Assembly (NCBI GenBank): GCA_035939775.1
Contig: DASZFO010000257.1
Location: 1-52,405 of the forward strand
Length of the DNA stretch: 52,405 bases
Direction of reading: 5' to 3'
DNA from: Pirellulales bacterium
GTDB taxonomy: Bacteria > Planctomycetota > Planctomycetia > Pirellulales > DATAWG01
In this document: positions 1 to 52,405 of the stretch, in pieces
Numbering within the stretch: position 1 is the stretch's first letter
Layout: each line of letters begins with the position of its first letter
Translations under genes and position numbers: made by a program
Notes under the pieces: generated by a model
Database searches by the model: none
What the model was told of the DNA's origin: nothing
The model's input: only the letters and a program-made list of their open reading frames with translations

Positions 1-243
1 GCCGTCCTCTTTGCGTGGTTTTGGGTGACGGTCTTGGTCATCGGCTGTTCGCGCGGCCGGCGGTTTGTTGAAAAGTTGCAACAGAGTCGGCAGATCCGAG
101 ACCAGCGTCAAGAGCAAGAAGCGACACGGGCGCTATTGGAACTGGCTGGCGCCTCGATTGATGATGAGCATTCGGAGCAGCGCCGGCTGAATCCCCAATC
201 TCCAAATCTACAAGTCTCCAAATCTCCAAATCAATTTGCATGA
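1..243 (+). CDS. C-terminal end of a membrane protein (5' truncated)
   Basis: The frame is open from the first base of the window, so this is the tail of a longer gene. It encodes about 15 hydrophobic residues (AVLFAWFWVTVLVIG), consistent with a last membrane helix. A charged, Gln/Arg/Glu-rich segment follows that could form a short cytoplasmic coiled coil. The last 17 residues (NPQSPNLQVSKSPNQFA) are encoded by an 8-bp tandem repeat, so the natural C-terminus may have been extended by repeat growth. The TGA stop overlaps the ATG of the next gene (ATGATG), which suggests translational coupling to the GH57 gene. The family cannot be recognised from this fragment. Confidence 0.6.
   Translation, partial: AVLFAWFWVTVLVIGCSRGRRFVEKLQQSRQIRDQRQEQEATRALLELAGASIDDEHSEQRRLNPQSPNLQVSKSPNQFA
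191..238. repeat. 8-bp tandem array (TCTCCAAA-like)
   Basis: Six consecutive octamers are readable: ATCCCCAA, TCTCCAAA, TCTACAAG, TCTCCAAA, TCTCCAAA, TCAATTTG. The array ends at the start codon of the GH57 gene and is translated as the tail of the upstream gene. It resembles the 7-bp arrays elsewhere in the window in being short, degenerate and next to a gene boundary. Confidence 0.75.
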
Positions 244-2417
244 TGCAACCGATTCGTTTCATCTTCGCGCTGCACGACCATCAGCCGATCGGCAATTTCG
301 ACGGCGTCTTCGAGCAGGCCTATCAAGATAGCTACCGGCTGTTCCTCGATCTATTCGAGCAGTATCCGACGATGCGGATCGCGCTGCACACGAGCGGCCC
401 GCTCATCGAGTGGCTCGATGGGCATCACCCCGAATACGTCGATCGGCTGGCTGGTCATGTCGCCACGGGACGGATCGAAATCATCGGCGGGGCGTTTTAC
501 GAGCCGATTCTCTCGATGATCCCGTCGCGCGATCGCGTCGGCCAGATTCGCTCATACACCGAATGGCTACAAAATCGCCTGGGCGCCGACGTTCGCGGCA
601 TGTGGATCCCGGAACGGGTCTGGGAGCAGGGTTTTACTAGCGATCTCGTCGCCGCCGGAATCGAATACACGATCCTCGACGATTCGCATTTCAAGAGCGC
701 CGGCTTGAATGCCGATCAGCTCCATGGTTATTACCTTACCGAGGACGACGGCCGCTTGCTCCGCGTTTTTCCCGGCAGCGAGCGGTTGCGGTATGTCATC
801 CCCTTCGCCGGGCAACAGGAAACGATCGACTATCTGGCCCACGTCGAGCAACAGCATCCGAACGCGGTGGCGGTGTTCGCCGACGACGGGGAGAAATTCG
901 GCGTCTGGCCGGAAACGAAGCTGAATGTGTTCGATCGCGGCTGGCTGCGGCAATTGTTCGACATGCTCGCGGCCAATGAGAGTTGGATCAAGATGGTCAC
1001 TCCCGCGGAAGTGATCGACTCGATCGCGCCGATTGGCAAAGTCTATTTGCCCGAGGGAAGCTACCGCGAGATGACCGAGTGGGTGCTGCCCCCGGACCAA
1101 CTTGCCGAGTACGAGCAGGCCCGCCGCGAACTGGAGCCGGACCCGCGCTGGCCGCGGATCGCGCGGTTCGTCCGCGGCGGCTTCTGGCGGAATTTCAAGG
1201 TCCGTTATCCCGAGACGAACGAGATGTATTCGCGGATGATGATGGTCAGTCGGCGATTGCAGAATCTCGTCGAGGCGGGCATGGACAGCGACATGCTCCG
1301 ATCGGCCCGCACCGAGCTATACCGCGGGCAGTGCAATTGCGCGTATTGGCACGGAGCATTCGGCGGCACCTATTTGCCACATCTGCGAAACGCCATCTAC
1401 AATCACCTCATCGCTGCCGACGGTTTGCTCGACCGCGCTGTTGGCCGGCCGACTCCTTGGGTCGAGGCAACCTCCGACGATCTGAATCTCGACGGCCGCC
1501 CGGAGGTGCAATTGGCCAACGACAAGCTGATCGCACTGATCGCTCCTGGCCGCGGCGGCCAGATTTACGAACTCGACGTGCGGTCGATCTGCCACAACCT
1601 GCTAGCCACGCTCAGCCGCCGCCCCGAGGCCTATCATCGCCGCGTGCTGGCCGGGCCGAACGGCGCCGGCGGGAGCGTGATCGATTCCAGCGCGCCGGCG
1701 AAGTTCAAGCAAGACGGGCTGGAACACAGAGTTCAATACGACTCTTATTTGCGCAAGAGCCTACTCGATCATTGGTACGACGACGACGTTTCGCTGGACG
1801 CCTTGGCTCGTGGCGAAGCCCTGGAGCGTGGCGATTTTCTCGCGCTCCCCTTCGAGGCTAAGCTCCGCCGCAATCCGAATCGAATTCAAGTGCAATTGAT
1901 CCGGCAAGGGAATGCTTGGGGAGTGCCGCTCAAGATCACCAAGGGAGTGACGCTGGGCGCCAGCTCCGAAATGTTGGAGGTCGCTTATCTCATCGAGGGC
2001 TTGCCGCGCGATCGGTCGATGCACTTTGGCGTCGAATTCAATTTCGCCGGTTTGCCGGCCGGGGCCGAAGACCGGTTCTTCCATTTGGGCGCCAACCGCA
2101 ACGGCCGCCGCCTCGGCCGCATGGAAACGCGGCTCGACTTGACCGACATCGAGGATTTGGGGCTTACGGACGAATGGCTCGGGATCGACGTCGGCCTGGC
2201 GTTCTCACAGCCCACGAGTCTCTGGACCTATCCGATCGAAACGGTGAGCCAGTCCGAAGGAGGCTTCGAGCTAGTGCATCAATCGGTCTGCGTCACGCCC
2301 CACTGGCACGTCCGCGGCGACGCCGACGGCCGCTGGAGCGTCAAGATTCTCCTCGGCATCGACACCCGGCTGGCCGAAAGCCGGATGGAAAAACCCGCAA
2401 TCGCCGTTCACGGCTGA
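240..2417 (+). CDS. GH57 4-alpha-glucanotransferase / alpha-amylase
   Basis: A 725-residue cytoplasmic glycan-remodelling enzyme of glycoside hydrolase family 57, acting on alpha-1,4-glucans. The N-terminus has the GH57 signature FALHDHQPIGNF (residues 9-20). WIPERVWEQ (about 122-130) holds the expected nucleophile Glu125. FADDGEKFGVWP (about 213-224) holds the acid/base Asp. Both positions closely match the Thermococcus 4-alpha-glucanotransferase pair (E123/D214). A central DUF1925-like helical part and a C-terminal DUF1926-like beta-sandwich follow, which matches the usual length for this subfamily. Two ATGs (240, 243) are possible starts. No signal peptide is seen. Transferase and hydrolase activity cannot be told apart from sequence; the domain layout favours the transferase type. 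Confidence 0.93.
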   Translation: MMQPIRFIFALHDHQPIGNFDGVFEQAYQDSYRLFLDLFEQYPTMRIALHTSGPLIEWLDGHHPEYVDRLAGHVATGRIEIIGGAFYEPILSMIPSRDRVGQIRSYTEWLQNRLGADVRGMWIPERVWEQGFTSDLVAAGIEYTILDDSHFKSAGLNADQLHGYYLTEDDGRLLRVFPGSERLRYVIPFAGQQETIDYLAHVEQQHPNAVAVFADDGEKFGVWPETKLNVFDRGWLRQLFDMLAANESWIKMVTPAEVIDSIAPIGKVYLPEGSYREMTEWVLPPDQLAEYEQARRELEPDPRWPRIARFVRGGFWRNFKVRYPETNEMYSRMMMVSRRLQNLVEAGMDSDMLRSARTELYRGQCNCAYWHGAFGGTYLPHLRNAIYNHLIAADGLLDRAVGRPTPWVEATSDDLNLDGRPEVQLANDKLIALIAPGRGGQIYELDVRSICHNLLATLSRRPEAYHRRVLAGPNGAGGSVIDSSAPAKFKQDGLEHRVQYDSYLRKSLLDHWYDDDVSLDALARGEALERGDFLALPFEAKLRRNPNRIQVQLIRQGNAWGVPLKITKGVTLGASSEMLEVAYLIEGLPRDRSMHFGVEFNFAGLPAGAEDRFFHLGANRNGRRLGRMETRLDLTDIEDLGLTDEWLGIDVGLAFSQPTSLWTYPIETVSQSEGGFELVHQSVCVTPHWHVRGDADGRWSVKILLGIDTRLAESRMEKPAIAVHG

Positions 2418-2423
2418 GCGACT

Positions 2424-2461
2424 TATCTCCCTCTCCCTCTGGGAGAGGGCCGGGGTGAGGG
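2424..2461. repeat. REP-like palindrome CCCTCTCCC-TCT-GGGAGAGGG downstream of GH57
   Basis: A perfect 9-bp stem (2429-2437 with 2441-2449) around a 3-nt loop, followed by CCGGGGTGAGGGG. It lies a few bases after the GH57 stop. There is no T-run, so it is not a classical terminator, although the hairpin could protect the 3' end of the mRNA. Related sequences recur near 30445-30538 and 45895-45933. The rest of the gap to 2681 holds a second small palindrome (2517-2535) and no convincing gene. Confidence 0.8.
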
Positions 2462-2516
2462 GCGAGAACCTAGTGCTTTGTCACAGATTGATTTTAGAGT
2501 TGAGTGTTTTTCGTAG

Positions 2517-2535
2517 CGGCGGCTTCCAGCCGCCG
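2517..2535. repeat. Miniature palindrome CGGCGGCT-TCC-AGCCGCCG
   Basis: Perfect 8-bp arms with a 3-nt spacer in the gap downstream of the orphan antitoxin gene. It shares the GCT-N3-AGC core with the palindromes at 7131, 10039 and 39751. Confidence 0.75.
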
Positions 2536-2681
2536 TTCGCTGGAGCAAGGCGAAAGGTTCTTTCGGCCGCGGCAAGAAATCGGGAGGATGCCGCCGCGCC
2601 ATCGCTAGCGACGCGCGCCGCGATCTCCAGCGGGTCGGCTCGCGCCCGTGGGCGGCAAAACACATGACGGCGCACGGCGGG

Positions 2682-2951
2682 TCACCGCCTCTTGCGAAGT
2701 GAACCGCGCTTTGGAACTGCACTGCGAATTTCGGCCCAATCCCGAGCGGTCATTTTCTCGGGCGGCCGGCTGGCCAATCCTCGCAGCAGTTCCGACTCCA
2801 ACGCATCCCGTGCCGATTGGCGTTGATCCAAGCGAATCAGTTCCCGCACATACTCGCTCGCGCTGCTATATCCTCCCGAGTGGACGCGGACTTGGACAAA
2901 CTCCTTGAGCCCTTCCGGAATGGCAATGTTCATTGTGTCCATTTTGCACAT
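2682..2951 (-). CDS. ParD/CopG-type antitoxin, no toxin partner seen
   Basis: An 89-residue ribbon-helix-helix protein if started at ATG 2951; ATGs at 2942 and 2933 are alternatives, and MNIAIPEGLKEFVQ is the usual family N-terminus. SGGYSSASEYVRELIRLDQR (about residues 26-45) is the characteristic ParD dimer and DNA-binding region. The C-terminal half is charged and would normally wrap a ParE toxin. ParD genes are normally followed at once by parE, but the downstream region (2423-2681, minus strand) shows no ParE-like frame, only palindromes. This therefore looks like an orphan antitoxin, either left after toxin loss or acting as a stand-alone regulator. Confidence 0.75.
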   Translation of the reverse strand: MCKMDTMNIAIPEGLKEFVQVRVHSGGYSSASEYVRELIRLDQRQSARDALESELLRGLASRPPEKMTARDWAEIRSAVPKRGSLRKRR

Positions 2952-3079
2952 GACTTCTCGGCTTCCATCCTGGCCCGCATGACAAGAATTGGCAATATCT
3001 GCCACCCGGACAACTGGCTTGCGCGGAGGCGTGTGACAGCGGTCGAAGGCGACTTCCGCCGCGTCGCGAGGCCATGTGG

Positions 3080-3334
3080 TCAGGCGCCGAGATTGGCGCT
3101 GAGCGTCGCGATGAGTGCGCTTCGTTCGCCGCGCGTATTCACCGGCAAGCGACGCCAATTCGAGCCGTCCTTGAAGTGGGCGTACAATCCGGTCGGGTCT
3201 TCGTGGAAATGGATGAACGCGGACGACTTTAGATAGAATACGCCGCGCTTTCTTTCCGTGAGACCGTCCAACTCACGTAGCTTCGCGAGCAGCGGCTCAA
3301 GCTGATCCAGCGTTGCTGTGCCTGCATGCTTCAT
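3080..3334 (-). CDS. Small conserved protein of unknown function (84 aa)
   Basis: Starts MKHAGTATLDQLEPLLAKLR. The protein alternates helices and strands, with VFYLKSSAFIHFHEDPTG (about residues 32-49) as the best-ordered stretch. This pattern (Leu-rich helix, 'GVFY.K..AF.HFHEDP.GL.A', then a short basic tail) looks like a small soluble family that I recall from many bacteria without a function. It sits between the end of the T6SS cluster and the orphan antitoxin on the same strand, 128 bp from the latter. No catalytic motif or signal peptide is visible. Confidence 0.65.
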   Translation of the reverse strand: MKHAGTATLDQLEPLLAKLRELDGLTERKRGVFYLKSSAFIHFHEDPTGLYAHFKDGSNWRRLPVNTRGERSALIATLSANLGA

Positions 3335-3364
3335 TGATGCACGGCGCGGAGTTGTTGAAAGCCG

Positions 3365-4630
3365 TCAGTTCCTTCCCGCCGCATCCAGCCGGAAGACTTC
3401 TTGCCCGTCGAACACCGCATCTTCAACGCAACCGTCGCGATTGCGGGCGCGGAGCCAGGTGTTCCAGCCTAGGCGGCTGCCGGGGCCGGAGTCGTCGGCT
3501 AGGATGCAGTCGGGGACGGCGTTCGCTTCGAGCAAGAGTTGCACGTCGAAGTCGAGCGTCGGGCCGATGAAGAGCCGCGTCAGATGCGAAAGCAGGAAGA
3601 AGGCTTTCGATTTTTTCACCGCCGCGCGATAGGGCAAGAACTCGGCGAACTGGTCATAGTCGAGCGGGCCGAGGCGGATGCGGATTCGCCCCTCGACGTC
3701 CCAAATCCGCTCGCCGATCACCATGTCGATCCCGAGGGCGCAATGCCCGGTCTCCAAACCCAATTGGGATTGATCCGACGGCTCCAGTTGCAGCCATTGG
3801 CCGTGGAATTGCCGCACTTCCACCGTCGCCTGGAAGTAATCGGCCAGGATCGCGGCCAGCCCGGCGGCGGTCCGCGGCCGACGGGCGAAGAGACCGGCGT
3901 AGTGCAGGATCGCCGTGTCTTCCACGCGGGCGACGACTTGGTCCTTTGAGTCGATCGGCGGGGCAAGGGGGACAGTCACCTTTTGCTGCCGACCATCTGG
4001 TGATTGTGCCCGCTCCGCAAAAGGGGACGGTCCCCAGCCGGAAACGCGGATACGATTCCGCAGGCTCGCCATACCCAGCCCCGAAAGGCTCAGCAGGCAA
4101 TGCGTGAACGGGTCTGGCGGATGCTCGGCGTGTTGCCCTCGCTCGTACGGAAGATAAAAGCGATATTTCTCCCACGCGCGGAAGAAATGCGAGAGCATGC
4201 GGTGCGTGAAGATGTCTAGCCAATCGCGCAAGGCGTGCTTCTCGGAATGCTTTGCATCGCGCTGAATCCGCATCAAGAGATCGGTGTAGTGCCGCGGCAG
4301 CACGCCGCTCGGCCCGGTGAGGCCGAAGAATGCCACGCTCATCGCCGGCGGCAGGCGGCCCGTTCGGTCTGGCCGAAGCTCGTAGATTTGGCTCGGCGGG
4401 AAATTGTGCGACAGATGGGCCGCGAACCGCGCGACTTCGCGCCCGGCAGGGCCGTCGAAGCCGACCGGATGCCGGTCCGGATTGAGCTTTTCGAGCAGCC
4501 GCACGGCCTGAAAGAAATTGAACGTCGGTCCCTGCGCGAAGAGCCGTTGCTCGACGGTCATCTCCGCGAGATCGACGTCCGCCGTGGCAGACGCTACAGC
4601 AATTGTTGGTCGCCCGCTCGCAGTGGCCAT
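3365..4630 (-). CDS. tssG: TssG, T6SS baseplate wedge protein
   Basis: A 421-residue baseplate subunit of the type VI secretion system (VasB/ImpH, DUF1305). TssG joins TssF and TssE in wedge complexes around the spike. The N-terminus has the family feature LFAQGPTFNFFQAVRLLEKL (about 29-49); the FFGLTGPSGVLPRHYTDLL region (about 104-122) and the late-middle LGPLDYDQFAEFLP also fit. The ATG lies inside the 3' end of tssF (37-bp overlap), so the two are translationally coupled. Residues about 197-223 are encoded by an 80-bp repeat element (3962-4041), which separates RIRVSGW from IDSKDQVVARVEDTAILHYAG. That segment is probably a surface loop acquired by insertion. Confidence 0.9.
   Translation of the reverse strand: MATASGRPTIAVASATADVDLAEMTVEQRLFAQGPTFNFFQAVRLLEKLNPDRHPVGFDGPAGREVARFAAHLSHNFPPSQIYELRPDRTGRLPPAMSVAFFGLTGPSGVLPRHYTDLLMRIQRDAKHSEKHALRDWLDIFTHRMLSHFFRAWEKYRFYLPYERGQHAEHPPDPFTHCLLSLSGLGMASLRNRIRVSGWGPSPFAERAQSPDGRQQKVTVPLAPPIDSKDQVVARVEDTAILHYAGLFARRPRTAAGLAAILADYFQATVEVRQFHGQWLQLEPSDQSQLGLETGHCALGIDMVIGERIWDVEGRIRIRLGPLDYDQFAEFLPYRAAVKKSKAFFLLSHLTRLFIGPTLDFDVQLLLEANAVPDCILADDSGPGSRLGWNTWLRARNRDGCVEDAVFDGQEVFRLDAAGRN
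3962..4041. repeat. 80-bp GGGACAGTCCC-type element inside tssG
   Basis: The sequence between GGCAAGGGGGACAGTCACC and AAGGGGACGGTCCCCAGCCGG matches the intergenic 29491-29570 element along its whole 80 bp: shared ends, shared GCCGACCATC core and shared GTGCC-N-GC-CGCAAAAGGGG. The ends are inverted, so it can fold. The copy is in frame and adds about 27 residues to TssG. Confidence 0.8.
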
Positions 4631-6453
4631 TTCTTGATGATCCCTCCGGTTTGCGTCGTCTTCGCCACGAGTTGAGTGAACGAATTGATCCCGGCATACA
4701 GGCCGAGGAACCGCTCCAAAATGCAGGCGAACAGAAACGCGCCGGTGCCGATGTATTTTTCCTCGTCGAACTCGATCGACACTTCGAGGCCGCGGCAGAA
4801 GCCGCTTCCCGAATGACTTCCGGTGCGGCCGATGATCCGTCGCGTGCCGAGTCGGGCGATCCCTTCGATCAACTGCCGCGTGACGTCGGCCAATTGCTGC
4901 TGGCCGGCTTGCGGATCGCTGAAATCATAGAGCCGGAGGATTTCGCGCAGGGCGTCGCGCCCCTCGGTCGGATCGTCGAGCGAGAGATAGTTGAGCGTAA
5001 GATGCGAGACCAAGGCCCAATAGCGGCCGCGGCGCGGCGGCGCCCGCAGCGGCGCCGTCGGCGTCTTGAGACAGCGAATGCCGGACAGCGGCGCAGCCCC
5101 CTCCAACTCGAAATAAAGCCGCTCTCCGGCGTGCTGGAGCTGGTTCGGTAGGTCGCGGTTGGTGCAGATGGTGCGCACGACCATCGTGTCGTCCGCCGGC
5201 AGACGCGCGTGGAAATCGAGATCAACGAGATTGAGAAACAGCTCGGTGCCGCGGTCCCCTTCGAGCGTCGAATTGCGGCGCGAGGCATGCCAAAAAGTCT
5301 GCCCCTCGTCGCCATCGCGATTGTGATGAAACGAGTAAAACGGCCGATAGGTCGTTGTGACCGAGGTTTCGGGGTCGGTGCTCGTCACCTCGTCGATCGA
5401 GTAGATCTCCATCCCGCGCGGCTGGGCCACGTCGGGAACGATCCGATATTCGTAGCGGCTCTGGTCGAGGACGATCGGCTCGGCGACCTGTTCGAAAAGG
5501 TTGACCACCGGCGTGCAGCCAAGGCGAAATGTCGATTGATCGACCCATTCCTGCACGCGCGGGATCGTGTGGTTCAAGTACAGGACGACCTCGAGCTTTT
5601 GCCCGAATCCGGCGTGCTTCGCGCGCTGCCAGCCGCCGATATCGACGAACAGGAATTTCTCGCGCATCGCGAAGAATTCGCTCAGCAGCCGATAGCCCAT
5701 GAAGCTCCGCGACGGATAGGGGAGCAGCCCTTCGTCGGAGGTGAAGCCGACTTGCGCGAGGCACTCTTGCGGCGCGAGCACGATCGGCTGCACCTTGGAT
5801 TCGGGATCGAGCGAGCGGAAGACCACTTGCGTCGTGTGGTTGAAGATCAGCTCGTACAACAATCCGACGACGTGCCCTTCGCCGAAAAGATAGAGTCGCA
5901 AGTCTTCGAGCGAAAGCTGCGAGAATCTCAAACCCGATTGGCACTCGAACTGCAACCGCAGCGCCGCGGCCGTCCGCCGCGGCGGCTCATATTCCCGCGG
6001 GAACGGCGGCGATTGCAGCGCCGCGCTCGTCAATTCGATCGGCCACAAGGTCACGGGATAGCCCGTGCGGAAGCGGCAGGCGAGATTGCCGATCTTGGCC
6101 GTTTGCAAGCGGCTGCCGCGCGCGATCGGGAAGCCGTCGGGAAGCGGCCCGCGGCTGGCGTCCAAGTCGAACTGGACGATCGCCATCGACGGCACGGGCG
6201 CGAGATAATGCGGATAGAGCACGCTCAGGAGCGCTTCGGTCAGCTCGGGGAATTCGTCGTCCAGTTTGTGGTGAATTCGCCCGGCCAAGAGCGCGAACGA
6301 TTCGATGAGCCGCTCGACGTGCGGGTCGCCGCTGCGGTTCGGCTCGAGGAGCAGCCGCCCCGCCGCCGCCGGATAGCGCTCGGCGAACTCCTCGGCAAAC
6401 TGCCGAATGAAGACCAGCTCGCGTTCGTAATAGGGAAAGAGCGATTCGCTCAT
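4594..6453 (-). CDS. tssF: TssF, T6SS baseplate protein
   Basis: A 619-residue TssF (VasA/ImpG) if started at ATG 6453; an in-frame TTG at 6471 would add six residues. The start MSESLFPYYERELVFIRQFA and the following AEEFAERYPAAAGRL are typical TssF. YPHYLAPVPSMAIVQFD (about 104-120) and the late GRTGSHSGSGFCRGLEVSIEFDEE region are also family features. TssF forms the (TssF)2-TssG wedge of the baseplate. It follows tssE by 28 bp, and that gap is part of a 7-bp tandem array that also supplies the purine-rich ribosome-binding region. Length is normal for the family. Confidence 0.93.
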   Translation of the reverse strand: MSESLFPYYERELVFIRQFAEEFAERYPAAAGRLLLEPNRSGDPHVERLIESFALLAGRIHHKLDDEFPELTEALLSVLYPHYLAPVPSMAIVQFDLDASRGPLPDGFPIARGSRLQTAKIGNLACRFRTGYPVTLWPIELTSAALQSPPFPREYEPPRRTAAALRLQFECQSGLRFSQLSLEDLRLYLFGEGHVVGLLYELIFNHTTQVVFRSLDPESKVQPIVLAPQECLAQVGFTSDEGLLPYPSRSFMGYRLLSEFFAMREKFLFVDIGGWQRAKHAGFGQKLEVVLYLNHTIPRVQEWVDQSTFRLGCTPVVNLFEQVAEPIVLDQSRYEYRIVPDVAQPRGMEIYSIDEVTSTDPETSVTTTYRPFYSFHHNRDGDEGQTFWHASRRNSTLEGDRGTELFLNLVDLDFHARLPADDTMVVRTICTNRDLPNQLQHAGERLYFELEGAAPLSGIRCLKTPTAPLRAPPRRGRYWALVSHLTLNYLSLDDPTEGRDALREILRLYDFSDPQAGQQQLADVTRQLIEGIARLGTRRIIGRTGSHSGSGFCRGLEVSIEFDEEKYIGTGAFLFACILERFLGLYAGINSFTQLVAKTTQTGGIIKKWPLRAGDQQLL

Positions 6454-6455
6454 CG

Positions 6456-6490
6456 CAATCTCAATTCTCAATACTCAGATTTCAAACTTT
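6456..6490. repeat. 7-bp tandem array at the tssE/tssF junction
   Basis: On the plus strand: CAATCTC, AATTCTC, AATACTC, AGATTTC, AAACTTT. On the coding (minus) strand it reads as TTGAGA-rich heptamers just before the tssF ATG, overlapping the tssE stop. The repeat may serve as the tssF ribosome-binding region. Confidence 0.65.
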
Positions 6491-6967
6491 CATCGTGCGG
6501 ATTTGCGTGCAACCGGTTGTGAGTTCCATCACCGTCTCGAACGAGATGTCGGGATAGGGCTCGATCCGCAGCCGGGCCTCAATCTGAAATCGCACGCTGA
6601 GATGATGAGCGCCGCGGCTGTCGTCCTTCACGTGCACCGTCACCTCGCGCAACCGCGGCTCGAAGCGGCTGATGATTTCCTCGACCATTTGACCGATCGA
6701 ATTGCGCTGCTGCGGTGTCGATGTCGACAAGGAACCGAAATCGGGAATGCCATAGCCCACCGGCGACTGCAGGATCTCCGGATACTCCTCGGGCAAATGG
6801 ATGATCGATCGATGCGTATTGAGCAGATCTTCCAAATCGCGGCGCACGGCCAGGATCACCTGCTCGATTCCGTAGCCGGCCCGAGCCGCTGTACCCGCGG
6901 AATCCGGATCGATCAGCCGATCCAGAATCGACGGAGTAAGAGCTTGATTGAGATCCACGCGAGCCAT
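6482..6967 (-). CDS. tssE: TssE, T6SS gp25-like baseplate protein
   Basis: A 161-residue protein of the GPW/gp25 family, the T4 gp25-like baseplate component that starts sheath polymerisation. DLNQALTPSILDRLID (about residues 4-19) is the TssE N-terminal motif. The middle region YGIPDFGSLSTS and the C-terminal EPRLREVTVHVKDDSRG carry the gp25 fold. The EPR triad essential in gp25-like proteins is present (FEPRL, about 118-122). The gene is preceded by a 200-bp gap after tagJ that contains a perfect small palindrome. Confidence 0.92.
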   Translation of the reverse strand: MARVDLNQALTPSILDRLIDPDSAGTAARAGYGIEQVILAVRRDLEDLLNTHRSIIHLPEEYPEILQSPVGYGIPDFGSLSTSTPQQRNSIGQMVEEIISRFEPRLREVTVHVKDDSRGAHHLSVRFQIEARLRIEPYPDISFETVMELTTGCTQIRTMKV

Positions 6968-7130
6968 TGCGACGGCCTTCGCAAACGTAAACGGCGAAAC
7001 GAACGTGAGTTATATCACAGATTCGCCGATGGCTCGACAGGGATTTATGGCGAATTGCAGCGGAGCATCGGAAACGATGCTCCGCGCGGTCTAACTACAT
7101 CCCTGATACCGGAAGCGCCCCGGAAACGCG

Positions 7131-7154
7131 CCGACGCTGGCAGCGTCGGCCACG
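7131..7154. repeat. Palindrome CCGACGCT-GGC-AGCGTCGG in the tagJ-tssE gap
   Basis: Perfect 8-bp arms with a 3-nt spacer, followed by CCACG. The same 24 bases recur exactly at 39751-39774. It lies in the 203-bp gap (6968-7170) between tagJ and tssE, where no gene is seen. Confidence 0.85.
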
Positions 7155-7170
7155 ATCAAACTCAACTTCG

Positions 7171-8001
7171 CTACGATTGCGGCGGCTCGGTTTCGCCGCC
7201 ATCGCTCGGCGGTGCGTCGATTTGCAATTGGCGCCATTCGAGCAGGGTCGAAGCGTCTTCGCCGGCCAGAAACATCCGCAAGCCACGACCGAAAACGGGA
7301 CCGTCGTCGTCCCCGAGCCAATCGGTCATCCGGCCGAGCTTGACCTGCTCGTCGGCGTGGGTGTGCGAATCGGGATAGAGGGCCGGGAGAAAAATCTGTC
7401 CCGCTTCGCCGACGTGCGTTTCCAGCCGCGCCCCCGCCCAGAGCAGATCGCGGGGAAATCGGGGCGGATTGATCGCGATCAACTCAATGTCTTCCAGCGG
7501 CACCCAGAAATAACTTCCCTGAGCAAAAACCTCGATCACGCCGCCGAACAGATCATCGCAATCGCGCAGTCCGTCGAAGGGCCGATCGTTGAGTTGGCCT
7601 TTCACCAGCGGCGCGGCCTCGGCCGCTTGGGCCAAGGACTCGGCGGCCTCGGCGCGACGGTTTTCACGCAGGTGGCCGAGCGCCTCCAGCCGCAGTCGAA
7701 CATGCTCGGCATGCGAATCGGTCAGAAACTTCGGCTGCGCCCCTTCGTGAAACACGCGGCGGCGGGCCTCCTCGGATTCCAGCAGGCGTCGATACTCCGA
7801 AACCGCCGCTTGCAGCTCGAGTTCGTCGTAGTTCAGCGCGTCGATCTGCTTCCGGGCTCGATCGAGTTCGCCGGCGAAGGCGAACAACTCGAACAAGAAT
7901 AGCCGCTTTCCCTGGTCGGCCGGATTAGCCTTCACCTGGGCAATCTGGAAGTCGATCGCTTCTTGCAACTTGCCGGCTTGAAACAGCTCGTGGCCATCCA
8001 T
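7171..8001 (-). CDS. tagJ: TagJ/ImpE-type T6SS accessory protein
   Basis: A 276-residue ImpE/SciE-family protein. The first 70 residues (MDGHELFQAGKLQEAIDFQ..., then NPADQGKRLFLFELFAFAGELDRA) form the TPR-like helical N-terminus. The C-terminal half, from about residue 140, is the ImpE beta domain (FDGLRDCDDLFGGVIEVFAQGSYFWVPLEDI). TagJ is known to bind the sheath subunit TssB and to be linked to ClpV-dependent recycling. ATG 8001 is chosen because AGGAAA lies about 9 bases upstream and MDGHEL is the family-like start; it is 8 bp from the end of the preceding hcp. A longer frame upstream is unlikely to be translated. Confidence 0.88.
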   Translation of the reverse strand: MDGHELFQAGKLQEAIDFQIAQVKANPADQGKRLFLFELFAFAGELDRARKQIDALNYDELELQAAVSEYRRLLESEEARRRVFHEGAQPKFLTDSHAEHVRLRLEALGHLRENRRAEAAESLAQAAEAAPLVKGQLNDRPFDGLRDCDDLFGGVIEVFAQGSYFWVPLEDIELIAINPPRFPRDLLWAGARLETHVGEAGQIFLPALYPDSHTHADEQVKLGRMTDWLGDDDGPVFGRGLRMFLAGEDASTLLEWRQLQIDAPPSDGGETEPPQS

Positions 8002-8009
8002 CGTATTTC

Positions 8010-8654
8010 CTATCTGCGCGACATTTCCCTTTGCGCAACGAAGTTCCAGCCCTTGACGTTGGCCGTCCCGAGGGTGCCCTCGGCGCTTTGCGATTTGTAC
8101 GACATCTCGCAAGTTTGAAAGCAGAAATCGATGGTTTCCTCCGGCGGGTCCGGACCTTGCGTCTGCAAATCGTAACCGACGATGTACACTCCGCGGAATG
8201 TGACCGTGAAATAGGCCTTGGGGTGCTTGGCGTGTGCGCCGAGCTTGCGGATGGTGATCTTCGCCTCGTCGAAACTGTTGTATTCGTGCCGCTTCGGCTT
8301 GAACGAATTGCTGAAATAGGCCTGAGCCAAAATGGGAGTCGCCTTTTCGATCTGCTTGGTGATCTGGAAGCGGTAGTCCTCCTCGATATTGCCGGTGCGC
8401 TTCGCGGTGCCGACGACGGGGAGCGCGGCGTCATCGTCGTCGTCGTCCCCTTCCTGTTTGGCGGCCTTCTTGTCGGCTGCCTTGGCCTTGGCCAGTGATT
8501 TCGCATCGCCGAAGCGGAACGACATGATCTCGAGCAGGGCCTTTGCTCGGGCGCTCTCGTTTTGCTTGGAGTCGAGCGCTTCGCCGGCAATCTCGGCCGT
8601 CATCTTGCGGCTCGGGGTCAACTCCAAGAATGCGTCGAGTGATTGTTTAGCCAT
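8010..8654 (-). CDS. Hcp-family T6SS tube protein, third paralogue (acidic insert)
   Basis: A 214-residue Hcp-like protein. The beta-barrel core is recognisable from LLEIMSFRFG (about 41-50), YRFQITKQIEKATPILAQAYF (about 93-113), AYFTVTFRGVYIVGYDLQTQ and PPEETIDFCFQTCEMSYK. Compared with the first paralogue it carries an extra linker of about 40 residues, rich in Lys/Ala and ending in a run of six Asp (DDDDDD, about 70-75), before the long beta-strand. The C-terminus is extended (TANVKGWNFVAQREMSRR). Its place in the operon suggests it joins the tube, caps it, or carries cargo; which of these is not visible. Confidence 0.82.
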   Translation of the reverse strand: MAKQSLDAFLELTPSRKMTAEIAGEALDSKQNESARAKALLEIMSFRFGDAKSLAKAKAADKKAAKQEGDDDDDDAALPVVGTAKRTGNIEEDYRFQITKQIEKATPILAQAYFSNSFKPKRHEYNSFDEAKITIRKLGAHAKHPKAYFTVTFRGVYIVGYDLQTQGPDPPEETIDFCFQTCEMSYKSQSAEGTLGTANVKGWNFVAQREMSRR

Positions 8655-8694
8655 TCGTCGTTCCGTACAAGCGTGCCACCAGCCGCCGTGGCGC

Positions 8695-8748
8695 GCTCCT
8701 CACGCTCCGCCGTGAGACTGCTTCCTCACGGCGGAAGACAAGAAGTAC
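8695..8748. repeat. Imperfect palindrome, relative of the 22762 element
   Basis: CTCCTCACGCTCCGCCGTGAG, then a short spacer and TTCCTCACGGCGGA, then GAAGTACAC. The order and wording match the 60-bp element at 22762-22821 (TCACGCTCCGCGTGA ... TTCCTCAGGCGGA ... ACTACAC). It lies in the 97-bp gap between two hcp genes and may set their relative expression. Confidence 0.65.
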
Positions 8749-8751
8749 ACC

Positions 8752-9420
8752 CTACCATGCGCCGCGCTCAATCATATCCCATCCCCCTTTGATTGCTGCC
8801 GGCTCCAGGCCGCCGGGCTCTTGCTGGGGCTTGTATTCCACGCGGCACTTGGCGAACACAAGATTGATCGTTTCCTTGGGGATCGCATCGCCGCCGATGT
8901 CGAGCGTGTACCCGGTCACGACCACGTCGCTGAAGACAAACGTAAGGAAAACCTTGCGGTTGCCTCCCGTCGCCTTTTTTACGTAGAGGGTCGCCGATTC
9001 GAACACATCGCGATTGTTCAAATCTTGCGTGCTGCAATAGGCGCGAAACAGGTCGGGCGACGAAAGATCGAGTTCCTTCGTAATCGTGATCTTGCAGGCA
9101 TCGACCTCCGCCAGATCGGTCCCCTCCAAATCCTTCAGCTCGCCTTCGTCGAATTCCTGCGGAGCGGAGGGCTCATCGCCGAAGAGGGAGGCGATTCCCG
9201 CCGCCCCATCGTCGTTGAAACGACCCCGGGCAACGCCGTGCCTGAGATTCGCGTCTTGCGCAGCGTACAACCCTTCCTTGTCCGGGAATCCCTGCGAACT
9301 GCCGAACTGGAACGACACGATCTCGATCAAGCCGGGAAACTTGTCGTCGGTCGATTCCCCTTCGATCGGCTCACCGTCTTTGACGAGCTTCAGAAAACCG
9401 TCGCACCATTCGGAAGGCAT
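8752..9420 (-). CDS. Hcp-family T6SS tube protein, second paralogue (central insert)
   Basis: A 222-residue Hcp-like protein. EGESTDDKFPGLIEIVSFQFG (about 19-39) matches the first Hcp. CKITITKELDLSSPDLFRAYC (about 108-128), RKVFLTFVFSDVVVTGYTLD and IPKETINLVFAKCRVEYKPQ complete the barrel. About 50 extra residues, glycine-rich then acidic (GDEPSAPQEFDEGELKDLEG), lie between the first strands and the long strand, where Hcp proteins have the extended loop. It is 7 bp from the preceding hcp gene and so co-translated. Enlarged Hcp proteins can be structural variants or carry effectors; no enzymatic motif is visible. Confidence 0.85.
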   Translation of the reverse strand: MPSEWCDGFLKLVKDGEPIEGESTDDKFPGLIEIVSFQFGSSQGFPDKEGLYAAQDANLRHGVARGRFNDDGAAGIASLFGDEPSAPQEFDEGELKDLEGTDLAEVDACKITITKELDLSSPDLFRAYCSTQDLNNRDVFESATLYVKKATGGNRKVFLTFVFSDVVVTGYTLDIGGDAIPKETINLVFAKCRVEYKPQQEPGGLEPAAIKGGWDMIERGAW

Positions 9421-9427
9421 ATATCAG

Positions 9428-9958
9428 CTAGCCGTCGAAGCTCGTGCTGTTGGTCACCTTGTTCCAGGCCCGTTCGACGAGCTTGCCGAGCACGCCGTCC
9501 TTGCCCTGCGGCTTATAGCCGATCTTGAGCGCGCCGTATTCGAAGACCACCGTCTCTTCCGGCACGTCGTCGCCCGAGGAGCCGGACCATTCGACGCTCT
9601 TGATCGCCACGAGCTTGAAGTCGTACGAGAGGTAAACGTCACCTGACGTCGTGCCCCCTTTGGCGCCCGACTTCCGCAGGCGAAGTTCGACCTTTTCGTA
9701 GTGCCCGCCCTTGCCGCAGGTGGAAGCCAGGATCGGCGACGCACAATCGGTCTGCTTCTTGATCGTAAACTCCTTGAAATCGGCCTTACCCGCGCCGGCG
9801 CCGCTGGAAGCGGAGGTGATGTTCAGGGTGTTTTCGATGCCGAAGGAAAACTCCTTGATCTCGAACCAACCCTTGAACATGCTATCCGTGCTCTCTCCCT
9901 GAATCGGCTCCGAAGCGCCCGCCGCGGGATAGAACTTGACAAATGCGTCGAATGCCAT
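9428..9958 (-). CDS. hcp: Hcp, T6SS inner tube protein
   Basis: A 176-residue Hcp close to the usual length (160-175). It starts MAFDAFVKFYPAAGAS, with EPIQGESTDSMFKGWFEIKEFSFGIEN (about 17-43), FTIKKQTDCASPILASTC (about 63-80), a long beta-strand region and VPEETVVFEYGALKIGYKPQ (about 132-151). This is the most standard of the three Hcp proteins and the likely main tube subunit, stacking as hexamers inside the TssBC sheath. It follows tssC after a 108-bp gap with a small palindrome, so it may be expressed more strongly than its neighbours from its own signal. Confidence 0.93.
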   Translation of the reverse strand: MAFDAFVKFYPAAGASEPIQGESTDSMFKGWFEIKEFSFGIENTLNITSASSGAGAGKADFKEFTIKKQTDCASPILASTCGKGGHYEKVELRLRKSGAKGGTTSGDVYLSYDFKLVAIKSVEWSGSSGDDVPEETVVFEYGALKIGYKPQGKDGVLGKLVERAWNKVTNSTSFDG

Positions 9959-10038
9959 GATCGAACTCCTTGGACTCCTTGAAAATCAATGAACCAACCG
10001 TGAGTGAGCCTGTCCGCCGTGAACTAAGACTGCGTGAA

Positions 10039-10055
10039 CAAGGCTGCCAGCCTTG
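10039..10055. repeat. Miniature palindrome CAAGGCT-GCC-AGCCTTG
   Basis: Perfect 7-bp arms around 3 nt, in the tssC-hcp gap. It has the same architecture as the 2517, 7131 and 39751 palindromes. Confidence 0.7.
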
Positions 10056-10066
10056 AACGACCGCGT

Positions 10067-11542
10067 CTAGCCCTTCTTGGGAACTTCCGCCACCAAACGC
10101 ATCGAAGTCGTCAATGCTTCCAACTGGTAGTGCGGGCGCAAATAGGCCACCGCTTCGTACCAGCCCGGCCGGCCTTCGACTTCGCGAACTTCGACCTTCG
10201 CGTCGGCCAGTGGGAATTTCGCTTTCGTTTCGTCGCTGGCCCCGTTTGGATCGCAGACGAAATTCTGAATCCAATCGTTGAGCCACTGGGCGCAATCCTT
10301 GACCTCCATGAACGAGCCAATCTTATCGCGCGCCATGACCTTTAGGTAGTGGGCGAACCGCGAGGTGCAAAGGATCAAGTTGAATTTCGCCGACAGCTCG
10401 GCATTCGCATTCGCGGCCGGATCGAAATAAGTCTTAGGCTTCTGGCACGATTGCGCGCCCATGAACACGGCATAGTCGGTCCCCTTGGCGTGGATCAAAG
10501 GTAGGAAGCCGAGATTCGACAGCTCGAACTCGCGGCGGTCGGTGATCGCGATTTCGGTCGGGCATTTCATCGCGACGTCGCCATCGTCGGTCGGGAAGGT
10601 ATGCACGGGAAGCCCTTCGACTCGGCCACCCCCTTCGACGCCGCGGGTGCGGGCGAACCAACCCCATTTGGAGAACGAGTCGGTGATTCGCGCGGCATAC
10701 GTCCAGGCGGCGCTCATCCAGAGATACTTGTCGTGGTCCTTGCCGTCGACGAATTCCTCGAAGTTGAATTCCTCTACGCGCTTGAATTCCGCTCCGTACG
10801 GCAAGCGGCCAAGCGTCTTGGGAAGCGTCAGGCCGACGAACCGCGAATCCTCCGATTCCCGGAACGACTTCCAAGAGGCGTATTCCACGCTGTCGAAGAT
10901 CTTGGCCAGATCGCGCGGGTTGGCTAGTTCCGTGTAACTGTCGAAATTGAACATCTTCGGGCTGGTGGCCGCGATGAACGGGGCGTGCGAGGCAGCGGCC
11001 ACGTTCGAGATCATCTTCAGCAAGCTGATGTCTTCCGGTCCGCGGCCAAAGTCATAGTCGCCGACCAACATCCCATAGGGCTGGCCGCCGAGCTGGCCGT
11101 ATTCCTCTTCGTAGATCTTCTTGAATAGGGCGCTCTGATCGAATTCCGCGGCCTTTTCGAGGTCTTTGAAGAGATCGCGCTTGCTCACGTTGAGCACCCG
11201 GATCTTGAGGTTCTCGCCCGTCTCCGATTGATGCACTAGATAGTGCAATCCGCGCCAACTCGATTCCAGCTTTTGGAAATCGGGATTGTGCAGGATTTCG
11301 TTCAACTGATGCGTCAACACTCCGTCGATCTGGGCGATCCAGTGCTTGACGTTGGTTTCGACATCCTTCGAGATGACCTCTCCGGGCTTGACCACCTGAT
11401 TGAGAAACTGCCGGAAATAGTCCTTGGCCCGAGCCGCCTCTTGGTCCGTCTGCGGCCGGGTGGCCGTGATGACCTGATCGAGTAGGTCGAGCGTTTCGGC
11501 TTCTTGCCCGGCGGCACTGGCGGTTTGTTCGGCACTGCTCAT
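10067..11542 (-). CDS. tssC: TssC, T6SS contractile sheath large subunit
   Basis: A 491-residue VipB/ImpD-family protein at normal length. Diagnostic stretches are LESSWRGLHYLVHQSETG (about 92-109), YGMLVGDYDFGRGPEDISLL (about 156-175), FIAATSPKMFN and AWTYAARITDSFSKWGWFARTRGVEGGG. The C-terminal part includes the NLILCTSRFAHYLKVMARDKIGSF region that interlocks with TssB, and PHYQLEALTTSMRLVAEVP at the end. With TssB it forms the contractile sheath. It lies 96 bp after tssB in the expected order. Confidence 0.96.
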   Translation of the reverse strand: MSSAEQTASAAGQEAETLDLLDQVITATRPQTDQEAARAKDYFRQFLNQVVKPGEVISKDVETNVKHWIAQIDGVLTHQLNEILHNPDFQKLESSWRGLHYLVHQSETGENLKIRVLNVSKRDLFKDLEKAAEFDQSALFKKIYEEEYGQLGGQPYGMLVGDYDFGRGPEDISLLKMISNVAAASHAPFIAATSPKMFNFDSYTELANPRDLAKIFDSVEYASWKSFRESEDSRFVGLTLPKTLGRLPYGAEFKRVEEFNFEEFVDGKDHDKYLWMSAAWTYAARITDSFSKWGWFARTRGVEGGGRVEGLPVHTFPTDDGDVAMKCPTEIAITDRREFELSNLGFLPLIHAKGTDYAVFMGAQSCQKPKTYFDPAANANAELSAKFNLILCTSRFAHYLKVMARDKIGSFMEVKDCAQWLNDWIQNFVCDPNGASDETKAKFPLADAKVEVREVEGRPGWYEAVAYLRPHYQLEALTTSMRLVAEVPKKG

Positions 11543-11638
11543 GCGATTAACACCTGAGTAAAGTCGTGAAGTTGATTTCGTTGCGAGCCACGAGAATTCG
11601 GCCCGGCGCGCCGCAAACGGCGGAGCGGACCGAAGGGA

Positions 11639-12148
11639 TCATTCCTTGGGAGCTTCGACGCCCAGTTGTTCGGCGAGCTTCTTCGCGGCGTCGGTGTTGT
11701 TCAACACCTGACCGAGGAGTTCTTCGAGCTTATCGTTTCCTTCCATCTTGCTCATCAATTGAGTGAGCCGCTTGCGCATTTCGAGCAGCTCGCGGAGCGG
11801 GCCGACTTGCTCGGCCACGCGGGCGGGCTCGAAATCGTCGATATGCTTGAAGTTCAGCTCGACGCCCAGCTTGCCGTCGCCAGTGATCTTGTTGTCCACT
11901 TTGATCGCAACGCGCGGGGCGGCCTTTTCCAGCACGCTATTGAAATTGTCGCGGTCGATGCTGACCACTTTCCGCTGCTTGAGCGGCGGCAGTTTCTCTT
12001 TGGGCTGGCCGGAAAGATCCGCCAGCGCGCCAACCACGAACGGCAATTCGGTCTTGACCATCGCGCCGTTGGTCTCGACGTCGTAAGTGATCTGAACGCG
12101 CGGCCGGCGGACGCGGTCCAATTTATGTTGCGTGCTCTCTTTCGACAT
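11639..12148 (-). CDS. tssB: TssB, T6SS contractile sheath small subunit
   Basis: A 169-residue VipA/ImpB protein, first gene of the cluster. RRPRVQITYDVETNGA (about 14-29), PFVVGALADLSG (about 37-48) and DGKLGVELNFKHIDDFEPARVAEQV (about 89-113) are the family landmarks. The C-terminal helix that binds TssC follows. ATG 12148 is chosen because the MSKESTQHKLDRVRRPRV start fits the family and GGAG lies at a good distance; the 21 codons upstream in frame are not family-like. The promoter for the T6SS operon should lie in 12149-12546. Confidence 0.95.
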   Translation of the reverse strand: MSKESTQHKLDRVRRPRVQITYDVETNGAMVKTELPFVVGALADLSGQPKEKLPPLKQRKVVSIDRDNFNSVLEKAAPRVAIKVDNKITGDGKLGVELNFKHIDDFEPARVAEQVGPLRELLEMRKRLTQLMSKMEGNDKLEELLGQVLNNTDAAKKLAEQLGVEAPKE

Positions 12149-12482
12149 GACGCTTCTCCGGAACAACAGGGTAGTATCGGTCGTCAGCGAACTCGGCCAA
12201 ACCGGATTCAAGCCTGAGGCCGCCGATTCGGTATCCGCCCGCCAATCGTTTTACAAGTGTAGCACCGGCTACGCAGAATTCGGCCTTGGCCCGGCAACCG
12301 GTAAACCGCATTGCAACTGATTAGCACACGGTAGTTTCGAGCAATCGCCCGAACTTGTCAAGCGGTTCGCAAAGGCTCTTCGCGAAAGCTTGGCGAAACC
12401 ATTTTTTCGGAATGAGCCCCTCGCTTGCTGTCGTGCGGCCGCCAGCCCTAGAATGCCTTTGTCGGAACCGCTGCTGCAAGAC
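12149..12482. other. Divergent intergenic region between tssB and the dnaJ-like gene
   Basis: No credible gene is seen in this stretch. It must contain the leftward promoter for the T6SS genes and probably the rightward promoter for the co-chaperone gene. No clear sigma-70 boxes stand out, and no long hairpin was found. Confidence 0.5.
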
Positions 12483-12538
12483 GCTTTGTCCTTCGTCGTT
12501 TGGCCTTCGTACTTCGTCCTTCGTACTTTGCACTTACC
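12483..12538. repeat. 7-bp tandem array (CCTTCGT/ACTTCGT) upstream of dnaJ-like gene
   Basis: Eight heptamers in register: GCTTTGT, CCTTCGT, CGTTTGG, CCTTCGT, ACTTCGT, CCTTCGT, ACTTTGC, ACTTACC. The array ends 8 bp before the chosen GTG start. It is degenerate but keeps the 7-bp phase throughout. It replaces the usual purine-rich leader with a pyrimidine-rich one. Confidence 0.85.
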
Positions 12539-12546
12539 TGATCCCC

Positions 12547-13509
12547 GTGGCCGACGACTTTTACAAGACGCTGGGAATCAAGCGCGACGCCTCGCAGGCG
12601 GATATTCAAAAGGCGTATCGCGACCTGGCACGCAAATACCATCCGGATCTAAACCCGAACGACAAGACGGCCAAGGAGAAGTTCCAAAAACTACAGGCCG
12701 CCTTCGAGGTGCTCAATGATCCGAGCAAGCGCGAGTTGTACGACCGCTACGGCAGTTCGTTCGAATCGTTTGCTCACGGGGGCGGTCCGCGACCACAGGG
12801 GCGCGGCGCCTGGCAAGCCGGCCCGGCCGCCGGCGCCCCAGACATCGATTTCAGCGAGTTCTTTGGCGAGCGGTATGCCGGCGATCCGAGCGCCGCGTTT
12901 GGCGATATGTTTGGCCAGTTTCGCCGCGCCGGTGGCGGCCGCCGCGCGAAAAAAGGCCGCGCGCCGGCGGGCGCCGATGTCGAAAGCCAGATCGAAATCC
13001 CGTTTCAAACGGCGGTCACAGGGGGCAAGGTGGATCTGACGTTGCAACGCCCCTCCGGACAGACCGAAACGATCAGCGTGAAGATCCCGCCGGGTGTCGA
13101 TGAGGGAAAAAAGATTCGACTCCGCGGGCAAGGGGACTCGATCGGAGGCTCACCGGCTGGAGATTTATTGCTGACGATCCACGTTGCCCCGCACCCGTTC
13201 TTCCATCGACGCGGAACAGACCTCGAAGTGCGATTGCCGGTGACGCTCGCCGAAGCGGCGCTGGGAGCGAAAGTCGATGTGCCGACGCCGGGCGGAACCA
13301 TCTCGCTCCGCATCCCGCCGCGCACCTCGAGCGGAAAAAAACTGCGCGTTAAAGGGCACGGCGTCAAAACAGCCGATGGCCCACCCGGTGATTTGTTCGC
13401 GGAGGTATTGATCGTGCTCCCGGAGCGAATCGACGAGGCGGGCCTGGAAGCGATCAAGCGACTTGATGCCGAACAAAAGCAATCCCCAAGAGCCGATCTG
13501 CGATGGTGA
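12547..13509 (+). CDS. CbpA/DnaJ-type J-domain co-chaperone
   Basis: A 320-residue type II J-protein. The J domain covers about residues 4-70, with the HPD motif at 32-34 (KYHPDLN). A Gly-rich linker follows (about 75-140). Then come the two C-terminal substrate-binding beta domains (VESQIEIPFQTAVTGG..., LRGQGDSIGGSPAGDLLLTI, LRIPPRTSSGKKLRVKGHG). No CxxCxGxG zinc fingers are present, so it is CbpA-like and not canonical DnaJ. It would stimulate DnaK ATPase and hand over substrates. GTG 12547 is chosen because the J domain starts at once; the open frame upstream is translated repeat. It overlaps the next gene by 7 bp. Confidence 0.9.
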   Translation: MADDFYKTLGIKRDASQADIQKAYRDLARKYHPDLNPNDKTAKEKFQKLQAAFEVLNDPSKRELYDRYGSSFESFAHGGGPRPQGRGAWQAGPAAGAPDIDFSEFFGERYAGDPSAAFGDMFGQFRRAGGGRRAKKGRAPAGADVESQIEIPFQTAVTGGKVDLTLQRPSGQTETISVKIPPGVDEGKKIRLRGQGDSIGGSPAGDLLLTIHVAPHPFFHRRGTDLEVRLPVTLAEAALGAKVDVPTPGGTISLRIPPRTSSGKKLRVKGHGVKTADGPPGDLFAEVLIVLPERIDEAGLEAIKRLDAEQKQSPRADLRW

Positions 13510-13796
13510 GTGAACTCGTGGCAATCGCGACGGATGTTGGCCGGCTGCCCTGGTTGTTCGCCGAGAATGAGGGCGTGCCGCTGCTCGAACGGCTCGATCC
13601 GACGCAGCGGGCGGCGGTGTTGGCGGCGCTGTTCGGATTGGTGCTCGTCGGACTGGCGCTAGTCGCGTTCATCTGGCTAGGCGGCCGCTTCGTCCGCCGC
13701 CAGAATAGCCGCAACCCACCCCACCGCCCACCACTCCAAAGCGATTGGGACCGCAAACAGCCGCTGGAGGAAAAGAAGCCGCCGAGGGACGTGTGA
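13503..13796 (+). CDS. Small single-pass membrane protein
   Basis: 97 residues with one strong membrane helix (AALFGLVLVGLALVAFIWLGG, about residues 41-61) and a basic, Pro-rich tail (RRQNSRNPPHRPP...KKPPRDV). The ATG overlaps the stop of the co-chaperone gene, so the two are translationally coupled. The gene lies 40 bp before rnpA. The N-terminal 40 residues contain LERLDPTQRAAVLAAL, a helix that could sit at the membrane face. I do not recognise the family. Confidence 0.7.
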   Translation: MVSELVAIATDVGRLPWLFAENEGVPLLERLDPTQRAAVLAALFGLVLVGLALVAFIWLGGRFVRRQNSRNPPHRPPLQSDWDRKQPLEEKKPPRDV

Positions 13797-13836
13797 CGCG
13801 TCGCTTGCTTTCGACTTTTCATACCTGTCCAGCCGC

Positions 13837-14199
13837 ATGACCAGCCAGCGCTTCTTGCCTCAGTTTCGGTTGCGGCGGCCGGGGGATTTTGAGCGGGTGT
13901 ATGCGCGGCGACGGTCGGCGTCCGACGGTAGAATGACCGTTTGTTGCTGCGAGAATGGGTTGCCGTATTGTCGGATCGGATTGTCGGTCTCGTCGCGCGT
14001 CGGCGGCGCGGTCGCGCGGAATCGCTGGAAGCGGCTGTTGCGCGAAGCATTTCGCCTGCGGCGGACGGAATTCTCGGTTGGGGTGGATTTCGTGGCGATA
14101 CCGCGCGGGAGAGCCAAACCGGATTTCGAATGGCTGAGCGAGGCATTGGTGCGGCTGGCGAAGCAGGCCGCCGCGCGATTGGCGAAGGACGTGCGATGA
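13837..14199 (+). CDS. rnpA: Ribonuclease P protein component
   Basis: A 120-residue RnpA, the protein subunit that helps the RNase P RNA cleave tRNA 5' leaders. [18 protein letters not shown] (about 10-27) and the RNR-type signature [21 protein letters not shown] (about 56-76) are decisive. RnpA usually follows rpmH (ribosomal protein L34), but no L34 frame fits in the 40 bp upstream. The gene overlaps yidD by 4 bp (ATGA). Confidence 0.95.
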
Positions 14200-14444
14200 C
14201 GTGGCTCGCGAAAAGTCGGTCGTGCCTGAAGGCCGCGCCGGGATGGCTGCTGATCGCAATGGTCCGGGTTTATCAATGGACGCTCAGCCCGCTTGTGGGA
14301 CGGCAATGCCGCTTCCAGCCGACGTGCAGCAACTACTTCATCGGCGCGGTGCAAAAATACGGGGCGATTCGCGGCACGCTCAAGGGCCTGGCTCGGATTC
14401 TCCGCTGCCATCCGTTCCATCGCGGCGGGTATGATCCACCGTGA
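14196..14444 (+). CDS. yidD: YidD membrane protein insertion efficiency factor
   Basis: An 82-residue YidD. The family motif [11 protein letters not shown] (about 40-50) is present, along with YQWTLSPL before it and [16 protein letters not shown] near the C-terminus. YidD is a small amphipathic protein that helps YidC-dependent membrane insertion. ATG 14196 overlaps the rnpA stop, the usual arrangement. yidC, which commonly follows, is not here; a TPR membrane protein follows instead. Confidence 0.93.
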
Positions 14445-14451
14445 GGGAGCC

Positions 14452-14479
14452 GATTTTGGATTTCCGATTTTGGATTTTG
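14452..14479. repeat. 7-bp tandem array (GATTTTG/GATTTCC) after yidD
   Basis: Four heptamers in register: GATTTTG, GATTTCC, GATTTTG, GATTTTG, then GAGTGGG. It lies 7 bp after the yidD stop in the 121-bp gap before the next gene. Confidence 0.75.
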
Positions 14480-14565
14480 GAGTGGGAGTGGAACATCCGG
14501 CGGTCGCTGTGGCGACATATTGCAGATCGGTTTTCCCCTCGCCGCGACGGTGCTACGCTTAAGCA

Positions 14566-17031
14566 ATGTCACGTCGCAAGAGAGGCAATTCGACCGAGCT
14601 CAGAGCGGCACCAGCTTCGCGGCGGAGTGGCGGCGATGTCGGCGGCGCGGCCTTCATTGCCAGTGCGGACGCTCGGCTGCCTCAAGCCGCGGCTTCATCG
14701 AGCCGGTTGTCAACGCTGGTTTGCGTTGTCCTGATCGCGGGGGCGACAGTAGCGGCGTATCACAACAGCCTTCGCGGCCCATTTGTTTTTGACGACAGCT
14801 ATTGGATCGTCGAGAATCCCTCGATTCGGCATCTTTGGCCGATTTGGGATGTGCTCTTTTCGGAGCGTGCCATTTCGTACGGCGGTCGCCCGGTCGTGGC
14901 CCTGAGCCTGGCTGTCAACTACGCTTGCGGCGCCAACGTCTGGGGCTATCATGCGATGAATGTCGCCATTCATTTCTTGGCGGCGTTGACATTGTTCGGC
15001 GTGATTCGTCGCACGCTGTCTCTGCCTCGCCTCCGAGATCGCTTTGGCCCCGCGGCAACTCCGCTGGCGCTCATCGCAACGTTGCTTTGGACGGTCCATC
15101 CTCTGCAAACTTCAGCGGTCACGTACGTCATTCAGCGTGCTGAAACGCTCGTCAGCCTGTTCTATCTGCTCATTATCTACTGCGTGATCCGTGGGGCGAA
15201 CGCGAGCGAGAGTAGTTCAAAGCGCAGCAAGGCTAGGTACATTGGCGCCGTGGCGGCAGCGGTGCTCGGCGCGGCGACCAAGGAAGTGGTCGTGACCGCT
15301 CCGGCCGTATTGCTGCTCTACGATCGAGCATTCTTGAGCGGATCGTTCCGCAACTCGCTTGCTCAACGCTGGGGCCTGTACTTAGCGCTGGTAGCGAGCT
15401 GGGGCGTGACCGTCTGGGGATTAGTTTCAACGCGGCTTCATGCCGGCTCAGTCGGTTTTGCCGTGTCGGAGTTCACTTGGTGGTCGTATTTGCTGACTCA
15501 GCCCGGTGTTTTGCTGCATTATCTGCGGATGGCGGTTTGGCCGTCTGGACTCGCATTGGATTACGGCTGGCCACGAGCGCAAACTTTCGGGGAGATCGTG
15601 CCGGCAGCGGCGTTGATCGTAGGAATGTTGGGCTTCACTTTCTGGGCGGTCGTGAAACGTCCGGTGCTCGGGTTCTTGCCGGCGGCATTCTTTTTGATCC
15701 TGGCGCCGACTTCCAGCTTTGTTCCCATCTTGGATGCGGCCTTCGATCATCGCATGTATTTGGCACTGGCGCCGGTGGTTGTCCTCGCCGTGTCGGTCGG
15801 ATATGTGTTCTTGGACCGACGCCTATCGCGGCCAACGGCAACCGGCGCGCAATTCGTGGTGCGACGCTGGGCGGCGCCTCTGGCGGCGCTAACAGCGATT
15901 TTGATCGCACTCTGCTCAGCGACTATAAAGCGCAACGACGACTTTCGCTCGGACGTGGCGATCTGGCAGGACACAGTCGACAAACGCCCGCAAAACGCGC
16001 GCGCCCACAATGGACTTGGCGACGCATTTAAGGACCAGGGAAACACCGAACAGGCGCTTGCTCAATATGAGCAAGCGCTCGAGATCAAGCCGGAACTCAG
16101 CGAGTCTTTCTTGAGCCTCCTCCACATTCTTTCGGCACAAGACCGTCTCGATCGGGGAATCGAACATGCTCGCCAGGTTTTGAAGTCTCAGCCCCGGAAT
16201 CCGCAAGCCCATAACAATCTGGCCGGGTTTCTCGCGGCGGCAGACCGGCCGGACGAGGCTCTGGTTCAATTCAAACAGGCCCTGGCCATTGACTCCGACA
16301 ACCTCGACACTCATATCAGACTCGCCGACTTTTTCTTTCATCAAGGAAAGTTGGACGACGCCATTGCTCAATACCAGCTCATTTTGCGAGCGCAGCCCGA
16401 CGCCGCGGACACACGAAACAATTGGGCTCGCGCGCTGGCCGCTCAAGGTCACGACGCTGCCGCTCTCGCCGAAGCCCGGCGGGCATTGGAAATCAAGCCC
16501 GATCTTGCCCCCGCCCATCTGACCCTTGCCGATGTTTTCGCGCACCAAGGCAAAGCTGACGAGGCAACCGTCGAATTGAAAAAGGCACTGGAAATCAACC
16601 CGGATTTCGCTGAGGCGCACCACAATTTGGGCTTCCTGCTAGCGAATCGAGGCAAAACGGATGAGGCGATCGCGCATTTCCAGAGGGCCTTGGAAATCAA
16701 GCCCGATCTTGCCGAAGCTCACAACAATCTGGCCGTCACTTTGGAGAGATCGGGCAAGGACGACGCGGCCATCGAGCATTTCCGCAAGGCGATCGAGATC
16801 TACCCGCGATACCCCGAGGCTCATAACAACCTAGGAGCGCTCTTGAGCAATCGCGGCAACTTCGACGACGCGATTACCCATTTGCGCAAGGCCATTGAAT
16901 TGCGACCGGATTACGACGAAGCCCGCAAAAATCTCGACCTCGCTCTCCAGCGGCGGGATGCTAGCGTTCTCCGTTCCAGCAAATTGCTTCCTGGGCTGCC
17001 CACTTCCGCGGGAAAATCGAAGTCGCCTTGA
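14566..17031 (+). CDS. GT-C-like polytopic membrane protein with C-terminal TPR array (TMTC-like)
   Basis: 821 residues. After a 45-residue basic/Ala-rich N-terminus comes a multi-helix membrane half (to about residue 455). FVFDDSYWIVENPSI (about 72-86) gives the acidic motif in the first extracytoplasmic loop typical of GT-C transferases. LLWTVHPLQTSAVTYVIQRAE (about 171-191) is typical of the bacterial relatives of eukaryotic TMTC O-mannosyltransferases. The C-terminal third holds about nine canonical 34-residue TPRs (repeated 'AHNNLG..L...G..DEAI.HF.KALEI.PD'). The likely role is transfer of a lipid-linked sugar to exported proteins, with the TPRs recruiting substrate. Glycosyltransferase activity is inferred, not shown. 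Confidence 0.82.
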   Translation: MSRRKRGNSTELRAAPASRRSGGDVGGAAFIASADARLPQAAASSSRLSTLVCVVLIAGATVAAYHNSLRGPFVFDDSYWIVENPSIRHLWPIWDVLFSERAISYGGRPVVALSLAVNYACGANVWGYHAMNVAIHFLAALTLFGVIRRTLSLPRLRDRFGPAATPLALIATLLWTVHPLQTSAVTYVIQRAETLVSLFYLLIIYCVIRGANASESSSKRSKARYIGAVAAAVLGAATKEVVVTAPAVLLLYDRAFLSGSFRNSLAQRWGLYLALVASWGVTVWGLVSTRLHAGSVGFAVSEFTWWSYLLTQPGVLLHYLRMAVWPSGLALDYGWPRAQTFGEIVPAAALIVGMLGFTFWAVVKRPVLGFLPAAFFLILAPTSSFVPILDAAFDHRMYLALAPVVVLAVSVGYVFLDRRLSRPTATGAQFVVRRWAAPLAALTAILIALCSATIKRNDDFRSDVAIWQDTVDKRPQNARAHNGLGDAFKDQGNTEQALAQYEQALEIKPELSESFLSLLHILSAQDRLDRGIEHARQVLKSQPRNPQAHNNLAGFLAAADRPDEALVQFKQALAIDSDNLDTHIRLADFFFHQGKLDDAIAQYQLILRAQPDAADTRNNWARALAAQGHDAAALAEARRALEIKPDLAPAHLTLADVFAHQGKADEATVELKKALEINPDFAEAHHNLGFLLANRGKTDEAIAHFQRALEIKPDLAEAHNNLAVTLERSGKDDAAIEHFRKAIEIYPRYPEAHNNLGALLSNRGNFDDAITHLRKAIELRPDYDEARKNLDLALQRRDASVLRSSKLLPGLPTSAGKSKSP

Positions 17032-17180
17032 CCCTCGGCGGCCAACTTACTATCCTCCCGCGGTTCGATTGCCCGTCTTTCCACGCATTCGCGATCAATT
17101 CGTCCGGCACCATTCCAGTCGGCGCATGGATGCGCCTCAAGCGGAGCGGTGCGCAGGCAGTTTCAACGGAGCGCAGAGGC

Positions 17181-18911
17181 ATGAAGCCTTTTGACGCGGA
17201 CTTATTATCTCACCTCGGCCGCCGCGAATTCCTCGTCTGCGGGAGCTTGTTATTTCTGGCGGGCTGCGTGGCTCCTGCGGTCCGATCGCAGAGCCCGGAA
17301 GACGCGGAAATGGCGTCGATCGAAAAGCAAGTCCGCTTGATTGAGGCGGTTGCCGTGCCGTTCGGGATGAATTACGTGAGCGCGGAAGGTCCGGCGTTGA
17401 TTGTCGGCCTGAAGAACACCGGCAGCGATCCGCCGCCGGATCCGAAACGGGCCGAACTCCTGGCCGACATGAAGGCCCGCGGCGTTGTGAACCCAAATAC
17501 CGTGCTGGCCTCACCGAGTACGTCTCTGGTTTGGGTCAAGGTGTTCTTGCCGCCAGGCGCCCAGAAGGGAGACCCGCTCGACATCACCGTGCGCGTGCCC
17601 CCTCAAAGCGAAACGACGAGTCTCTGGGGTGGCTGGCTGATGGAGGCGCGGCTCAAGGAAAAGGCCTTGTTGATGGACAATCAGGTTCACGATGGTCACG
17701 TGCTGGCGATCGGCGAGGGACCGCTGTTGGTCGATCCGCCCGGTTCGGCCGACGACAAGGCCTCGCAACTTCGGGCCCTCGTGCTCGGCGGTGCGCGAGT
17801 GCTCAGGGACCGCAATCTCGGGCTATCGATCAAGGATGCGGACAAGTCGGTCTTTCTGAGCAAGCAGATCGGCGATGCGCTCAATCGGCGCTTTCATACA
17901 TTCGCACATGGAACTCAACAGGGCGTCGCCACGCCGAAGACCGACACGTTCATCGAGCTGCAAATGCACCCGCGGTACAAGCACAACTTGCCGCGCTACA
18001 TTCGCGTGGTCCGATCGGTCGCGATTCACGAAACTCCTACGGAACAAATCGGCCGGCTGAAGTTGCTCGAGAAGCAATTGCTCGACGCCGTCACATGCGA
18101 AACCGCCGCGCTGCGGCTGGAAGCGCTCGGCAAAGATGGCATGCCGGTGCTCAAAATCGGCATGAAATCGAGCGACCCCGAGGTGCGGTTTTACTCGGCC
18201 GAAGCGCTGGCGTATCTCGACGACGCCTCGTCGGCCAAGCCGTTGGCCGACGCGGCCCGCAACATCCCAGCCTTTCGGGCGTATGCGCTCACTGCCCTCA
18301 GCTCGCTCAACGACGTTGAATCGAGCGACGAACTCAGGGCCTTGCTCGACGTGCCGAGCGCCGAAACTCGCTATGGGGCCTTCCGCGCGCTGTGGGGCAT
18401 GAACGAGCGCGATCCGCTGGTGAGGGGAGAGAACCTCGGCGGCAAGTTCAACTACTGCGTGCTCAACACGGCCGGGCCGCCGATGATCCACGTCACTCGC
18501 AGCTTCCGGGCAGAGGTCGTGATGTTCGGGCCGGGGCAGGTGCTGGCGCTGCCCGTGTCGCTCGAGGCGGGCAAGTCGATCGTGATCAACGGCCGCGATG
18601 CCGATCAGGTCACCGTGAGTCGATTCGCCGTCGGCGAGGCCGACCAAAAACGGGTCGTCTCGAACCAAGTGGACGACGTGATCCGGGCGATTGTCGAACT
18701 GGGAGGCGACTATCCCGACGTGGTGCAATTCCTCCAACAAGCGAAGGCCAACCGCGCCCTGTCCTGTCGACTGGAAGTCGACGCGCTGCCCAACCCCGAT
18801 CGCCATTTCGATCGGGAACGCGGCGAGGCGGCGACCGCCGGCAGCGACGATCCGAACTATCAAGTGACCACGCCACTCCCGAACCTGTTCTCGAATTCCG
18901 CTCCGAAATAG
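17181..18911 (+). CDS. FlgI (flagellar P-ring)-like lipoprotein fused to HEAT-like repeats
   Basis: A 576-residue exported protein. GRREFLVCGSLLFLAGC (about 14-30) combines a twin-arginine motif with a lipobox ending in Cys30. Residues about 50-230 follow the FlgI plan: VRLIEAVAVPFGMNYVSAEG, then ALIVGLKNTGSD, PNTVLASPSTSLVWVKVFLP, GDPLDITVRVPPQSETTSLWGGWL and HDGHVLAIGEGPLLVD. About 300-410 is a helical repeat region (KSSDPEVRFYSAEALAYLDD..., SAETRYGAFRALW) like HEAT repeats, then a beta-rich C-terminus. ATG 17181 has GGAG about 9 bases upstream. No other flagellar gene is nearby, so it may be a repurposed P-ring fold anchored at a membrane. Confidence 0.78.
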   Translation: MKPFDADLLSHLGRREFLVCGSLLFLAGCVAPAVRSQSPEDAEMASIEKQVRLIEAVAVPFGMNYVSAEGPALIVGLKNTGSDPPPDPKRAELLADMKARGVVNPNTVLASPSTSLVWVKVFLPPGAQKGDPLDITVRVPPQSETTSLWGGWLMEARLKEKALLMDNQVHDGHVLAIGEGPLLVDPPGSADDKASQLRALVLGGARVLRDRNLGLSIKDADKSVFLSKQIGDALNRRFHTFAHGTQQGVATPKTDTFIELQMHPRYKHNLPRYIRVVRSVAIHETPTEQIGRLKLLEKQLLDAVTCETAALRLEALGKDGMPVLKIGMKSSDPEVRFYSAEALAYLDDASSAKPLADAARNIPAFRAYALTALSSLNDVESSDELRALLDVPSAETRYGAFRALWGMNERDPLVRGENLGGKFNYCVLNTAGPPMIHVTRSFRAEVVMFGPGQVLALPVSLEAGKSIVINGRDADQVTVSRFAVGEADQKRVVSNQVDDVIRAIVELGGDYPDVVQFLQQAKANRALSCRLEVDALPNPDRHFDRERGEAATAGSDDPNYQVTTPLPNLFSNSAPK

Positions 18912-18973
18912 GGGGCCGCCGACTTCGATTCGCAAGCGAACCGGCTAACGAATGCCCTGCGGCTCCCGGCCCA

Positions 18974-19030
18974 TTGTTGGAGTTCAGGCTTTAGCCTGCT
19001 GTTGGCGGCCTGAAGGCTGGACTCCAACAA
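18974..19030. repeat. 57-bp imperfect palindrome between the FlgI-like gene and smc
   Basis: Outer arms TTGTTGGAGT and ACTCCAACAA are exact inverses. The inner parts (TCAGGCTTTAGCCTG and GGCCTGAAGGCTGG) pair with a few mismatches and each is also partly self-complementary. It could form a long hairpin or a double hairpin. No T-run follows, but it may end or stabilise the upstream transcript. Confidence 0.8.
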
Positions 19031-19033
19031 TCT

Positions 19034-19075
19034 GACCTCCGACCTCCGACTTCCGACTTCCGATCTCTGACCTCC
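19034..19075. repeat. 7-bp tandem array (GACCTCC/GACTTCC) upstream of smc
   Basis: Six heptamers in perfect phase: GACCTCC, GACCTCC, GACTTCC, GACTTCC, GATCTCT, GACCTCC. It ends 17 bp before the smc ATG. The GACCTCC unit is identical to the unit of the array inside the gene at 44354. Confidence 0.9.
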
Positions 19076-19092
19076 GGCCCGCCGTCTCGCCC

Positions 19093-22000
19093 ATGCTGAA
19101 GGCCCTGGAACTTGTCGGATTCAAGAGCTTCGCCGACAAAACTCGGTTTGAGTTTCCCCAGGGGATCACGGTCGTAGTCGGTCCCAACGGCTCGGGGAAA
19201 TCAAACGTCGTCGACGCCATCAAGTGGGTGCTCGGCGAACAAAGCGTCAAGAGCCTGCGCGGCAAGGAGATGGCCGACGTCATCTTCAACGGCTCCGCCA
19301 CGCGCAAGCCGCTGAATACCGCCGAGACGACGCTCGTCTTCGACAATTCGGACGGCCGGCTGCCGATCGATGCCCCTGAAGTCCATATTTCGCGGCGAGT
19401 TTATCGCAGCGGCGAAGGGGAGTATCTCATCAATCGCCAGCCGAGCCGGCTTCGCGACATTCGCGATCTGTTCGCGGGCACCGGCGCGGCGACCGAGGCC
19501 TATAGCGTCATCGAGCAGGGAAAGGTCGACGTGCTGCTGCAAGCCTCGCCGCGCGATCGGCGCGTGATCTTCGAGGAGGCGGCCGGCATCAGCCGTTTCA
19601 AGGCGAAGAAAATCGAAGCCCTGCGACGGTTGGACCGTGTCGAGCAGAATTTGCTCCGGTTGTCTGACATCGTCGACGAAGTGGAAGGCCGGTTGCGCAC
19701 AGTTCGCCAACAAGCCAGCAAAGCGCGGCGGTACAAGGAGCTTGCCGATCGCCTTCAAGAGCTGCGGATCCAAGTCGGTTGGGCCGACTGGCGACAGTTG
19801 ACCGAGAGACTTACCGCTGCGGAGGCCGAAATCGCCTCGCTTCGCGACGAGGCGCAATCCGCGAACTCACAGGCCGAAACGATTGAAGCCCGGGCGCTCG
19901 AGCTGGAAACGGAGATGGCCGAACTCGATCGGCTGATCCGCACGAGCGAGGCGCGAATTACCGAGAATCGCGAGCGGTTGGCCGCGCTCGAATCGACCAT
20001 CGAGCATGAGCGGTCGTATACCCGTGATCTGGACGAGCAGTCCGCGCGGCATCGACAGCATTTGGCCTCGCTCAACGTCCGCGTCGGCGACGTGGAAGGT
20101 CAGATGCAGGCCGCCGTGGAAGCCGCCGCGGACGCCCAAGAGCGGCAGCGGCAGGCTAGTAGTCGACTGGCCGACCACGAACGAGCGCTCACCGCGCTCA
20201 CCGCCCAACTCGACCAAGTCCGCAATGAGAACGAGCAGCGCCGCGTCTCCTTTCTCGCCGAGACCCGAGCGGCCGCGACGCTGACGACGGAGATCGGCTC
20301 GCTCGAATCGCAACTGGCTCGCGCGGAATCGGCGCGTGAGACCTGCCGAGCCCAACAGGCCGGACTCGAGAATCGACGGCGTCTCCTCCAGACCGAATTG
20401 GCCGATCTCGAGGCGCGCCAGCGTCAATTGGCGGACCAATTTGGCTCACGAGCCGCGGCACTAACGGCGGCGCAAAACCAGCTCATCGAAGGCCGCCGCC
20501 GCCAGACGCAGCGGCAGAAGGAATTGGCGAAATGGCGCGAGCGCCGCGCCGCGGCCGCCGAGCGGTCCCGAGTGCTTACCGAGCTGGAAAATCGCCTCGA
20601 AGGCGTCGGCGCCGGAGTTAGGGAAGTGCTGGCGCTGGCCAAGACCGACGCGACGGGGCCGTTTGCACGGGTTCGCGGAATGTTGGCCGATCTGCTCAAT
20701 GTCGATGTTCAATTCGCGCGGTTCATTGAACTCGCGCTTGGCGAAAAGGCCCAGCATCTCGTGGTCTCACCGGCCGAGCCCTTGCTGGCGTTCCTGGCCG
20801 CCGAGACGCGAAGCTTTCAGGGCCGCGTTGGTTTCTTGATGCTCGGCAAGGGGCAACACGAACCCGGGGATTCCGCATTCGAAGGACGCGAAGGTGTGAT
20901 CGGGCGGGCCGAACGCTTTGTCCAAGTCGCGCCAGAATATCGGCCGCTGATCGGCCGGCTTCTCGATCGGACTTGGATCGTCGCCAGCCTGGCACAGGCC
21001 TTGCGGCTCGCTCCCTTGGCACAATCGGGAACGCAATTTGTATCGCTCGGGGGCGAAATGCTCCTGGCCGACGGCACACTCACGGTCGGCCCCTTGCAAG
21101 CCGCCAGCGGCCTCATCTCGCGGCGAAGCGAACTGCGGGCACTCGCGCAGCAGATCGCTGAATTCGACAAATGCATTCGAGAAGTCGAAGGCGTTCTCGC
21201 CAGCCTGGAAAACCAATTGGCCCGGCAAGATGTCGCCGTCGTCGACCTGACGAGCGAACACCAGCGGGCTGCTGAAGCGTTCGCCGAGGGCCGGATGCAG
21301 CTCAGCGCCGCCGCACAGCAGCACACGCAATTGGAACAGCAGATCGCGGCTCTCGTCACGTCTCGCGCCGCGGCCGAGCGCGAATGGGAAACGATCTCGG
21401 CATCGCTCGCCGCGGCCCGTGCCCGGCTTGACGAACGGCAGGCGTCGTTGGCTCAAGCGGAATCGCGGATCAGCGATAATGTCCGGCGAATCGCCGAACT
21501 CGACGAGGGACGCGAGATTCGTAATCGAGAGACGATGGCAGCCAAAGTGGAATTGGCCCGCAGCGAGCAACAACTCGAGCATCTCCGCGCCCAATTGCGG
21601 CAGTTCGAACAGGATCGCCGCGAGCGGCATGGAGCCATAGCCGACGGCCAGGAGCAACTGGCGCATTGCGTCGGCCGTATTCGCGAATCGGAAGAGCGGA
21701 TTCTCACTGCGGAATGCCAATTGGCCGAGCTATATCTCCGCAAAGAAGCGATGAGCGGCGAGACCGTCGCCCTGAACAATCGCCGCGAGTCCTTGCGGCA
21801 GGAGCGGACGACCGCCGCGGATGAAGCCCAGCGGCACCGCGCGCGAGTTCGAAAACTTGACGAAAAACTGCACAAGAGAGAATTGATCGCCGGCGAATTG
21901 AACCATGAGCGGGGCGTCCTCGTCGATCGCCTTCGCGAGGATTACGGCATCGAACTCAATAATCTGAGTGAGCCGACGGCGGAAGAATCGCGCGAGCGAG

Positions 22001-22734
22001 CGGTCGTCGAAGAGGAAATTGCCGATCTGCGCCGGAAACTGGCCAATATCGGCAACGTGAATCTCGATTCGCTGCACGAGGCCGACGAGCTGGAAGCCCG
22101 CTTCGCCTCGCTTTCGACGCAGTTTCAAGACCTGACCAAGGCCAAATCGTCTTTGCAGCAGATCGTCGGCAAGATCAACGCCGACAGCCGCCGCCTCTTC
22201 GCCGAGACGCTCGAGACTGTGAAAGGCCATTTTCAAGAGTTGTTCCGCAAGCTGTTCGGGGGGGGCCAGGCCGATATCGTGCTTGAAGAAGGGACTGACA
22301 TCCTGGACACCGGGATCGAGATCGTCGCCCGACCGCCCGGCAAGGAGCCGCGGAACATTTCGCTCTTAAGTGGCGGCGAAAAGACGCTTACCTGCGTGGC
22401 GCTGCTGTTGGCGATCTTCCGCAGCCGGCCCAGCCCGTTCTGCGTGCTCGATGAAGTCGACGCGGCGCTCGACGAAGCGAATACCGAGCGGTTCGTTGGC
22501 GTGCTGACGGAATTCCTCGCCTGGACACGTTTCATCGTGGTGACGCACTCGAAGAAGACGATGACCGCGGCCAATACGCTCTACGGCATCACGATGCAGG
22601 AATCAGGCGTCTCGAAGCGCGTCTCGGTGCGGTTCGAGGACGTCCGTGAAAACGGCGAGATTCGCGAGGACGTCGTCGCCGCGCCGGATCGCCCCGCTGC
22701 GAATGACGATTCTGACCAGCGGCGCGCGGCTTAG
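19093..22734 (+). CDS. smc: Chromosome segregation protein SMC
   Basis: 1213 residues, normal for bacterial SMC. The N-terminal ABC-type head has [30 protein letters not shown] (Walker A about 30-37) and the [31 protein letters not shown] region (about 139-169). Two long coiled coils flank a hinge (about 515-660; [26 protein letters not shown]). The C-terminal head has the signature [19 protein letters not shown] (about 1092-1110) and Walker [16 protein letters not shown]. It forms the condensin-like ring with ScpA/ScpB, which are not in the window. The leader has no obvious Shine-Dalgarno sequence; it is a pyrimidine-rich tandem array. Confidence 0.97.
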
Positions 22735-22761
22735 CCCATCCGGACGACTGGTAACGCGACC

Positions 22762-22821
22762 AGTGTAGTCATCACGCTCCGCGTGATGTCAGTTCCTCAG
22801 GCGGAGCGTGAGGACTACACT
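22762..22821. repeat. 60-bp near-perfect palindrome after smc
   Basis: The left arm AGTGTAGTCATCACGCTCC.. and right arm ..GGAGCGTGAGGACTACACT pair over about 25 bp with two mismatches, with a short ATGTCAGTTCC-type loop. It starts 28 bp after the smc stop. A related sequence lies at 8695-8748. It could act as a factor-independent transcript end or a REP-type element. Confidence 0.85.
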
Positions 22822-23615
22822 CGTCACTTGCCGCTCGCCCCTAGCCACCGGCGATGCAGGCGCTACGATCCATATAGATGACAAATAAAGAAAAAGGTGG
22901 CGGGATCGCGACCACTGCGCGAGTCCGCGAGGAATCGTATCGTCGGGTGCAAGTCAAAGGCGGCAGACCAGTTGGTCGCCGTACAACCCGTAGTAACCGG
23001 TGGTCGTGCTAGGGGCGGTAGGGCTTCTCTGACCGGTTCGAGCGTTACGATTGGCGAAACTTTCTAAAGTCAGCCCTCGACGCGACTCGAAACTAATCAT
23101 CGGAAGGCTTGCTCTTGCAGGCGATTGTATGACCGGCCCCGCCCGGCCGTTACAGTCGCGAGCGCAAACCATCCGCAGGGGGGACCTGCAACAAGAGGCT
23201 ATGCCTTAAATGGATCGACGGCCGGATACCGGCCTGTCGCTCCATCTCGTTGCTTCTCTCCCGAAGCGTCCATTGGCCGCGTGTTTGGCTATGTCGGCGC
23301 GACTCCGTATCGGGATGGTTGAACGGCAAGTTCTCCATTTTACGGATTTTCGCCCACCTCCAAGCCCACGGCTTGCCGATGTCACTATTGAGGCACTGGA
23401 CAGAGGGAACTGAGCCACCGCCAAAAAAAGAAGCAAATACGTAGACGCCCCGATCCAGATGTCGATGGATGGCCGGTAACCCCACAGCCGGCTCAGAAGG
23501 AACTGACCCCGCGTCAGTCCATTGACATGGGGCAAAGAAGCTGGCGTCGGAACGTAATGACGTTCAGGCAGCCCAGCCGACTTCCCAAACCAAGCGAGAG
23601 TATGGAGAGCCTGAG
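22822..23615. other. Long gene-free region upstream of the HTH-receiver gene
   Basis: About 790 bp with no convincing protein frame on either strand. The short open frames lack ribosome-binding sites and protein-like composition. Several local inverted repeats are visible near the 3' end: GGCCGG..CCGGC around 23473-23493, CCCC-TCA/TGA-GGGG around 23506-23536, and GTCGG-AACGT/ACGTT-CCGAC around 23546-23582. This is compatible with a structured leader RNA or a small RNA. It does not match the RNase P RNA, tmRNA or SRP RNA consensus segments that I know. Confidence 0.45.
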
Positions 23616-24188
23616 ATGAAGGTCTTCACAACCGGACAGGTCGCAAAGATCTGTAAAGTGGCCCCGCGCACCGTCAGCAAATGGTTCGATTCCGGTCGGC
23701 TCCGCGGCTATCGAATCCCCGGCTCGCAAGACCGGCGGATTCCCCGCGAGTATCTGATCAAGTTCCTCAAAGAACACGGAATGCCGTTAGGCGATCTCGA
23801 AGATGAAGCGATGGCCAAAGTGCTGGTCGTCGGCCAGGACCAGGTCCTGATCGAGAACCTCAAGCGGCAGCTCCCCGTGGAACGCTCGTTCAAGATCGCA
23901 GTTGCCGCCAGCGGTTTTGAGGCCGGCATCCAAGCCGAGAGCTTCCATCCGGACTGCATCATTGTCGATTTCTCTATCGGTCGCGTCGAAGCGTTGCAGA
24001 TTTGCCAAAATCTGCGCCGCAATCCCGAGTATGCCGAGACGATCCTGATCGCCCTGCTGCCGGACGACGGCAGCTCGACGAGCTTCGATCGTTCGAGTAT
24101 CAACGAAACGTTCAAAAAGCCGTTCGACGTGGCCCTGTTGGCCGAGCGTCTGCGGACCTTGATCGGCGCCCGCAAGGAACTGGTCTAA
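23616..24188 (+). CDS. MerR/excisionase-type HTH fused to a receiver-like domain
   Basis: 190 residues. The N-terminus (about 3-55) is a winged/MerR-like helix-turn-helix: FTTGQVAKICKVAPRTVSKW, then FDSGRLRGYRIPGSQDRRIPREYL. From about residue 68 a response-regulator receiver fold follows: MAKVLVVGQD, CIIVDFSIG with the likely phospho-acceptor Asp in VDF, and NETFKKPFD with the conserved Lys. The acidic pocket is reduced (VGQD in place of the usual two acids), so phosphorylation may be altered or absent. Having the DNA-binding domain first is the reverse of most response regulators. GGAGA lies 9 bases before the ATG. A strong terminator follows at 24283, so it is probably transcribed alone. 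No kinase is adjacent. Confidence 0.88.
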   Translation: MKVFTTGQVAKICKVAPRTVSKWFDSGRLRGYRIPGSQDRRIPREYLIKFLKEHGMPLGDLEDEAMAKVLVVGQDQVLIENLKRQLPVERSFKIAVAASGFEAGIQAESFHPDCIIVDFSIGRVEALQICQNLRRNPEYAETILIALLPDDGSSTSFDRSSINETFKKPFDVALLAERLRTLIGARKELV

Positions 24189-24282
24189 GCGGGCTGGGTG
24201 GCACTGACCAGCGGGGCGCCCCCTGGGCCCGTTCAGTGTTGCGGACCCGCCAGCTAGACCCTCGTCGCCGCTCCAAATCAAC

Positions 24283-24314
24283 CCGTCGCGGATGGACCCC
24301 CGCGACGGTTTTTT
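24283..24314 (+). terminator. Rho-independent terminator of the HTH-receiver gene
   Basis: A perfect 9-bp stem CCGTCGCGG / CCGCGACGG with an 8-nt loop, immediately followed by TTTTTT. It lies about 95 bp after the gene and 80 bp before moaC. Confidence 0.92.
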
Positions 24315-24393
24315 ATTGCGCGGAACTAAGGCTCGGATGGTACAATTAGGAGGCATCCACCGTCAGTTCGTTCTTACCGCGCGATTGATCGCC

Positions 24394-24867
24394 ATGTCCG
24401 ACCTGAGCCACTTCGACGAGCGCGGGCAGAGCCGAATGGTCGATGTCGGCGGCAAACCGGTCACTCAGAGAACGGCTTGCGCCAGCGGCTTGGTTCGCAT
24501 GGCCCCGGCGACCCTCAGCTTGATCCAAAATCGCCGGCTGGCGAAGGGCGACGTGCTGGAGGTTGCCCGCCTGGCCGGAATCATGGCGGCCAAGCGCACG
24601 GCCGATCTCATTCCGCTCTGCCATCCGCTCCCTTTGGACTCGGTGACCATCGAGTTCACGTTTCCCGATGTGTCGACCTTGGCTATTTGCGCCGAGGCCC
24701 GGGTAACGGCGCGCACGGGTGTCGAGATGGAAGCGCTCACGGCGGTCAGCGTCGCCGCGCTCACGGTCTACGACATGTGCAAGGGCGTCGATCGCGGGAT
24801 CACAATCGCCGCCGTGCAACTTGAGGAAAAATCCGGCGGCCGCAGCGGGCACTGGCAGCGCGGGTGA
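24394..24867 (+). CDS. moaC: Cyclic pyranopterin monophosphate synthase MoaC
   Basis: A 157-residue MoaC, which converts 3',8-cyclo-7,8-dihydro-GTP to cPMP in molybdenum cofactor synthesis. [18 protein letters not shown] (about 15-32), [21 protein letters not shown] (about 63-83), [29 protein letters not shown] (about 107-135) and the catalytic Glu/Asp/Lys residues in TGVEME and YDMCKGVD are all present. The C-terminus is shorter than usual, ending [13 protein letters not shown] 24394 is the family-like start. The stop overlaps the GTG of yihY (GTGA). No other moa gene is in the window. Confidence 0.96.
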
Positions 24868-25754
24868 GACGCATGATTCGATGGATCGCCAAGCGTTTCT
24901 GGCCGCGGCTTTACCGTGCGATGATGAAATGGCAGCAAGACGACGGGCTCACCTGGGCCGCCTCGCTCGCCTATTACGCGGCATTCTCGTTCTTTCCGCT
25001 GGTGCTCGTCATCATCGCCGGGGCGGGCTTCGTGCTGAGGTTTTCGCAAAGCGCCCAATTGCACCAGCAACAACTGGTCAAGTTGATCGGCGAGCAGACC
25101 TCTCCAAAACTGGCCGACGAGGTCGCCAAGGTTCTTTCCGGCGTTCAAACCAGCGCAGCGGTGAGCGGCCCGGTCGGCTTGGCGACTCTCGTGCTAGGCG
25201 CCATTGGCATCTTCATGCAGCTCGAAGCGGCCTTCGACCGGATCTGGAAAATCAATGCCAATGGCGATGGCCCGAAGCGGACCCTCTTGCGGATTCTGCG
25301 CACTGTGCTCTTCACGCGGCTACGGGCCTTCCTGATGCTCATCGGGGCCGGAGTCGTCGTGCTCGCCGCGTTTATCTCGAATATGGTTGTCGCTGGAATC
25401 AGCCGCTATGCGGAACAATTGCCGATGGGCACTCTGCTCTTCCACGGATTGCAGCTCGCTGCGAGTGCCTTCTTGAACGCTCTGATGTTCACGCTGCTCT
25501 ATCGCGTGCTGCCAAAGAGGCATGTTCCTTGGCTGCAAGCGATCGGCGGCGGTCTGGTGGCAGGGGTGGCCTGGGAAATCGGCCGGCAATTGCTCGCGCT
25601 CGTAATCGTCGGCAAGAGCTACACAGCCTACGGCGTCATCGGCTCATTCATCGTGCTGATGTTGTGGTTCTATTACGCGAGCATGGTCCTGCTCTTCGGT
25701 GCCGAGTTCGTGCAGGTGGGCGGCGACGCCGATCGCCGCTCCCCCGAATCCTGA
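24864..25754 (+). CDS. YihY/BrkB-family inner membrane protein
   Basis: 296 residues with about six membrane helices. [25 protein letters not shown] (about 30-54) is the BrkB/YihY signature region. [22 protein letters not shown] and the C-terminal [53 protein letters not shown] complete the family. Often listed as a putative ribonuclease BN, this family is now viewed as membrane proteins of unknown transport role. GTG 24864 (overlapping moaC) or ATG 24873 could be the start. The 3' part, from about 25346, is duplicated at 26922-27304. Confidence 0.92.
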
Positions 25755-25985
25755 AGCCGGAAGTGTCGGCATATTGGCAGTTGGACAAATCGTGTGCCGG
25801 AGACGGGAGGCTTACAAGACCTCACCCCGCTGATCGGGCCCGCGGTCTTCCCCGGTTTCGGACCGGCCGCTGTCCAGGTGCGCTCGGACGTCTCCGTGCC
25901 CGAACCCTCCAGTCTCGTCATTCTGCTCGGCTTCGTCGGCACGCGTCTCATCGGACACATCCGGTCTCGCCGGCTGCCGGCTTGA
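25755..25985 (+). pseudogene. Remnant of a PEP-CTERM protein C-terminus
   Basis: This stretch continues in the same frame directly after the yihY stop and ends in SVPEPSSLVILLGFVGTR followed by a basic tail (GHIRSRRLPA). That is the tripartite PEP-CTERM sorting signal: Pro-Glu-Pro, hydrophobic helix, Arg cluster. A GTG at 25794 could start a 63-residue frame, but there is no signal peptide or folded domain before the signal. It is best read as the broken 3' end of a lost gene, joined to yihY by a rearrangement. Confidence 0.6.
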
Positions 25986-26077
25986 TGGTGTTCAACCGAA
26001 TTGACAGCGGACGCTCGCCCGAGTCATTATTGGCGTGGGCATGTTTTTTGGAGTACCGCCTAACGTCGGCGATCGCT

Positions 26078-26890
26078 ATGGGATTAACGGTCTATTACGA
26101 GTGGAAAACCAAGAGCGACTTGCCGTCGGCACGTCGCCTGATCGCGAAATTCCGTTCCCTGGCGCTCAAGTTACCGTTCGATGAAGTCTCGGAGATCTTC
26201 GAGCAGGATCCTCCGGACGGCAAAATGGAGTTTCTCCCGTATGAGCACTCGTTTCGCCGCGGTGGTTTGTATCTCTCTCGCGAGCGCGCGGATGGAGAGC
26301 ATGAACTCGTTGACGTGCCGGCGCTCCACGCGTTGTTTTTCAATGTGTACGTCAAGGGGGCGGAAACGGCTGCGATCGGCCTGGCGAGTCATCCGCCGGT
26401 CGTCGTGCATCGGGAAGACATCATCGAACGGGACGACAGCGGCAAAGATCGCCGGCGCCTTATCGGGCAAGGCGATCCGATCGAATTCCCCACGCGGCGC
26501 CGCGGTTATTATTCGTGGCATTCGTTCTGCAAGACGCAATACGCCGGCAATCCCAAGCTCGGCGGCGAGGCGAATTTCCTCAAGGCCCATTTGGCGCTGA
26601 TCGAACTGCTCGACCAGATCGATGCGACCGGCGTGAAAGTGCGGATTCGGGACGACTCGCGCTACGCGAAGCATCGCAACGTCGATCGGCTGCTGCGGTC
26701 CTTGCGAGACTGGGATGCCATCATCGCCAGAGTTGCCGGAGCCTTTGGCGATGCGCTCGGATCAGAGCCGGGCGCGGTGATGGCCCCCATCAAGGCCCGA
26801 CCAGACTTCGAACATCTCGAGGCCAAGGGAATCGCAGTGTTAAAAAAACTCGCGGCCCGGCAGCGCCGGCGGAAGAGAGGCTCTTCATGA
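26078..26890 (+). CDS. Uncharacterised protein between two yihY copies (270 aa)
   Basis: Starts MGLTVYYEWKTKSDLPSARR; an ATG at 25985 in the same frame would add 31 residues of weaker character. The protein is soluble and charged. Landmarks are KLPFDEVSEIFEQDPPDG (about 32-49), YVKGAETAAIGLASHPPVVVHRED (about 91-114), GYYSWHSFCKTQYAG (about 142-156) and an ALIELLDQIDATGVKVRIRDDSRYAKHR stretch (about 171-198) with conserved-looking Asp, Tyr and His. The basic C-terminus ends RQRRRKRGSS. No known catalytic motif is recognised. Composition and codon use look like a real gene, and it may have entered with the rearrangement that split the yihY copies. Confidence 0.75.
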   Translation: MGLTVYYEWKTKSDLPSARRLIAKFRSLALKLPFDEVSEIFEQDPPDGKMEFLPYEHSFRRGGLYLSRERADGEHELVDVPALHALFFNVYVKGAETAAIGLASHPPVVVHREDIIERDDSGKDRRRLIGQGDPIEFPTRRRGYYSWHSFCKTQYAGNPKLGGEANFLKAHLALIELLDQIDATGVKVRIRDDSRYAKHRNVDRLLRSLRDWDAIIARVAGAFGDALGSEPGAVMAPIKARPDFEHLEAKGIAVLKKLAARQRRRKRGSS

Positions 26891-26893
26891 GGG

Positions 26894-27352
26894 GTGATAG
26901 ATCATCCGGGGTTGGAAAAGGCCGGAGTCATCGTGCTGGTAGCGTTTATCTTCAACATGGTCGTTGCCGGAATCAGCCGTTACGCCGAACAATTGCCGAT
27001 GGGCACTCTGCTGTTCCACTTCTTGCAGATCGCGGCAAGCGCCTTCTTGAACGCCCTGATGTTCACGCTGCTCTGTCGCGTGCTGCCGAAAAAACATGTC
27101 CCCTGGCTCTAAGCCATCGGCGGCGGGCTGGTGGCAGGGGTCGCCTGGGAAATCGGCCGGCAATTGCTCGCACTCTTGATCGTCGGCAAGAGCTACACGG
27201 CCTACGGCGTCATCGGCTCATTCATCGTGCTGATGCTCTGGTTCTATTACGCGAGCGTGGTCCTGCTCTTCGGTGCCGAGTTCGTGCAGGTCGGCGGGAA
27301 TTCCGGTGATGACCCCGCGCCCTCGACGGCCCAAATTCGTGTTTCGCCTTGA
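26894..27352 (+). pseudogene. Diverged partial copy of yihY with an in-frame stop
   Basis: From about 26922 to 27304 the DNA matches the 3' half of the yihY gene (25346-25730) at high identity, including [17 protein letters not shown] and [15 protein letters not shown]. The 5' half is missing. A TAA at 27110-27112 replaces the CAA of the intact copy (LQAIGGG becomes L-stop-AIGGG), and the frame is open again afterwards to 27352. Most differences are synonymous, so the copy was under selection for some time or came from a relative before decaying. Confidence 0.9.
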
Positions 27353-27414
27353 AGGTCCGTGGAGTAAAATAGGGTTAGTGTTTCTCAATCAGGGAGTTCT
27401 CCAGGTCTATACTC

Positions 27415-27654
27415 ATGACGCGAGTCATTGTCAGCGCCGCGATCCAGGCACAGTTGCATAACCTCGACGACGTGCTCGAAGTGTGCGACGAATCGGGCCG
27501 CACGCTGGGCTTTTTCCACCCTGCGATGCAAGCGGATCGGTCGACGGGCGAAAAGATCGCTTCCCCCTATTCCGACCGGGAGATTGAAGAGTTTCGCAAG
27601 CAACGGACTGGCCGCCCGCTATCGGAGATACTCAAGGATCTTCGAGTGTCATGA
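27415..27654 (+). CDS. Antitoxin of a type II TA pair
   Basis: A 79-residue protein starting MTRVIVSAAIQAQLHNLDD. The first 40 residues form a small beta/alpha unit (LEVCDESGRTLGFFHP) of a type often found in antitoxins of ParE/RelE-like toxins. The C-terminal half is charged and helical (YSDREIEEFRKQRTGRPLSEILKDL), fitting the toxin-wrapping segment. It overlaps the toxin start by 4 bp (ATGA). The family assignment rests on context and architecture. Confidence 0.75.
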   Translation: MTRVIVSAAIQAQLHNLDDVLEVCDESGRTLGFFHPAMQADRSTGEKIASPYSDREIEEFRKQRTGRPLSEILKDLRVS

Positions 27655-27920
27655 AGTACACGGTCGTATGGACACCCTTCGCCGAGCGTCGCCTGACCGT
27701 GATCTGGTTGGCCGCGGAGGATCGAAATGCCGTCACTGCGGCCGCCGACTTTCTCGACACCGCCCTTAGTTCCGACGCGCATCTGCGCGGTGAATCGCGT
27801 TCTGAAAACGTCCGCGTCCTTTTTGCGCCTCCGTTGGGAATCGACTTTGAAGTTTCCGAAAGCGACCGGGTGGTTTACGTCTTGACGGTTTGGCGAACCG
27901 ATCGACGTGGGCAACCATAG
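27651..27920 (+). CDS. ParE/RelE-superfamily toxin
   Basis: An 89-residue protein with the ParE/RelE plan: MKYTVVWTPFAERRLTVIWL (strand then helix, 1-20), DRNAVTAAADFLDTAL (second helix), then the sheet VRVLFAPPLGIDFEVSESDRVVYVLTVWR. ParE-like toxins act on gyrase and RelE-like ones cleave mRNA on ribosomes; the sequence does not decide between them. It is coupled to the upstream antitoxin. Unlike the pair at 42961-43541, this toxin is intact. Confidence 0.82.
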   Translation: MKYTVVWTPFAERRLTVIWLAAEDRNAVTAAADFLDTALSSDAHLRGESRSENVRVLFAPPLGIDFEVSESDRVVYVLTVWRTDRRGQP

Positions 27921-28101
27921 CGTTTGGTTGCTGCCGGATTCTCGTGGGGATTAGTGGTTCCGCGGAGTTCGGCTATTCCATGCGAATTGGTTGCATTCGA
28001 CTAGGATTTGGACTAGCATCGGAGGCATGGCGACGTGGCGCTTCTCCCGCGACGTGCCGGTCTAATTCTGCGCTACAATCCCGCTGCCGAGGAGCACTCT
28101 A

Positions 28102-29187
28102 TTGAGCCGACGCACCACTGTTAAATCTCTCTCGTTTTGCATTCTTTTCGCTGCCGGCACGATTGCGGGCGGGTCGTCCCAGGCCGGCATGATTAACATC
28201 GCGATGGTTCCCGTCGGCGATCCGGGCAACGCGGCCGATTCGACCGGTTACGGCTCGGTCAGCTACCCGTACTCGATCGGCAAGTACGACATCACAGCCA
28301 GCCAATATGCCGCATTTCTCAACGCAGTGGCGGCAGCCGACCCCTATGGGCTCTACAATTCGTTCATGGCTAGCAATTCCCCCAATATAACCGGTGCCGG
28401 AATCATCCAGAGCGGGAATTCCGGAAGCTATACGTATTCCGTCGTTGCCGGCCATGAAACCTTTCCTGTGAACTTTGTCAATTGGGGCAATTCGGCTCGA
28501 TTCGCCAATTGGCTGCAAAATGGGCAGCCAACCGGAGTGGAAGGACCGGGCACCACCGAGACCGGCGCCTACACACTGAATGGCGCGACCTCGACTGCCG
28601 CGTTGATGGCCGTCACGCGCAATCCAGGCGCTACCTGGGTCATTCCCACTGAGGATGAATGGTACAAGACTGCATATTACAAGGGAGGTGGCACAAACGC
28701 CGGCTACTGGCTCTACCCGGAGCGGAGCAACAGCGCGCCGAGCAACATGCTTTCCGCGACCGGCACAAACAACGCGAACTTCTACCAGGGTGGATACACC
28801 GATCCGACGAACTATCTAACCCCGGTGGGCGCGTTCGCCGGTTCGCCGGGATCCTACGGTACATTCGATGAAGGGGGCGACGTCTCTCAATGGAACGAAG
28901 CGGTGGTGACGGGTTCGTCGCGTGGTGTGCGTGGCGGGTCGTTCTTCTATTTGCCGTCCGACATCTTGGACAACGCGCCTTCCTATGATCGCTACTTTCT
29001 CGGCTTCGATCCGACGACTGAGACCGGTCTCGTCGGATTCCGCGTCGCAAGCCGCGCTGCGAGTGTCCCTGAGCCAGGTAGCGTTGTCTTGTTGCTCATG
29101 GGCGCTTTAGGATTCTTGCTCTGTCGGGTAAGCCGAACGAATATCCTGTCTCCATGCGCGGCATGGCCGGCAAGTGGTTACGATTGA
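28102..29187 (+). CDS. PEP-CTERM protein with FGE-sulfatase (SUMF1)-like domain
   Basis: 361 residues. A TTG start at 28102 is supported by GAGGAG 7 bases upstream. A signal peptide (SFCILFAAGTIAGGSSQAG, about 10-28) leads into an FGE-sulfatase-like fold: VPVGDPGN, YSIGKYDITASQYAAFLNAVAA, FPVNFVNWGNSARFANWLQ, WVIPTEDEWYKTAYYKGG, GNVS-like GGDVSQWNEAVV, GVRGGSFFY and GLVGFRVAS. The C-terminus has VPEPGSVVLLLMGALGFLLC as a PEP-CTERM sorting helix. A tail of about 20 residues follows it, longer than usual. Members with this architecture are probably exported binding or structural proteins, not true sulfatase activators. Confidence 0.88.
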   Translation: MSRRTTVKSLSFCILFAAGTIAGGSSQAGMINIAMVPVGDPGNAADSTGYGSVSYPYSIGKYDITASQYAAFLNAVAAADPYGLYNSFMASNSPNITGAGIIQSGNSGSYTYSVVAGHETFPVNFVNWGNSARFANWLQNGQPTGVEGPGTTETGAYTLNGATSTAALMAVTRNPGATWVIPTEDEWYKTAYYKGGGTNAGYWLYPERSNSAPSNMLSATGTNNANFYQGGYTDPTNYLTPVGAFAGSPGSYGTFDEGGDVSQWNEAVVTGSSRGVRGGSFFYLPSDILDNAPSYDRYFLGFDPTTETGLVGFRVASRAASVPEPGSVVLLLMGALGFLLCRVSRTNILSPCAAWPASGYD

Positions 29188-29202
29188 CTTATGCGCTGCC
29201 AG

Positions 29203-29220
29203 CACGCTTTAGCGTGTTTT
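29203..29220 (+). terminator. Possible terminator hairpin after the PEP-CTERM gene
   Basis: CACGC-TTTA-GCGTG followed by TTTT, starting 16 bp after the stop. The stem is only 5 bp, so efficiency is uncertain. Confidence 0.45.
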
Positions 29221-29490
29221 GGAATGAGTTCGTCTTGACGCGCTACCCGAGCGGCGCTCTGACAAGACGGAATCCGATTGTATTCATCGCGATTTATGGT
29301 AAAATGGCGTCGGTTCAAACGCACGCCACGCTGATCCCACCCCAGCCCATACCCGCCCGACCTTCCTCTCGTCGCTCTCCGTAATAATCTCGGACGAGCG
29401 GCTTTCGACCGGTTCCAAATTGCGACCGGGCCCGAGTTGGATTTCGCCGCGGCCGACAGCCTTGCCAAATGCCAATCCGAAAACCGCCCG

Positions 29491-29570
29491 GGCAAAGGGG
29501 ACAGTCCCTGTTTTGCTCCGCCGACCATCGCGGCGATGGTGCCTGCGCAAAAGGGGGACAGTCCCCGGCG
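29491..29570. repeat. 80-bp GGGACAGTCCC-type element, intergenic copy
   Basis: Flanked by GGCAAAGGGGACAGTCCC and AAGGGGGACAGTCCCC. Each end is a palindrome, and the inner part contains a second hairpin, GACCATCGCGGCGATGGT. It matches the copy inside tssG over its full length. It lies in the 29188-29649 gap, which otherwise shows no gene. Confidence 0.85.
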
Positions 29571-29649
29571 GTTTTCGGAGAGGCACTAAATGCCGATTGC
29601 TTCGCGCTCTCACTTTCTCGCGGAAAGAAATGGACCGACGGAGTCGAAC

Positions 29650-32055
29650 ATGGAACTGATTCGCCTCGAAGAGATTACCAAGACGTATCAATTGGGCGAA
29701 ATCGACGTTCGCGTCCTCAAGGGAGTTTCCCTCTCTATAGCTCGCGGCGAGATGGTCGCACTGATGGGCGCTTCCGGCTCGGGCAAGACCACGCTGATGA
29801 ACATTCTCGGCTGCCTCGACCGGCCGAGTTCCGGGCGGTATTGGCTCGACGGCCAGGAAATGAGCCGGCTGGGACCGAACGACCGGGCCCTGGTGCGGAC
29901 CGCGAAACTGGGCTTCGTTTTCCAGAGCTTCAACTTGCTTCCGCGAACGACGGCCGCGCAAAACGTCGTGATGCCCTTGGACTACTCTCCAAAGCGTCCC
30001 CACCGCGCCGAAGCGCGGCGACTGGCCCACCTGCTCCTCGACCGAGTTGGCCTGGACAACCGTAGCGACCACGAGCCGTCGCAACTATCCGGCGGGCAGC
30101 AGCAGCGCGTGGCCATTGCCCGGTCGTTGATTGGCCGCCCTTCGCTGTTGCTGGCCGACGAGCCGACCGGCAACCTCGATTCCCACACCAGCGTCGAGAT
30201 TCTGCGGATGTTTCAGCGATTGAACGAGGAAGGGATCACGGTGATCCTCGTCACGCACGATCCGAAGGTGGCGGCGTTCGCCCATCGGACGATCCGTATC
30301 GTCGATGGGCTGATTGCCGGGGACGAATCGCACTCACGCGCTGCCCATGATGCACACGGCGTGGCCGAGTTTCTTTCGGACGGACCGACCATTCCACCAC
30401 CGCATATTCACAACGGCAACGGGGCCGGCTCGGCTGCCACCGTTCTCCCGCTCTCCCTCGGAGACGTTCGGGGCGAGGGCGAGTTGACGCTGATCCGGCA
30501 CCCTCACCCTAGCCCTCTCCCAAAGGGCGAGGGAATGATCGAACCACTGCCTCGCACCGTCGGAACTGCCATTGCCGAACATTCCCGCCCACGAACGCAA
30601 ACGCGACCGACGGCGGCCGCCCATTCCACCAGCTCCTGGTATGGCGACGTCGAACCGCGTGCCCATCGTTCTCTGGCGCCGACTCTGCTTCCAAACACGC
30701 TTCGGACGGCGCTCGGTGCGTTGCGGGCCAATAAAATGCGATCGGCCTTGACGGCGCTCGGCGTGATCATCGGAGTGGCGGCCGTAATCGCCATGACCGA
30801 AATTGGCGAAGGTTCAAGGATCGCAATTCAAAAGACCATCGCCAGCATGGGAGCGAACAATTTGATCGTCTTGCCCGGGGCCATCATGAGTGGCAGCGTC
30901 AATTTCGGCAGCGGCAGCTCCCAGACGCTCAAGCCGGCGGACATGGAAGAGATCCTTCATCAATGTCCGGCGGTGGTTGACGTCGCCCCGATGGTTTGGA
31001 CCCACGGCCAGGTCGTATACGGCAATCACAATTGGGTGCCCAAGAACATGAGCGGAACGTCGCCCTCCTATCTCAGCGTGCGCGATTGGAACGAGATGGA
31101 GGAGGGCGACATGTTCACCGACCGCGACGTGCATGACGCCAGCAAAGTCTGCGTGATCGGCACGACGCTGGCGCGGGAGTTGTTTCTCGACGAATCGCCT
31201 GTCGGCAAGGAACTTCGCATTCAGAACGTCCCGTTTCGAGTGGTTGGCGTGCTGAGCAGTAAAGGGGCCAACATGATGGGCTCCGATCAGGACGATGTTT
31301 TGCTGGCCCCGTGGACGACTGTGAAATTCCGGCTCAACGGCAACGGCGCGGGAAGCACCGCCGCGCAAGCGACCGCTCAACAAAATTCGCTGACGGCCAT
31401 CAATAGCCTGAATAGCCTCTATCCCGGCGGCGTGACGCTCTACGATGTCCCATCGCCGATCCAAACGGACGACGCGCCGCAATCCGCCCGCCAGATCAAC
31501 CTCGATATGATGATCGCCAAGGCGGTCGGTCCCGAGGAGATTCAGGAAGCGATCGATCAAATCTCGGGCTTGTTGCGTGAGCGGCATCATCTCCCGTTCG
31601 ATCGCGGAAACGATTTCGACATCCGCGACATGACGGAAGTGAGCAAGACAATGTCGCGCTCCTCCGAACTGATGGGCGTCTTACTGCTCGTCGTTGCGGC
31701 GATTTCACTGGTCGTAGGCGGGGTGGGAATCATGAACATCATGCTCGTCTCGGTGACCGAGCGGACCCGCGAGATCGGCCTGCGGATGGCGGTCGGCGCC
31801 CGCAGCCACCACATCCTGCGTCAATTCCTCGTCGAGGCGGTGCTGCTGTGCCTGCTCGGCGGCGCGATCGGCATCCTGTTCGGCCGCGGCGCGTCGATCC
31901 TCGTCCGCTCGATCGAGCACTGGCCCACGGCCGCGTCGATCCCTGTGATCGTCGTGGCAGCGCTCGTTTCCGCCGGAGTCGGCATCCTGTTCGGATTCTA
32001 TCCTGCCTGGAAGGCGTCGCGCCTGGATCCGATTGAAGCCCTGCGCTACGAATGA
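29650..32055 (+). CDS. MacB-type ABC exporter (ATPase and permease in one chain)
   Basis: 801 residues from ATG 29650; an ATG at 29590 in frame is possible, but [14 protein letters not shown] is the usual start. The ATPase has Walker A GASGSGKT (40-47), LSGGQQQR and [12 protein letters not shown] long linker follows (about 235-345), much longer than in typical MacB (total near 650), and it contains translated REP-like repeats. The permease has MacB_PCD ([20 protein letters not shown], then [14 protein letters not shown]) and the FtsX module ([37 protein letters not shown]). It probably works with a periplasmic adaptor to export peptides, lipoproteins or small molecules. No adaptor gene is adjacent. 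Confidence 0.9.
30441..30538. repeat. REP-like repeats inside the macB linker
   Basis: Two related units sit in coding sequence: CGTTCTCCCGCTCTCCCTCG ..CGGGGCGAGGGCGAG (30441-30483) and CCCTCACCCTAGCCCTCTCC CAAAGGGCGAGGG (30501-30533). Both resemble the intergenic palindrome at 2424 and the unit at 45895. They are in frame and encode part of the extra linker. Confidence 0.75.
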
Positions 32056-32095
32056 AAAAGACCGGCCATGCGGCATTAGCTGCCACATGGCCGGT
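32055..32095 (-). terminator. Terminator for the NarL-type regulator (convergent with macB)
   Basis: Arms ACCGGCCATG (32061-32070) and CATGGCCGGT (32086-32095) are exact inverses, with an inner GGCA/TGCC pairing. On the minus strand the stem is followed by CTTTTTC. It lies between the convergent macB and regulator genes and probably ends the regulator transcript, and perhaps both. Confidence 0.82.
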
Positions 32096-32145
32096 TTAAC
32101 TTCGTTCGTGCGAATCCTTGCGGACCGAGCTGTTCCTGCCCAACT

Positions 32146-32778
32146 CTAGACCATTCCTTTCCGAACCGCCCATACGGCAGCTTGGGTGCGATCGCTGACG
32201 GCGATCTTTCGCAAGATATTCTGCACGTGCTCCTTCACCGTCTCGATGCTAATGGAGAGCGAACGGCCGATCTCCTTGTTGCTCAAGCCAAGCGCCATGT
32301 GACGCAGGACCTGCGTCTCGCGATTGGTGAGCGGCACATCCGAATCGCCCGTTTGCTGCCGGGTGGCCATCGCGGTCGAGACGCGGCGCATCTCGCCGAC
32401 TCGCGAAGGAGACTCGCCCTTCGCGGCCGCAGTGATGGCCGTGATCAAATCCGCGCGGCTCGAACCCTTCAGCACATAGTCGCTGGCTCCCAATGCGACC
32501 GCGCGAGCCACGTAGGTCGGATTGTCGTACGTCGAAAGTACGACCACCTTGGCCTCGGGCAGTTCGGTCCGCAATTGTTCCAAAGCTTCTAATCCATCGG
32601 TTTGCGGCATCCGGATATCCAGCAGAACCACGTGGGGCCGATGTTTGCGGGCCATCTGGACCGCTTCTTTGCCGTCCTTTGCTTCGGCCACGATCTTAAT
32701 ATCGGAACCGCTCAAAAGGCTCGCCAATCCGTGGCGGACCACCTCATGGTCGTCGGCGACCAAAACCTTGATGCTCAT
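32146..32778 (-). CDS. NarL/LuxR-type response regulator
   Basis: 210 residues. Receiver domain: KVLVADDHEVVRHGL with acidic Asp9-Asp10, phospho-acceptor Asp54 in VVLLDIRMP, the VVVLSTYDN switch, and Lys in DYVLKGSSR. HTH_LuxR domain, about 145-207: LTNRETQVLRHMALGLSNKEIGRSLSISIETVKEHVQNIL. A DNA-binding transcription regulator normally paired with a histidine kinase; none is adjacent. It is preceded by a 319-bp gap that should hold its promoter. Confidence 0.95.
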   Translation of the reverse strand: MSIKVLVADDHEVVRHGLASLLSGSDIKIVAEAKDGKEAVQMARKHRPHVVLLDIRMPQTDGLEALEQLRTELPEAKVVVLSTYDNPTYVARAVALGASDYVLKGSSRADLITAITAAAKGESPSRVGEMRRVSTAMATRQQTGDSDVPLTNRETQVLRHMALGLSNKEIGRSLSISIETVKEHVQNILRKIAVSDRTQAAVWAVRKGMV

Positions 32779-33097
32779 GAAAAGCTCCTCTCAAAAAAAC
32801 CAGAACGACGGACAAGAACCGCCTCGGCGCCCCCGAGCCGTGACCTCTAAAATGAACAACACCACGACGAACACGCCGCACGCACGTTCCGAATGCGGGC
32901 GGAGACAAGCGACCCCAACTTGAGGGGCCCGTGCCGATGCGCCATTTAACGCGTCGTTGTCAGGCACATAGATTTACCGTTCCGTGTGAGGGAGCGCGCC
33001 CCTCACACCCCCATCATAAGATGAAGAGGGGGACCTTGAATAGGCCCCGAAAGATCCGAATTATCATTTCGCGGATTCGCGGCGGACTTTGGCCCGG
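32779..33097. other. Gap upstream of the response regulator gene
   Basis: No gene is seen. It contains a hairpin TGTGAGGG-AGCGCGC-CCCTCACA (about 32984-33006) without a T-run, and a purine-rich stretch before the regulator start (AGAGGAGCTTTTC on the minus strand, a good ribosome-binding site). The regulator promoter is expected here. Confidence 0.5.
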
Positions 33098-34027
33098 TCA
33101 TGGCGTGCCACGTGCTTGATTCACGAGATTGCTCGCTCCCTGGACCAGCAATTCGCCAGCCAACCGAACACCCAGCAATGCTGCCTGGTCAGTGCTCCCG
33201 CTTACGCTGCCGATCAAACGCACACTGCCGTCCGGGCTTAGGACGACGCCGTCGAGTTTCAGTCGTCCACCCAAGTCGATCCGTCCCCAGGCACCGATTG
33301 GCGCAAGACAGCCCCCGTCAAGCTCCGCTAAAAACGCACGCTCGGCCACGACCGCCGCGCGCGACAACGGATCATCGAGCACTGCGACGGCTGGTCGGCG
33401 CCGCGAGTCCACGCGAACCTCTAATCCGAGCGCTCCCTGACCGACGGCGGGCAGGAAGAGAGGCGGCTCGAGGAACTGAGTGATTCTCGAATCAAATCCG
33501 AGCCGCTTAAGCCCGGCTTCGGCCAAGACGATCGCGTCGCACTCTCCCGCGGCGAGTTTCCGCAGCCGTGTTTCGACATTCCCGCGGATTGGATCCATTT
33601 GCAGATCGGAGCGTAAATAACGCAACTGGGCTTGCCGGCGCAGGCTGCCGGTTCCGATCCTGGCGCCAGCCAGAAGAGCGTCGAGTGGTTTTCCTTCGCG
33701 ACAAATGAGCGCATCCCGCGGCGATTCGCGCGGCGGCACCGCGGCAAGCGCCAGACCGGCGACATCGTCTGTTGGCAAATCCTTGAGGCTGTGGACTGCG
33801 ACGTCGATCCGTCCGTCATTTAGGGCCCGTTGCAGCTCTTTGGTAAAGACTCCGGAAGTGCCGATATCGCCGATCGGGCTCTGTTGCTCGACGTCGCCGC
33901 GCGTGGTGATCGGCACCAGCTCGACGGCGTGGCCTCGCTCGACTAATTGATCGGCCACCCATTGCGCCTGCCACCGCGCTAGCGGGCTGGCCCGAGTGCC
34001 GATGCGAATTGGAGCAGCGAAGGACAT
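33098..34027 (-). CDS. hemC: Hydroxymethylbilane synthase (porphobilinogen deaminase)
   Basis: A 309-residue HemC, which joins four porphobilinogens into hydroxymethylbilane for heme and related tetrapyrroles. IRIGTRASPLARWQAQWV (about 7-24), HSLKDLPT (79-86) with catalytic Asp83, GTGSLRRQAQLRYLR (about 125-139), RGNVETRLRKL (about 148-158) and LDGGCLAPIGAW with the dipyrromethane-binding Cys240 are all present. Length is normal. It lies 24 bp downstream of the DUF502 gene on the same strand, likely in one transcript. Confidence 0.97.
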   Translation of the reverse strand: MSFAAPIRIGTRASPLARWQAQWVADQLVERGHAVELVPITTRGDVEQQSPIGDIGTSGVFTKELQRALNDGRIDVAVHSLKDLPTDDVAGLALAAVPPRESPRDALICREGKPLDALLAGARIGTGSLRRQAQLRYLRSDLQMDPIRGNVETRLRKLAAGECDAIVLAEAGLKRLGFDSRITQFLEPPLFLPAVGQGALGLEVRVDSRRRPAVAVLDDPLSRAAVVAERAFLAELDGGCLAPIGAWGRIDLGGRLKLDGVVLSPDGSVRLIGSVSGSTDQAALLGVRLAGELLVQGASNLVNQARGTP

Positions 34028-34051
34028 GGGTTTGGAATCTGCTCGTCGCGA

Positions 34052-34942
34052 TTAGGTAGCGCTCTTCGGCCCCGGCTCGCGTCGAGAGGTTTTTTCGCGC
34101 AATTCCCGCGCCGGCACGACGACGCCGCAGGAAATGAAGAATTGCAGCGCTTCATCAATGGTCAGATTCAAGTCGTGCGCCGCGGTCTTGGGCACGGTGA
34201 CGACGTTCCCTGTAAACGGAACCGGTGAACCGGGCACCGCGACCGTGAGGCACGGCTCGCGGGCCGCACCGGCAATGTCGCGCATCCCTTCGCCCGTAAC
34301 CAATCCCACAGTCCAAATGCCGGCCCGCGGATATTCAATTGCCACCACCCGTTTGAACTCGACTTCACTTTCGACGAATGCAAAATCCGTCACCTTCTTG
34401 ACCGACGCATAGACGCTGCGAACCACGGGAAGTCTGCGGGCGATCGATCCGATGAATCCGCCGACGCCCGCGGCGAACAGCCGGCCGAGGACATACAGCA
34501 CCAACACGAACAGCAGCAGGAACACTGGCACCACGACCACCGGCCGGAGATACCGCAGATTCACGTAGTCCTCGAACGCAGATCGAGCGTTGGGAAGCGA
34601 CCTGCCAGCCAGGCCGGCCCGCAAATCATCCGCGATCGCGGCCGGAATGTACTGGCCGCTTTCGAGGCGAACGTAGGCTCGGCCGTCGAATAGGAGCGTC
34701 GGTTTCGCTTCCCGGTCTCCCGGTTGTTCGCGGACATCCCAAGCCCACCAGACTAGGGCCTCGCGGGCGGCATCGGTCACGGGCTTCAATACATAAAGCT
34801 GCACCGTGCCAAATACCCACAGGAAGATCACAATCGTGAGAATCGGCGGCAAGATGAGGGCTAAGCCGCGAAAAACGGCCCCGCGGAACGATCGCGACCG
34901 CGCTGGAACCACCGGCACGGGTTGTAATGGGGCGCTGGCCAT
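34052..34942 (-). CDS. DUF502 family membrane protein
   Basis: A 296-residue protein with two membrane helices: about 22-44 (FRGLALILPPILTIVIFLWVFGTVQL) and about 147-172 (LRPVVVVPVFLLLFVLVLYVLGRLFA). The family features PPILTI, RLPVVRSVYASVKKVTDF and KRVVAIEYPRAGIWTVGLVT follow. The C-terminal part is cytoplasmic (TVAVPGSPVPFTGNVVTVPK, then SCGVVVPA). ATG 34942 is chosen; a TTG at 35011 that overlaps the comF stop is possible and would add 23 residues. Function is unknown; it is often next to small-molecule or envelope genes. Confidence 0.88.
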   Translation of the reverse strand: MASAPLQPVPVVPARSRSFRGAVFRGLALILPPILTIVIFLWVFGTVQLYVLKPVTDAAREALVWWAWDVREQPGDREAKPTLLFDGRAYVRLESGQYIPAAIADDLRAGLAGRSLPNARSAFEDYVNLRYLRPVVVVPVFLLLFVLVLYVLGRLFAAGVGGFIGSIARRLPVVRSVYASVKKVTDFAFVESEVEFKRVVAIEYPRAGIWTVGLVTGEGMRDIAGAAREPCLTVAVPGSPVPFTGNVVTVPKTAAHDLNLTIDEALQFFISCGVVVPARELREKTSRREPGPKSAT

Positions 34943-35007
34943 ATCCCTGTAGTCTTTCCGATTCACCGATCGCTGACAAGCGCCGCGGTTGCGACGTGGA
35001 TGCAGCT

Positions 35008-35832
35008 TCAACTAAAGTCTCGCGCCTCCGCTCGGGCAACGACGACGATCGCCACGTCGTCGGCGCCGCCGCGACGCAAAATGCCGGCGGCCTCGTTCGC
35101 GGTCGCGCCCGTCGTCATCACGTCGTCGACGAGCAGGACCCGCGCGCCGCTGAAATCCCAGCTCGACTTGATCCGAAACGCGCCGCGAATGTTCTCCCTT
35201 CGATCTTCCGGCGGCAATTCATTCTGGGGTCGGGTAAGCCGCCGACGCGCCAACGCTCCCGCGGCGGGGACGCCAAGGCGTTTGGCGATCGCGGCAGCCA
35301 GCAAATCCGGACTGTTCGCCCCGCGACTTAGCCGGCGCCGCCAGTGCATCGGAATGGGGATCGCCACCTCCGGACGCCATGCGGCAAGTTCGTCGTGGCG
35401 CGACTCCGCCAGCAACTTTCCGATGGCCGCGGCCAACGGCTCGCCGTTCGGCCGCTTCATTCGCAGGATCGCCTCGCGGAGTTCATCGCGATACGGACCC
35501 AAGCGAACTGCCGCGCCGAACTTCCAATCCGCCTCTCGGCAGCGGGGGCACGTGCTTGCCGTAAACATGGCCTTTCCTTCGATCGAGGTTGCGCATCGCG
35601 GGCAGGCGGCATGCGCGCTGGCCGACAATGACCTGCGGCAGGTTGAACAGAGCAAAATGCCGTCCGCCGGCCCCAATGTTTCCTCTTGGCAAAATGCGCA
35701 TCGTGGCGGGTAAACCAGTTCCGCTCCGGTTTGCGCGGCGCGCCGCAACCATCGCGCCGCGCTTATGCGGATTCGGCGCACGCGCCGCGCGAAGGATGCT
35801 ATTGACGGACCGGAATTGCCTTGGTTGCGCAT
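35008..35832 (-). CDS. comF: ComF-family phosphoribosyltransferase-like protein
   Basis: 274 residues. An N-terminal double zinc ribbon has CAFCQEE, CSTCRRS, CPRCATS and CPRCREAD (four CxxC pairs). A PRTase fold follows, with IPIPMHWRRRLSRGANSPDLLA (about 160-181), RRLTRPQNELPPEDRRENIRGAF and the PRPP-binding loop VLLVDDVMTTGATANEAA (about 232-249). ComF is required for DNA uptake in naturally competent bacteria, and homologues are widespread with uncertain roles elsewhere. No other competence gene is in the window. Confidence 0.93.
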   Translation of the reverse strand: MRNQGNSGPSIASFARRVRRIRISAARWLRRAAQTGAELVYPPRCAFCQEETLGPADGILLCSTCRRSLSASAHAACPRCATSIEGKAMFTASTCPRCREADWKFGAAVRLGPYRDELREAILRMKRPNGEPLAAAIGKLLAESRHDELAAWRPEVAIPIPMHWRRRLSRGANSPDLLAAAIAKRLGVPAAGALARRRLTRPQNELPPEDRRENIRGAFRIKSSWDFSGARVLLVDDVMTTGATANEAAGILRRGGADDVAIVVVARAEARDFS

Positions 35833-36044
35833 CTTCGGAATTTCACTTGGTGATCGACCTTACGAGAAACCGCCAGAATATGGTATTCGATTTCAGCCCG
35901 GAGTGCCCTAAATCGCTGTTTCGCCAAACTTCACAAACCGCCATTGCACAAAACCGGCAATCAGGGGATCATGCGCACCGCAAACTGCCATCTCCGTTGG
36001 CTCGCCATGAGCCGGCTCCCGCAAGCATGGAGGCTTGTTGAGAC

Positions 36045-36719
36045 ATGCGCCGCTCCCAATTCGCCATTTTTTCCGTGGCCCTACTAACGTCGATCGGCGG
36101 CGCCGGCTGTGGTTCGCATGACGGCGCATCGCCCGCAACCGCCAGCATCGCCGCCGCCGGGCAACTAGCCGCGCCGAACGCGGCGGCCGACAAGACCGAG
36201 CAAGATAAGCTCCACCCGGTCGCCGTCGTCCACACTTCGCTGGGCGATATTACGCTCCGCCTCGACGCCGAGCATGCGCCGATCAGCGTCGACAATTTCT
36301 TGACGTACGTCGAGCAAGGACACTACGACAACACGATCTTCCATCAAGTGCTGGCCAAGCCGGCAGTGATTCTCGGCGGTGGATACGACACCTTCCGAAA
36401 GGAAAAGCCCGCTGGGTTGCCGATCCGAAATGAGGCCCAAAATGGGCTGAAAAACGTCCGCGGCACGGTCGGCATGGTCCGCCGCCCGGATTCGATCGAT
36501 AGCTCGACGAGCCAGTTCTATTTCAATGCAGGCGACAATCCGCAACTCGATCACAAGAGCGACGCCGCCGACGGCTACGGCTATTGTGTGTTCGGCGAAG
36601 TGACCGCGGGCTTGGAAATCGTCGAGCAGATCGCCAAGTCGGCGGTCCACGACACACCGCAAGTCTCGAGTACGCCCGTCGAGCAGGTGGCCGTCAAGTG
36701 GATTCACGTCGTCCGCTGA
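36045..36719 (+). CDS. Cyclophilin-type peptidyl-prolyl isomerase, probable lipoprotein
   Basis: 224 residues. A signal segment (SQFAIFSVALLTSIGGAGC) ends with Cys22 as a possible lipidation site, then a 35-residue Ala-rich linker. The cyclophilin domain starts near residue 58 (PVAVVHTSLGDITLRLDAEHAPISVDNFLTY). In the catalytic loop the usual FHRV is FHQV (His100-Gln101), so the key Arg is replaced. GGGYD, NVRGTVGMVRRPDSIDSSTSQFYFNAGDNPQLD and FGEVTAGLEIVEQI follow normally. It is likely a folding helper outside the cytoplasm, but isomerase activity may be reduced. Confidence 0.88.
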   Translation: MRRSQFAIFSVALLTSIGGAGCGSHDGASPATASIAAAGQLAAPNAAADKTEQDKLHPVAVVHTSLGDITLRLDAEHAPISVDNFLTYVEQGHYDNTIFHQVLAKPAVILGGGYDTFRKEKPAGLPIRNEAQNGLKNVRGTVGMVRRPDSIDSSTSQFYFNAGDNPQLDHKSDAADGYGYCVFGEVTAGLEIVEQIAKSAVHDTPQVSSTPVEQVAVKWIHVVR

Positions 36720-37145
36720 CTGCCGCGCGCAGTGCCGCATTCGACATCTTCTGAAAGTCGACCAACGCTGCCGTGCCGGGCGGTTCGCGCGGTACCACAC
36801 TCGAGCCGATGATCGCCAAATCTCGATCGTCGTGTCAGTCTAGAATGTGCTCTCGCTGCGAACCTGCCGCACCACGATTTGTCATAATCGGCGCCGGGGG
36901 AACTTAAGAACCATCAGCCTTTGGATGGCTCGCTCCGTTTCCAGTGGTTAATCGAAAACTATTGCCTCGCATTAAGTTGCGCGCTCGACGAGAGAATTAC
37001 AACCCATTTGATGCAAAATCCCCATTTTGATAATCGCGAAGATTTCAGGCATTCGGGCGGAATTTGTTTGGCAACTTGCGATCAAGCTGATAGGATCACG
37101 CGCTGGAGATATCAGGCAGGGATTCGGTGGCAGGAGGTAACCGAC
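36720..37145. other. Gap upstream of the small zinc-ribbon gene
   Basis: Apart from an open frame that runs into the next gene without a good start, no gene is seen. The segment 37040-37138 leads to a very strong Shine-Dalgarno sequence (AGGAGGT) and is relatively AT-rich, so the promoter of the zinc-ribbon gene probably lies around 36860-37060. Confidence 0.4.
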
Positions 37146-37376
37146 ATGTCTAATCCCTTGTTTTTTGTTCAGGAATGCCCGACCTGCGGTAGGAGTCTGT
37201 ACATACGCGTGGCCTATCTGGGCCGGCGCGTTGTCTGTCAGCACTGCAATGGGCATCTCGAAGCCTGCGATCCGGCTAGCGCCGCTTATCCTCCTTGCGA
37301 TTCGAGCGCCGCGATTCTCAAGCGCGCGGACGAACTGCTAGAGACGATCGACCGACGCACATCGAAGGCTTCGTAG
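37146..37376 (+). CDS. Small zinc-ribbon protein (76 aa)
   Basis: Starts MSNPLFFVQECPTCGRSLYI, with CPTC (11-14) and CQHC (32-35) as a four-Cys zinc ribbon around RVAYLGRRVV. A short helical C-terminus follows (AAILKRADELLETIDRR). AGGAGGT lies 7 bases before the ATG, a textbook ribosome-binding site, which decides the start against a longer upstream frame. Function is unknown; similar small ribbons are common in planctomycetes. Confidence 0.78.
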   Translation: MSNPLFFVQECPTCGRSLYIRVAYLGRRVVCQHCNGHLEACDPASAAYPPCDSSAAILKRADELLETIDRRTSKAS

Positions 37377-37383
37377 CGCAGGC

Positions 37384-37626
37384 ATGCTTCAGTACAAGGC
37401 CGGCTACAAATTCGTTAGCGGCGGTGTGCATGCCCAGGTTCTGGATTTTCGCGCAGCGATCACGTGCGCGGACACGCTGGAAAATGCGCGTCACCTTTTG
37501 GCAATTGCCTTGAGGGACGTCGCCGAGGCCGCGTTGGAGTTAGGGCAGCCTTTGCCATTTCCCAATCCGTTGTCGTCCGATCCAGATATGGATATACAAG
37601 AGCCGATCGAACTGCAGTTGACGTAA
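37384..37626 (+). CDS. HicB-like antitoxin-type protein, no HicA seen
   Basis: 80 residues in the HicB partial RNase H-like fold: YKFVSGGVHAQVLDFRAAITCADTLENARHLLAIALRDVAEAAL (about 8-52) matches the 'G.y.A.v.dlpg..t.gdTleEA..n...al' plan. No C-terminal DNA-binding helix is obvious. HicB normally sits beside HicA (a small dsRBD-like mRNase), but neither neighbour looks like HicA. It follows the zinc-ribbon gene by 7 bp and probably shares its transcript. Confidence 0.68.
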   Translation: MLQYKAGYKFVSGGVHAQVLDFRAAITCADTLENARHLLAIALRDVAEAALELGQPLPFPNPLSSDPDMDIQEPIELQLT

Positions 37627-37653
37627 TCTTGAAATACGTAACGCACTCGGCCG

Positions 37654-38151
37654 ATGGACAACCTCGCGCGCAGCTTTGACGCGGATCCGGCTTCCGTAGA
37701 GCATCGTCTACTTGCCGAGACGGCGTGGATGGGCGGTGAATCGGTTTCGGTTCGTTACTAACTGGGCCGACTGCTAAGCCGTAACCTATTCCGCGGGTCC
37801 GACGCTGACGTTGAGCGCCGTCTCGTAGCTTATCTTGCAAAAACGACATCCAAGAAAGGAGCGGCGCTTATCCTGGACGAGGGAAGTTGGCGGATCGCCG
37901 TGCCACTCCTTTGTTACCGGTTTGAGACTGAATTTGGCCGCAGCTCCAAGCGGAAACCAAACGACGTTTCAGCGATTGAGGCCGTCCTCAAGAATCCCTC
38001 GGTCACGCTCGCCGACCTCGCGCGCGACATCGGCACGACTGAAAAGCAGCTTCGTCGCATGTCGCTCGTCACCTTCGCGATGGCACTCCCGATTCGATCC
38101 CGCGGCCGGCGCAGCCGCAACAACAGACGGGCGAGGAAGAATCTGCCGTAA
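37654..38151 (+). pseudogene. Uncharacterised small gene interrupted by an in-frame TAA
   Basis: ATG 37654 opens a frame MDNLARSFDADPASVEHRLL...VSVRY that stops at TAA 37759-37761 after 35 codons. The same frame is then open for 129 codons to 38151 (LGRLLSRNLFRGSDADVERR..., AVPLLCYRFETEFG, NPSVTLADLARDIGTTEKQLRRM) with protein-like composition and only a late GTG (37900) as a possible restart. Read together it would be a protein of about 165 residues whose C-terminal part resembles a helix-turn-helix (LADLARDIGTTEKQL). It is most likely a nonsense-mutated gene. Confidence 0.6.
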
Positions 38152-38164
38152 CCGAACGATGAAA

Positions 38165-39277
38165 CTAGCCCCGACTCCCGACAAGCCATCGCTTGGCTCG
38201 CAGCATCTGTGCCTTGGGTCGTAGCGGGGCGTAATACGGGTAGTGATAGCTCGTTTGGATACGGGTTGCCCAGTGGCGTTTCGCGTCGAGCGAGCCGGGG
38301 CCGAGGTCGATCAAGTGATCGCCGCGGCGGAAGCTGTCTTCGATCATGTGGCGCAGGAGGACGCTCCCGCTCCCTTCGGTGGTCACGGCCGGATCGAAGC
38401 CCATGCGCAGCCCGTAAACCGAGCCGCGGTAATGGTAGTTGTAAGCGAAGGCGGCGGGGCGGCCCGCGAGCAGGAGCAGATTGAGATCGAGTCCGCCCGC
38501 GGCGGCGGCCGTTGCGTGAGCGTCACGAAGATAATCGCGGACCGATTCGTGCGAGAGAGTCGTGCCGTCGGCGGCGGCACTTTGCCAACTTTGCCCGGCG
38601 ATCGCTTCGCAGGAGTCGTAGAGGTCCCATCGCGGATCGCCGTCGCCGTAACGAGTTCCCTGGGGGCGATAGCGGATGTAAGTCACTTCGCCGCAGTCCG
38701 ACAGCCGCCGTTCGGCGCGAGTGACATTCTGTCGCCAGCGACCTTTGCGACAGGCCCAATATTTCTCCCAATCCCCTTCGAGTTGAATCTGTGCCGCGTG
38801 CACCAGCGGTTCGCCGCGTGTCGTCATGCCGGCGGCGCGCATCGCTTTGCCCGTGCGGCCGGCGTCGATCCCGTCGGCATCGACCCAGCGGAGATCGACG
38901 AGATCCCAATCGCGCGGCGTGGCGTGAATGTGCCGCAGCCCTGCCCAAAGCGTGGCGGTCGGATTCGGTCCGATCGGGCCGAAAAAGGTGCCCCAGCCGT
39001 CGAGCGGATACGTCAGCACTCGAACCGTTCCCAGCCGCGTTCGCTCCGGCAATACGGTCAGCGGAAGAATTCCGATCGGTCGATCGTCGCCCGAAACGAT
39101 TAGCACTCTTAAGCGCTGCCGGTCTCCGTGATGCCGCCAATAGGTTTCCAGCCACTCAAACGACTGGAAGAATGTTGCTCCGCGGGATTGCGGAAGCAGC
39201 GAATTCCAGAGCAACCGATGTTGGATCAGGTCGTCCAGGCTATTGATCTCAGTCACTCGAGTCATCGGCGGTCGCAT
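38165..39277 (-). CDS. GNAT/CelD-like (BcsL) acetyltransferase-family protein
   Basis: A 370-residue protein of the CelD/BcsL-type double-GNAT group. LLPQSRGATFFQSFEWLETYWRHHG (about 26-50), RLRVLIVSGDDRPIGILPL (about 54-72) and WACRKGRWRQNVTRAERRL (about 177-195) are the first half. RPAAFAYNYHYRGSVYGLRMGFDP (about 288-311) and GSGSVLLRHMIEDSFRRG..DLGPG (about 317-342) give the second, acetyl-CoA-like half. Members are linked to cellulose or exopolysaccharide and lipid modification. ATG 39277 has AGAAG upstream; ATG 39265 is also possible. Confidence 0.85.
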   Translation of the reverse strand: MRPPMTRVTEINSLDDLIQHRLLWNSLLPQSRGATFFQSFEWLETYWRHHGDRQRLRVLIVSGDDRPIGILPLTVLPERTRLGTVRVLTYPLDGWGTFFGPIGPNPTATLWAGLRHIHATPRDWDLVDLRWVDADGIDAGRTGKAMRAAGMTTRGEPLVHAAQIQLEGDWEKYWACRKGRWRQNVTRAERRLSDCGEVTYIRYRPQGTRYGDGDPRWDLYDSCEAIAGQSWQSAAADGTTLSHESVRDYLRDAHATAAAAGGLDLNLLLLAGRPAAFAYNYHYRGSVYGLRMGFDPAVTTEGSGSVLLRHMIEDSFRRGDHLIDLGPGSLDAKRHWATRIQTSYHYPYYAPLRPKAQMLRAKRWLVGSRG

Positions 39278-39820
39278 TCTTCTAGTGTAGCTGGCGTGCT
39301 CCGCTCGCCGTCGAGTTGCCTGCGGACATAGCGATGATGGAAGGCCGGCGCGGGCCGGCAAGACCACGGTCGCAATCCGGATGCCCTGAGTGGAGGGTTT
39401 TTATTGACGTGGCTGCCGGAAGATCGCTTTACTATTAGATGGCTTCGATTTGCGCCGAAGAGGCAGGCTTTGCCGAATGGTAAACGGTGAATCGAGAAGG
39501 GGAGAAAATGCAACGTCGTCGAGTTCTGGCAACGCGACGATCGGGTCATGCGGCAGAATTTCTCGCGCGCGATATGACGCCGAAATGTAGCGGAATTCGC
39601 CAGAATTCCGAGAGCGTCGCGAAAGAGCACGATGGAATGGTAAGTTTACTGACGAGGGCAAGTATCGAGCCCTCCGCGAAACTTCGGGCGGTTGGCTGGG
39701 TTGAATAAACTGGCGATCATTGGAAACGGTTCCGGTCGCCAGCGGGCTTGCCGACGCTGGCAGCGTCGGCCACGCGTCAATCGCAGTAAGTGAACTGCAT
39801 CCCCAAGCGAAGGGCATTTT
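39278..39820. other. Gap between the GNAT gene and the DUF1549 gene
   Basis: About 540 bp without a convincing gene; a 73-codon frame at 39487 has no ribosome-binding site. It contains GGCCGGCGCGGGCCGGC (39342-39358), GGAATTCGCCAGAATTCC (39593-39610) and the exact repeat at 39751. GAAGG 7 bases before ATG 39821 is the ribosome-binding site of the next gene. Confidence 0.5.
39751..39774. repeat. Palindrome CCGACGCT-GGC-AGCGTCGG, second exact copy
   Basis: Identical over 24 bases to 7131-7154, with unrelated flanks. It lies 47 bp before the DUF1549 gene. Confidence 0.9.
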
Positions 39821-41527
39821 ATGTTGCGAACGACTCAGTTGGGATTCGTGATCATATTGGCCGCCGGCGTTTCGTTCATCGGCGCCGCTGTGGAGTCGAA
39901 TGCCTCGGTCGCGCCCAAGCAGGCGGCGGTTCAAACCGATCAATTGCTCCGCGCCGATCTGGCGGCCGCGCAATCGAGCGCGTCAAAGTCTGCCGGCGAC
40001 CAGAATTCAAAATCGGCCGACACCGCCTCGACCAAGCCGGCCAAGTTGGCCGATGACGAGACGTTCCTCCATCGCGCGTCGATGGACCTCATCGGCCAGC
40101 CGCCGACGCCGGCCGAAATCACCAGCTTCGTGCTCGATCCCTCTCCCGACAAGCGGTCCAAGATGGTCGATAAGCTGCTGGCGAAATCGGAGTTCGGCGA
40201 GAATTGGGCGCGATATTGGCGCGATGTGATCATGTACCGCCGCAGCGAAGATCGGTCGCTCCTCGCCTCGCCGGCGCTGACGCAGTATCTCACCGAACAG
40301 TTCAACAAGAACACTCCCTGGGACCAGATCGCCCGCTCGTTTATCACGGCCACGGGCGACGTGCGTGAGAACGGGGCCACTGGGATCATCGCGGCCCAAT
40401 TCGGACAGGCCCCCGAGGTGACGGCCGAGGTCTCGCGCATCTTCATGGGAATCGAAATCCAGTGCGCCAATTGCCACAACCATCCGACCGACCGCTGGAA
40501 GCGCACTCAGTTTCACGAGCTGGCGGCGTTCTTTCCGCGATTGGCCATGCGCCCGGTGAATCTTGCCACGCCAGGGCAGCGATCGTTCGCAGTCGTCGGA
40601 GTCGATCGGCCGCAAAAGCTTCAACGACCGAACCCAAATCTGCCGCAGGGAGAGCCCGAGCACTACATGCCCGATCTGAAGAACCCATCTTCCAAAGGCA
40701 CTTTGATGCAGCCGGTGTTTTTCCTCACCGGCCAAAAGCTCCCCGAGGGAACACCCGACGCCGAGCGCCGCGCGACGATTGCCAAGTGGATCACGGCGAA
40801 GCAGGATCCGTGGTTTGCCAAGGCATTCGTGAATCGGATTTGGTCGGAGTTGGTCGGCGAGGGATTCTACGAGCCGGTTGACGACATGGGTCCGGACCGC
40901 GAGTGTACGGCTCCGAAGACGCTCGATTATCTGGCTAATCAGTTCGTGCTGCACGACTACGACGTGAAGTGGCTCTACCGCACGATCATGGACACGGCCG
41001 CCTATCAGCGCGACAGCCGCTCGCGGCATTTGCCGGGCGAAACCCCTTTCGTGGCCAATTGTCCGCAACGGCTGCGAGCCGACGAACTGTTCACCGCCTT
41101 GATGTCGGCGATCGGCGTGCAGGACGATCCGGTGGCCAAGCAAGGAGGACAGGGGGGCGCGAAACGCTATCAGCCGCGCGACATGCGGGGGCTGTTCAAC
41201 GCCATGTTCGGCTATGATCCGAGCGTGCGACGCGATGAAGTGGTCGGCTCGATCCCGCAGGCGCTGGTGCTGATGAATTCGCCGCAGCTTGCCCGAGCGA
41301 TCGACGGCAAGCGCACCGACACGGCCCTGGGCGAGCTGTTGTCGAACACCAAGGACGACGAAGCGGTAACAACCGAACTCTATCTCCGCTGCCTCGCCCG
41401 CGAGCCGAAGCCGAGCGAAATGAAAATCTGCCTGGATCACGTCAAGCAAACCTCCAGCCGCCCGGAAGCCTTCGAAAACATCCTCTGGGCATTGGTCAAC
41501 TCGACAGAGTTCTTGCACCGCAAATAG
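39821..41527 (+). CDS. DUF1549/DUF1553 protein
   Basis: A 568-residue exported protein. Residues 7-27 (LGFVIILAAGVSFIGAAVES) are a signal peptide, followed by a Ser/Ala/Lys-rich linker. DUF1549 spans about 75-235: ETFLHRASMDLIGQPPTPAEI, FGENWARYWRDVIMYR, then QCANCHNHPTDRWKRTQFHELAAFF, with a CxxCH motif (CANCH) that may bind heme or metal. DUF1553 covers about 310-560: WFAKAFVNRIWSELVGEGFYEPVDDMGP, YDVKWLYRTIMDTAAYQRDS and PQALVLMNSPQLARAI. Such proteins are hugely expanded in planctomycetes and always paired with DUF1501. This one lacks the N-terminal PSD1 cytochrome and lectin-like modules of longer members. Confidence 0.94.
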   Translation: MLRTTQLGFVIILAAGVSFIGAAVESNASVAPKQAAVQTDQLLRADLAAAQSSASKSAGDQNSKSADTASTKPAKLADDETFLHRASMDLIGQPPTPAEITSFVLDPSPDKRSKMVDKLLAKSEFGENWARYWRDVIMYRRSEDRSLLASPALTQYLTEQFNKNTPWDQIARSFITATGDVRENGATGIIAAQFGQAPEVTAEVSRIFMGIEIQCANCHNHPTDRWKRTQFHELAAFFPRLAMRPVNLATPGQRSFAVVGVDRPQKLQRPNPNLPQGEPEHYMPDLKNPSSKGTLMQPVFFLTGQKLPEGTPDAERRATIAKWITAKQDPWFAKAFVNRIWSELVGEGFYEPVDDMGPDRECTAPKTLDYLANQFVLHDYDVKWLYRTIMDTAAYQRDSRSRHLPGETPFVANCPQRLRADELFTALMSAIGVQDDPVAKQGGQGGAKRYQPRDMRGLFNAMFGYDPSVRRDEVVGSIPQALVLMNSPQLARAIDGKRTDTALGELLSNTKDDEAVTTELYLRCLAREPKPSEMKICLDHVKQTSSRPEAFENILWALVNSTEFLHRK

Positions 41528-41559
41528 TCGGGCAGACTCGTAGGGCACGCCGTGCAGCG

Positions 41560-41587
41560 ATTCCAAAATCGAAAATCCAATATCCTC
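41560..41587. repeat. Weak 7-bp tandem array before the DUF1501 gene
   Basis: ATTCCAA, AATCGAA, AATCCAA, TATCCTC in phase, in the 74-bp gap between the DUF1549 and DUF1501 genes. Confidence 0.5.
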
Positions 41588-41601
41588 GACGAGATCAAAC
41601 C

Positions 41602-42948
41602 ATGAACCCCTCACAAATCCTTCCCTCCCTGGCCCCGCACCCCTCGCCCCTCGCCCCTTCCTACCACCACTGCGTCCGCGTGGCCGTGAATCGCGCGCAG
41701 GTGGTCGGCCGCCGCGATTTTCTTCGAGGCATTTCAGTCGCCGGGCTGGCTGCCGGCACGCTGGGCTGGACCGACCTGATGACGGCCAACGCCGAAGATC
41801 TGCGAAAGAAGGGAATGGCCTGCATCTTACTGTGGATGTCCGGCGGGCCCAGCCAGTTCGAAACATTCAGCCCCAAGCCCGATCATCCCAACGGCGGCTC
41901 GACAAAAGCCATTTCGACCGCCGCCTCTGGCGTTCAGATTTCCGAGAACTTCCCGCTCCTGGCCAAATCGATGAAGGACATCGCCGTCATCCGCTCGATG
42001 ACGAGCAAGGAAGGGAGCCATCCGCGCGGCACGTTCCTCATGCACACTGGCTATATCCCGAGCGCCAGCGTCAAGTATCCGAGCATCGGCGCCGTGGTGG
42101 CCCATGAGATTGGCGATCCGAAAAGCGATCTGCCCTCGTTCGTCCGCGTCGGCGGCCGCGCTCAGACCGGCTCGAACGGCGGATTCCTCGGCGTGCAATA
42201 TGATCCATTCGATATCGCCAACCCGGCCGCCATGCCTACCAACACGATTCCGACGACGAGCGTCGAGCGCTATCGCCGTCGGCTCGACTTGCTCGGCCAA
42301 CTCGAACAGGATTTCGCAACGACCGCGCCGCAAGAAGTAGTCGATCACCAACAGCAATACGAGCGGACCGCCAAGATGATCCTCAGCCCGAGCATGAAGG
42401 CCTTCGACTTGAGCAAAGAGCCGGATTCGATGCGCGAGGCCTACGGCAAGACGCAGTTTGGCAACGGCTGCTTGCTCGCGCGGCGGTTGATCGAATCGGG
42501 CGTGACGTTCATCGAGATCGACCTCGGCGGTTGGGACACTCACGCCGACAATTTCACCAAGACCAAGGAACTCGCCGGACAAGTCGATCAGCCGTTCGCC
42601 CAATTGATCGCCGATCTCAAGCAACGGGGCATGTTGGATTCGACGGTGATCATGTGGATGGGTGAATTCGGCCGCACGCCGACCATAAATCCCCGCTCCG
42701 GCCGCGACCACTACCCGCGGGCCTTTAATGCCGTGGTGGCCGGCGGCGGAATCCGTGGCGGGCAGGTGATCGGCGAGACAGACAAGGCCGGCACCGAAGT
42801 CACCTCGAACCCGGTGACGATTCAGGATCTCTTCCAAACCGTCTGCAAGAGCCTCAAGATCGACGCGACCAAAGAAAACATGAGCCCCATCGGCCGCCCG
42901 ATCAAAGTCGTCGACGGCGGCAAGCCGGTGAAGGAATTGGTGGGCTAG
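41602..42948 (+). CDS. DUF1501 family Tat-exported protein
   Basis: A 448-residue protein of the alkaline-phosphatase-like DUF1501 family. The Tat signal is VVGRRDFLRGISVAGLAAGTLG (about 34-55). ILLWMSGGPSQFETFSPKPDHPNGG (about 75-99) is the family hallmark; ENFPLLAKSMKDIAVIRSMTSKEGSHPRGTFLMHTGY, FIEIDLGGWDTHADNF and MWMGEFGRTPTIN..GRDHYP carry the probable metal-binding Asp/His. The first 25 residues before the Tat motif are partly encoded by a 7-bp repeat and are unlike the family, so a GTG near 41680 may be the true start. It acts with the DUF1549/DUF1553 protein, probably in one operon. Confidence 0.94.
   Translation: MNPSQILPSLAPHPSPLAPSYHHCVRVAVNRAQVVGRRDFLRGISVAGLAAGTLGWTDLMTANAEDLRKKGMACILLWMSGGPSQFETFSPKPDHPNGGSTKAISTAASGVQISENFPLLAKSMKDIAVIRSMTSKEGSHPRGTFLMHTGYIPSASVKYPSIGAVVAHEIGDPKSDLPSFVRVGGRAQTGSNGGFLGVQYDPFDIANPAAMPTNTIPTTSVERYRRRLDLLGQLEQDFATTAPQEVVDHQQQYERTAKMILSPSMKAFDLSKEPDSMREAYGKTQFGNGCLLARRLIESGVTFIEIDLGGWDTHADNFTKTKELAGQVDQPFAQLIADLKQRGMLDSTVIMWMGEFGRTPTINPRSGRDHYPRAFNAVVAGGGIRGGQVIGETDKAGTEVTSNPVTIQDLFQTVCKSLKIDATKENMSPIGRPIKVVDGGKPVKELVG
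41630..41657. repeat. 7-bp tandem array (TCGCCCC) in the 5' end of the DUF1501 gene
   Basis: TGGCCCC, GCACCCC, TCGCCCC, TCGCCCC in phase, 28 bp after the annotated ATG. Translated as LAPHPSPLAP. Confidence 0.7.
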
Positions 42949-42960
42949 AGTCGAGTATCA

Positions 42961-43284
42961 TCATCGGACTTGAGCGCGGCGCAATGGCGGCTGGCCTGGG
43001 CCGCGGACGCGCAGAATTCGCACTACATTCCCGGAAACCATGAACAGAATCCGGTAATTGTTTCCACGACGAGTCTTGAATATTCGCTACCGCACCTGAG
43101 CACGAGCCAGCGAGGCTTCTTCCGCGAATCCAAAGCCAAATGGGTTTTGGATCAAGTCTTTGATCGCGGCAACGTAGGTTTCGCGCCACCGAGCGGCGCC
43201 GGCCGGCGAGTGTTTTGCGAGCCAACGATAGATGCCCTCCACGTCGTTCTCCGCGCGGCGCAGGATCAAGAGTTCGAAATTCAT
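42961..43284 (-). pseudogene. ParE-type toxin interrupted by an in-frame TAG
   Basis: ATG 43284 overlaps the antitoxin stop (ATGA). Residues 1-65 (MNFELLILRRAENDVEGIYR, WLAKHSPAGAARWRETYVAAI...) are the N-terminal two helices of a ParE toxin, ending at TAG 43087-43089. The frame continues without other stops to TGA 42961, reading RIFKTRRGNNYRILFMVSGNVVRILRVRGPG, which is the C-terminal beta-sheet of the same family. Together they give a 107-residue toxin of normal length. As written, the toxin is truncated and probably inactive, while its antitoxin is intact. Confidence 0.85.
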
Positions 43285-43541
43285 GGCTTGGAGTCAAGCC
43301 CATGCCGCTCGCGAAATTCTCGATCGAACTCTTCCCACGGCCTGCCGAGGTCGCCGGCCTCCATGCCAGCGAGAGCCTCCTTCACGGCGGCGATTGCATC
43401 GTCGTCTTCATCCATCAGCGGATGCTCAGCGCGCCAAAGGTCCAACACATCTTCGGGGGATAGATCAGCATCGTTCTCGGAGAGCTTGAGAGCGACAAAA
43501 TGATGGAAGCTTGCAAGCTCGCTTTCGACGTTGGACGACAT
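43281..43541 (-). CDS. Antitoxin partner of the interrupted ParE-type toxin
   Basis: An 86-residue acidic protein starting MSSNVESELASFHHFVALKL. PEDVLDLWRAEHPLMDEDDDAIAAVKEALAGMEAGDLGRPWEEFDREFRE is helical and of the type found in antitoxins paired with ParE-like toxins (the 'AI.ealadmeaGd.grp.eef' C-terminal motif). It overlaps the toxin ATG by 4 bp. Confidence 0.8.
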   Translation of the reverse strand: MSSNVESELASFHHFVALKLSENDADLSPEDVLDLWRAEHPLMDEDDDAIAAVKEALAGMEAGDLGRPWEEFDREFRERHGLDSKP

Positions 43542-43624
43542 GAAATTGCTCCTAGTGAACGTCTGACGCTCGTGGTTAGTTCTATCACCAAGCTAGCGGC
43601 GCGAGTTATCTTTCCCACCAGCTC

Positions 43625-44077
43625 TTACGCGCTCGGATCAACCGCCTCATTCCGTCGCGCCCATAATCCCTCAAGAAGTCGTGCGGAACTGAAATCCAGT
43701 CGTCGCATTTGGTGAAGATTCTGACCCGTGAAGCCATCGGGAAGCTCGCCTACCGTGCCATCGAACTCAAGTTGAAACGCCCAGCGCGATATGTTCAGAT
43801 TGGCTTTCTCCTCTGGACTATCGCAAAGCGCGTGGTGCTCTGCCTCTCAGAGATTCGACTCTTGTAGCCGCCGCTCGGCCTCCATTTGCCCGACGATTCG
43901 GTCAACTTTTTGACGACCAACTAACAAGAGGTCGTTCGGACCTTTGCTAGTCACGATCCATAGAACGTCTCCGCCGGTCAGCTTTCCGTATTGATTGCTT
44001 GCCGAATGTGGGATGGTTGGCTGGGACTCATCATCCGCGACCGTCGACGGTTTCCAGTACACCAAATAGTCCGACAT
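43625..44077 (-). pseudogene. Conserved small protein gene interrupted by TGA in place of Trp
   Basis: ATG 44077 gives MSDYLVYWKPSTVADDESQP...HSASNQYGKLTGGDVLWIVT...LLLVGRQKVDRIVGQMEAERRLQESNL (76 aa), stopping at TGA 43847-43849. The frame stays open to TAA 43625, reading EAEHHALCDSPEEKANLN..., FQLEFDGTVGELPDGFTGQNLHQMRRLDFSSARLLEGLW. By memory of similar small proteins, 'LW.a.hHvl' is expected at the junction, so TGA probably replaces TGG. The ordered N-terminus (strand-rich, with GDVLWIVT) looks like an EVE/PUA-type fold, but I cannot name the family. Confidence 0.75.
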
Positions 44078-44353
44078 CGCGTTCTAATTCGACGAGCTTT
44101 TGGAAATAGGACGGAATGATGGCACCGACTACGAATTCATTATCCGTTGATACTTGGCTTCCCGACAAGAGGTGGTCGTGAAAAAGTGATCTCGATCCGT
44201 GGTGACGATGTAGTGATCGGGATAGGGATCCTCGGCGTCCCGTCGCCTCCCGTCTGCGCCTCGACTCCGGTGGTGGTGGTCGGTATCGTAGGGTAATTAT
44301 CGAATCCGTTCGCGCCAGTGACTGATTTGCCCCAAGCAACTGAGATTCTCCGC

Positions 44354-47320
44354 ATGACGTTTGACGAACTGATCGTCCTGTTCCCTTGCCAGAGGTTGGA
44401 GGATTTCCCTACCGATCTGAAGGACGAGGATGCCGAGGGTTTGCTTGCCGGATGGTCGGCGCTGTGGCATCCGGCGCTGCTGGCGGCGGTGGGCAAGGTG
44501 CCGACTTGGCGGACGGCGGAGTTCGCGCCCGAGAGTCTCTCGGGCAAGTTGATTGTCGTCCCGCCGGTTGTCGAAAACTCGATTGCCGGTGATCTCATTG
44601 CCCGCGTGGAGAGCGAGGGGCGCCGCGTGGTCCGCGGCCTGCACCGCCGCGACGAAATCGTGGCGGCGCTACTCTCCGCGCTCGCGCCGGCCGGCGGAGT
44701 GTCTTCTCCGACGCCCATCCCGTCGCAAGCGACGGGGCTAACGACTGCTGATCTCCGACCTCCGACCTCCGACCTCCGGCCTCTGGTCTCCGATTTTCTC
44801 GCCCTCGGCACCTGCGTCCTAATCAGCGAATTGCTCGTGCGGCGGATGCGATATACGAGCAACTTGGACGAAGGGGCGTTTGCAGGGCACTTGATGACTG
44901 CCGCGTCGGCGGCAATGGCCGGCAAGGACGAGGACGCCCGCCGAAACTTGACCCTATGTTGCAACACGCTCGTCGAGTCGCGCGGGCGGTACTACCCGGT
45001 CGATATGTCGCTCATTGATCTCACTCTCGTCGCGCCGACGACGATCGGCGAATCACTGCGCAAGGAGCTGGCCGCCAATCAGCCGATCAATCTGCTAATG
45101 CCCGCGGCCGTCTTGGCCGAAATGGCTCAGCGCGAGCCGGCGAGCCTCGCGGCAATGCGCGGAGCGATCGAGCGCGGCACGGCGGCAGTGATCGGCGGCG
45201 AATGGGATGAATCCGACTTGCCGCTCATGCCGCTGGAAGCGATGCTCGCCGAATTCCAAGCCGGCTTGGCGGAATGCGAAAAGCATCTCGGATCACGACC
45301 GACAGTGTTCGCGCGAAGGCGATATGGACTCACGCCCGCCTTGCCGCAGGTGTTGCACAATCTGGGTTTCCGCGGAGCCGTGCATGTCACGCTCGACGAC
45401 GGCCGGTTCCCGCAGCCCGACAACAGCAAAGCCCGCTGGGAAGGGTTGGACAACTCGGCAATCGACATCCTGGGGCGGATTCCGCTGGACGCGGGCCAGC
45501 ACAGCAGCTTCACCAGTCTCGCGGAGAAGGTCAGTCACGCGATGGACCATGACCAGGTGGCAACCGTCTGCTTCGCGCATTGGCCTGGGAAAACCAGCCC
45601 GTTCTACGACGATCTGCGGTGCGTGATGTCGATGGCGCCGGTGATCGGCAAGTTTGTAACGCTCGATCACTACTTCGCCAACACCGATTCGTCCGGGATG
45701 TTTTCCAAATTCACGCCGGACGAATATCGCACGCCGTATTTGCAGCAGGAGGTGGCGTCGGGAAGGAGTGATCCGCTTTCGCGCTGGGTGAGATATGCGA
45801 AGCGGTTGGCGACGACAGACGCCGCAGCGGCGCTGACGACCTTGTCGGCATTGCTGCGAGGAAAAGTGACGAGCGAGACGCTGAAGCAGTGTTTACCCCT
45901 CACCCCCGGCCGCTCTCCCGCAAGGGGAGAGCGGAGTGCGGAAGCTGACGCCTCCGAAGTGGTGGCAGGCAGCGCTGACAACGGTCGAGCTGATTCGGGC
46001 GAGCGGCTGTCGGCGGCGCTTGCCAGTTTTGCCGCTGCGTTGCCGCGCGAAAAGCGCGAGACCATGCGAAGCTACCTGGCGGTGAATCCCGCGAGTTACG
46101 GCAGGCGGGTCCTCGTCGATGTTTCGGAGTTGCCTATGTTGCCTCCGGTCAAGGCGCCGATCAAGGCGGCCGAGGAAGCGGCTGGCAAAAAACACGTCAT
46201 CGTCGATCTGCCGCCGATGGGCTTTGCCTGGATCGGTCCCGCGGGGGGCGAGTCGGGGAAGAATTGGTCGGGCGAGCCGCTGGCGGCGGGGCATACGCTG
46301 CGCAACGAATTCTGCGAGGTGGCGATTCATCCAACGACCGGCGGCATTCAATCAATTCACGATTTTCGCATCCGCGGAAACCGGCTCTCGCAGCAGCTTG
46401 TATACCGCTCGGCCGATTCGGCCGGCGTTTCCCCGTCATCGGACGATTTTGAATCGACGGCCTCGCGGATGGTCGCGGAATCGATTGAAGTCACCTCCGC
46501 CGGGCTGCTCTTCGGCGAGATTACCAGCCGCGGGCAATTGCTCGATGCCGCCGGGAAACGTCTGGCCGGGTTTGTGCAGCGAGCGCAGGTGACACTCGGC
46601 AGCCGCGTGGTCGGGCTTGAAATCGAGCTTGACACCGCCGAGCCGCTCGCCACTGATCCTTGGAACTCCTACTTCGCCTGCCGCTATGCCTGGGCCGATC
46701 GCTCGGCCGAGCTGCGCCGCAGCGTTCATTTGGAAAGCCATCTCACTCGCGCGAAGCGGATCGAGGCGCCGCACTTCATTGAAGTGGATGCGGCCGAGGT
46801 GCGCACCGCGTTGCTTTCGGGCGGCCTGCCATATCATCAGCGCGTTGGCCCACGGATGCTCGACACGCTCCTCACCGTTCGCGGCGAATCGGCGAAGAAG
46901 GTCCATCTGGGAATCGGCGTCGACGTGCCTCACGCCTGGATGGCCGCGCTTGACTTGCTTGCGCCAATCGCCGTCCAATCGGAAGTTGCCTCGCCGCCGA
47001 CGCCGGTCAGCTATGGCTGGCTATTTCATTTGGACGCCAAGAACGCCGTGGTGACGCACTGGGCGCCGTTGCTAGAGGAGCAGAGCGAAGGGGCGAGCGA
47101 CGTCGCCGAATCCGCTGGCAAAGTAATCGGTTTCCGCTTTCGAGTGCTCGAGACAGAAGGGCGCGGTGGCCGCGTTCAACTCCGCTCGTTTCGCGCGCCC
47201 GCTTCAGCCGAGCGGACCGACTTCGAGAGCAAGCCGAGCGGAAGCCTTTCAATCGAGGGAGACCGCATCCTCTTCGATCTCGGGGCCTACGAATGGATGC
47301 AAGCGGACGTGCGATGGTGA
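44354..47320 (+). CDS. Large glycoside-hydrolase-like protein (GH38-type layout)
   Basis: 988 residues from ATG 44354 (MTFDELIVLFPCQRLEDF); a GTG at 44318 is possible. No signal peptide is seen. The N-terminal 250 residues are helical. About 245-480 look like a (beta/alpha) barrel of the GH38/57 type: INLLMPAAVLAEMAQREP, AAVIGGEWDESDLPLMPLEAML, HLGSRPTVFARRRYGLTPALPQVL, FRGAVHVTLDDGRFPQPD. A C-terminal beta-sandwich like that of alpha-mannosidases follows (LAAGHTLRNEFCEVAIHPTTGGIQSIHDFRIRGNRLSQQL, ...). It probably acts on a mannose- or glucose-type glycan. Catalytic residues cannot be set with confidence. Two repeats (44750-44798, 45895-45933) are translated as loops. Confidence 0.72.
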   Translation: MTFDELIVLFPCQRLEDFPTDLKDEDAEGLLAGWSALWHPALLAAVGKVPTWRTAEFAPESLSGKLIVVPPVVENSIAGDLIARVESEGRRVVRGLHRRDEIVAALLSALAPAGGVSSPTPIPSQATGLTTADLRPPTSDLRPLVSDFLALGTCVLISELLVRRMRYTSNLDEGAFAGHLMTAASAAMAGKDEDARRNLTLCCNTLVESRGRYYPVDMSLIDLTLVAPTTIGESLRKELAANQPINLLMPAAVLAEMAQREPASLAAMRGAIERGTAAVIGGEWDESDLPLMPLEAMLAEFQAGLAECEKHLGSRPTVFARRRYGLTPALPQVLHNLGFRGAVHVTLDDGRFPQPDNSKARWEGLDNSAIDILGRIPLDAGQHSSFTSLAEKVSHAMDHDQVATVCFAHWPGKTSPFYDDLRCVMSMAPVIGKFVTLDHYFANTDSSGMFSKFTPDEYRTPYLQQEVASGRSDPLSRWVRYAKRLATTDAAAALTTLSALLRGKVTSETLKQCLPLTPGRSPARGERSAEADASEVVAGSADNGRADSGERLSAALASFAAALPREKRETMRSYLAVNPASYGRRVLVDVSELPMLPPVKAPIKAAEEAAGKKHVIVDLPPMGFAWIGPAGGESGKNWSGEPLAAGHTLRNEFCEVAIHPTTGGIQSIHDFRIRGNRLSQQLVYRSADSAGVSPSSDDFESTASRMVAESIEVTSAGLLFGEITSRGQLLDAAGKRLAGFVQRAQVTLGSRVVGLEIELDTAEPLATDPWNSYFACRYAWADRSAELRRSVHLESHLTRAKRIEAPHFIEVDAAEVRTALLSGGLPYHQRVGPRMLDTLLTVRGESAKKVHLGIGVDVPHAWMAALDLLAPIAVQSEVASPPTPVSYGWLFHLDAKNAVVTHWAPLLEEQSEGASDVAESAGKVIGFRFRVLETEGRGGRVQLRSFRAPASAERTDFESKPSGSLSIEGDRILFDLGAYEWMQADVRW
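44750..44798. repeat. 7-bp tandem array (GACCTCC) inside the GH-like gene
   Basis: GATCTCC, GACCTCC, GACCTCC, GACCTCC, GGCCTCT, GGTCTCC, GATTTTC in phase. The core unit equals that of the array before smc. Three units span seven codons, giving the peptide repeat [15 protein letters not shown] in a predicted loop. Confidence 0.9.
45895..45933. repeat. REP-like unit inside the GH-like gene
   Basis: ACCCCTCACCCCCGGCCGCT CTCCCGCAAGGGGAGAGCGG has the same order as the 30501 and 2424 units (CTCACCC-GGC-CTCTCCC-N-GGGAGAG). It is translated as PLTPGRSPARGERSA, between two structured regions. Confidence 0.8.
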
Positions 47321-47326
47321 AATAAG

Positions 47327-47575
47327 CTATTGATTCGCAGGCGCCATCCGAGGGCCCGTCGCCAGATGCGGCTGATGACTAGCCCGATCTGCCGGCACGC
47401 CAGTGGCGGAGTAATCGTCGTCGGTCGGCGCGGGCATAGCTCCCTCGGGTATTGCGTCCGAAGGGGCGTGGTTATTCTCGATGACCGGATAGCAGTCGTC
47501 GTACGGGCATGCGCACATCCGGCAGCCGGCAAGGCTAGCCAATCCCAAGAGCGCGGCAATGAAATACTTGGCCAT
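47327..47575 (-). CDS. Small lipoprotein (82 aa)
   Basis: MAKYFIAALLGLASLAGC is a lipoprotein signal with Cys18. The mature part is short and acidic with a Cys-rich start (CRMCACPYDDCYPVIEN), then a Pro/Ala/Asp-rich tail. This 'GCRMCA-PYDYC-PV' type recurs in planctomycetes without known function. ATG 47575 is chosen because the signal peptide starts there. Confidence 0.8.
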   Translation of the reverse strand: MAKYFIAALLGLASLAGCRMCACPYDDCYPVIENNHAPSDAIPEGAMPAPTDDDYSATGVPADRASHQPHLATGPRMAPANQ

Positions 47576-47749
47576 AGTGATCCTCTGCCGGTCAAATCCG
47601 GTCGTAAGATGGGCAAGCCGCGAACGATGCGCGAGAAAACGCATCGCATCGACGAGCCCAATGGCCCGCGCGGCCGTCACTTACTCTCGGCAACTGGGGC
47701 GAGTCAACCTGAGCAAATCTTGCCGGTTGTAGCGGCAAGTGCGAGCGGC

Positions 47750-50700
47750 TTACTCTTTCGTCGCTGGCGCCGCTGCCGGCGGAGGAACGGCTTTAGCATT
47801 CAGATTGATCACGGGTGGGGCGGCGCGAGGCTCTTCGCTCTTGGGAGGCGTCCAGCCCGTATCGACCAACATGTAGCCCGACCAGAAAAACGGATGACGG
47901 GCGGTGATAGCGTCCCCATCCGCCGATTTTTTGATCCGCGATTCGCGATCGAAATCCACCGGAGTGAGCATCATCATTTGCACGCTCCGTTGCCAGGCAT
48001 CGGCCGCGCTGGCGAACGGCAATTCTTGGATGAACTGCCGCACGAGTTCATAACTGGATTGCCCGCCCGTTCGCCAGCGGCTGAGCAATATCGTCCGCGT
48101 GCCGGTCGACATGAGTCCGCAGACGGAGAGAAACAACTCGCTGCCGGCCGTTCCGCTGCTCACCGATCTTAGCGATGATTCCGCTGGCGTGTGGAAACCG
48201 GGGAGAACGATCTGGATGGGACTCTTCCAAGGCAAAGTAAACCACTGCGATAGCGACCCGGCTGCCTCCACTCGGTCGAGCTGCAGCGGCGACCAGTCGT
48301 ACGCGGCTTTCTTCCCCACCGAAATGTCATCGAATACGACGAGCGAATCGAACAATGAGCCATACAGCGGCGATGCCGCCGGCAGCACCCCCTTGATTGC
48401 CGAAGCATGCGGAAGGACCTTGTGCAATTCGTCGAACGCGGTCTGCGACATGTCCGGATCGTCGCGCACGTGCAGCTTTCCGAGCACGACGCCGATCTCT
48501 TCGGTCGACTTGCGGTTCAACCGCTCGGGCATCGCCAGCCCCATCGTCGGCAGATAACGGACGCGGCTGCGGCTGATGAGCGGCACAAGGTCTTTGCCGT
48601 CGCGGGATCTGTTCTTCGGGTTCGCCCCGGCAGTGGAAACTTGCAAGCTTTCAAACGGCAGATACCAGAGCACTCCATCGGGGACGACGATCAGCTCGTC
48701 GATATTGTCGGAAAGATTCACTTTGGTGCCGCTCGCCTTCGAATTGGAAAACAGCATCTCGGTCACGTCGCGGGCCGCCTGCCGCCAACCATCTTCGCCG
48801 AGCTGACTTTGCTGAAGTTCCCGGTTGGAATCGTAATTCCCCATGGCCGTCAACAACTTTGCCAACCGCCGTTCCAAGACCTGCGGCGAATCGATCTTCC
48901 AACCCGCATAGCGCTCCTTTGAAATGAGCCAGGCGTGGGTGGTGTTGGCCGTGGCAAAAAAAATGAGCATCAGGTGCCGCGGGGGCAACGCCGCCTGCAC
49001 GTCCTTCGTGTTGTACATCGGCGGGAAGACCAAATCGGCGGCCTCGCGGCGCAGCGCGATCTCGCGCAAGATTAGCTCTTGCTGCAAGCTGAGTTTGCCG
49101 ATCTCAGCCAGGGCGTCGGCCTGCTTACGCTGCGCAGCGTTATTCTCCGCCACCAACGGCGCGGCACCCAGTTCGGCCCGCAATTTGCGCACTTGTTTGG
49201 CCAAATCGTCGTACTTCGGATAGCGGGCCAAAAGATTCTGCCGTTGCAATTGAGACTGTTTGTCGAGTGTGTCGACCGGGGCTTCGAGCACCCACCGCAA
49301 GGCCAGCAGCCGCCCACCCAGTGGCAACGTGCTGTAGAAACGATGCCGCCGCGTGCGGTCAGCCACCTCCAAGCTCAATTCCATGCCTGAATCCAGCGTG
49401 TTCTCAAACCAATGCTCGTACACGGCCGAATGCGGCGTGCTCATCACGGCGAGCGAGTCGAGCGGGCGCGTGGCCCAATCGGTTGGCGTCGGATCGCCGA
49501 GCAACCGCGCATAGAGATCGAGGGCCCGGTGCGAATTAAGATGGGGTCCGCCCTGTCCTTCGACATAGTAATCGGCGAGCTTGATTTGGAACAACCATTT
49601 TGAGGCCTCGTGCTGGAGGTTGATGGCCTGATCAATCTCTTGATCGCCGTCGCGAACCTTGCCCAATCGGAAGTTCACAAGCGAGGCCAGGTAATGGAGC
49701 CGCGAGGCGATGTCGCCGCCTTTGCCCATTGTGCGATTGCCAATCTCGTGCTTCGCGTCTGAGAGTGCAGTGGCGGCGGCTTGTGTCTGATCCAGGAGCG
49801 CATTGTTTTCCGCCGTCAAGAGCAGCAGCGACACCCATAACTCGCGATATTTGAGTCGCGCCCAGCCAATGGCCGCATTCAATGGCGGGAAGATTCCCTT
49901 CTTGTCGGGCGACATCAAATGGGCCTGTTGGCCATAGCGAAATGCTTCCTCGAGCGTGCCAATGTCGTTGTATTCAACGGCTGAGTAACTCGCCTCTTCG
50001 AAAAAGTTGTTAGCTGCCTCCAAATCCCCGGCGCCCAGCGCGATTTGGCCAAGTTCGAGCAGGCCCATCGCCGTCAGTGGATGCTCGTATTCGCCGGAGA
50101 TCACCAGCGACTGTTTCAAATATGGGACGGCTTGGGCCGTTTGTCCGGCCGCAGCGTAAGCCATCCCCAATTCCAGATCGACCCACGCCTCGGACCAATG
50201 GTTGGCGGGTCCGGGGTGGCGACCAAGGACGACGAGGATATCTCCGGTGAGCGTGTCGTTGGGGCAAACCGGTCCCATGATTTCGCCGCGGTGCTTGATC
50301 GCCAGGGCCGTGCAACGCAGCAACTCTTGCACGTTGATCGGAGTGAGCTGCGGCGCGCCGATGACGCCCCCCTGCTGCAACTGCTGATCGATGTAGAGCT
50401 GCCCCTGGGCCATCAGCATCGTGCCGGGAAAATTGCCGAGCTTGATGCCGGGCATGGCGTGACCCCAGGGAACGTTGCGGCCATTCGGCCGAGGCTGAAT
50501 TGCCACGGGAAATTGGATCTGTTGCATCCAATTGGGAAACGCGAGATAGAGAGTCAGCGCGGCGTTGTAGTTCTTGAGAGCTTCGTCGAGCTTACCCATT
50601 CGGTAATAGCACTCGCCGATCATCGTGTAGTAGCAGATGGAGTCGATCCATCGGCTTTGCGATGTTTTGATCGCGCCGCTCAAGTCGGATTTGAATCCCT

Positions 50701-50950
50701 CGAACGCGGCCTGGTAGTCGCCATCGTAGAGCGCTGCGAAATGGTTGAAATAGGCCTGAGATGGGATGGCCCGCGACGACGCGCCGCCAATTGGCGGCAT
50801 GGATGCGCCACCCGGGCTAGCCGGAGCGGCCCCCAGCGATGCGCCCAGGGCGAAGGCCAATAAAACGCCTTGAGTTGCCCGCAGATTGGGCCAATTTCGC
50901 TGAAAAGGGCTGATAGGGGCCGCAGGGAGCGTTCGATGCGCGGTGTTCAT
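47750..50950 (-). CDS. Secreted TPR-CHAT protease-like protein
   Basis: 1066 residues. An N-terminal signal segment (about 24-44, GVLLAFALGASLGAAPA) is followed by TPR-like helices (about 65-500; YDGDYQAAFEGFKSDL, YYRMGKLDEALKNYNAALTLY, LGMAYAAAGQTAQAVPYLKQSL). The C-terminal CHAT domain (caspase HetF associated with TPRs) covers about 680-1040. Its expected catalytic dyad is His920 in IVLPGFHTPAE and Cys944 in LFLSVCGLMSTGTRTIL, followed by SRWRTGGQSS. CHAT proteins are caspase-like proteases or protease relatives that act in regulated proteolysis and some defence systems. Here it would act outside the cytoplasm. No obvious substrate or effector gene is adjacent. Confidence 0.9.
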   Translation of the reverse strand: MNTAHRTLPAAPISPFQRNWPNLRATQGVLLAFALGASLGAAPASPGGASMPPIGGASSRAIPSQAYFNHFAALYDGDYQAAFEGFKSDLSGAIKTSQSRWIDSICYYTMIGECYYRMGKLDEALKNYNAALTLYLAFPNWMQQIQFPVAIQPRPNGRNVPWGHAMPGIKLGNFPGTMLMAQGQLYIDQQLQQGGVIGAPQLTPINVQELLRCTALAIKHRGEIMGPVCPNDTLTGDILVVLGRHPGPANHWSEAWVDLELGMAYAAAGQTAQAVPYLKQSLVISGEYEHPLTAMGLLELGQIALGAGDLEAANNFFEEASYSAVEYNDIGTLEEAFRYGQQAHLMSPDKKGIFPPLNAAIGWARLKYRELWVSLLLLTAENNALLDQTQAAATALSDAKHEIGNRTMGKGGDIASRLHYLASLVNFRLGKVRDGDQEIDQAINLQHEASKWLFQIKLADYYVEGQGGPHLNSHRALDLYARLLGDPTPTDWATRPLDSLAVMSTPHSAVYEHWFENTLDSGMELSLEVADRTRRHRFYSTLPLGGRLLALRWVLEAPVDTLDKQSQLQRQNLLARYPKYDDLAKQVRKLRAELGAAPLVAENNAAQRKQADALAEIGKLSLQQELILREIALRREAADLVFPPMYNTKDVQAALPPRHLMLIFFATANTTHAWLISKERYAGWKIDSPQVLERRLAKLLTAMGNYDSNRELQQSQLGEDGWRQAARDVTEMLFSNSKASGTKVNLSDNIDELIVVPDGVLWYLPFESLQVSTAGANPKNRSRDGKDLVPLISRSRVRYLPTMGLAMPERLNRKSTEEIGVVLGKLHVRDDPDMSQTAFDELHKVLPHASAIKGVLPAASPLYGSLFDSLVVFDDISVGKKAAYDWSPLQLDRVEAAGSLSQWFTLPWKSPIQIVLPGFHTPAESSLRSVSSGTAGSELFLSVCGLMSTGTRTILLSRWRTGGQSSYELVRQFIQELPFASAADAWQRSVQMMMLTPVDFDRESRIKKSADGDAITARHPFFWSGYMLVDTGWTPPKSEEPRAAPPVINLNAKAVPPPAAAPATKE

Positions 50951-51247
50951 CTTTCCGTGCCTCTTTCCGGTTGCAGATTCCGGCAGCTTCGAACTCCTTT
51001 CATCGTAGTGGTGCCGTCAGATGAACGCAAATCGAAGCCGCCTCCATCATACCCATTTTGCCCCAATCGAGCGAATTATCTCGAAAGCAGTTGCGCCCGC
51101 AAAGTTTTCCGAAAACGGCCAAAGTCCCCCGCCGGCGGCGGACGATAACGATGCTGACAATTTTAACGGTTACGCGGGTAGTGCCATGTGGTCCCGCTGC
51201 ACCGAGCCGATGGCTGTTTCGCCGAGCGTCACTTTAGGAGGTGGTCG

Positions 51248-51487
51248 ATGCAAGCGTCCCCACGGAAGCTTCCCCTGCTGCGAGGTTTGCTCTGCGGCAT
51301 AGGTCTCTCGATCGTGGCTGCGTCCACGGGCTGCCAGGTCGATCCGAGCGGTCAGACGCTTCCGAGCGCGTATTACCTCAAGGACGATGTCCAATATTTC
51401 CCGCCGGGGCCTGAATTCAAGCTATCGCGCGAAGCGGCTGCGCAGAAGCTCTACACCGAGGAGCAAGCTCAGCGCGCGCCGCAGTAA
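51248..51487 (+). CDS. Small lipoprotein, paralogue A (79 aa)
   Basis: Start ATG 51248 has the strong ribosome-binding site TTAGGAGGTGG just upstream. GLLCGIGLSIVAASTGCQ (about 13-30) is a lipoprotein signal with Cys29. The mature part PSAYYLKDDVQYFPPGPEFKLSREAAAQK parallels the next gene (PTPYYPKEMLQIFPSKQPTEFALSDDAAALK). It is short and exported, of unknown function. The 297-bp gap upstream (50951-51247) shows no gene and should hold divergent promoters. Confidence 0.82.
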   Translation: MQASPRKLPLLRGLLCGIGLSIVAASTGCQVDPSGQTLPSAYYLKDDVQYFPPGPEFKLSREAAAQKLYTEEQAQRAPQ

Positions 51488-51518
51488 ACATTCATCACCC
51501 ACTGCCGCAGAGTGGACT

Positions 51519-51758
51519 ATGCGATTTAACCGACCACATAGCTCGTTGCTGGGAAGTTGGCTCATAGCTTGCGGGCTGTTGATCTCGGCCGGCAGCGGGT
51601 GCCAGCTCGACTTCCAGGGTCGCCCCGCCCCGACGCCGTACTATCCGAAAGAAATGCTTCAAATATTCCCTTCGAAGCAGCCGACCGAATTCGCGCTATC
51701 GGACGACGCGGCTGCCCTAAAGACGATGAAAGAACAGTCCGCGGCTCAAACGAAGTAG
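51519..51758 (+). CDS. Small lipoprotein, paralogue B (79 aa)
   Basis: MRFNRPHSSLLGSWLIACGLLISAGSGCQ has a lipoprotein signal with Cys28. The mature part LDFQGRPAPTPYYPKEMLQIF..FALSDDAAALKTMKEQ aligns with the preceding gene, so the two arose by tandem duplication. The gap of 31 bp suggests one transcript. A terminator follows at 51925. Confidence 0.8.
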   Translation: MRFNRPHSSLLGSWLIACGLLISAGSGCQLDFQGRPAPTPYYPKEMLQIFPSKQPTEFALSDDAAALKTMKEQSAAQTK

Positions 51759-51924
51759 GTTCCCCATGATTCAAGGTGGACTGGCCGTCGCCGGGCCGTG
51801 GAAACGAGCGGCGGCGTCCACCACCAAGTTTTGTCGAATGCTTGCCGGCGCTTGGATTCAAATCGCCGATGATTTAGTGCGGGACCGGCGGTAAATCCTG
51901 TCGGCAAGCGTTGGGGGGACGACA

Positions 51925-51961
51925 CCCTTCGCACATAGATTTGTGCGAAGGGAATTTTTTT
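51925..51961 (+). terminator. Rho-independent terminator
   Basis: Perfect 10-bp arms CCCTTCGCAC / GTGCGAAGGG, an 8-nt loop and AATTTTTTT. It ends the small-lipoprotein transcript and lies only 16 bp before the next ATG, so the GlsB-like gene may also be attenuated from here. Confidence 0.93.
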
Positions 51962-51977
51962 ATCCGAGGTCGGCGCC

Positions 51978-52379
51978 ATGCCCAATGCAGATTTAGTCCA
52001 AGCCGCTAACGACTGGGCGCACACGGTGCTCGTGTGGATCGGCTTCGGCACGCTGGCGGGAATCATCGCCAAGATGATCATGCCGGGGCGCGATCCGGGC
52101 GGCCCGATCGCCACGTTGATGATGGGGATCGTCGGCACCTGCTTGGGCCTTGGAGTGCTGAGCTATTTCACCGGCGGTCAGCGGATCACGCCGATCAGCC
52201 CGCTCGGTTTTGTCGTCGCCGTCCTGGGCGCGGCGCTGCTGCTTTTCTTCCACCGCTTGCTGGGCGGCTACTTCTTCACAGAGCAGGGTGAAGGCTACGG
52301 CGTTGGCGGCCGTTACGGCGCGCGTTATGGCGGATATCGCCGCTCCTATCGCCGCCGCGTGCCAATGGTTTACGACTAG
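51978..52379 (+). CDS. GlsB/YeaQ/YmgE-type small membrane protein
   Basis: A 133-residue protein. Three membrane helices lie at about 15-33 (VLVWIGFGTLAGIIAKMIM), 43-63 (ATLMMGIVGTCLGLGVLSYF) and 73-95 (SPLGFVVAVLGAALLLFFHRLLGG). GFGTLAGIIAKMIMPGRDPGG is the transglycosylase-associated (YeaQ) family motif. A Gly/Tyr/Arg-rich tail (GYGVGGRYGARYGGYRRSYRR, split by TEQGE) is added at the C-terminus and may bind the membrane surface or RNA. These proteins are stress-linked; the tail is unusual for the family. Confidence 0.9.
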   Translation: MPNADLVQAANDWAHTVLVWIGFGTLAGIIAKMIMPGRDPGGPIATLMMGIVGTCLGLGVLSYFTGGQRITPISPLGFVVAVLGAALLLFFHRLLGGYFFTEQGEGYGVGGRYGARYGGYRRSYRRRVPMVYD

Positions 52380-52405
52380 GATTCGGCACGGGATAATGCC
52401 GCCAA

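Follow-up and report, generated by a model that had tools for sequence, protein, structure and literature searches.

The tssG segment analysed here is, in all likelihood, a copy of a REPIN- or MITE-like non-autonomous repeat that inserted in frame, is translated and has been filtered by selection. Our analysis establishes the repeat family, its copy number, the in-frame position of the copy, the absence of its residues from homologues and a filter on the length of copies within genes. A preliminary description of this DNA had proposed a small, non-autonomous palindromic element turned protein-coding, and the proposal is borne out by homologues without the residues and by approximately 33 genes with in-frame copies. 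It had also called the element mobile-like and "MITE- or REP-like"; likeness to a REP doublet (REPIN-like) holds, while mobility is inferred only from the dispersed copies.

The window, by which we mean the whole stretch of 52,405 nucleotides, contains two copies of the repeat (Table 1). The gene tssG is present once in the genome, where tssF, tssE, hcp and tail-sheath genes accompany it in a T6SS cluster; all other matches to TssG within its own genome are copies of the element, aligned to residues 185-224. The segment is in frame, as had been described, and lies between conserved TssG stretches, with matches to the Pfam family T6SS_TssG on both sides. Homologues were found in 40 relatives, and 29 of these were aligned with the present protein. 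The element-encoded residues occur in none of the 29, and homologues with the same residues but without the element's DNA, which would have spoken against insertion, were thus not encountered. Such an alignment had been proposed as a check, and it makes the difference plain: between the conserved L-R-x-R-L and V/I-x-D blocks the loop measures approximately 44 residues here, against 22-23 in five of the closest homologues (L037-L041, 46-55% identity), and distant homologues have almost no loop. The nearest homologue (L036, 64% identity), from the same-family relative G001, has a long loop of unrelated sequence, and loop length therefore varies anyway. On the solved TssG of EAEC the position of the insert corresponds to the interval between residues 167 and 191. 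The TssK-binding feet of that protein comprise residues 216-252 and 300-330 (PMC8406304), and the feet were rejected as the insertion site since the insert falls ahead of both. Taken together, the shorter loops of L037-L041, the lack of element residues in homologues and the position ahead of the feet indicate that the copy inserted, with the frame kept, in a permissive, length-variable loop. The TssG of another relative (G071, L051) carries a repeat of another kind, in frame and at another site.

Table 1. Coordinates of the two repeat copies and of neighbouring genes in the window.
Feature	Position	Strand	Remarks
tssG	3365..4630	-	421 aa, T6SS baseplate protein; Pfam PF06996 (T6SS_TssG), E 1.5e-93
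Segment first described	3962..4041	-	Core plus 6 bp per side
Element core in tssG	3968..4035	-	68-bp palindrome, GGGGAC..GTCCCC; encodes TssG residues 199-222 (WGPSPFAERAQSPDGRQQKVTVPL)
tssF	4594..6471	-	Adjoins tssG; T6SS cluster
tssE	6482..6967	-	gp25-like baseplate wedge; T6SS cluster
Tail sheath, VipB/TssC	10067..11542	-	T6SS cluster
Second window copy	29470..29588	+	Intergenic; full element with outer arms, 70-bp class, hairpin z -7.3
Core of intergenic copy	29497..29566	+	70 bp
MacB-like ABC transporter gene	29590..32055	+	Directly downstream of the intergenic copy

The element is built of inverted, paired GGGGACNGTCCCC units with variable spacers, a REPIN-type arrangement, and in aligned copies the resulting core mostly measures 50, 52, 68, 70 or 71 bp, with the layout GGGGACAGTCCCC TTTTG ... 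CAAAA GGGGACAGTCCCC. In most copies the core is flanked by outer inverted arms, AGCCTATCCGAGAACCGCC and GGCGGTTCTCGGATAGGCT; the full unit with arms is approximately 115-119 bp long, and its consensus folds into one long hairpin (folding with RNA parameters; single copies were folded as DNA). The "80-bp element" first reported is thus a genuine repeat of misjudged size, namely the inner core and a few bases of the larger unit. At the tssG copy no outer arms are recognisable in the alignment of copies. The window copies differ in length class, that in tssG being of the frame-keeping 68-bp class and the intergenic one of the 70-bp class, and their match (3962-4041 with 29491-29570) does run end to end, but inexactly, with 66 identities over 85 aligned columns, and indels. 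Cores without stops in all six frames account for 85% of copies against 18% of dinucleotide shuffles, a descriptive comparison among copies that are related to each other. Two copies elsewhere (L013:787-915 and L020:1479-1607) have other outer arms, AACAAATCCGGC and GCCGGATTTGTT, changed in concert on both sides, and constitute a separate subfamily; arms vary in concert in L014 as well.

A genome search, likewise proposed at the outset, recovered a dispersed family. With a covariance model derived from 31 copies, and 150 candidates scored, at least 149 copies, that in tssG included, were recovered in the genome (G000; 6.39 Mb, 384 contigs). As a BLAST query, the tssG copy has 41 matches there (E <= 0.01), and another genomic copy is 94% identical to it over 70 bp (E 7.9e-25). 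Exact GGGGACNGTCCCC sites number 407 genome-wide, which would correspond to approximately 200 copies, against none for the reversed control pattern; with one mismatch, the window holds 8 sites against approximately one by chance. These copy counts exclude a chance origin of the repeat. Among the 146 genomes searched, the high copy number is peculiar to this one. The genome also has 51 matches to SBP_bac_10/DUF1559, against none in 14 control genomes, which, on what is known of that family, suggests Planctomycetota. Divergent family members are present in relatives (G001, G110, G093, G071 and G063), and in-frame ORF copies occur in relatives too (L210, L212, L199 and L220). Comparison with Rfam gave no match near the gathering score. 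A scan of 84,980 species, which may not have included near relatives, gave no match to the interior of the 68-bp type and only two single matches, in unrelated bacteria, to CAAAAGGGGACNGTCCCCNGC. A literature search on the repeat unit found no relevant paper.

The gene context of the copies was read from approximately 0.73 Mb around them. Thirty-three of the 149 copies scored lie within a single uninterrupted ORF in which codon use is that of coding sequence to either side of the element, and for most of these genic copies Pfam shows either a domain that contains the insert or a conserved domain on each side of it. By Pfam, the carriers are a ferrochelatase, an FGE-sulfatase, ZnuA, a DNA polymerase X, two ABC ATPases, an altronate-dehydratase-like enzyme, LigD, NAD synthetase, YchF, the flavin prenyltransferase UbiX, KdpA, a TIM-barrel protein, a trypsin-like protease with PDZ domains, two HD-domain proteins, a TgpA-like protein, an LPG synthase/glycosyltransferase, a cytochrome c assembly protein, GH116, HyuB and others. 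A few copies (in L082, L108, L097, L156 and L079:6234), near an ORF end or without domain support, may lie outside the true gene. Insertion boundaries become visible when carriers are aligned with solved homologues. In ferrochelatase (HemH), 43 residues separate the aligned blocks at the insert against 3 in 28wn; the corresponding lengths, here and in the solved homologue, are 52 against 2 in KdpA, 56 against 21 in UbiX, 90 against 16 in YchF, 51 against 3 in PolX and 43 against 16 in NadE. No second copy of NadE or HemH was found in the genome, and the carriers should therefore be working genes.

Several carriers have further peculiarities. In the YchF gene (L071:4200-4480) a second kind of repeat encloses the present element, in frame; this second kind, which is also the one in the TssG of G071 (L051), encodes peptides of the SPSPSGEGRAEGA / LSPLSPGERPGVRA type (CTCCCTCTCC..GGGAGAGGG), again in frame in proteins. 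KdpA (L122:1314-3383) has an extra insertion of approximately 40 residues (516-567) which is not this element and contains no obvious repeat, and the glycosyltransferase/LPG-synthase gene (L081:2157-4400, contig C74) has a second copy at its C-terminal end (C74:8962-9088) besides the internal one.

The lengths of the copies bear indirectly on whether they are translated. Frame-keeping cores (68 or 50 bp) are genic and in frame in 32 of 78 cases, compared with one of 71 for other lengths (Fisher p 7e-10), and among the 149 copies none was found to break a frame within a gene or to separate the coding halves of a disrupted one. Had splicing, bypass or gene death been at work, the length of genic copies would be irrelevant. 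This length bias, together with the lack of frame-breaking genic copies, makes translation of the inserts, and their filtering by selection, very probable, and the cell most likely gains an extra 25-40 residues in its own proteins from the element. The same observations bear on the alternative that the hairpin remains untranslated, through ribosome bypass (as with mitochondrial byps) or RNA processing, leaving a protein without the insert. In its favour, the hairpins are very stable and interrupt conserved domains of key enzymes, ferrochelatase among them; however, bypass or removal would free genic copies from any need to keep the frame, whereas nearly all of them are of frame-keeping length. 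Their frames are moreover stop-free and biased towards a single hydrophilic one, and we consider an untranslated insert very unlikely.

The reading frames themselves are unevenly used. The full consensus has four open frames, among which genic copies are distributed 22:5:6:0 (p 3e-7), and the favoured frame (22 of 33) encodes the hydrophilic, recurrent peptide SENRRGLSPFVERAPSPDGREQKGTVPL. Such a preference for one recurrent peptide could be taken to mean that the inserts are adaptive modules, with a peptide function common to the hosts and selected in them. We assign this little probability: three frames and both orientations are in use among genic copies, the hosts are unrelated in function and location, most copies of the family are intergenic, and a peptide that is hydrophilic and does no harm can account for the frame preference. 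The pattern is consistent with selfish insertion and subsequent purifying selection. A more speculative extension, which we regard as a tentative possibility, is that the element is itself shaped for tolerance in genes, a 'peptide-safe' selfish DNA adding segments to proteins across the proteome of the order; it is suggested by the excess of cores open in six frames and by the two frame-keeping lengths (50 and 68 bp).

A genome in 384 contigs, possibly a metagenome assembly, also raises the concern that genic copies are assembly errors or reside in pseudogenes. This is highly improbable, given that the flanks differ at each site with frames open on both sides, that three of the carriers (NadE, HemH and TssG) have no second copy in the genome, and that in-frame copies of the same kind occur in related genomes. 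Finally, the notion of a native TssG loop resembling the intergenic repeat by chance or convergence, extremely improbable even with loops so variable among relatives and a long unrelated one in G001, is refuted by copy number and by the homologue alignment, given the near-identical copy elsewhere in the genome, the residues missing from all 29 homologues and the same peptide at dozens of unrelated places.

We thus favour a selfish, translated insertion, for which the following course may be envisaged. A hairpin-forming repeat, made of an inverted pair of GGGGACNGTCCCC units that encloses a small core and in most cases bears outer inverted arms, would have spread to at least 149 genomic places, presumably moved by a RAYT- or TIRYT-like Y1 (HUH) transposase. 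One copy would have entered the variable TssG loop between the N-terminal and C-terminal halves, ahead of the TssK-binding feet. TssG would have gained approximately 22-27 residues and, since the core is open in six frames and the 68-bp form is frame-keeping, would have stayed translatable; translation itself is probable, and the effect of the insert on TssG may be neutral or nearly so. Insertions of this kind are present in approximately 33 genes, and selection would account for the near absence of frame-breaking lengths from genes.

A search among Y1 loci for a related transposase returned none with these repeats as its ends. The four Y1 transposases of this genome (C88, C100, C165 and C309) each have other flanking sequence, and of 30 Y1 loci in relatives one has a copy nearby and none is convincingly flanked by the element; a cognate RAYT gene flanked by the unit of the present element was therefore found at none of these loci. 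Y1 transposases here and in relative G021 are, however, flanked by inverted AAAAGGGGACATTCTACTTTT repeats which share AAAAGGGGACA with the element, and from this shared motif a related Y1 enzyme would be the likeliest mobiliser. The Y1-flanking repeat has 16 genomic sites against the 407 GGGGACNGTCCCC sites of the element. At L032:1940-2677 and L193:920-1980 the transposases lie between perfect or near-perfect inverted AAAAGGGGACATTCTACTTTT repeats, which in L193 also occur as free-standing doublets of approximately 80 bp. A RAYT gene (L034:1941-2599, contig C165) has 32-nt inverted flanking repeats, GTAGGTCAGGCCTCTGGCCTGAC, with the look of a GTAG-type REP, and a half element of the present family lies approximately 450 bp downstream of it (L034 3054). 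This gene was rejected as the parent because the nearby repeat is only a half element and the RAYT has its own GTAGGTCAGGCC repeats.

The first palindromic insertions in frame were recognised in the intracellular bacteria Rickettsia and Wolbachia, with later cases elsewhere. Rickettsia palindromic elements (RPEs) were reportedly described by Ogata et al. in 2000 and 2002. On the basis of behaviour, RPEs appear to be the nearest known kind: they are palindromic, approximately 105-150 bp long, located between and inside genes and fused in frame (PMC10969869, PMC2229807), and an RPE in guanylate kinase leaves the enzyme active (PMC2229807, PMC10969869). Both families are dispersed palindromes with open frames in unrelated conserved proteins, to which they add tens of residues, and the present copies share the RPE-like traits of in-frame location in unrelated conserved genes and absence from homologues. 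They differ in that the present family belongs to another lineage and forms a GC-rich hairpin with GGGGACNGTCCCC units; in that 33 of 149 scored copies are genic in one genome, against 19 reading frames given for RPE-1 (PMC2229807); and in that length classes here provide a direct test of frame filtering.

Intragenic REPs are most numerous in Opitutus terrae and R. conorii, and over half of them are dimers or groups encoding 20-30 residues (PMC3733652). With REP/REPIN doublets (PMC3733652, PMC3116915) the element shares an inverted pair of short palindromic units and high copy number, but the aligned copies, on inspection, lack an unpaired GTAG or CGTC tag at the unit's foot, and no RAYT gene flanked by that unit was found. 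The terminal inverted repeats associated with TIRYTs (PMC3733652) resemble it through the AAAAGGGGACA motif of the AAAAGGGGACATTCTACTTTT repeats at Y1 genes, whereas the remainder of that repeat is unlike the element and its sites are far fewer (16 against 407). Correia elements (107 bp), ERIC/RU-1 and other intragenic MITEs (PMC2229807, PMC2759123) are likewise small, with open frames in host ORFs; those elements have TA termini and target duplications, and no sequence relation to the present family is known. The family thus behaves like RPEs and intragenic REPs, and is notable for its scale, its lineage and the clean length test.

One repeat family has placed approximately 33 in-frame inserts in a large planctomycete-like genome, including those in single-copy NAD synthetase and ferrochelatase. 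Its length classes permit the translation and filtering of genic copies to be tested directly, making it a good system for studying how selfish DNA turns into protein. Where a protein from this order has an unexplained insertion of 30-40 residues, a repeat may well be the source.

Follow-up and report, generated by a model that had tools for sequence, protein, structure and literature searches.

A FlgI paralogue with an inserted HEAT block, retained independently of flagella in a planctomycete class

The flgI-HEAT locus

The window, meaning the whole 52,405-nucleotide stretch of DNA analysed here, contains a gene for a protein that joins a FlgI-like ring fold to helical HEAT repeats; gene and protein are referred to as flgI-HEAT and FlgI-HEAT. 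The gene starts at an ATG and its product begins with MKPF, as in the relatives L153 and L211. The features of the locus are as follows.

14566-17031: gene with TPR repeats, upstream neighbour
17181..18911 (+): flgI-HEAT, called as an open reading frame of 576 amino acids, stop codon within the coordinates
17181..17267 (+): signal sequence (twin arginine, lipobox), last codon Cys29, read from the sequence
17334..18035 (+): part like FlgI IRU and OR, residues 52-285, from profile and structure matches (domain names from PMC8298488)
18036..18416 (+): HEAT block (insertion), residues 286-412, from Pfam and structure matches
18417..18800 (+): domain like FlgI IRL, residues 413-540, from hhalign and predicted structure
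18801..18908 (+): C-terminal tail of low confidence, residues 541-576, from pLDDT
18973..19031 (+): strong hairpin (z-score -5.7) in the flgI-HEAT/smc intergenic gap
19093..22734 (+): smc, the conserved neighbour on the downstream side, from profile match and adjacency

The first-pass annotation placed the gene outside a flagellar cluster and beside smc and a TPR gene, and both descriptions are accurate. None of the 14 window proteins scanned (positions 240 to 24185) is flagellar; smc lies downstream and the TPR gene upstream. Elsewhere in the window, the minus strand carries a type VI secretion cluster (3368-12211) with matches to TssG, TssF, ImpE, Hcp, VipB and VipA.

Domain architecture

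The N-terminal half of the protein follows FlgI, as had been proposed from the sequence. Residues 70-288 match the Pfam FlgI domain (PF02119; E 1.1e-14; 54.6 bits, cut-off 25.3) over positions 18-231 of the 343 in the profile, and hhalign aligns this half with FlgI at 99% probability. On the NCBIfam model for flagellar FlgI (NF003676), FlgI-HEAT scores 49.5 bits, under the cut-off of 300. The AlphaFold2 model, computed from an alignment of the window protein with 54 relatives (alignment A3; 54 of 80 loci), is confident (pLDDT 87.2; pTM 0.82). Its top four Foldseek matches in the PDB, at E 2.6e-12 to 1.4e-11, are FlgI chains from flagellar LP rings; VIA-align superposes 198-207 residues on FlgI, within model residues 52-286 (Z 15.9-16.3; rmsd 8.7-8.9). 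Over the whole chain, Foldseek superposes the model poorly on FlgI (rmsd 18-19); this, with the VIA-align rmsd, indicates that the domain arrangement in the model differs from that of the P ring.

The remainder of the protein had been taken for a HEAT-like middle and a new C-terminus. The former is confirmed by a HEAT_2 match at residues 323-404 (Pfam; E 6.8e-9), and the latter is overturned. When residues 408-576 are folded separately (pLDDT 84.3), FlgI chains take the first two places in a VIA-align comparison with the PDB (Z 6.6 and 6.3, with rmsd 2.6 and 3.1 over 76 and 81 residues), and the matches cover FlgI residues 247-365; unrelated PDB entries begin at Z 4.0. Foldseek also ranks FlgI at the top, but with an E of 0.043. 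In hhalign, the comparison of this domain with FlgI IRL gives 28.2, and the maximum over 20 column shuffles is 7.5. The sequence match to IRL is weak and a structural Z of 6-7 is modest; the identity is held nonetheless, since FlgI comes first, the expected FlgI segment is covered and hhalign agrees. On the predicted structure, residues about 413-540 are the C-terminal lower inner ring domain of FlgI (IRL), and a HEAT fusion with a new C-terminus is ruled out. Both halves of the model match FlgI best.

According to the available text of PMC8298488, FlgI is divided into OR (residues 1-11 and 160-230), IRU (12-159) and IRL (231-346). These borders and the match ranges together place the HEAT block at the border between OR and IRL. 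Since the C-terminus corresponds to IRL, the HEAT block interrupts a complete FlgI, and the second half has not been replaced; the IRU/OR and IRL domains are both present in the modelled protein. The three domains of FlgI-HEAT thus follow one another along the chain as they do in FlgI (PF02119; PDB 7cbl, 7bgl and 8z5n), OR/IRU before IRL, and the protein is apparently exported, as FlgI is. Unlike FlgI, it has HEAT repeats between OR and IRL, is often predicted to be lipidated, lies outside a flagellar cluster and is retained without flagella.

The inserted helices resemble HEAT and alphaRep helical repeats (PF13646) and also match solved alphaRep proteins; here they are embedded in the fold of an exported ring protein. 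Averaged over the columns (44 rows), the frequency of the commonest residue is 0.51 in the HEAT block and 0.42-0.50 in the ring domains, which makes the HEAT block as conserved as they are.

Lysine at the rod-facing positions Lys63 and Lys95 (Salmonella numbering) is found in 3/21 and 1/21 FlgI-HEAT proteins, compared with 9/22 and 10/22 canonical planctomycete FlgI proteins; the window protein lacks both. Because these lysines also vary in canonical planctomycete FlgI, their loss carries little weight, and it was rejected as proof of a non-flagellar function.

Export signal and lipid anchor

The N-terminus, GRREFLVCGSLLFLAGC, contains a lipobox preceded by two arginines, and G28 and C29 each reach at least 90% conservation across alignment A3. 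A crude pattern, refined once and still overlooking members recognisable by eye, finds the lipobox in 62 of the best 80 of 346 relatives, in 7/12, 6/10 and 7/11 members of other sets, in 4/4 members of family f5 and in 3/4 of family f21; it finds none among the 10 members of family f63. Twin arginines ahead of the hydrophobic stretch are a minority feature (15 of the best 80 of 346 relatives, also by a crude pattern).

The first-pass description of a Tat-like lipobox is therefore apt for the window protein, which has the twin arginine and Cys29, and does not extend to the family: the Tat motif is mostly missing and f63 lacks the lipobox. As far as the sequences show, export is probably general, lipid anchoring common and the Tat motif incidental. 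In E. coli, valine rather than aspartate following the lipid cysteine sorts a lipoprotein to the outer membrane. FlgI-HEAT has valine at this position, so it is predicted to be an outer-membrane lipoprotein.

Distribution relative to flagellar genes

Two genome samples were searched: 148 genomes across the phylum and, more densely, 118 genomes of the class. A long FlgI-like protein is present besides or instead of canonical FlgI in 36 of the 148 phylum genomes; this count passes over the short or interrupted FlgI frames of G023, G077 and G095. The 36 comprise all 16 class members of the sample, 12 genomes of other families in which the window protein also finds the relative, and four each of f5 and f21, in which the FlgI-like protein is detected only with PF02119. 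FlgH is missing in six of the 36, outside the class. Neither FlhA nor rod proteins were found in these six genomes, and both were found in five controls. By Pfam, the FlgI-like protein contains HEAT repeats in two of the six (G093 and G137) and lacks them in the four f21 genomes.

Within the class, a search with the window protein finds a FlgI-HEAT relative in 117/118 genomes. FlgH is present in 64/118, and full-length or near-full-length FlgI is present in the same 64; G237, G245, G210, G223 and G247 give partial or split FlgI matches. FlgI-HEAT is kept in 53 of the 54 FlgH-lacking genomes, the exception being the draft genome G232. FlgI-HEAT and flagellar genes do not strictly co-occur, and the suggestion of a P-ring fold without a flagellum is borne out.

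The host genome also has a separate canonical FlgI (C353:58167-59156; 249.5 bits). The same contig, C353, carries FlgH (C353:59388), rod proteins and a FlgA-type chaperone (C353:60206), whereas flgI-HEAT is located on contig C257. FlgA is the chaperone of the P ring. Among 19 non-flagellates, 14 have no FlgA match and five have partial matches; with FlgA mostly missing, assembly of FlgI-HEAT would not follow the flagellar route.

The search of public genome contigs gave 346 relatives, of which the best 80 were retained. Their titles are planctomycete, save one that reads merely 'bacterium'. Six of these 80 bins bear 'Kuenenia' or other odd titles and are probably mislabelled; the bins titled 'Candidatus Kuenenia stuttgartiensis' (L181, L182, L187, L200 and L220) contain Pirellulales-type loci, about 51-52% identical to the window protein.

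Descent

A tree of FlgI domains was built from 79 rows, with the canonical row L041 left out. Canonical FlgI and four FlgA-FlgI fusions fall on one side; all FlgI-HEAT proteins and FlgI-like lipoproteins fall on the other (support 98/98). This clean split fits a single ancient duplication. Long branches lead to the f21 and f5 rows, whose exact placement is unsure. The f21 protein has no HEAT block and aligns with nearly the whole length of FlgI, so HEAT may have been inserted after the duplication, or may have been lost in f21.

A second type of FlgI paralogue occurs in genus g6 (L094:9448-11337, minus strand; also L095, L096 and L100). It is membrane-anchored, and its FlgI part comes after a stretch that resembles the FlgA chaperone (SAF). 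The idea that this fusion belongs to a Tad operon was dropped; only TadE/TadG-like genes are present, several kb away.

Gene neighbourhood

smc is the only broadly shared neighbour of flgI-HEAT. It is found at 30 of 37 loci, and no other genuine neighbour family exceeds six; neighbour clusters 2-4 of this comparison are, judged by position, shadow frames on the strand opposite smc and flgI-HEAT, and are not counted. On a 33-locus set that leaves out four FlgA-FlgI loci, smc is on the same strand with a gap of at most 300 bp at 28. Outside these 28 are L077, where smc is 2.8 kb off, and L087, where the reading frame of smc extends across the upstream gene, making the gap unmeasurable. For the best 80 of 346 relatives, smc is directly downstream on the same strand at 70 of the 74 loci with enough downstream DNA (median gap 97 bp; range -1 to 291) and missing at four; six more loci stop at the contig end. 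All 10 class loci outside f63 have smc adjacent. These sets overlap (L241 and L165 are apparently one 81,418-base contig), so the 33-, 74- and class-locus counts are not additive.

The TPR gene is not broadly conserved as a neighbour, and of the two genes noted beside flgI-HEAT only smc proves general. Pirellulales-type loci often have a DnaJ-like gene (31/81) or rnpA (29/81) upstream.

Family f63 (L223-L232) has FlgI-HEAT without smc at all 10 loci. In none of these 10 genomes does a full-length SMC exceed the model cut-off; only coiled-coil matches are found. At L223, the one f63 locus read whole, an HTH/response-regulator-like gene directly follows FlgI-HEAT; in the window, such a gene follows smc. 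The pair is also broken at L063, L078, L093, L187, L204, L211 and L218. The adjacency is thus old but not essential. Since flgI-HEAT is kept in FlgH-less genomes and in the smc-less f63, the gene outlives both the flagellum and smc.

A hidden, diverged FlgI-HEAT 5' of smc was considered for 40 genomes with no hit and rejected; the best E with the family HMM is 0.52. Upstream of smc in L103-L142, the translations often read as ATP-cone ribonucleotide-reductase-like and activase-like genes. In the window, the hairpin in the gap is long, perfect-looking and present in a single copy (-42.7 kcal/mol), and is followed by a short tandem stretch, CTCCGACCT-like. With a hairpin of this strength in the gap, co-transcription of flgI-HEAT and smc is uncertain in the window.

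Proposed function

To our knowledge, FlgI has been described solely in the flagellum. A paralogue near universal in the class, which outlives both flagellum and smc and carries a HEAT solenoid, points to a second envelope job for the P-ring fold, apparently a core one; it seems that a component of the flagellum was turned into general equipment of the cell envelope. The P-ring fold itself is already known. Neither a FlgI-HEAT protein or flgI-smc locus in planctomycetes, nor a HEAT insertion with near-universal non-flagellar retention, was found in a search of the open-licence literature; 'flgI' and 'smc' are absent from the main texts of PMC10632474, on the essential genes of P. limnophila, and of PMC8567305, on the T. 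immobilis proteome.

The leading interpretation, to which about an even chance is given, is that FlgI-HEAT is an exported, usually lipid-anchored, non-flagellar paralogue of FlgI that acts as a ring or scaffold of the peptidoglycan layer with a HEAT arm. The FlgI duplicate would be exported via its N-terminal signal, lipid-anchored in most lineages and placed in the periplasm within the peptidoglycan layer. The OR domain of FlgI is reported, in the available text of PMC8298488, to be similar to peptidoglycan-binding OmpA-like domains; by analogy, FlgI-HEAT may contact peptidoglycan. Subunits could pack side by side as FlgI subunits do, giving a ring, arc or lattice, and the HEAT solenoid would project as an arm on which another envelope protein may dock. 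The retention of all three domains of a ring-forming protein, a HEAT block no less conserved than those domains and the export signal speak for this interpretation. The poor whole-chain superposition, the missing or partial FlgA, the modest C-terminal match and the lack of a lipobox in f63 are points against a ring or scaffold.

Some of the same observations are consistent with a monomeric tether or adaptor, a possible though doubtful alternative in which the FlgI domains would bind peptidoglycan, the lipid would link to the outer membrane and the HEAT block would bind a partner, with no ring formed. The lipobox in most lineages, the lack of FlgA in most non-flagellates and the un-FlgI-like domain arrangement of the model agree with such a role, and the HEAT block may impede close packing. 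However, the protein keeps both IRU and IRL, the domains behind the ring contacts of FlgI, and a simple tether would have no need of them; f63, moreover, keeps the protein and loses the lipobox. The widely conserved pairing with smc, the only neighbour of which this can be said, might instead reflect an envelope partner of SMC that aids chromosome segregation or links nucleoid and envelope. This is very unlikely: the pair is broken in f63 and at seven further loci, the two proteins should sit on opposite sides of a membrane, and a hairpin occupies the gap in the window. A strict dependence on smc is ruled out by the 10/10 f63 genomes. An accessory to the flagellum or an alternative P ring would account for the FlgI homology, and the host does have flagellar genes; yet this is improbable in the extreme, given the FlgH-lacking class genomes that keep FlgI-HEAT and its location on a contig other than that of FlgI, FlgH and the rod genes. 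This candidate was rejected on those class genomes and on the six without FlhA or rod proteins.

A more specific form of the ring or scaffold interpretation concerns the crateriform structures of planctomycetes. These are ring-like and are reported, in passages of PMC5287468, to persist in SDS-boiled walls; the literature passages available on them name no subunits. Like FlgI-HEAT, they belong to the planctomycete envelope and do not depend on flagella, and FlgI-HEAT is a candidate member only. As a wall-embedded ring subunit of these structures, it would represent a duplicated P ring with a HEAT docking arm, forming the collar of a trans-envelope 'press stud' found in this group alone. Although unlikely, this would suit the near-universal retention in the class, the flagellar independence and the frequent lipid anchor, as well as the homology to a peptidoglycan-layer protein and the survival that is reported for the pits in SDS-boiled walls. 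FlgI-HEAT offers a concrete gene for probing the make-up of these unexplained wall structures. Against a crateriform role, families outside the class have a FlgI-HEAT-type protein too.
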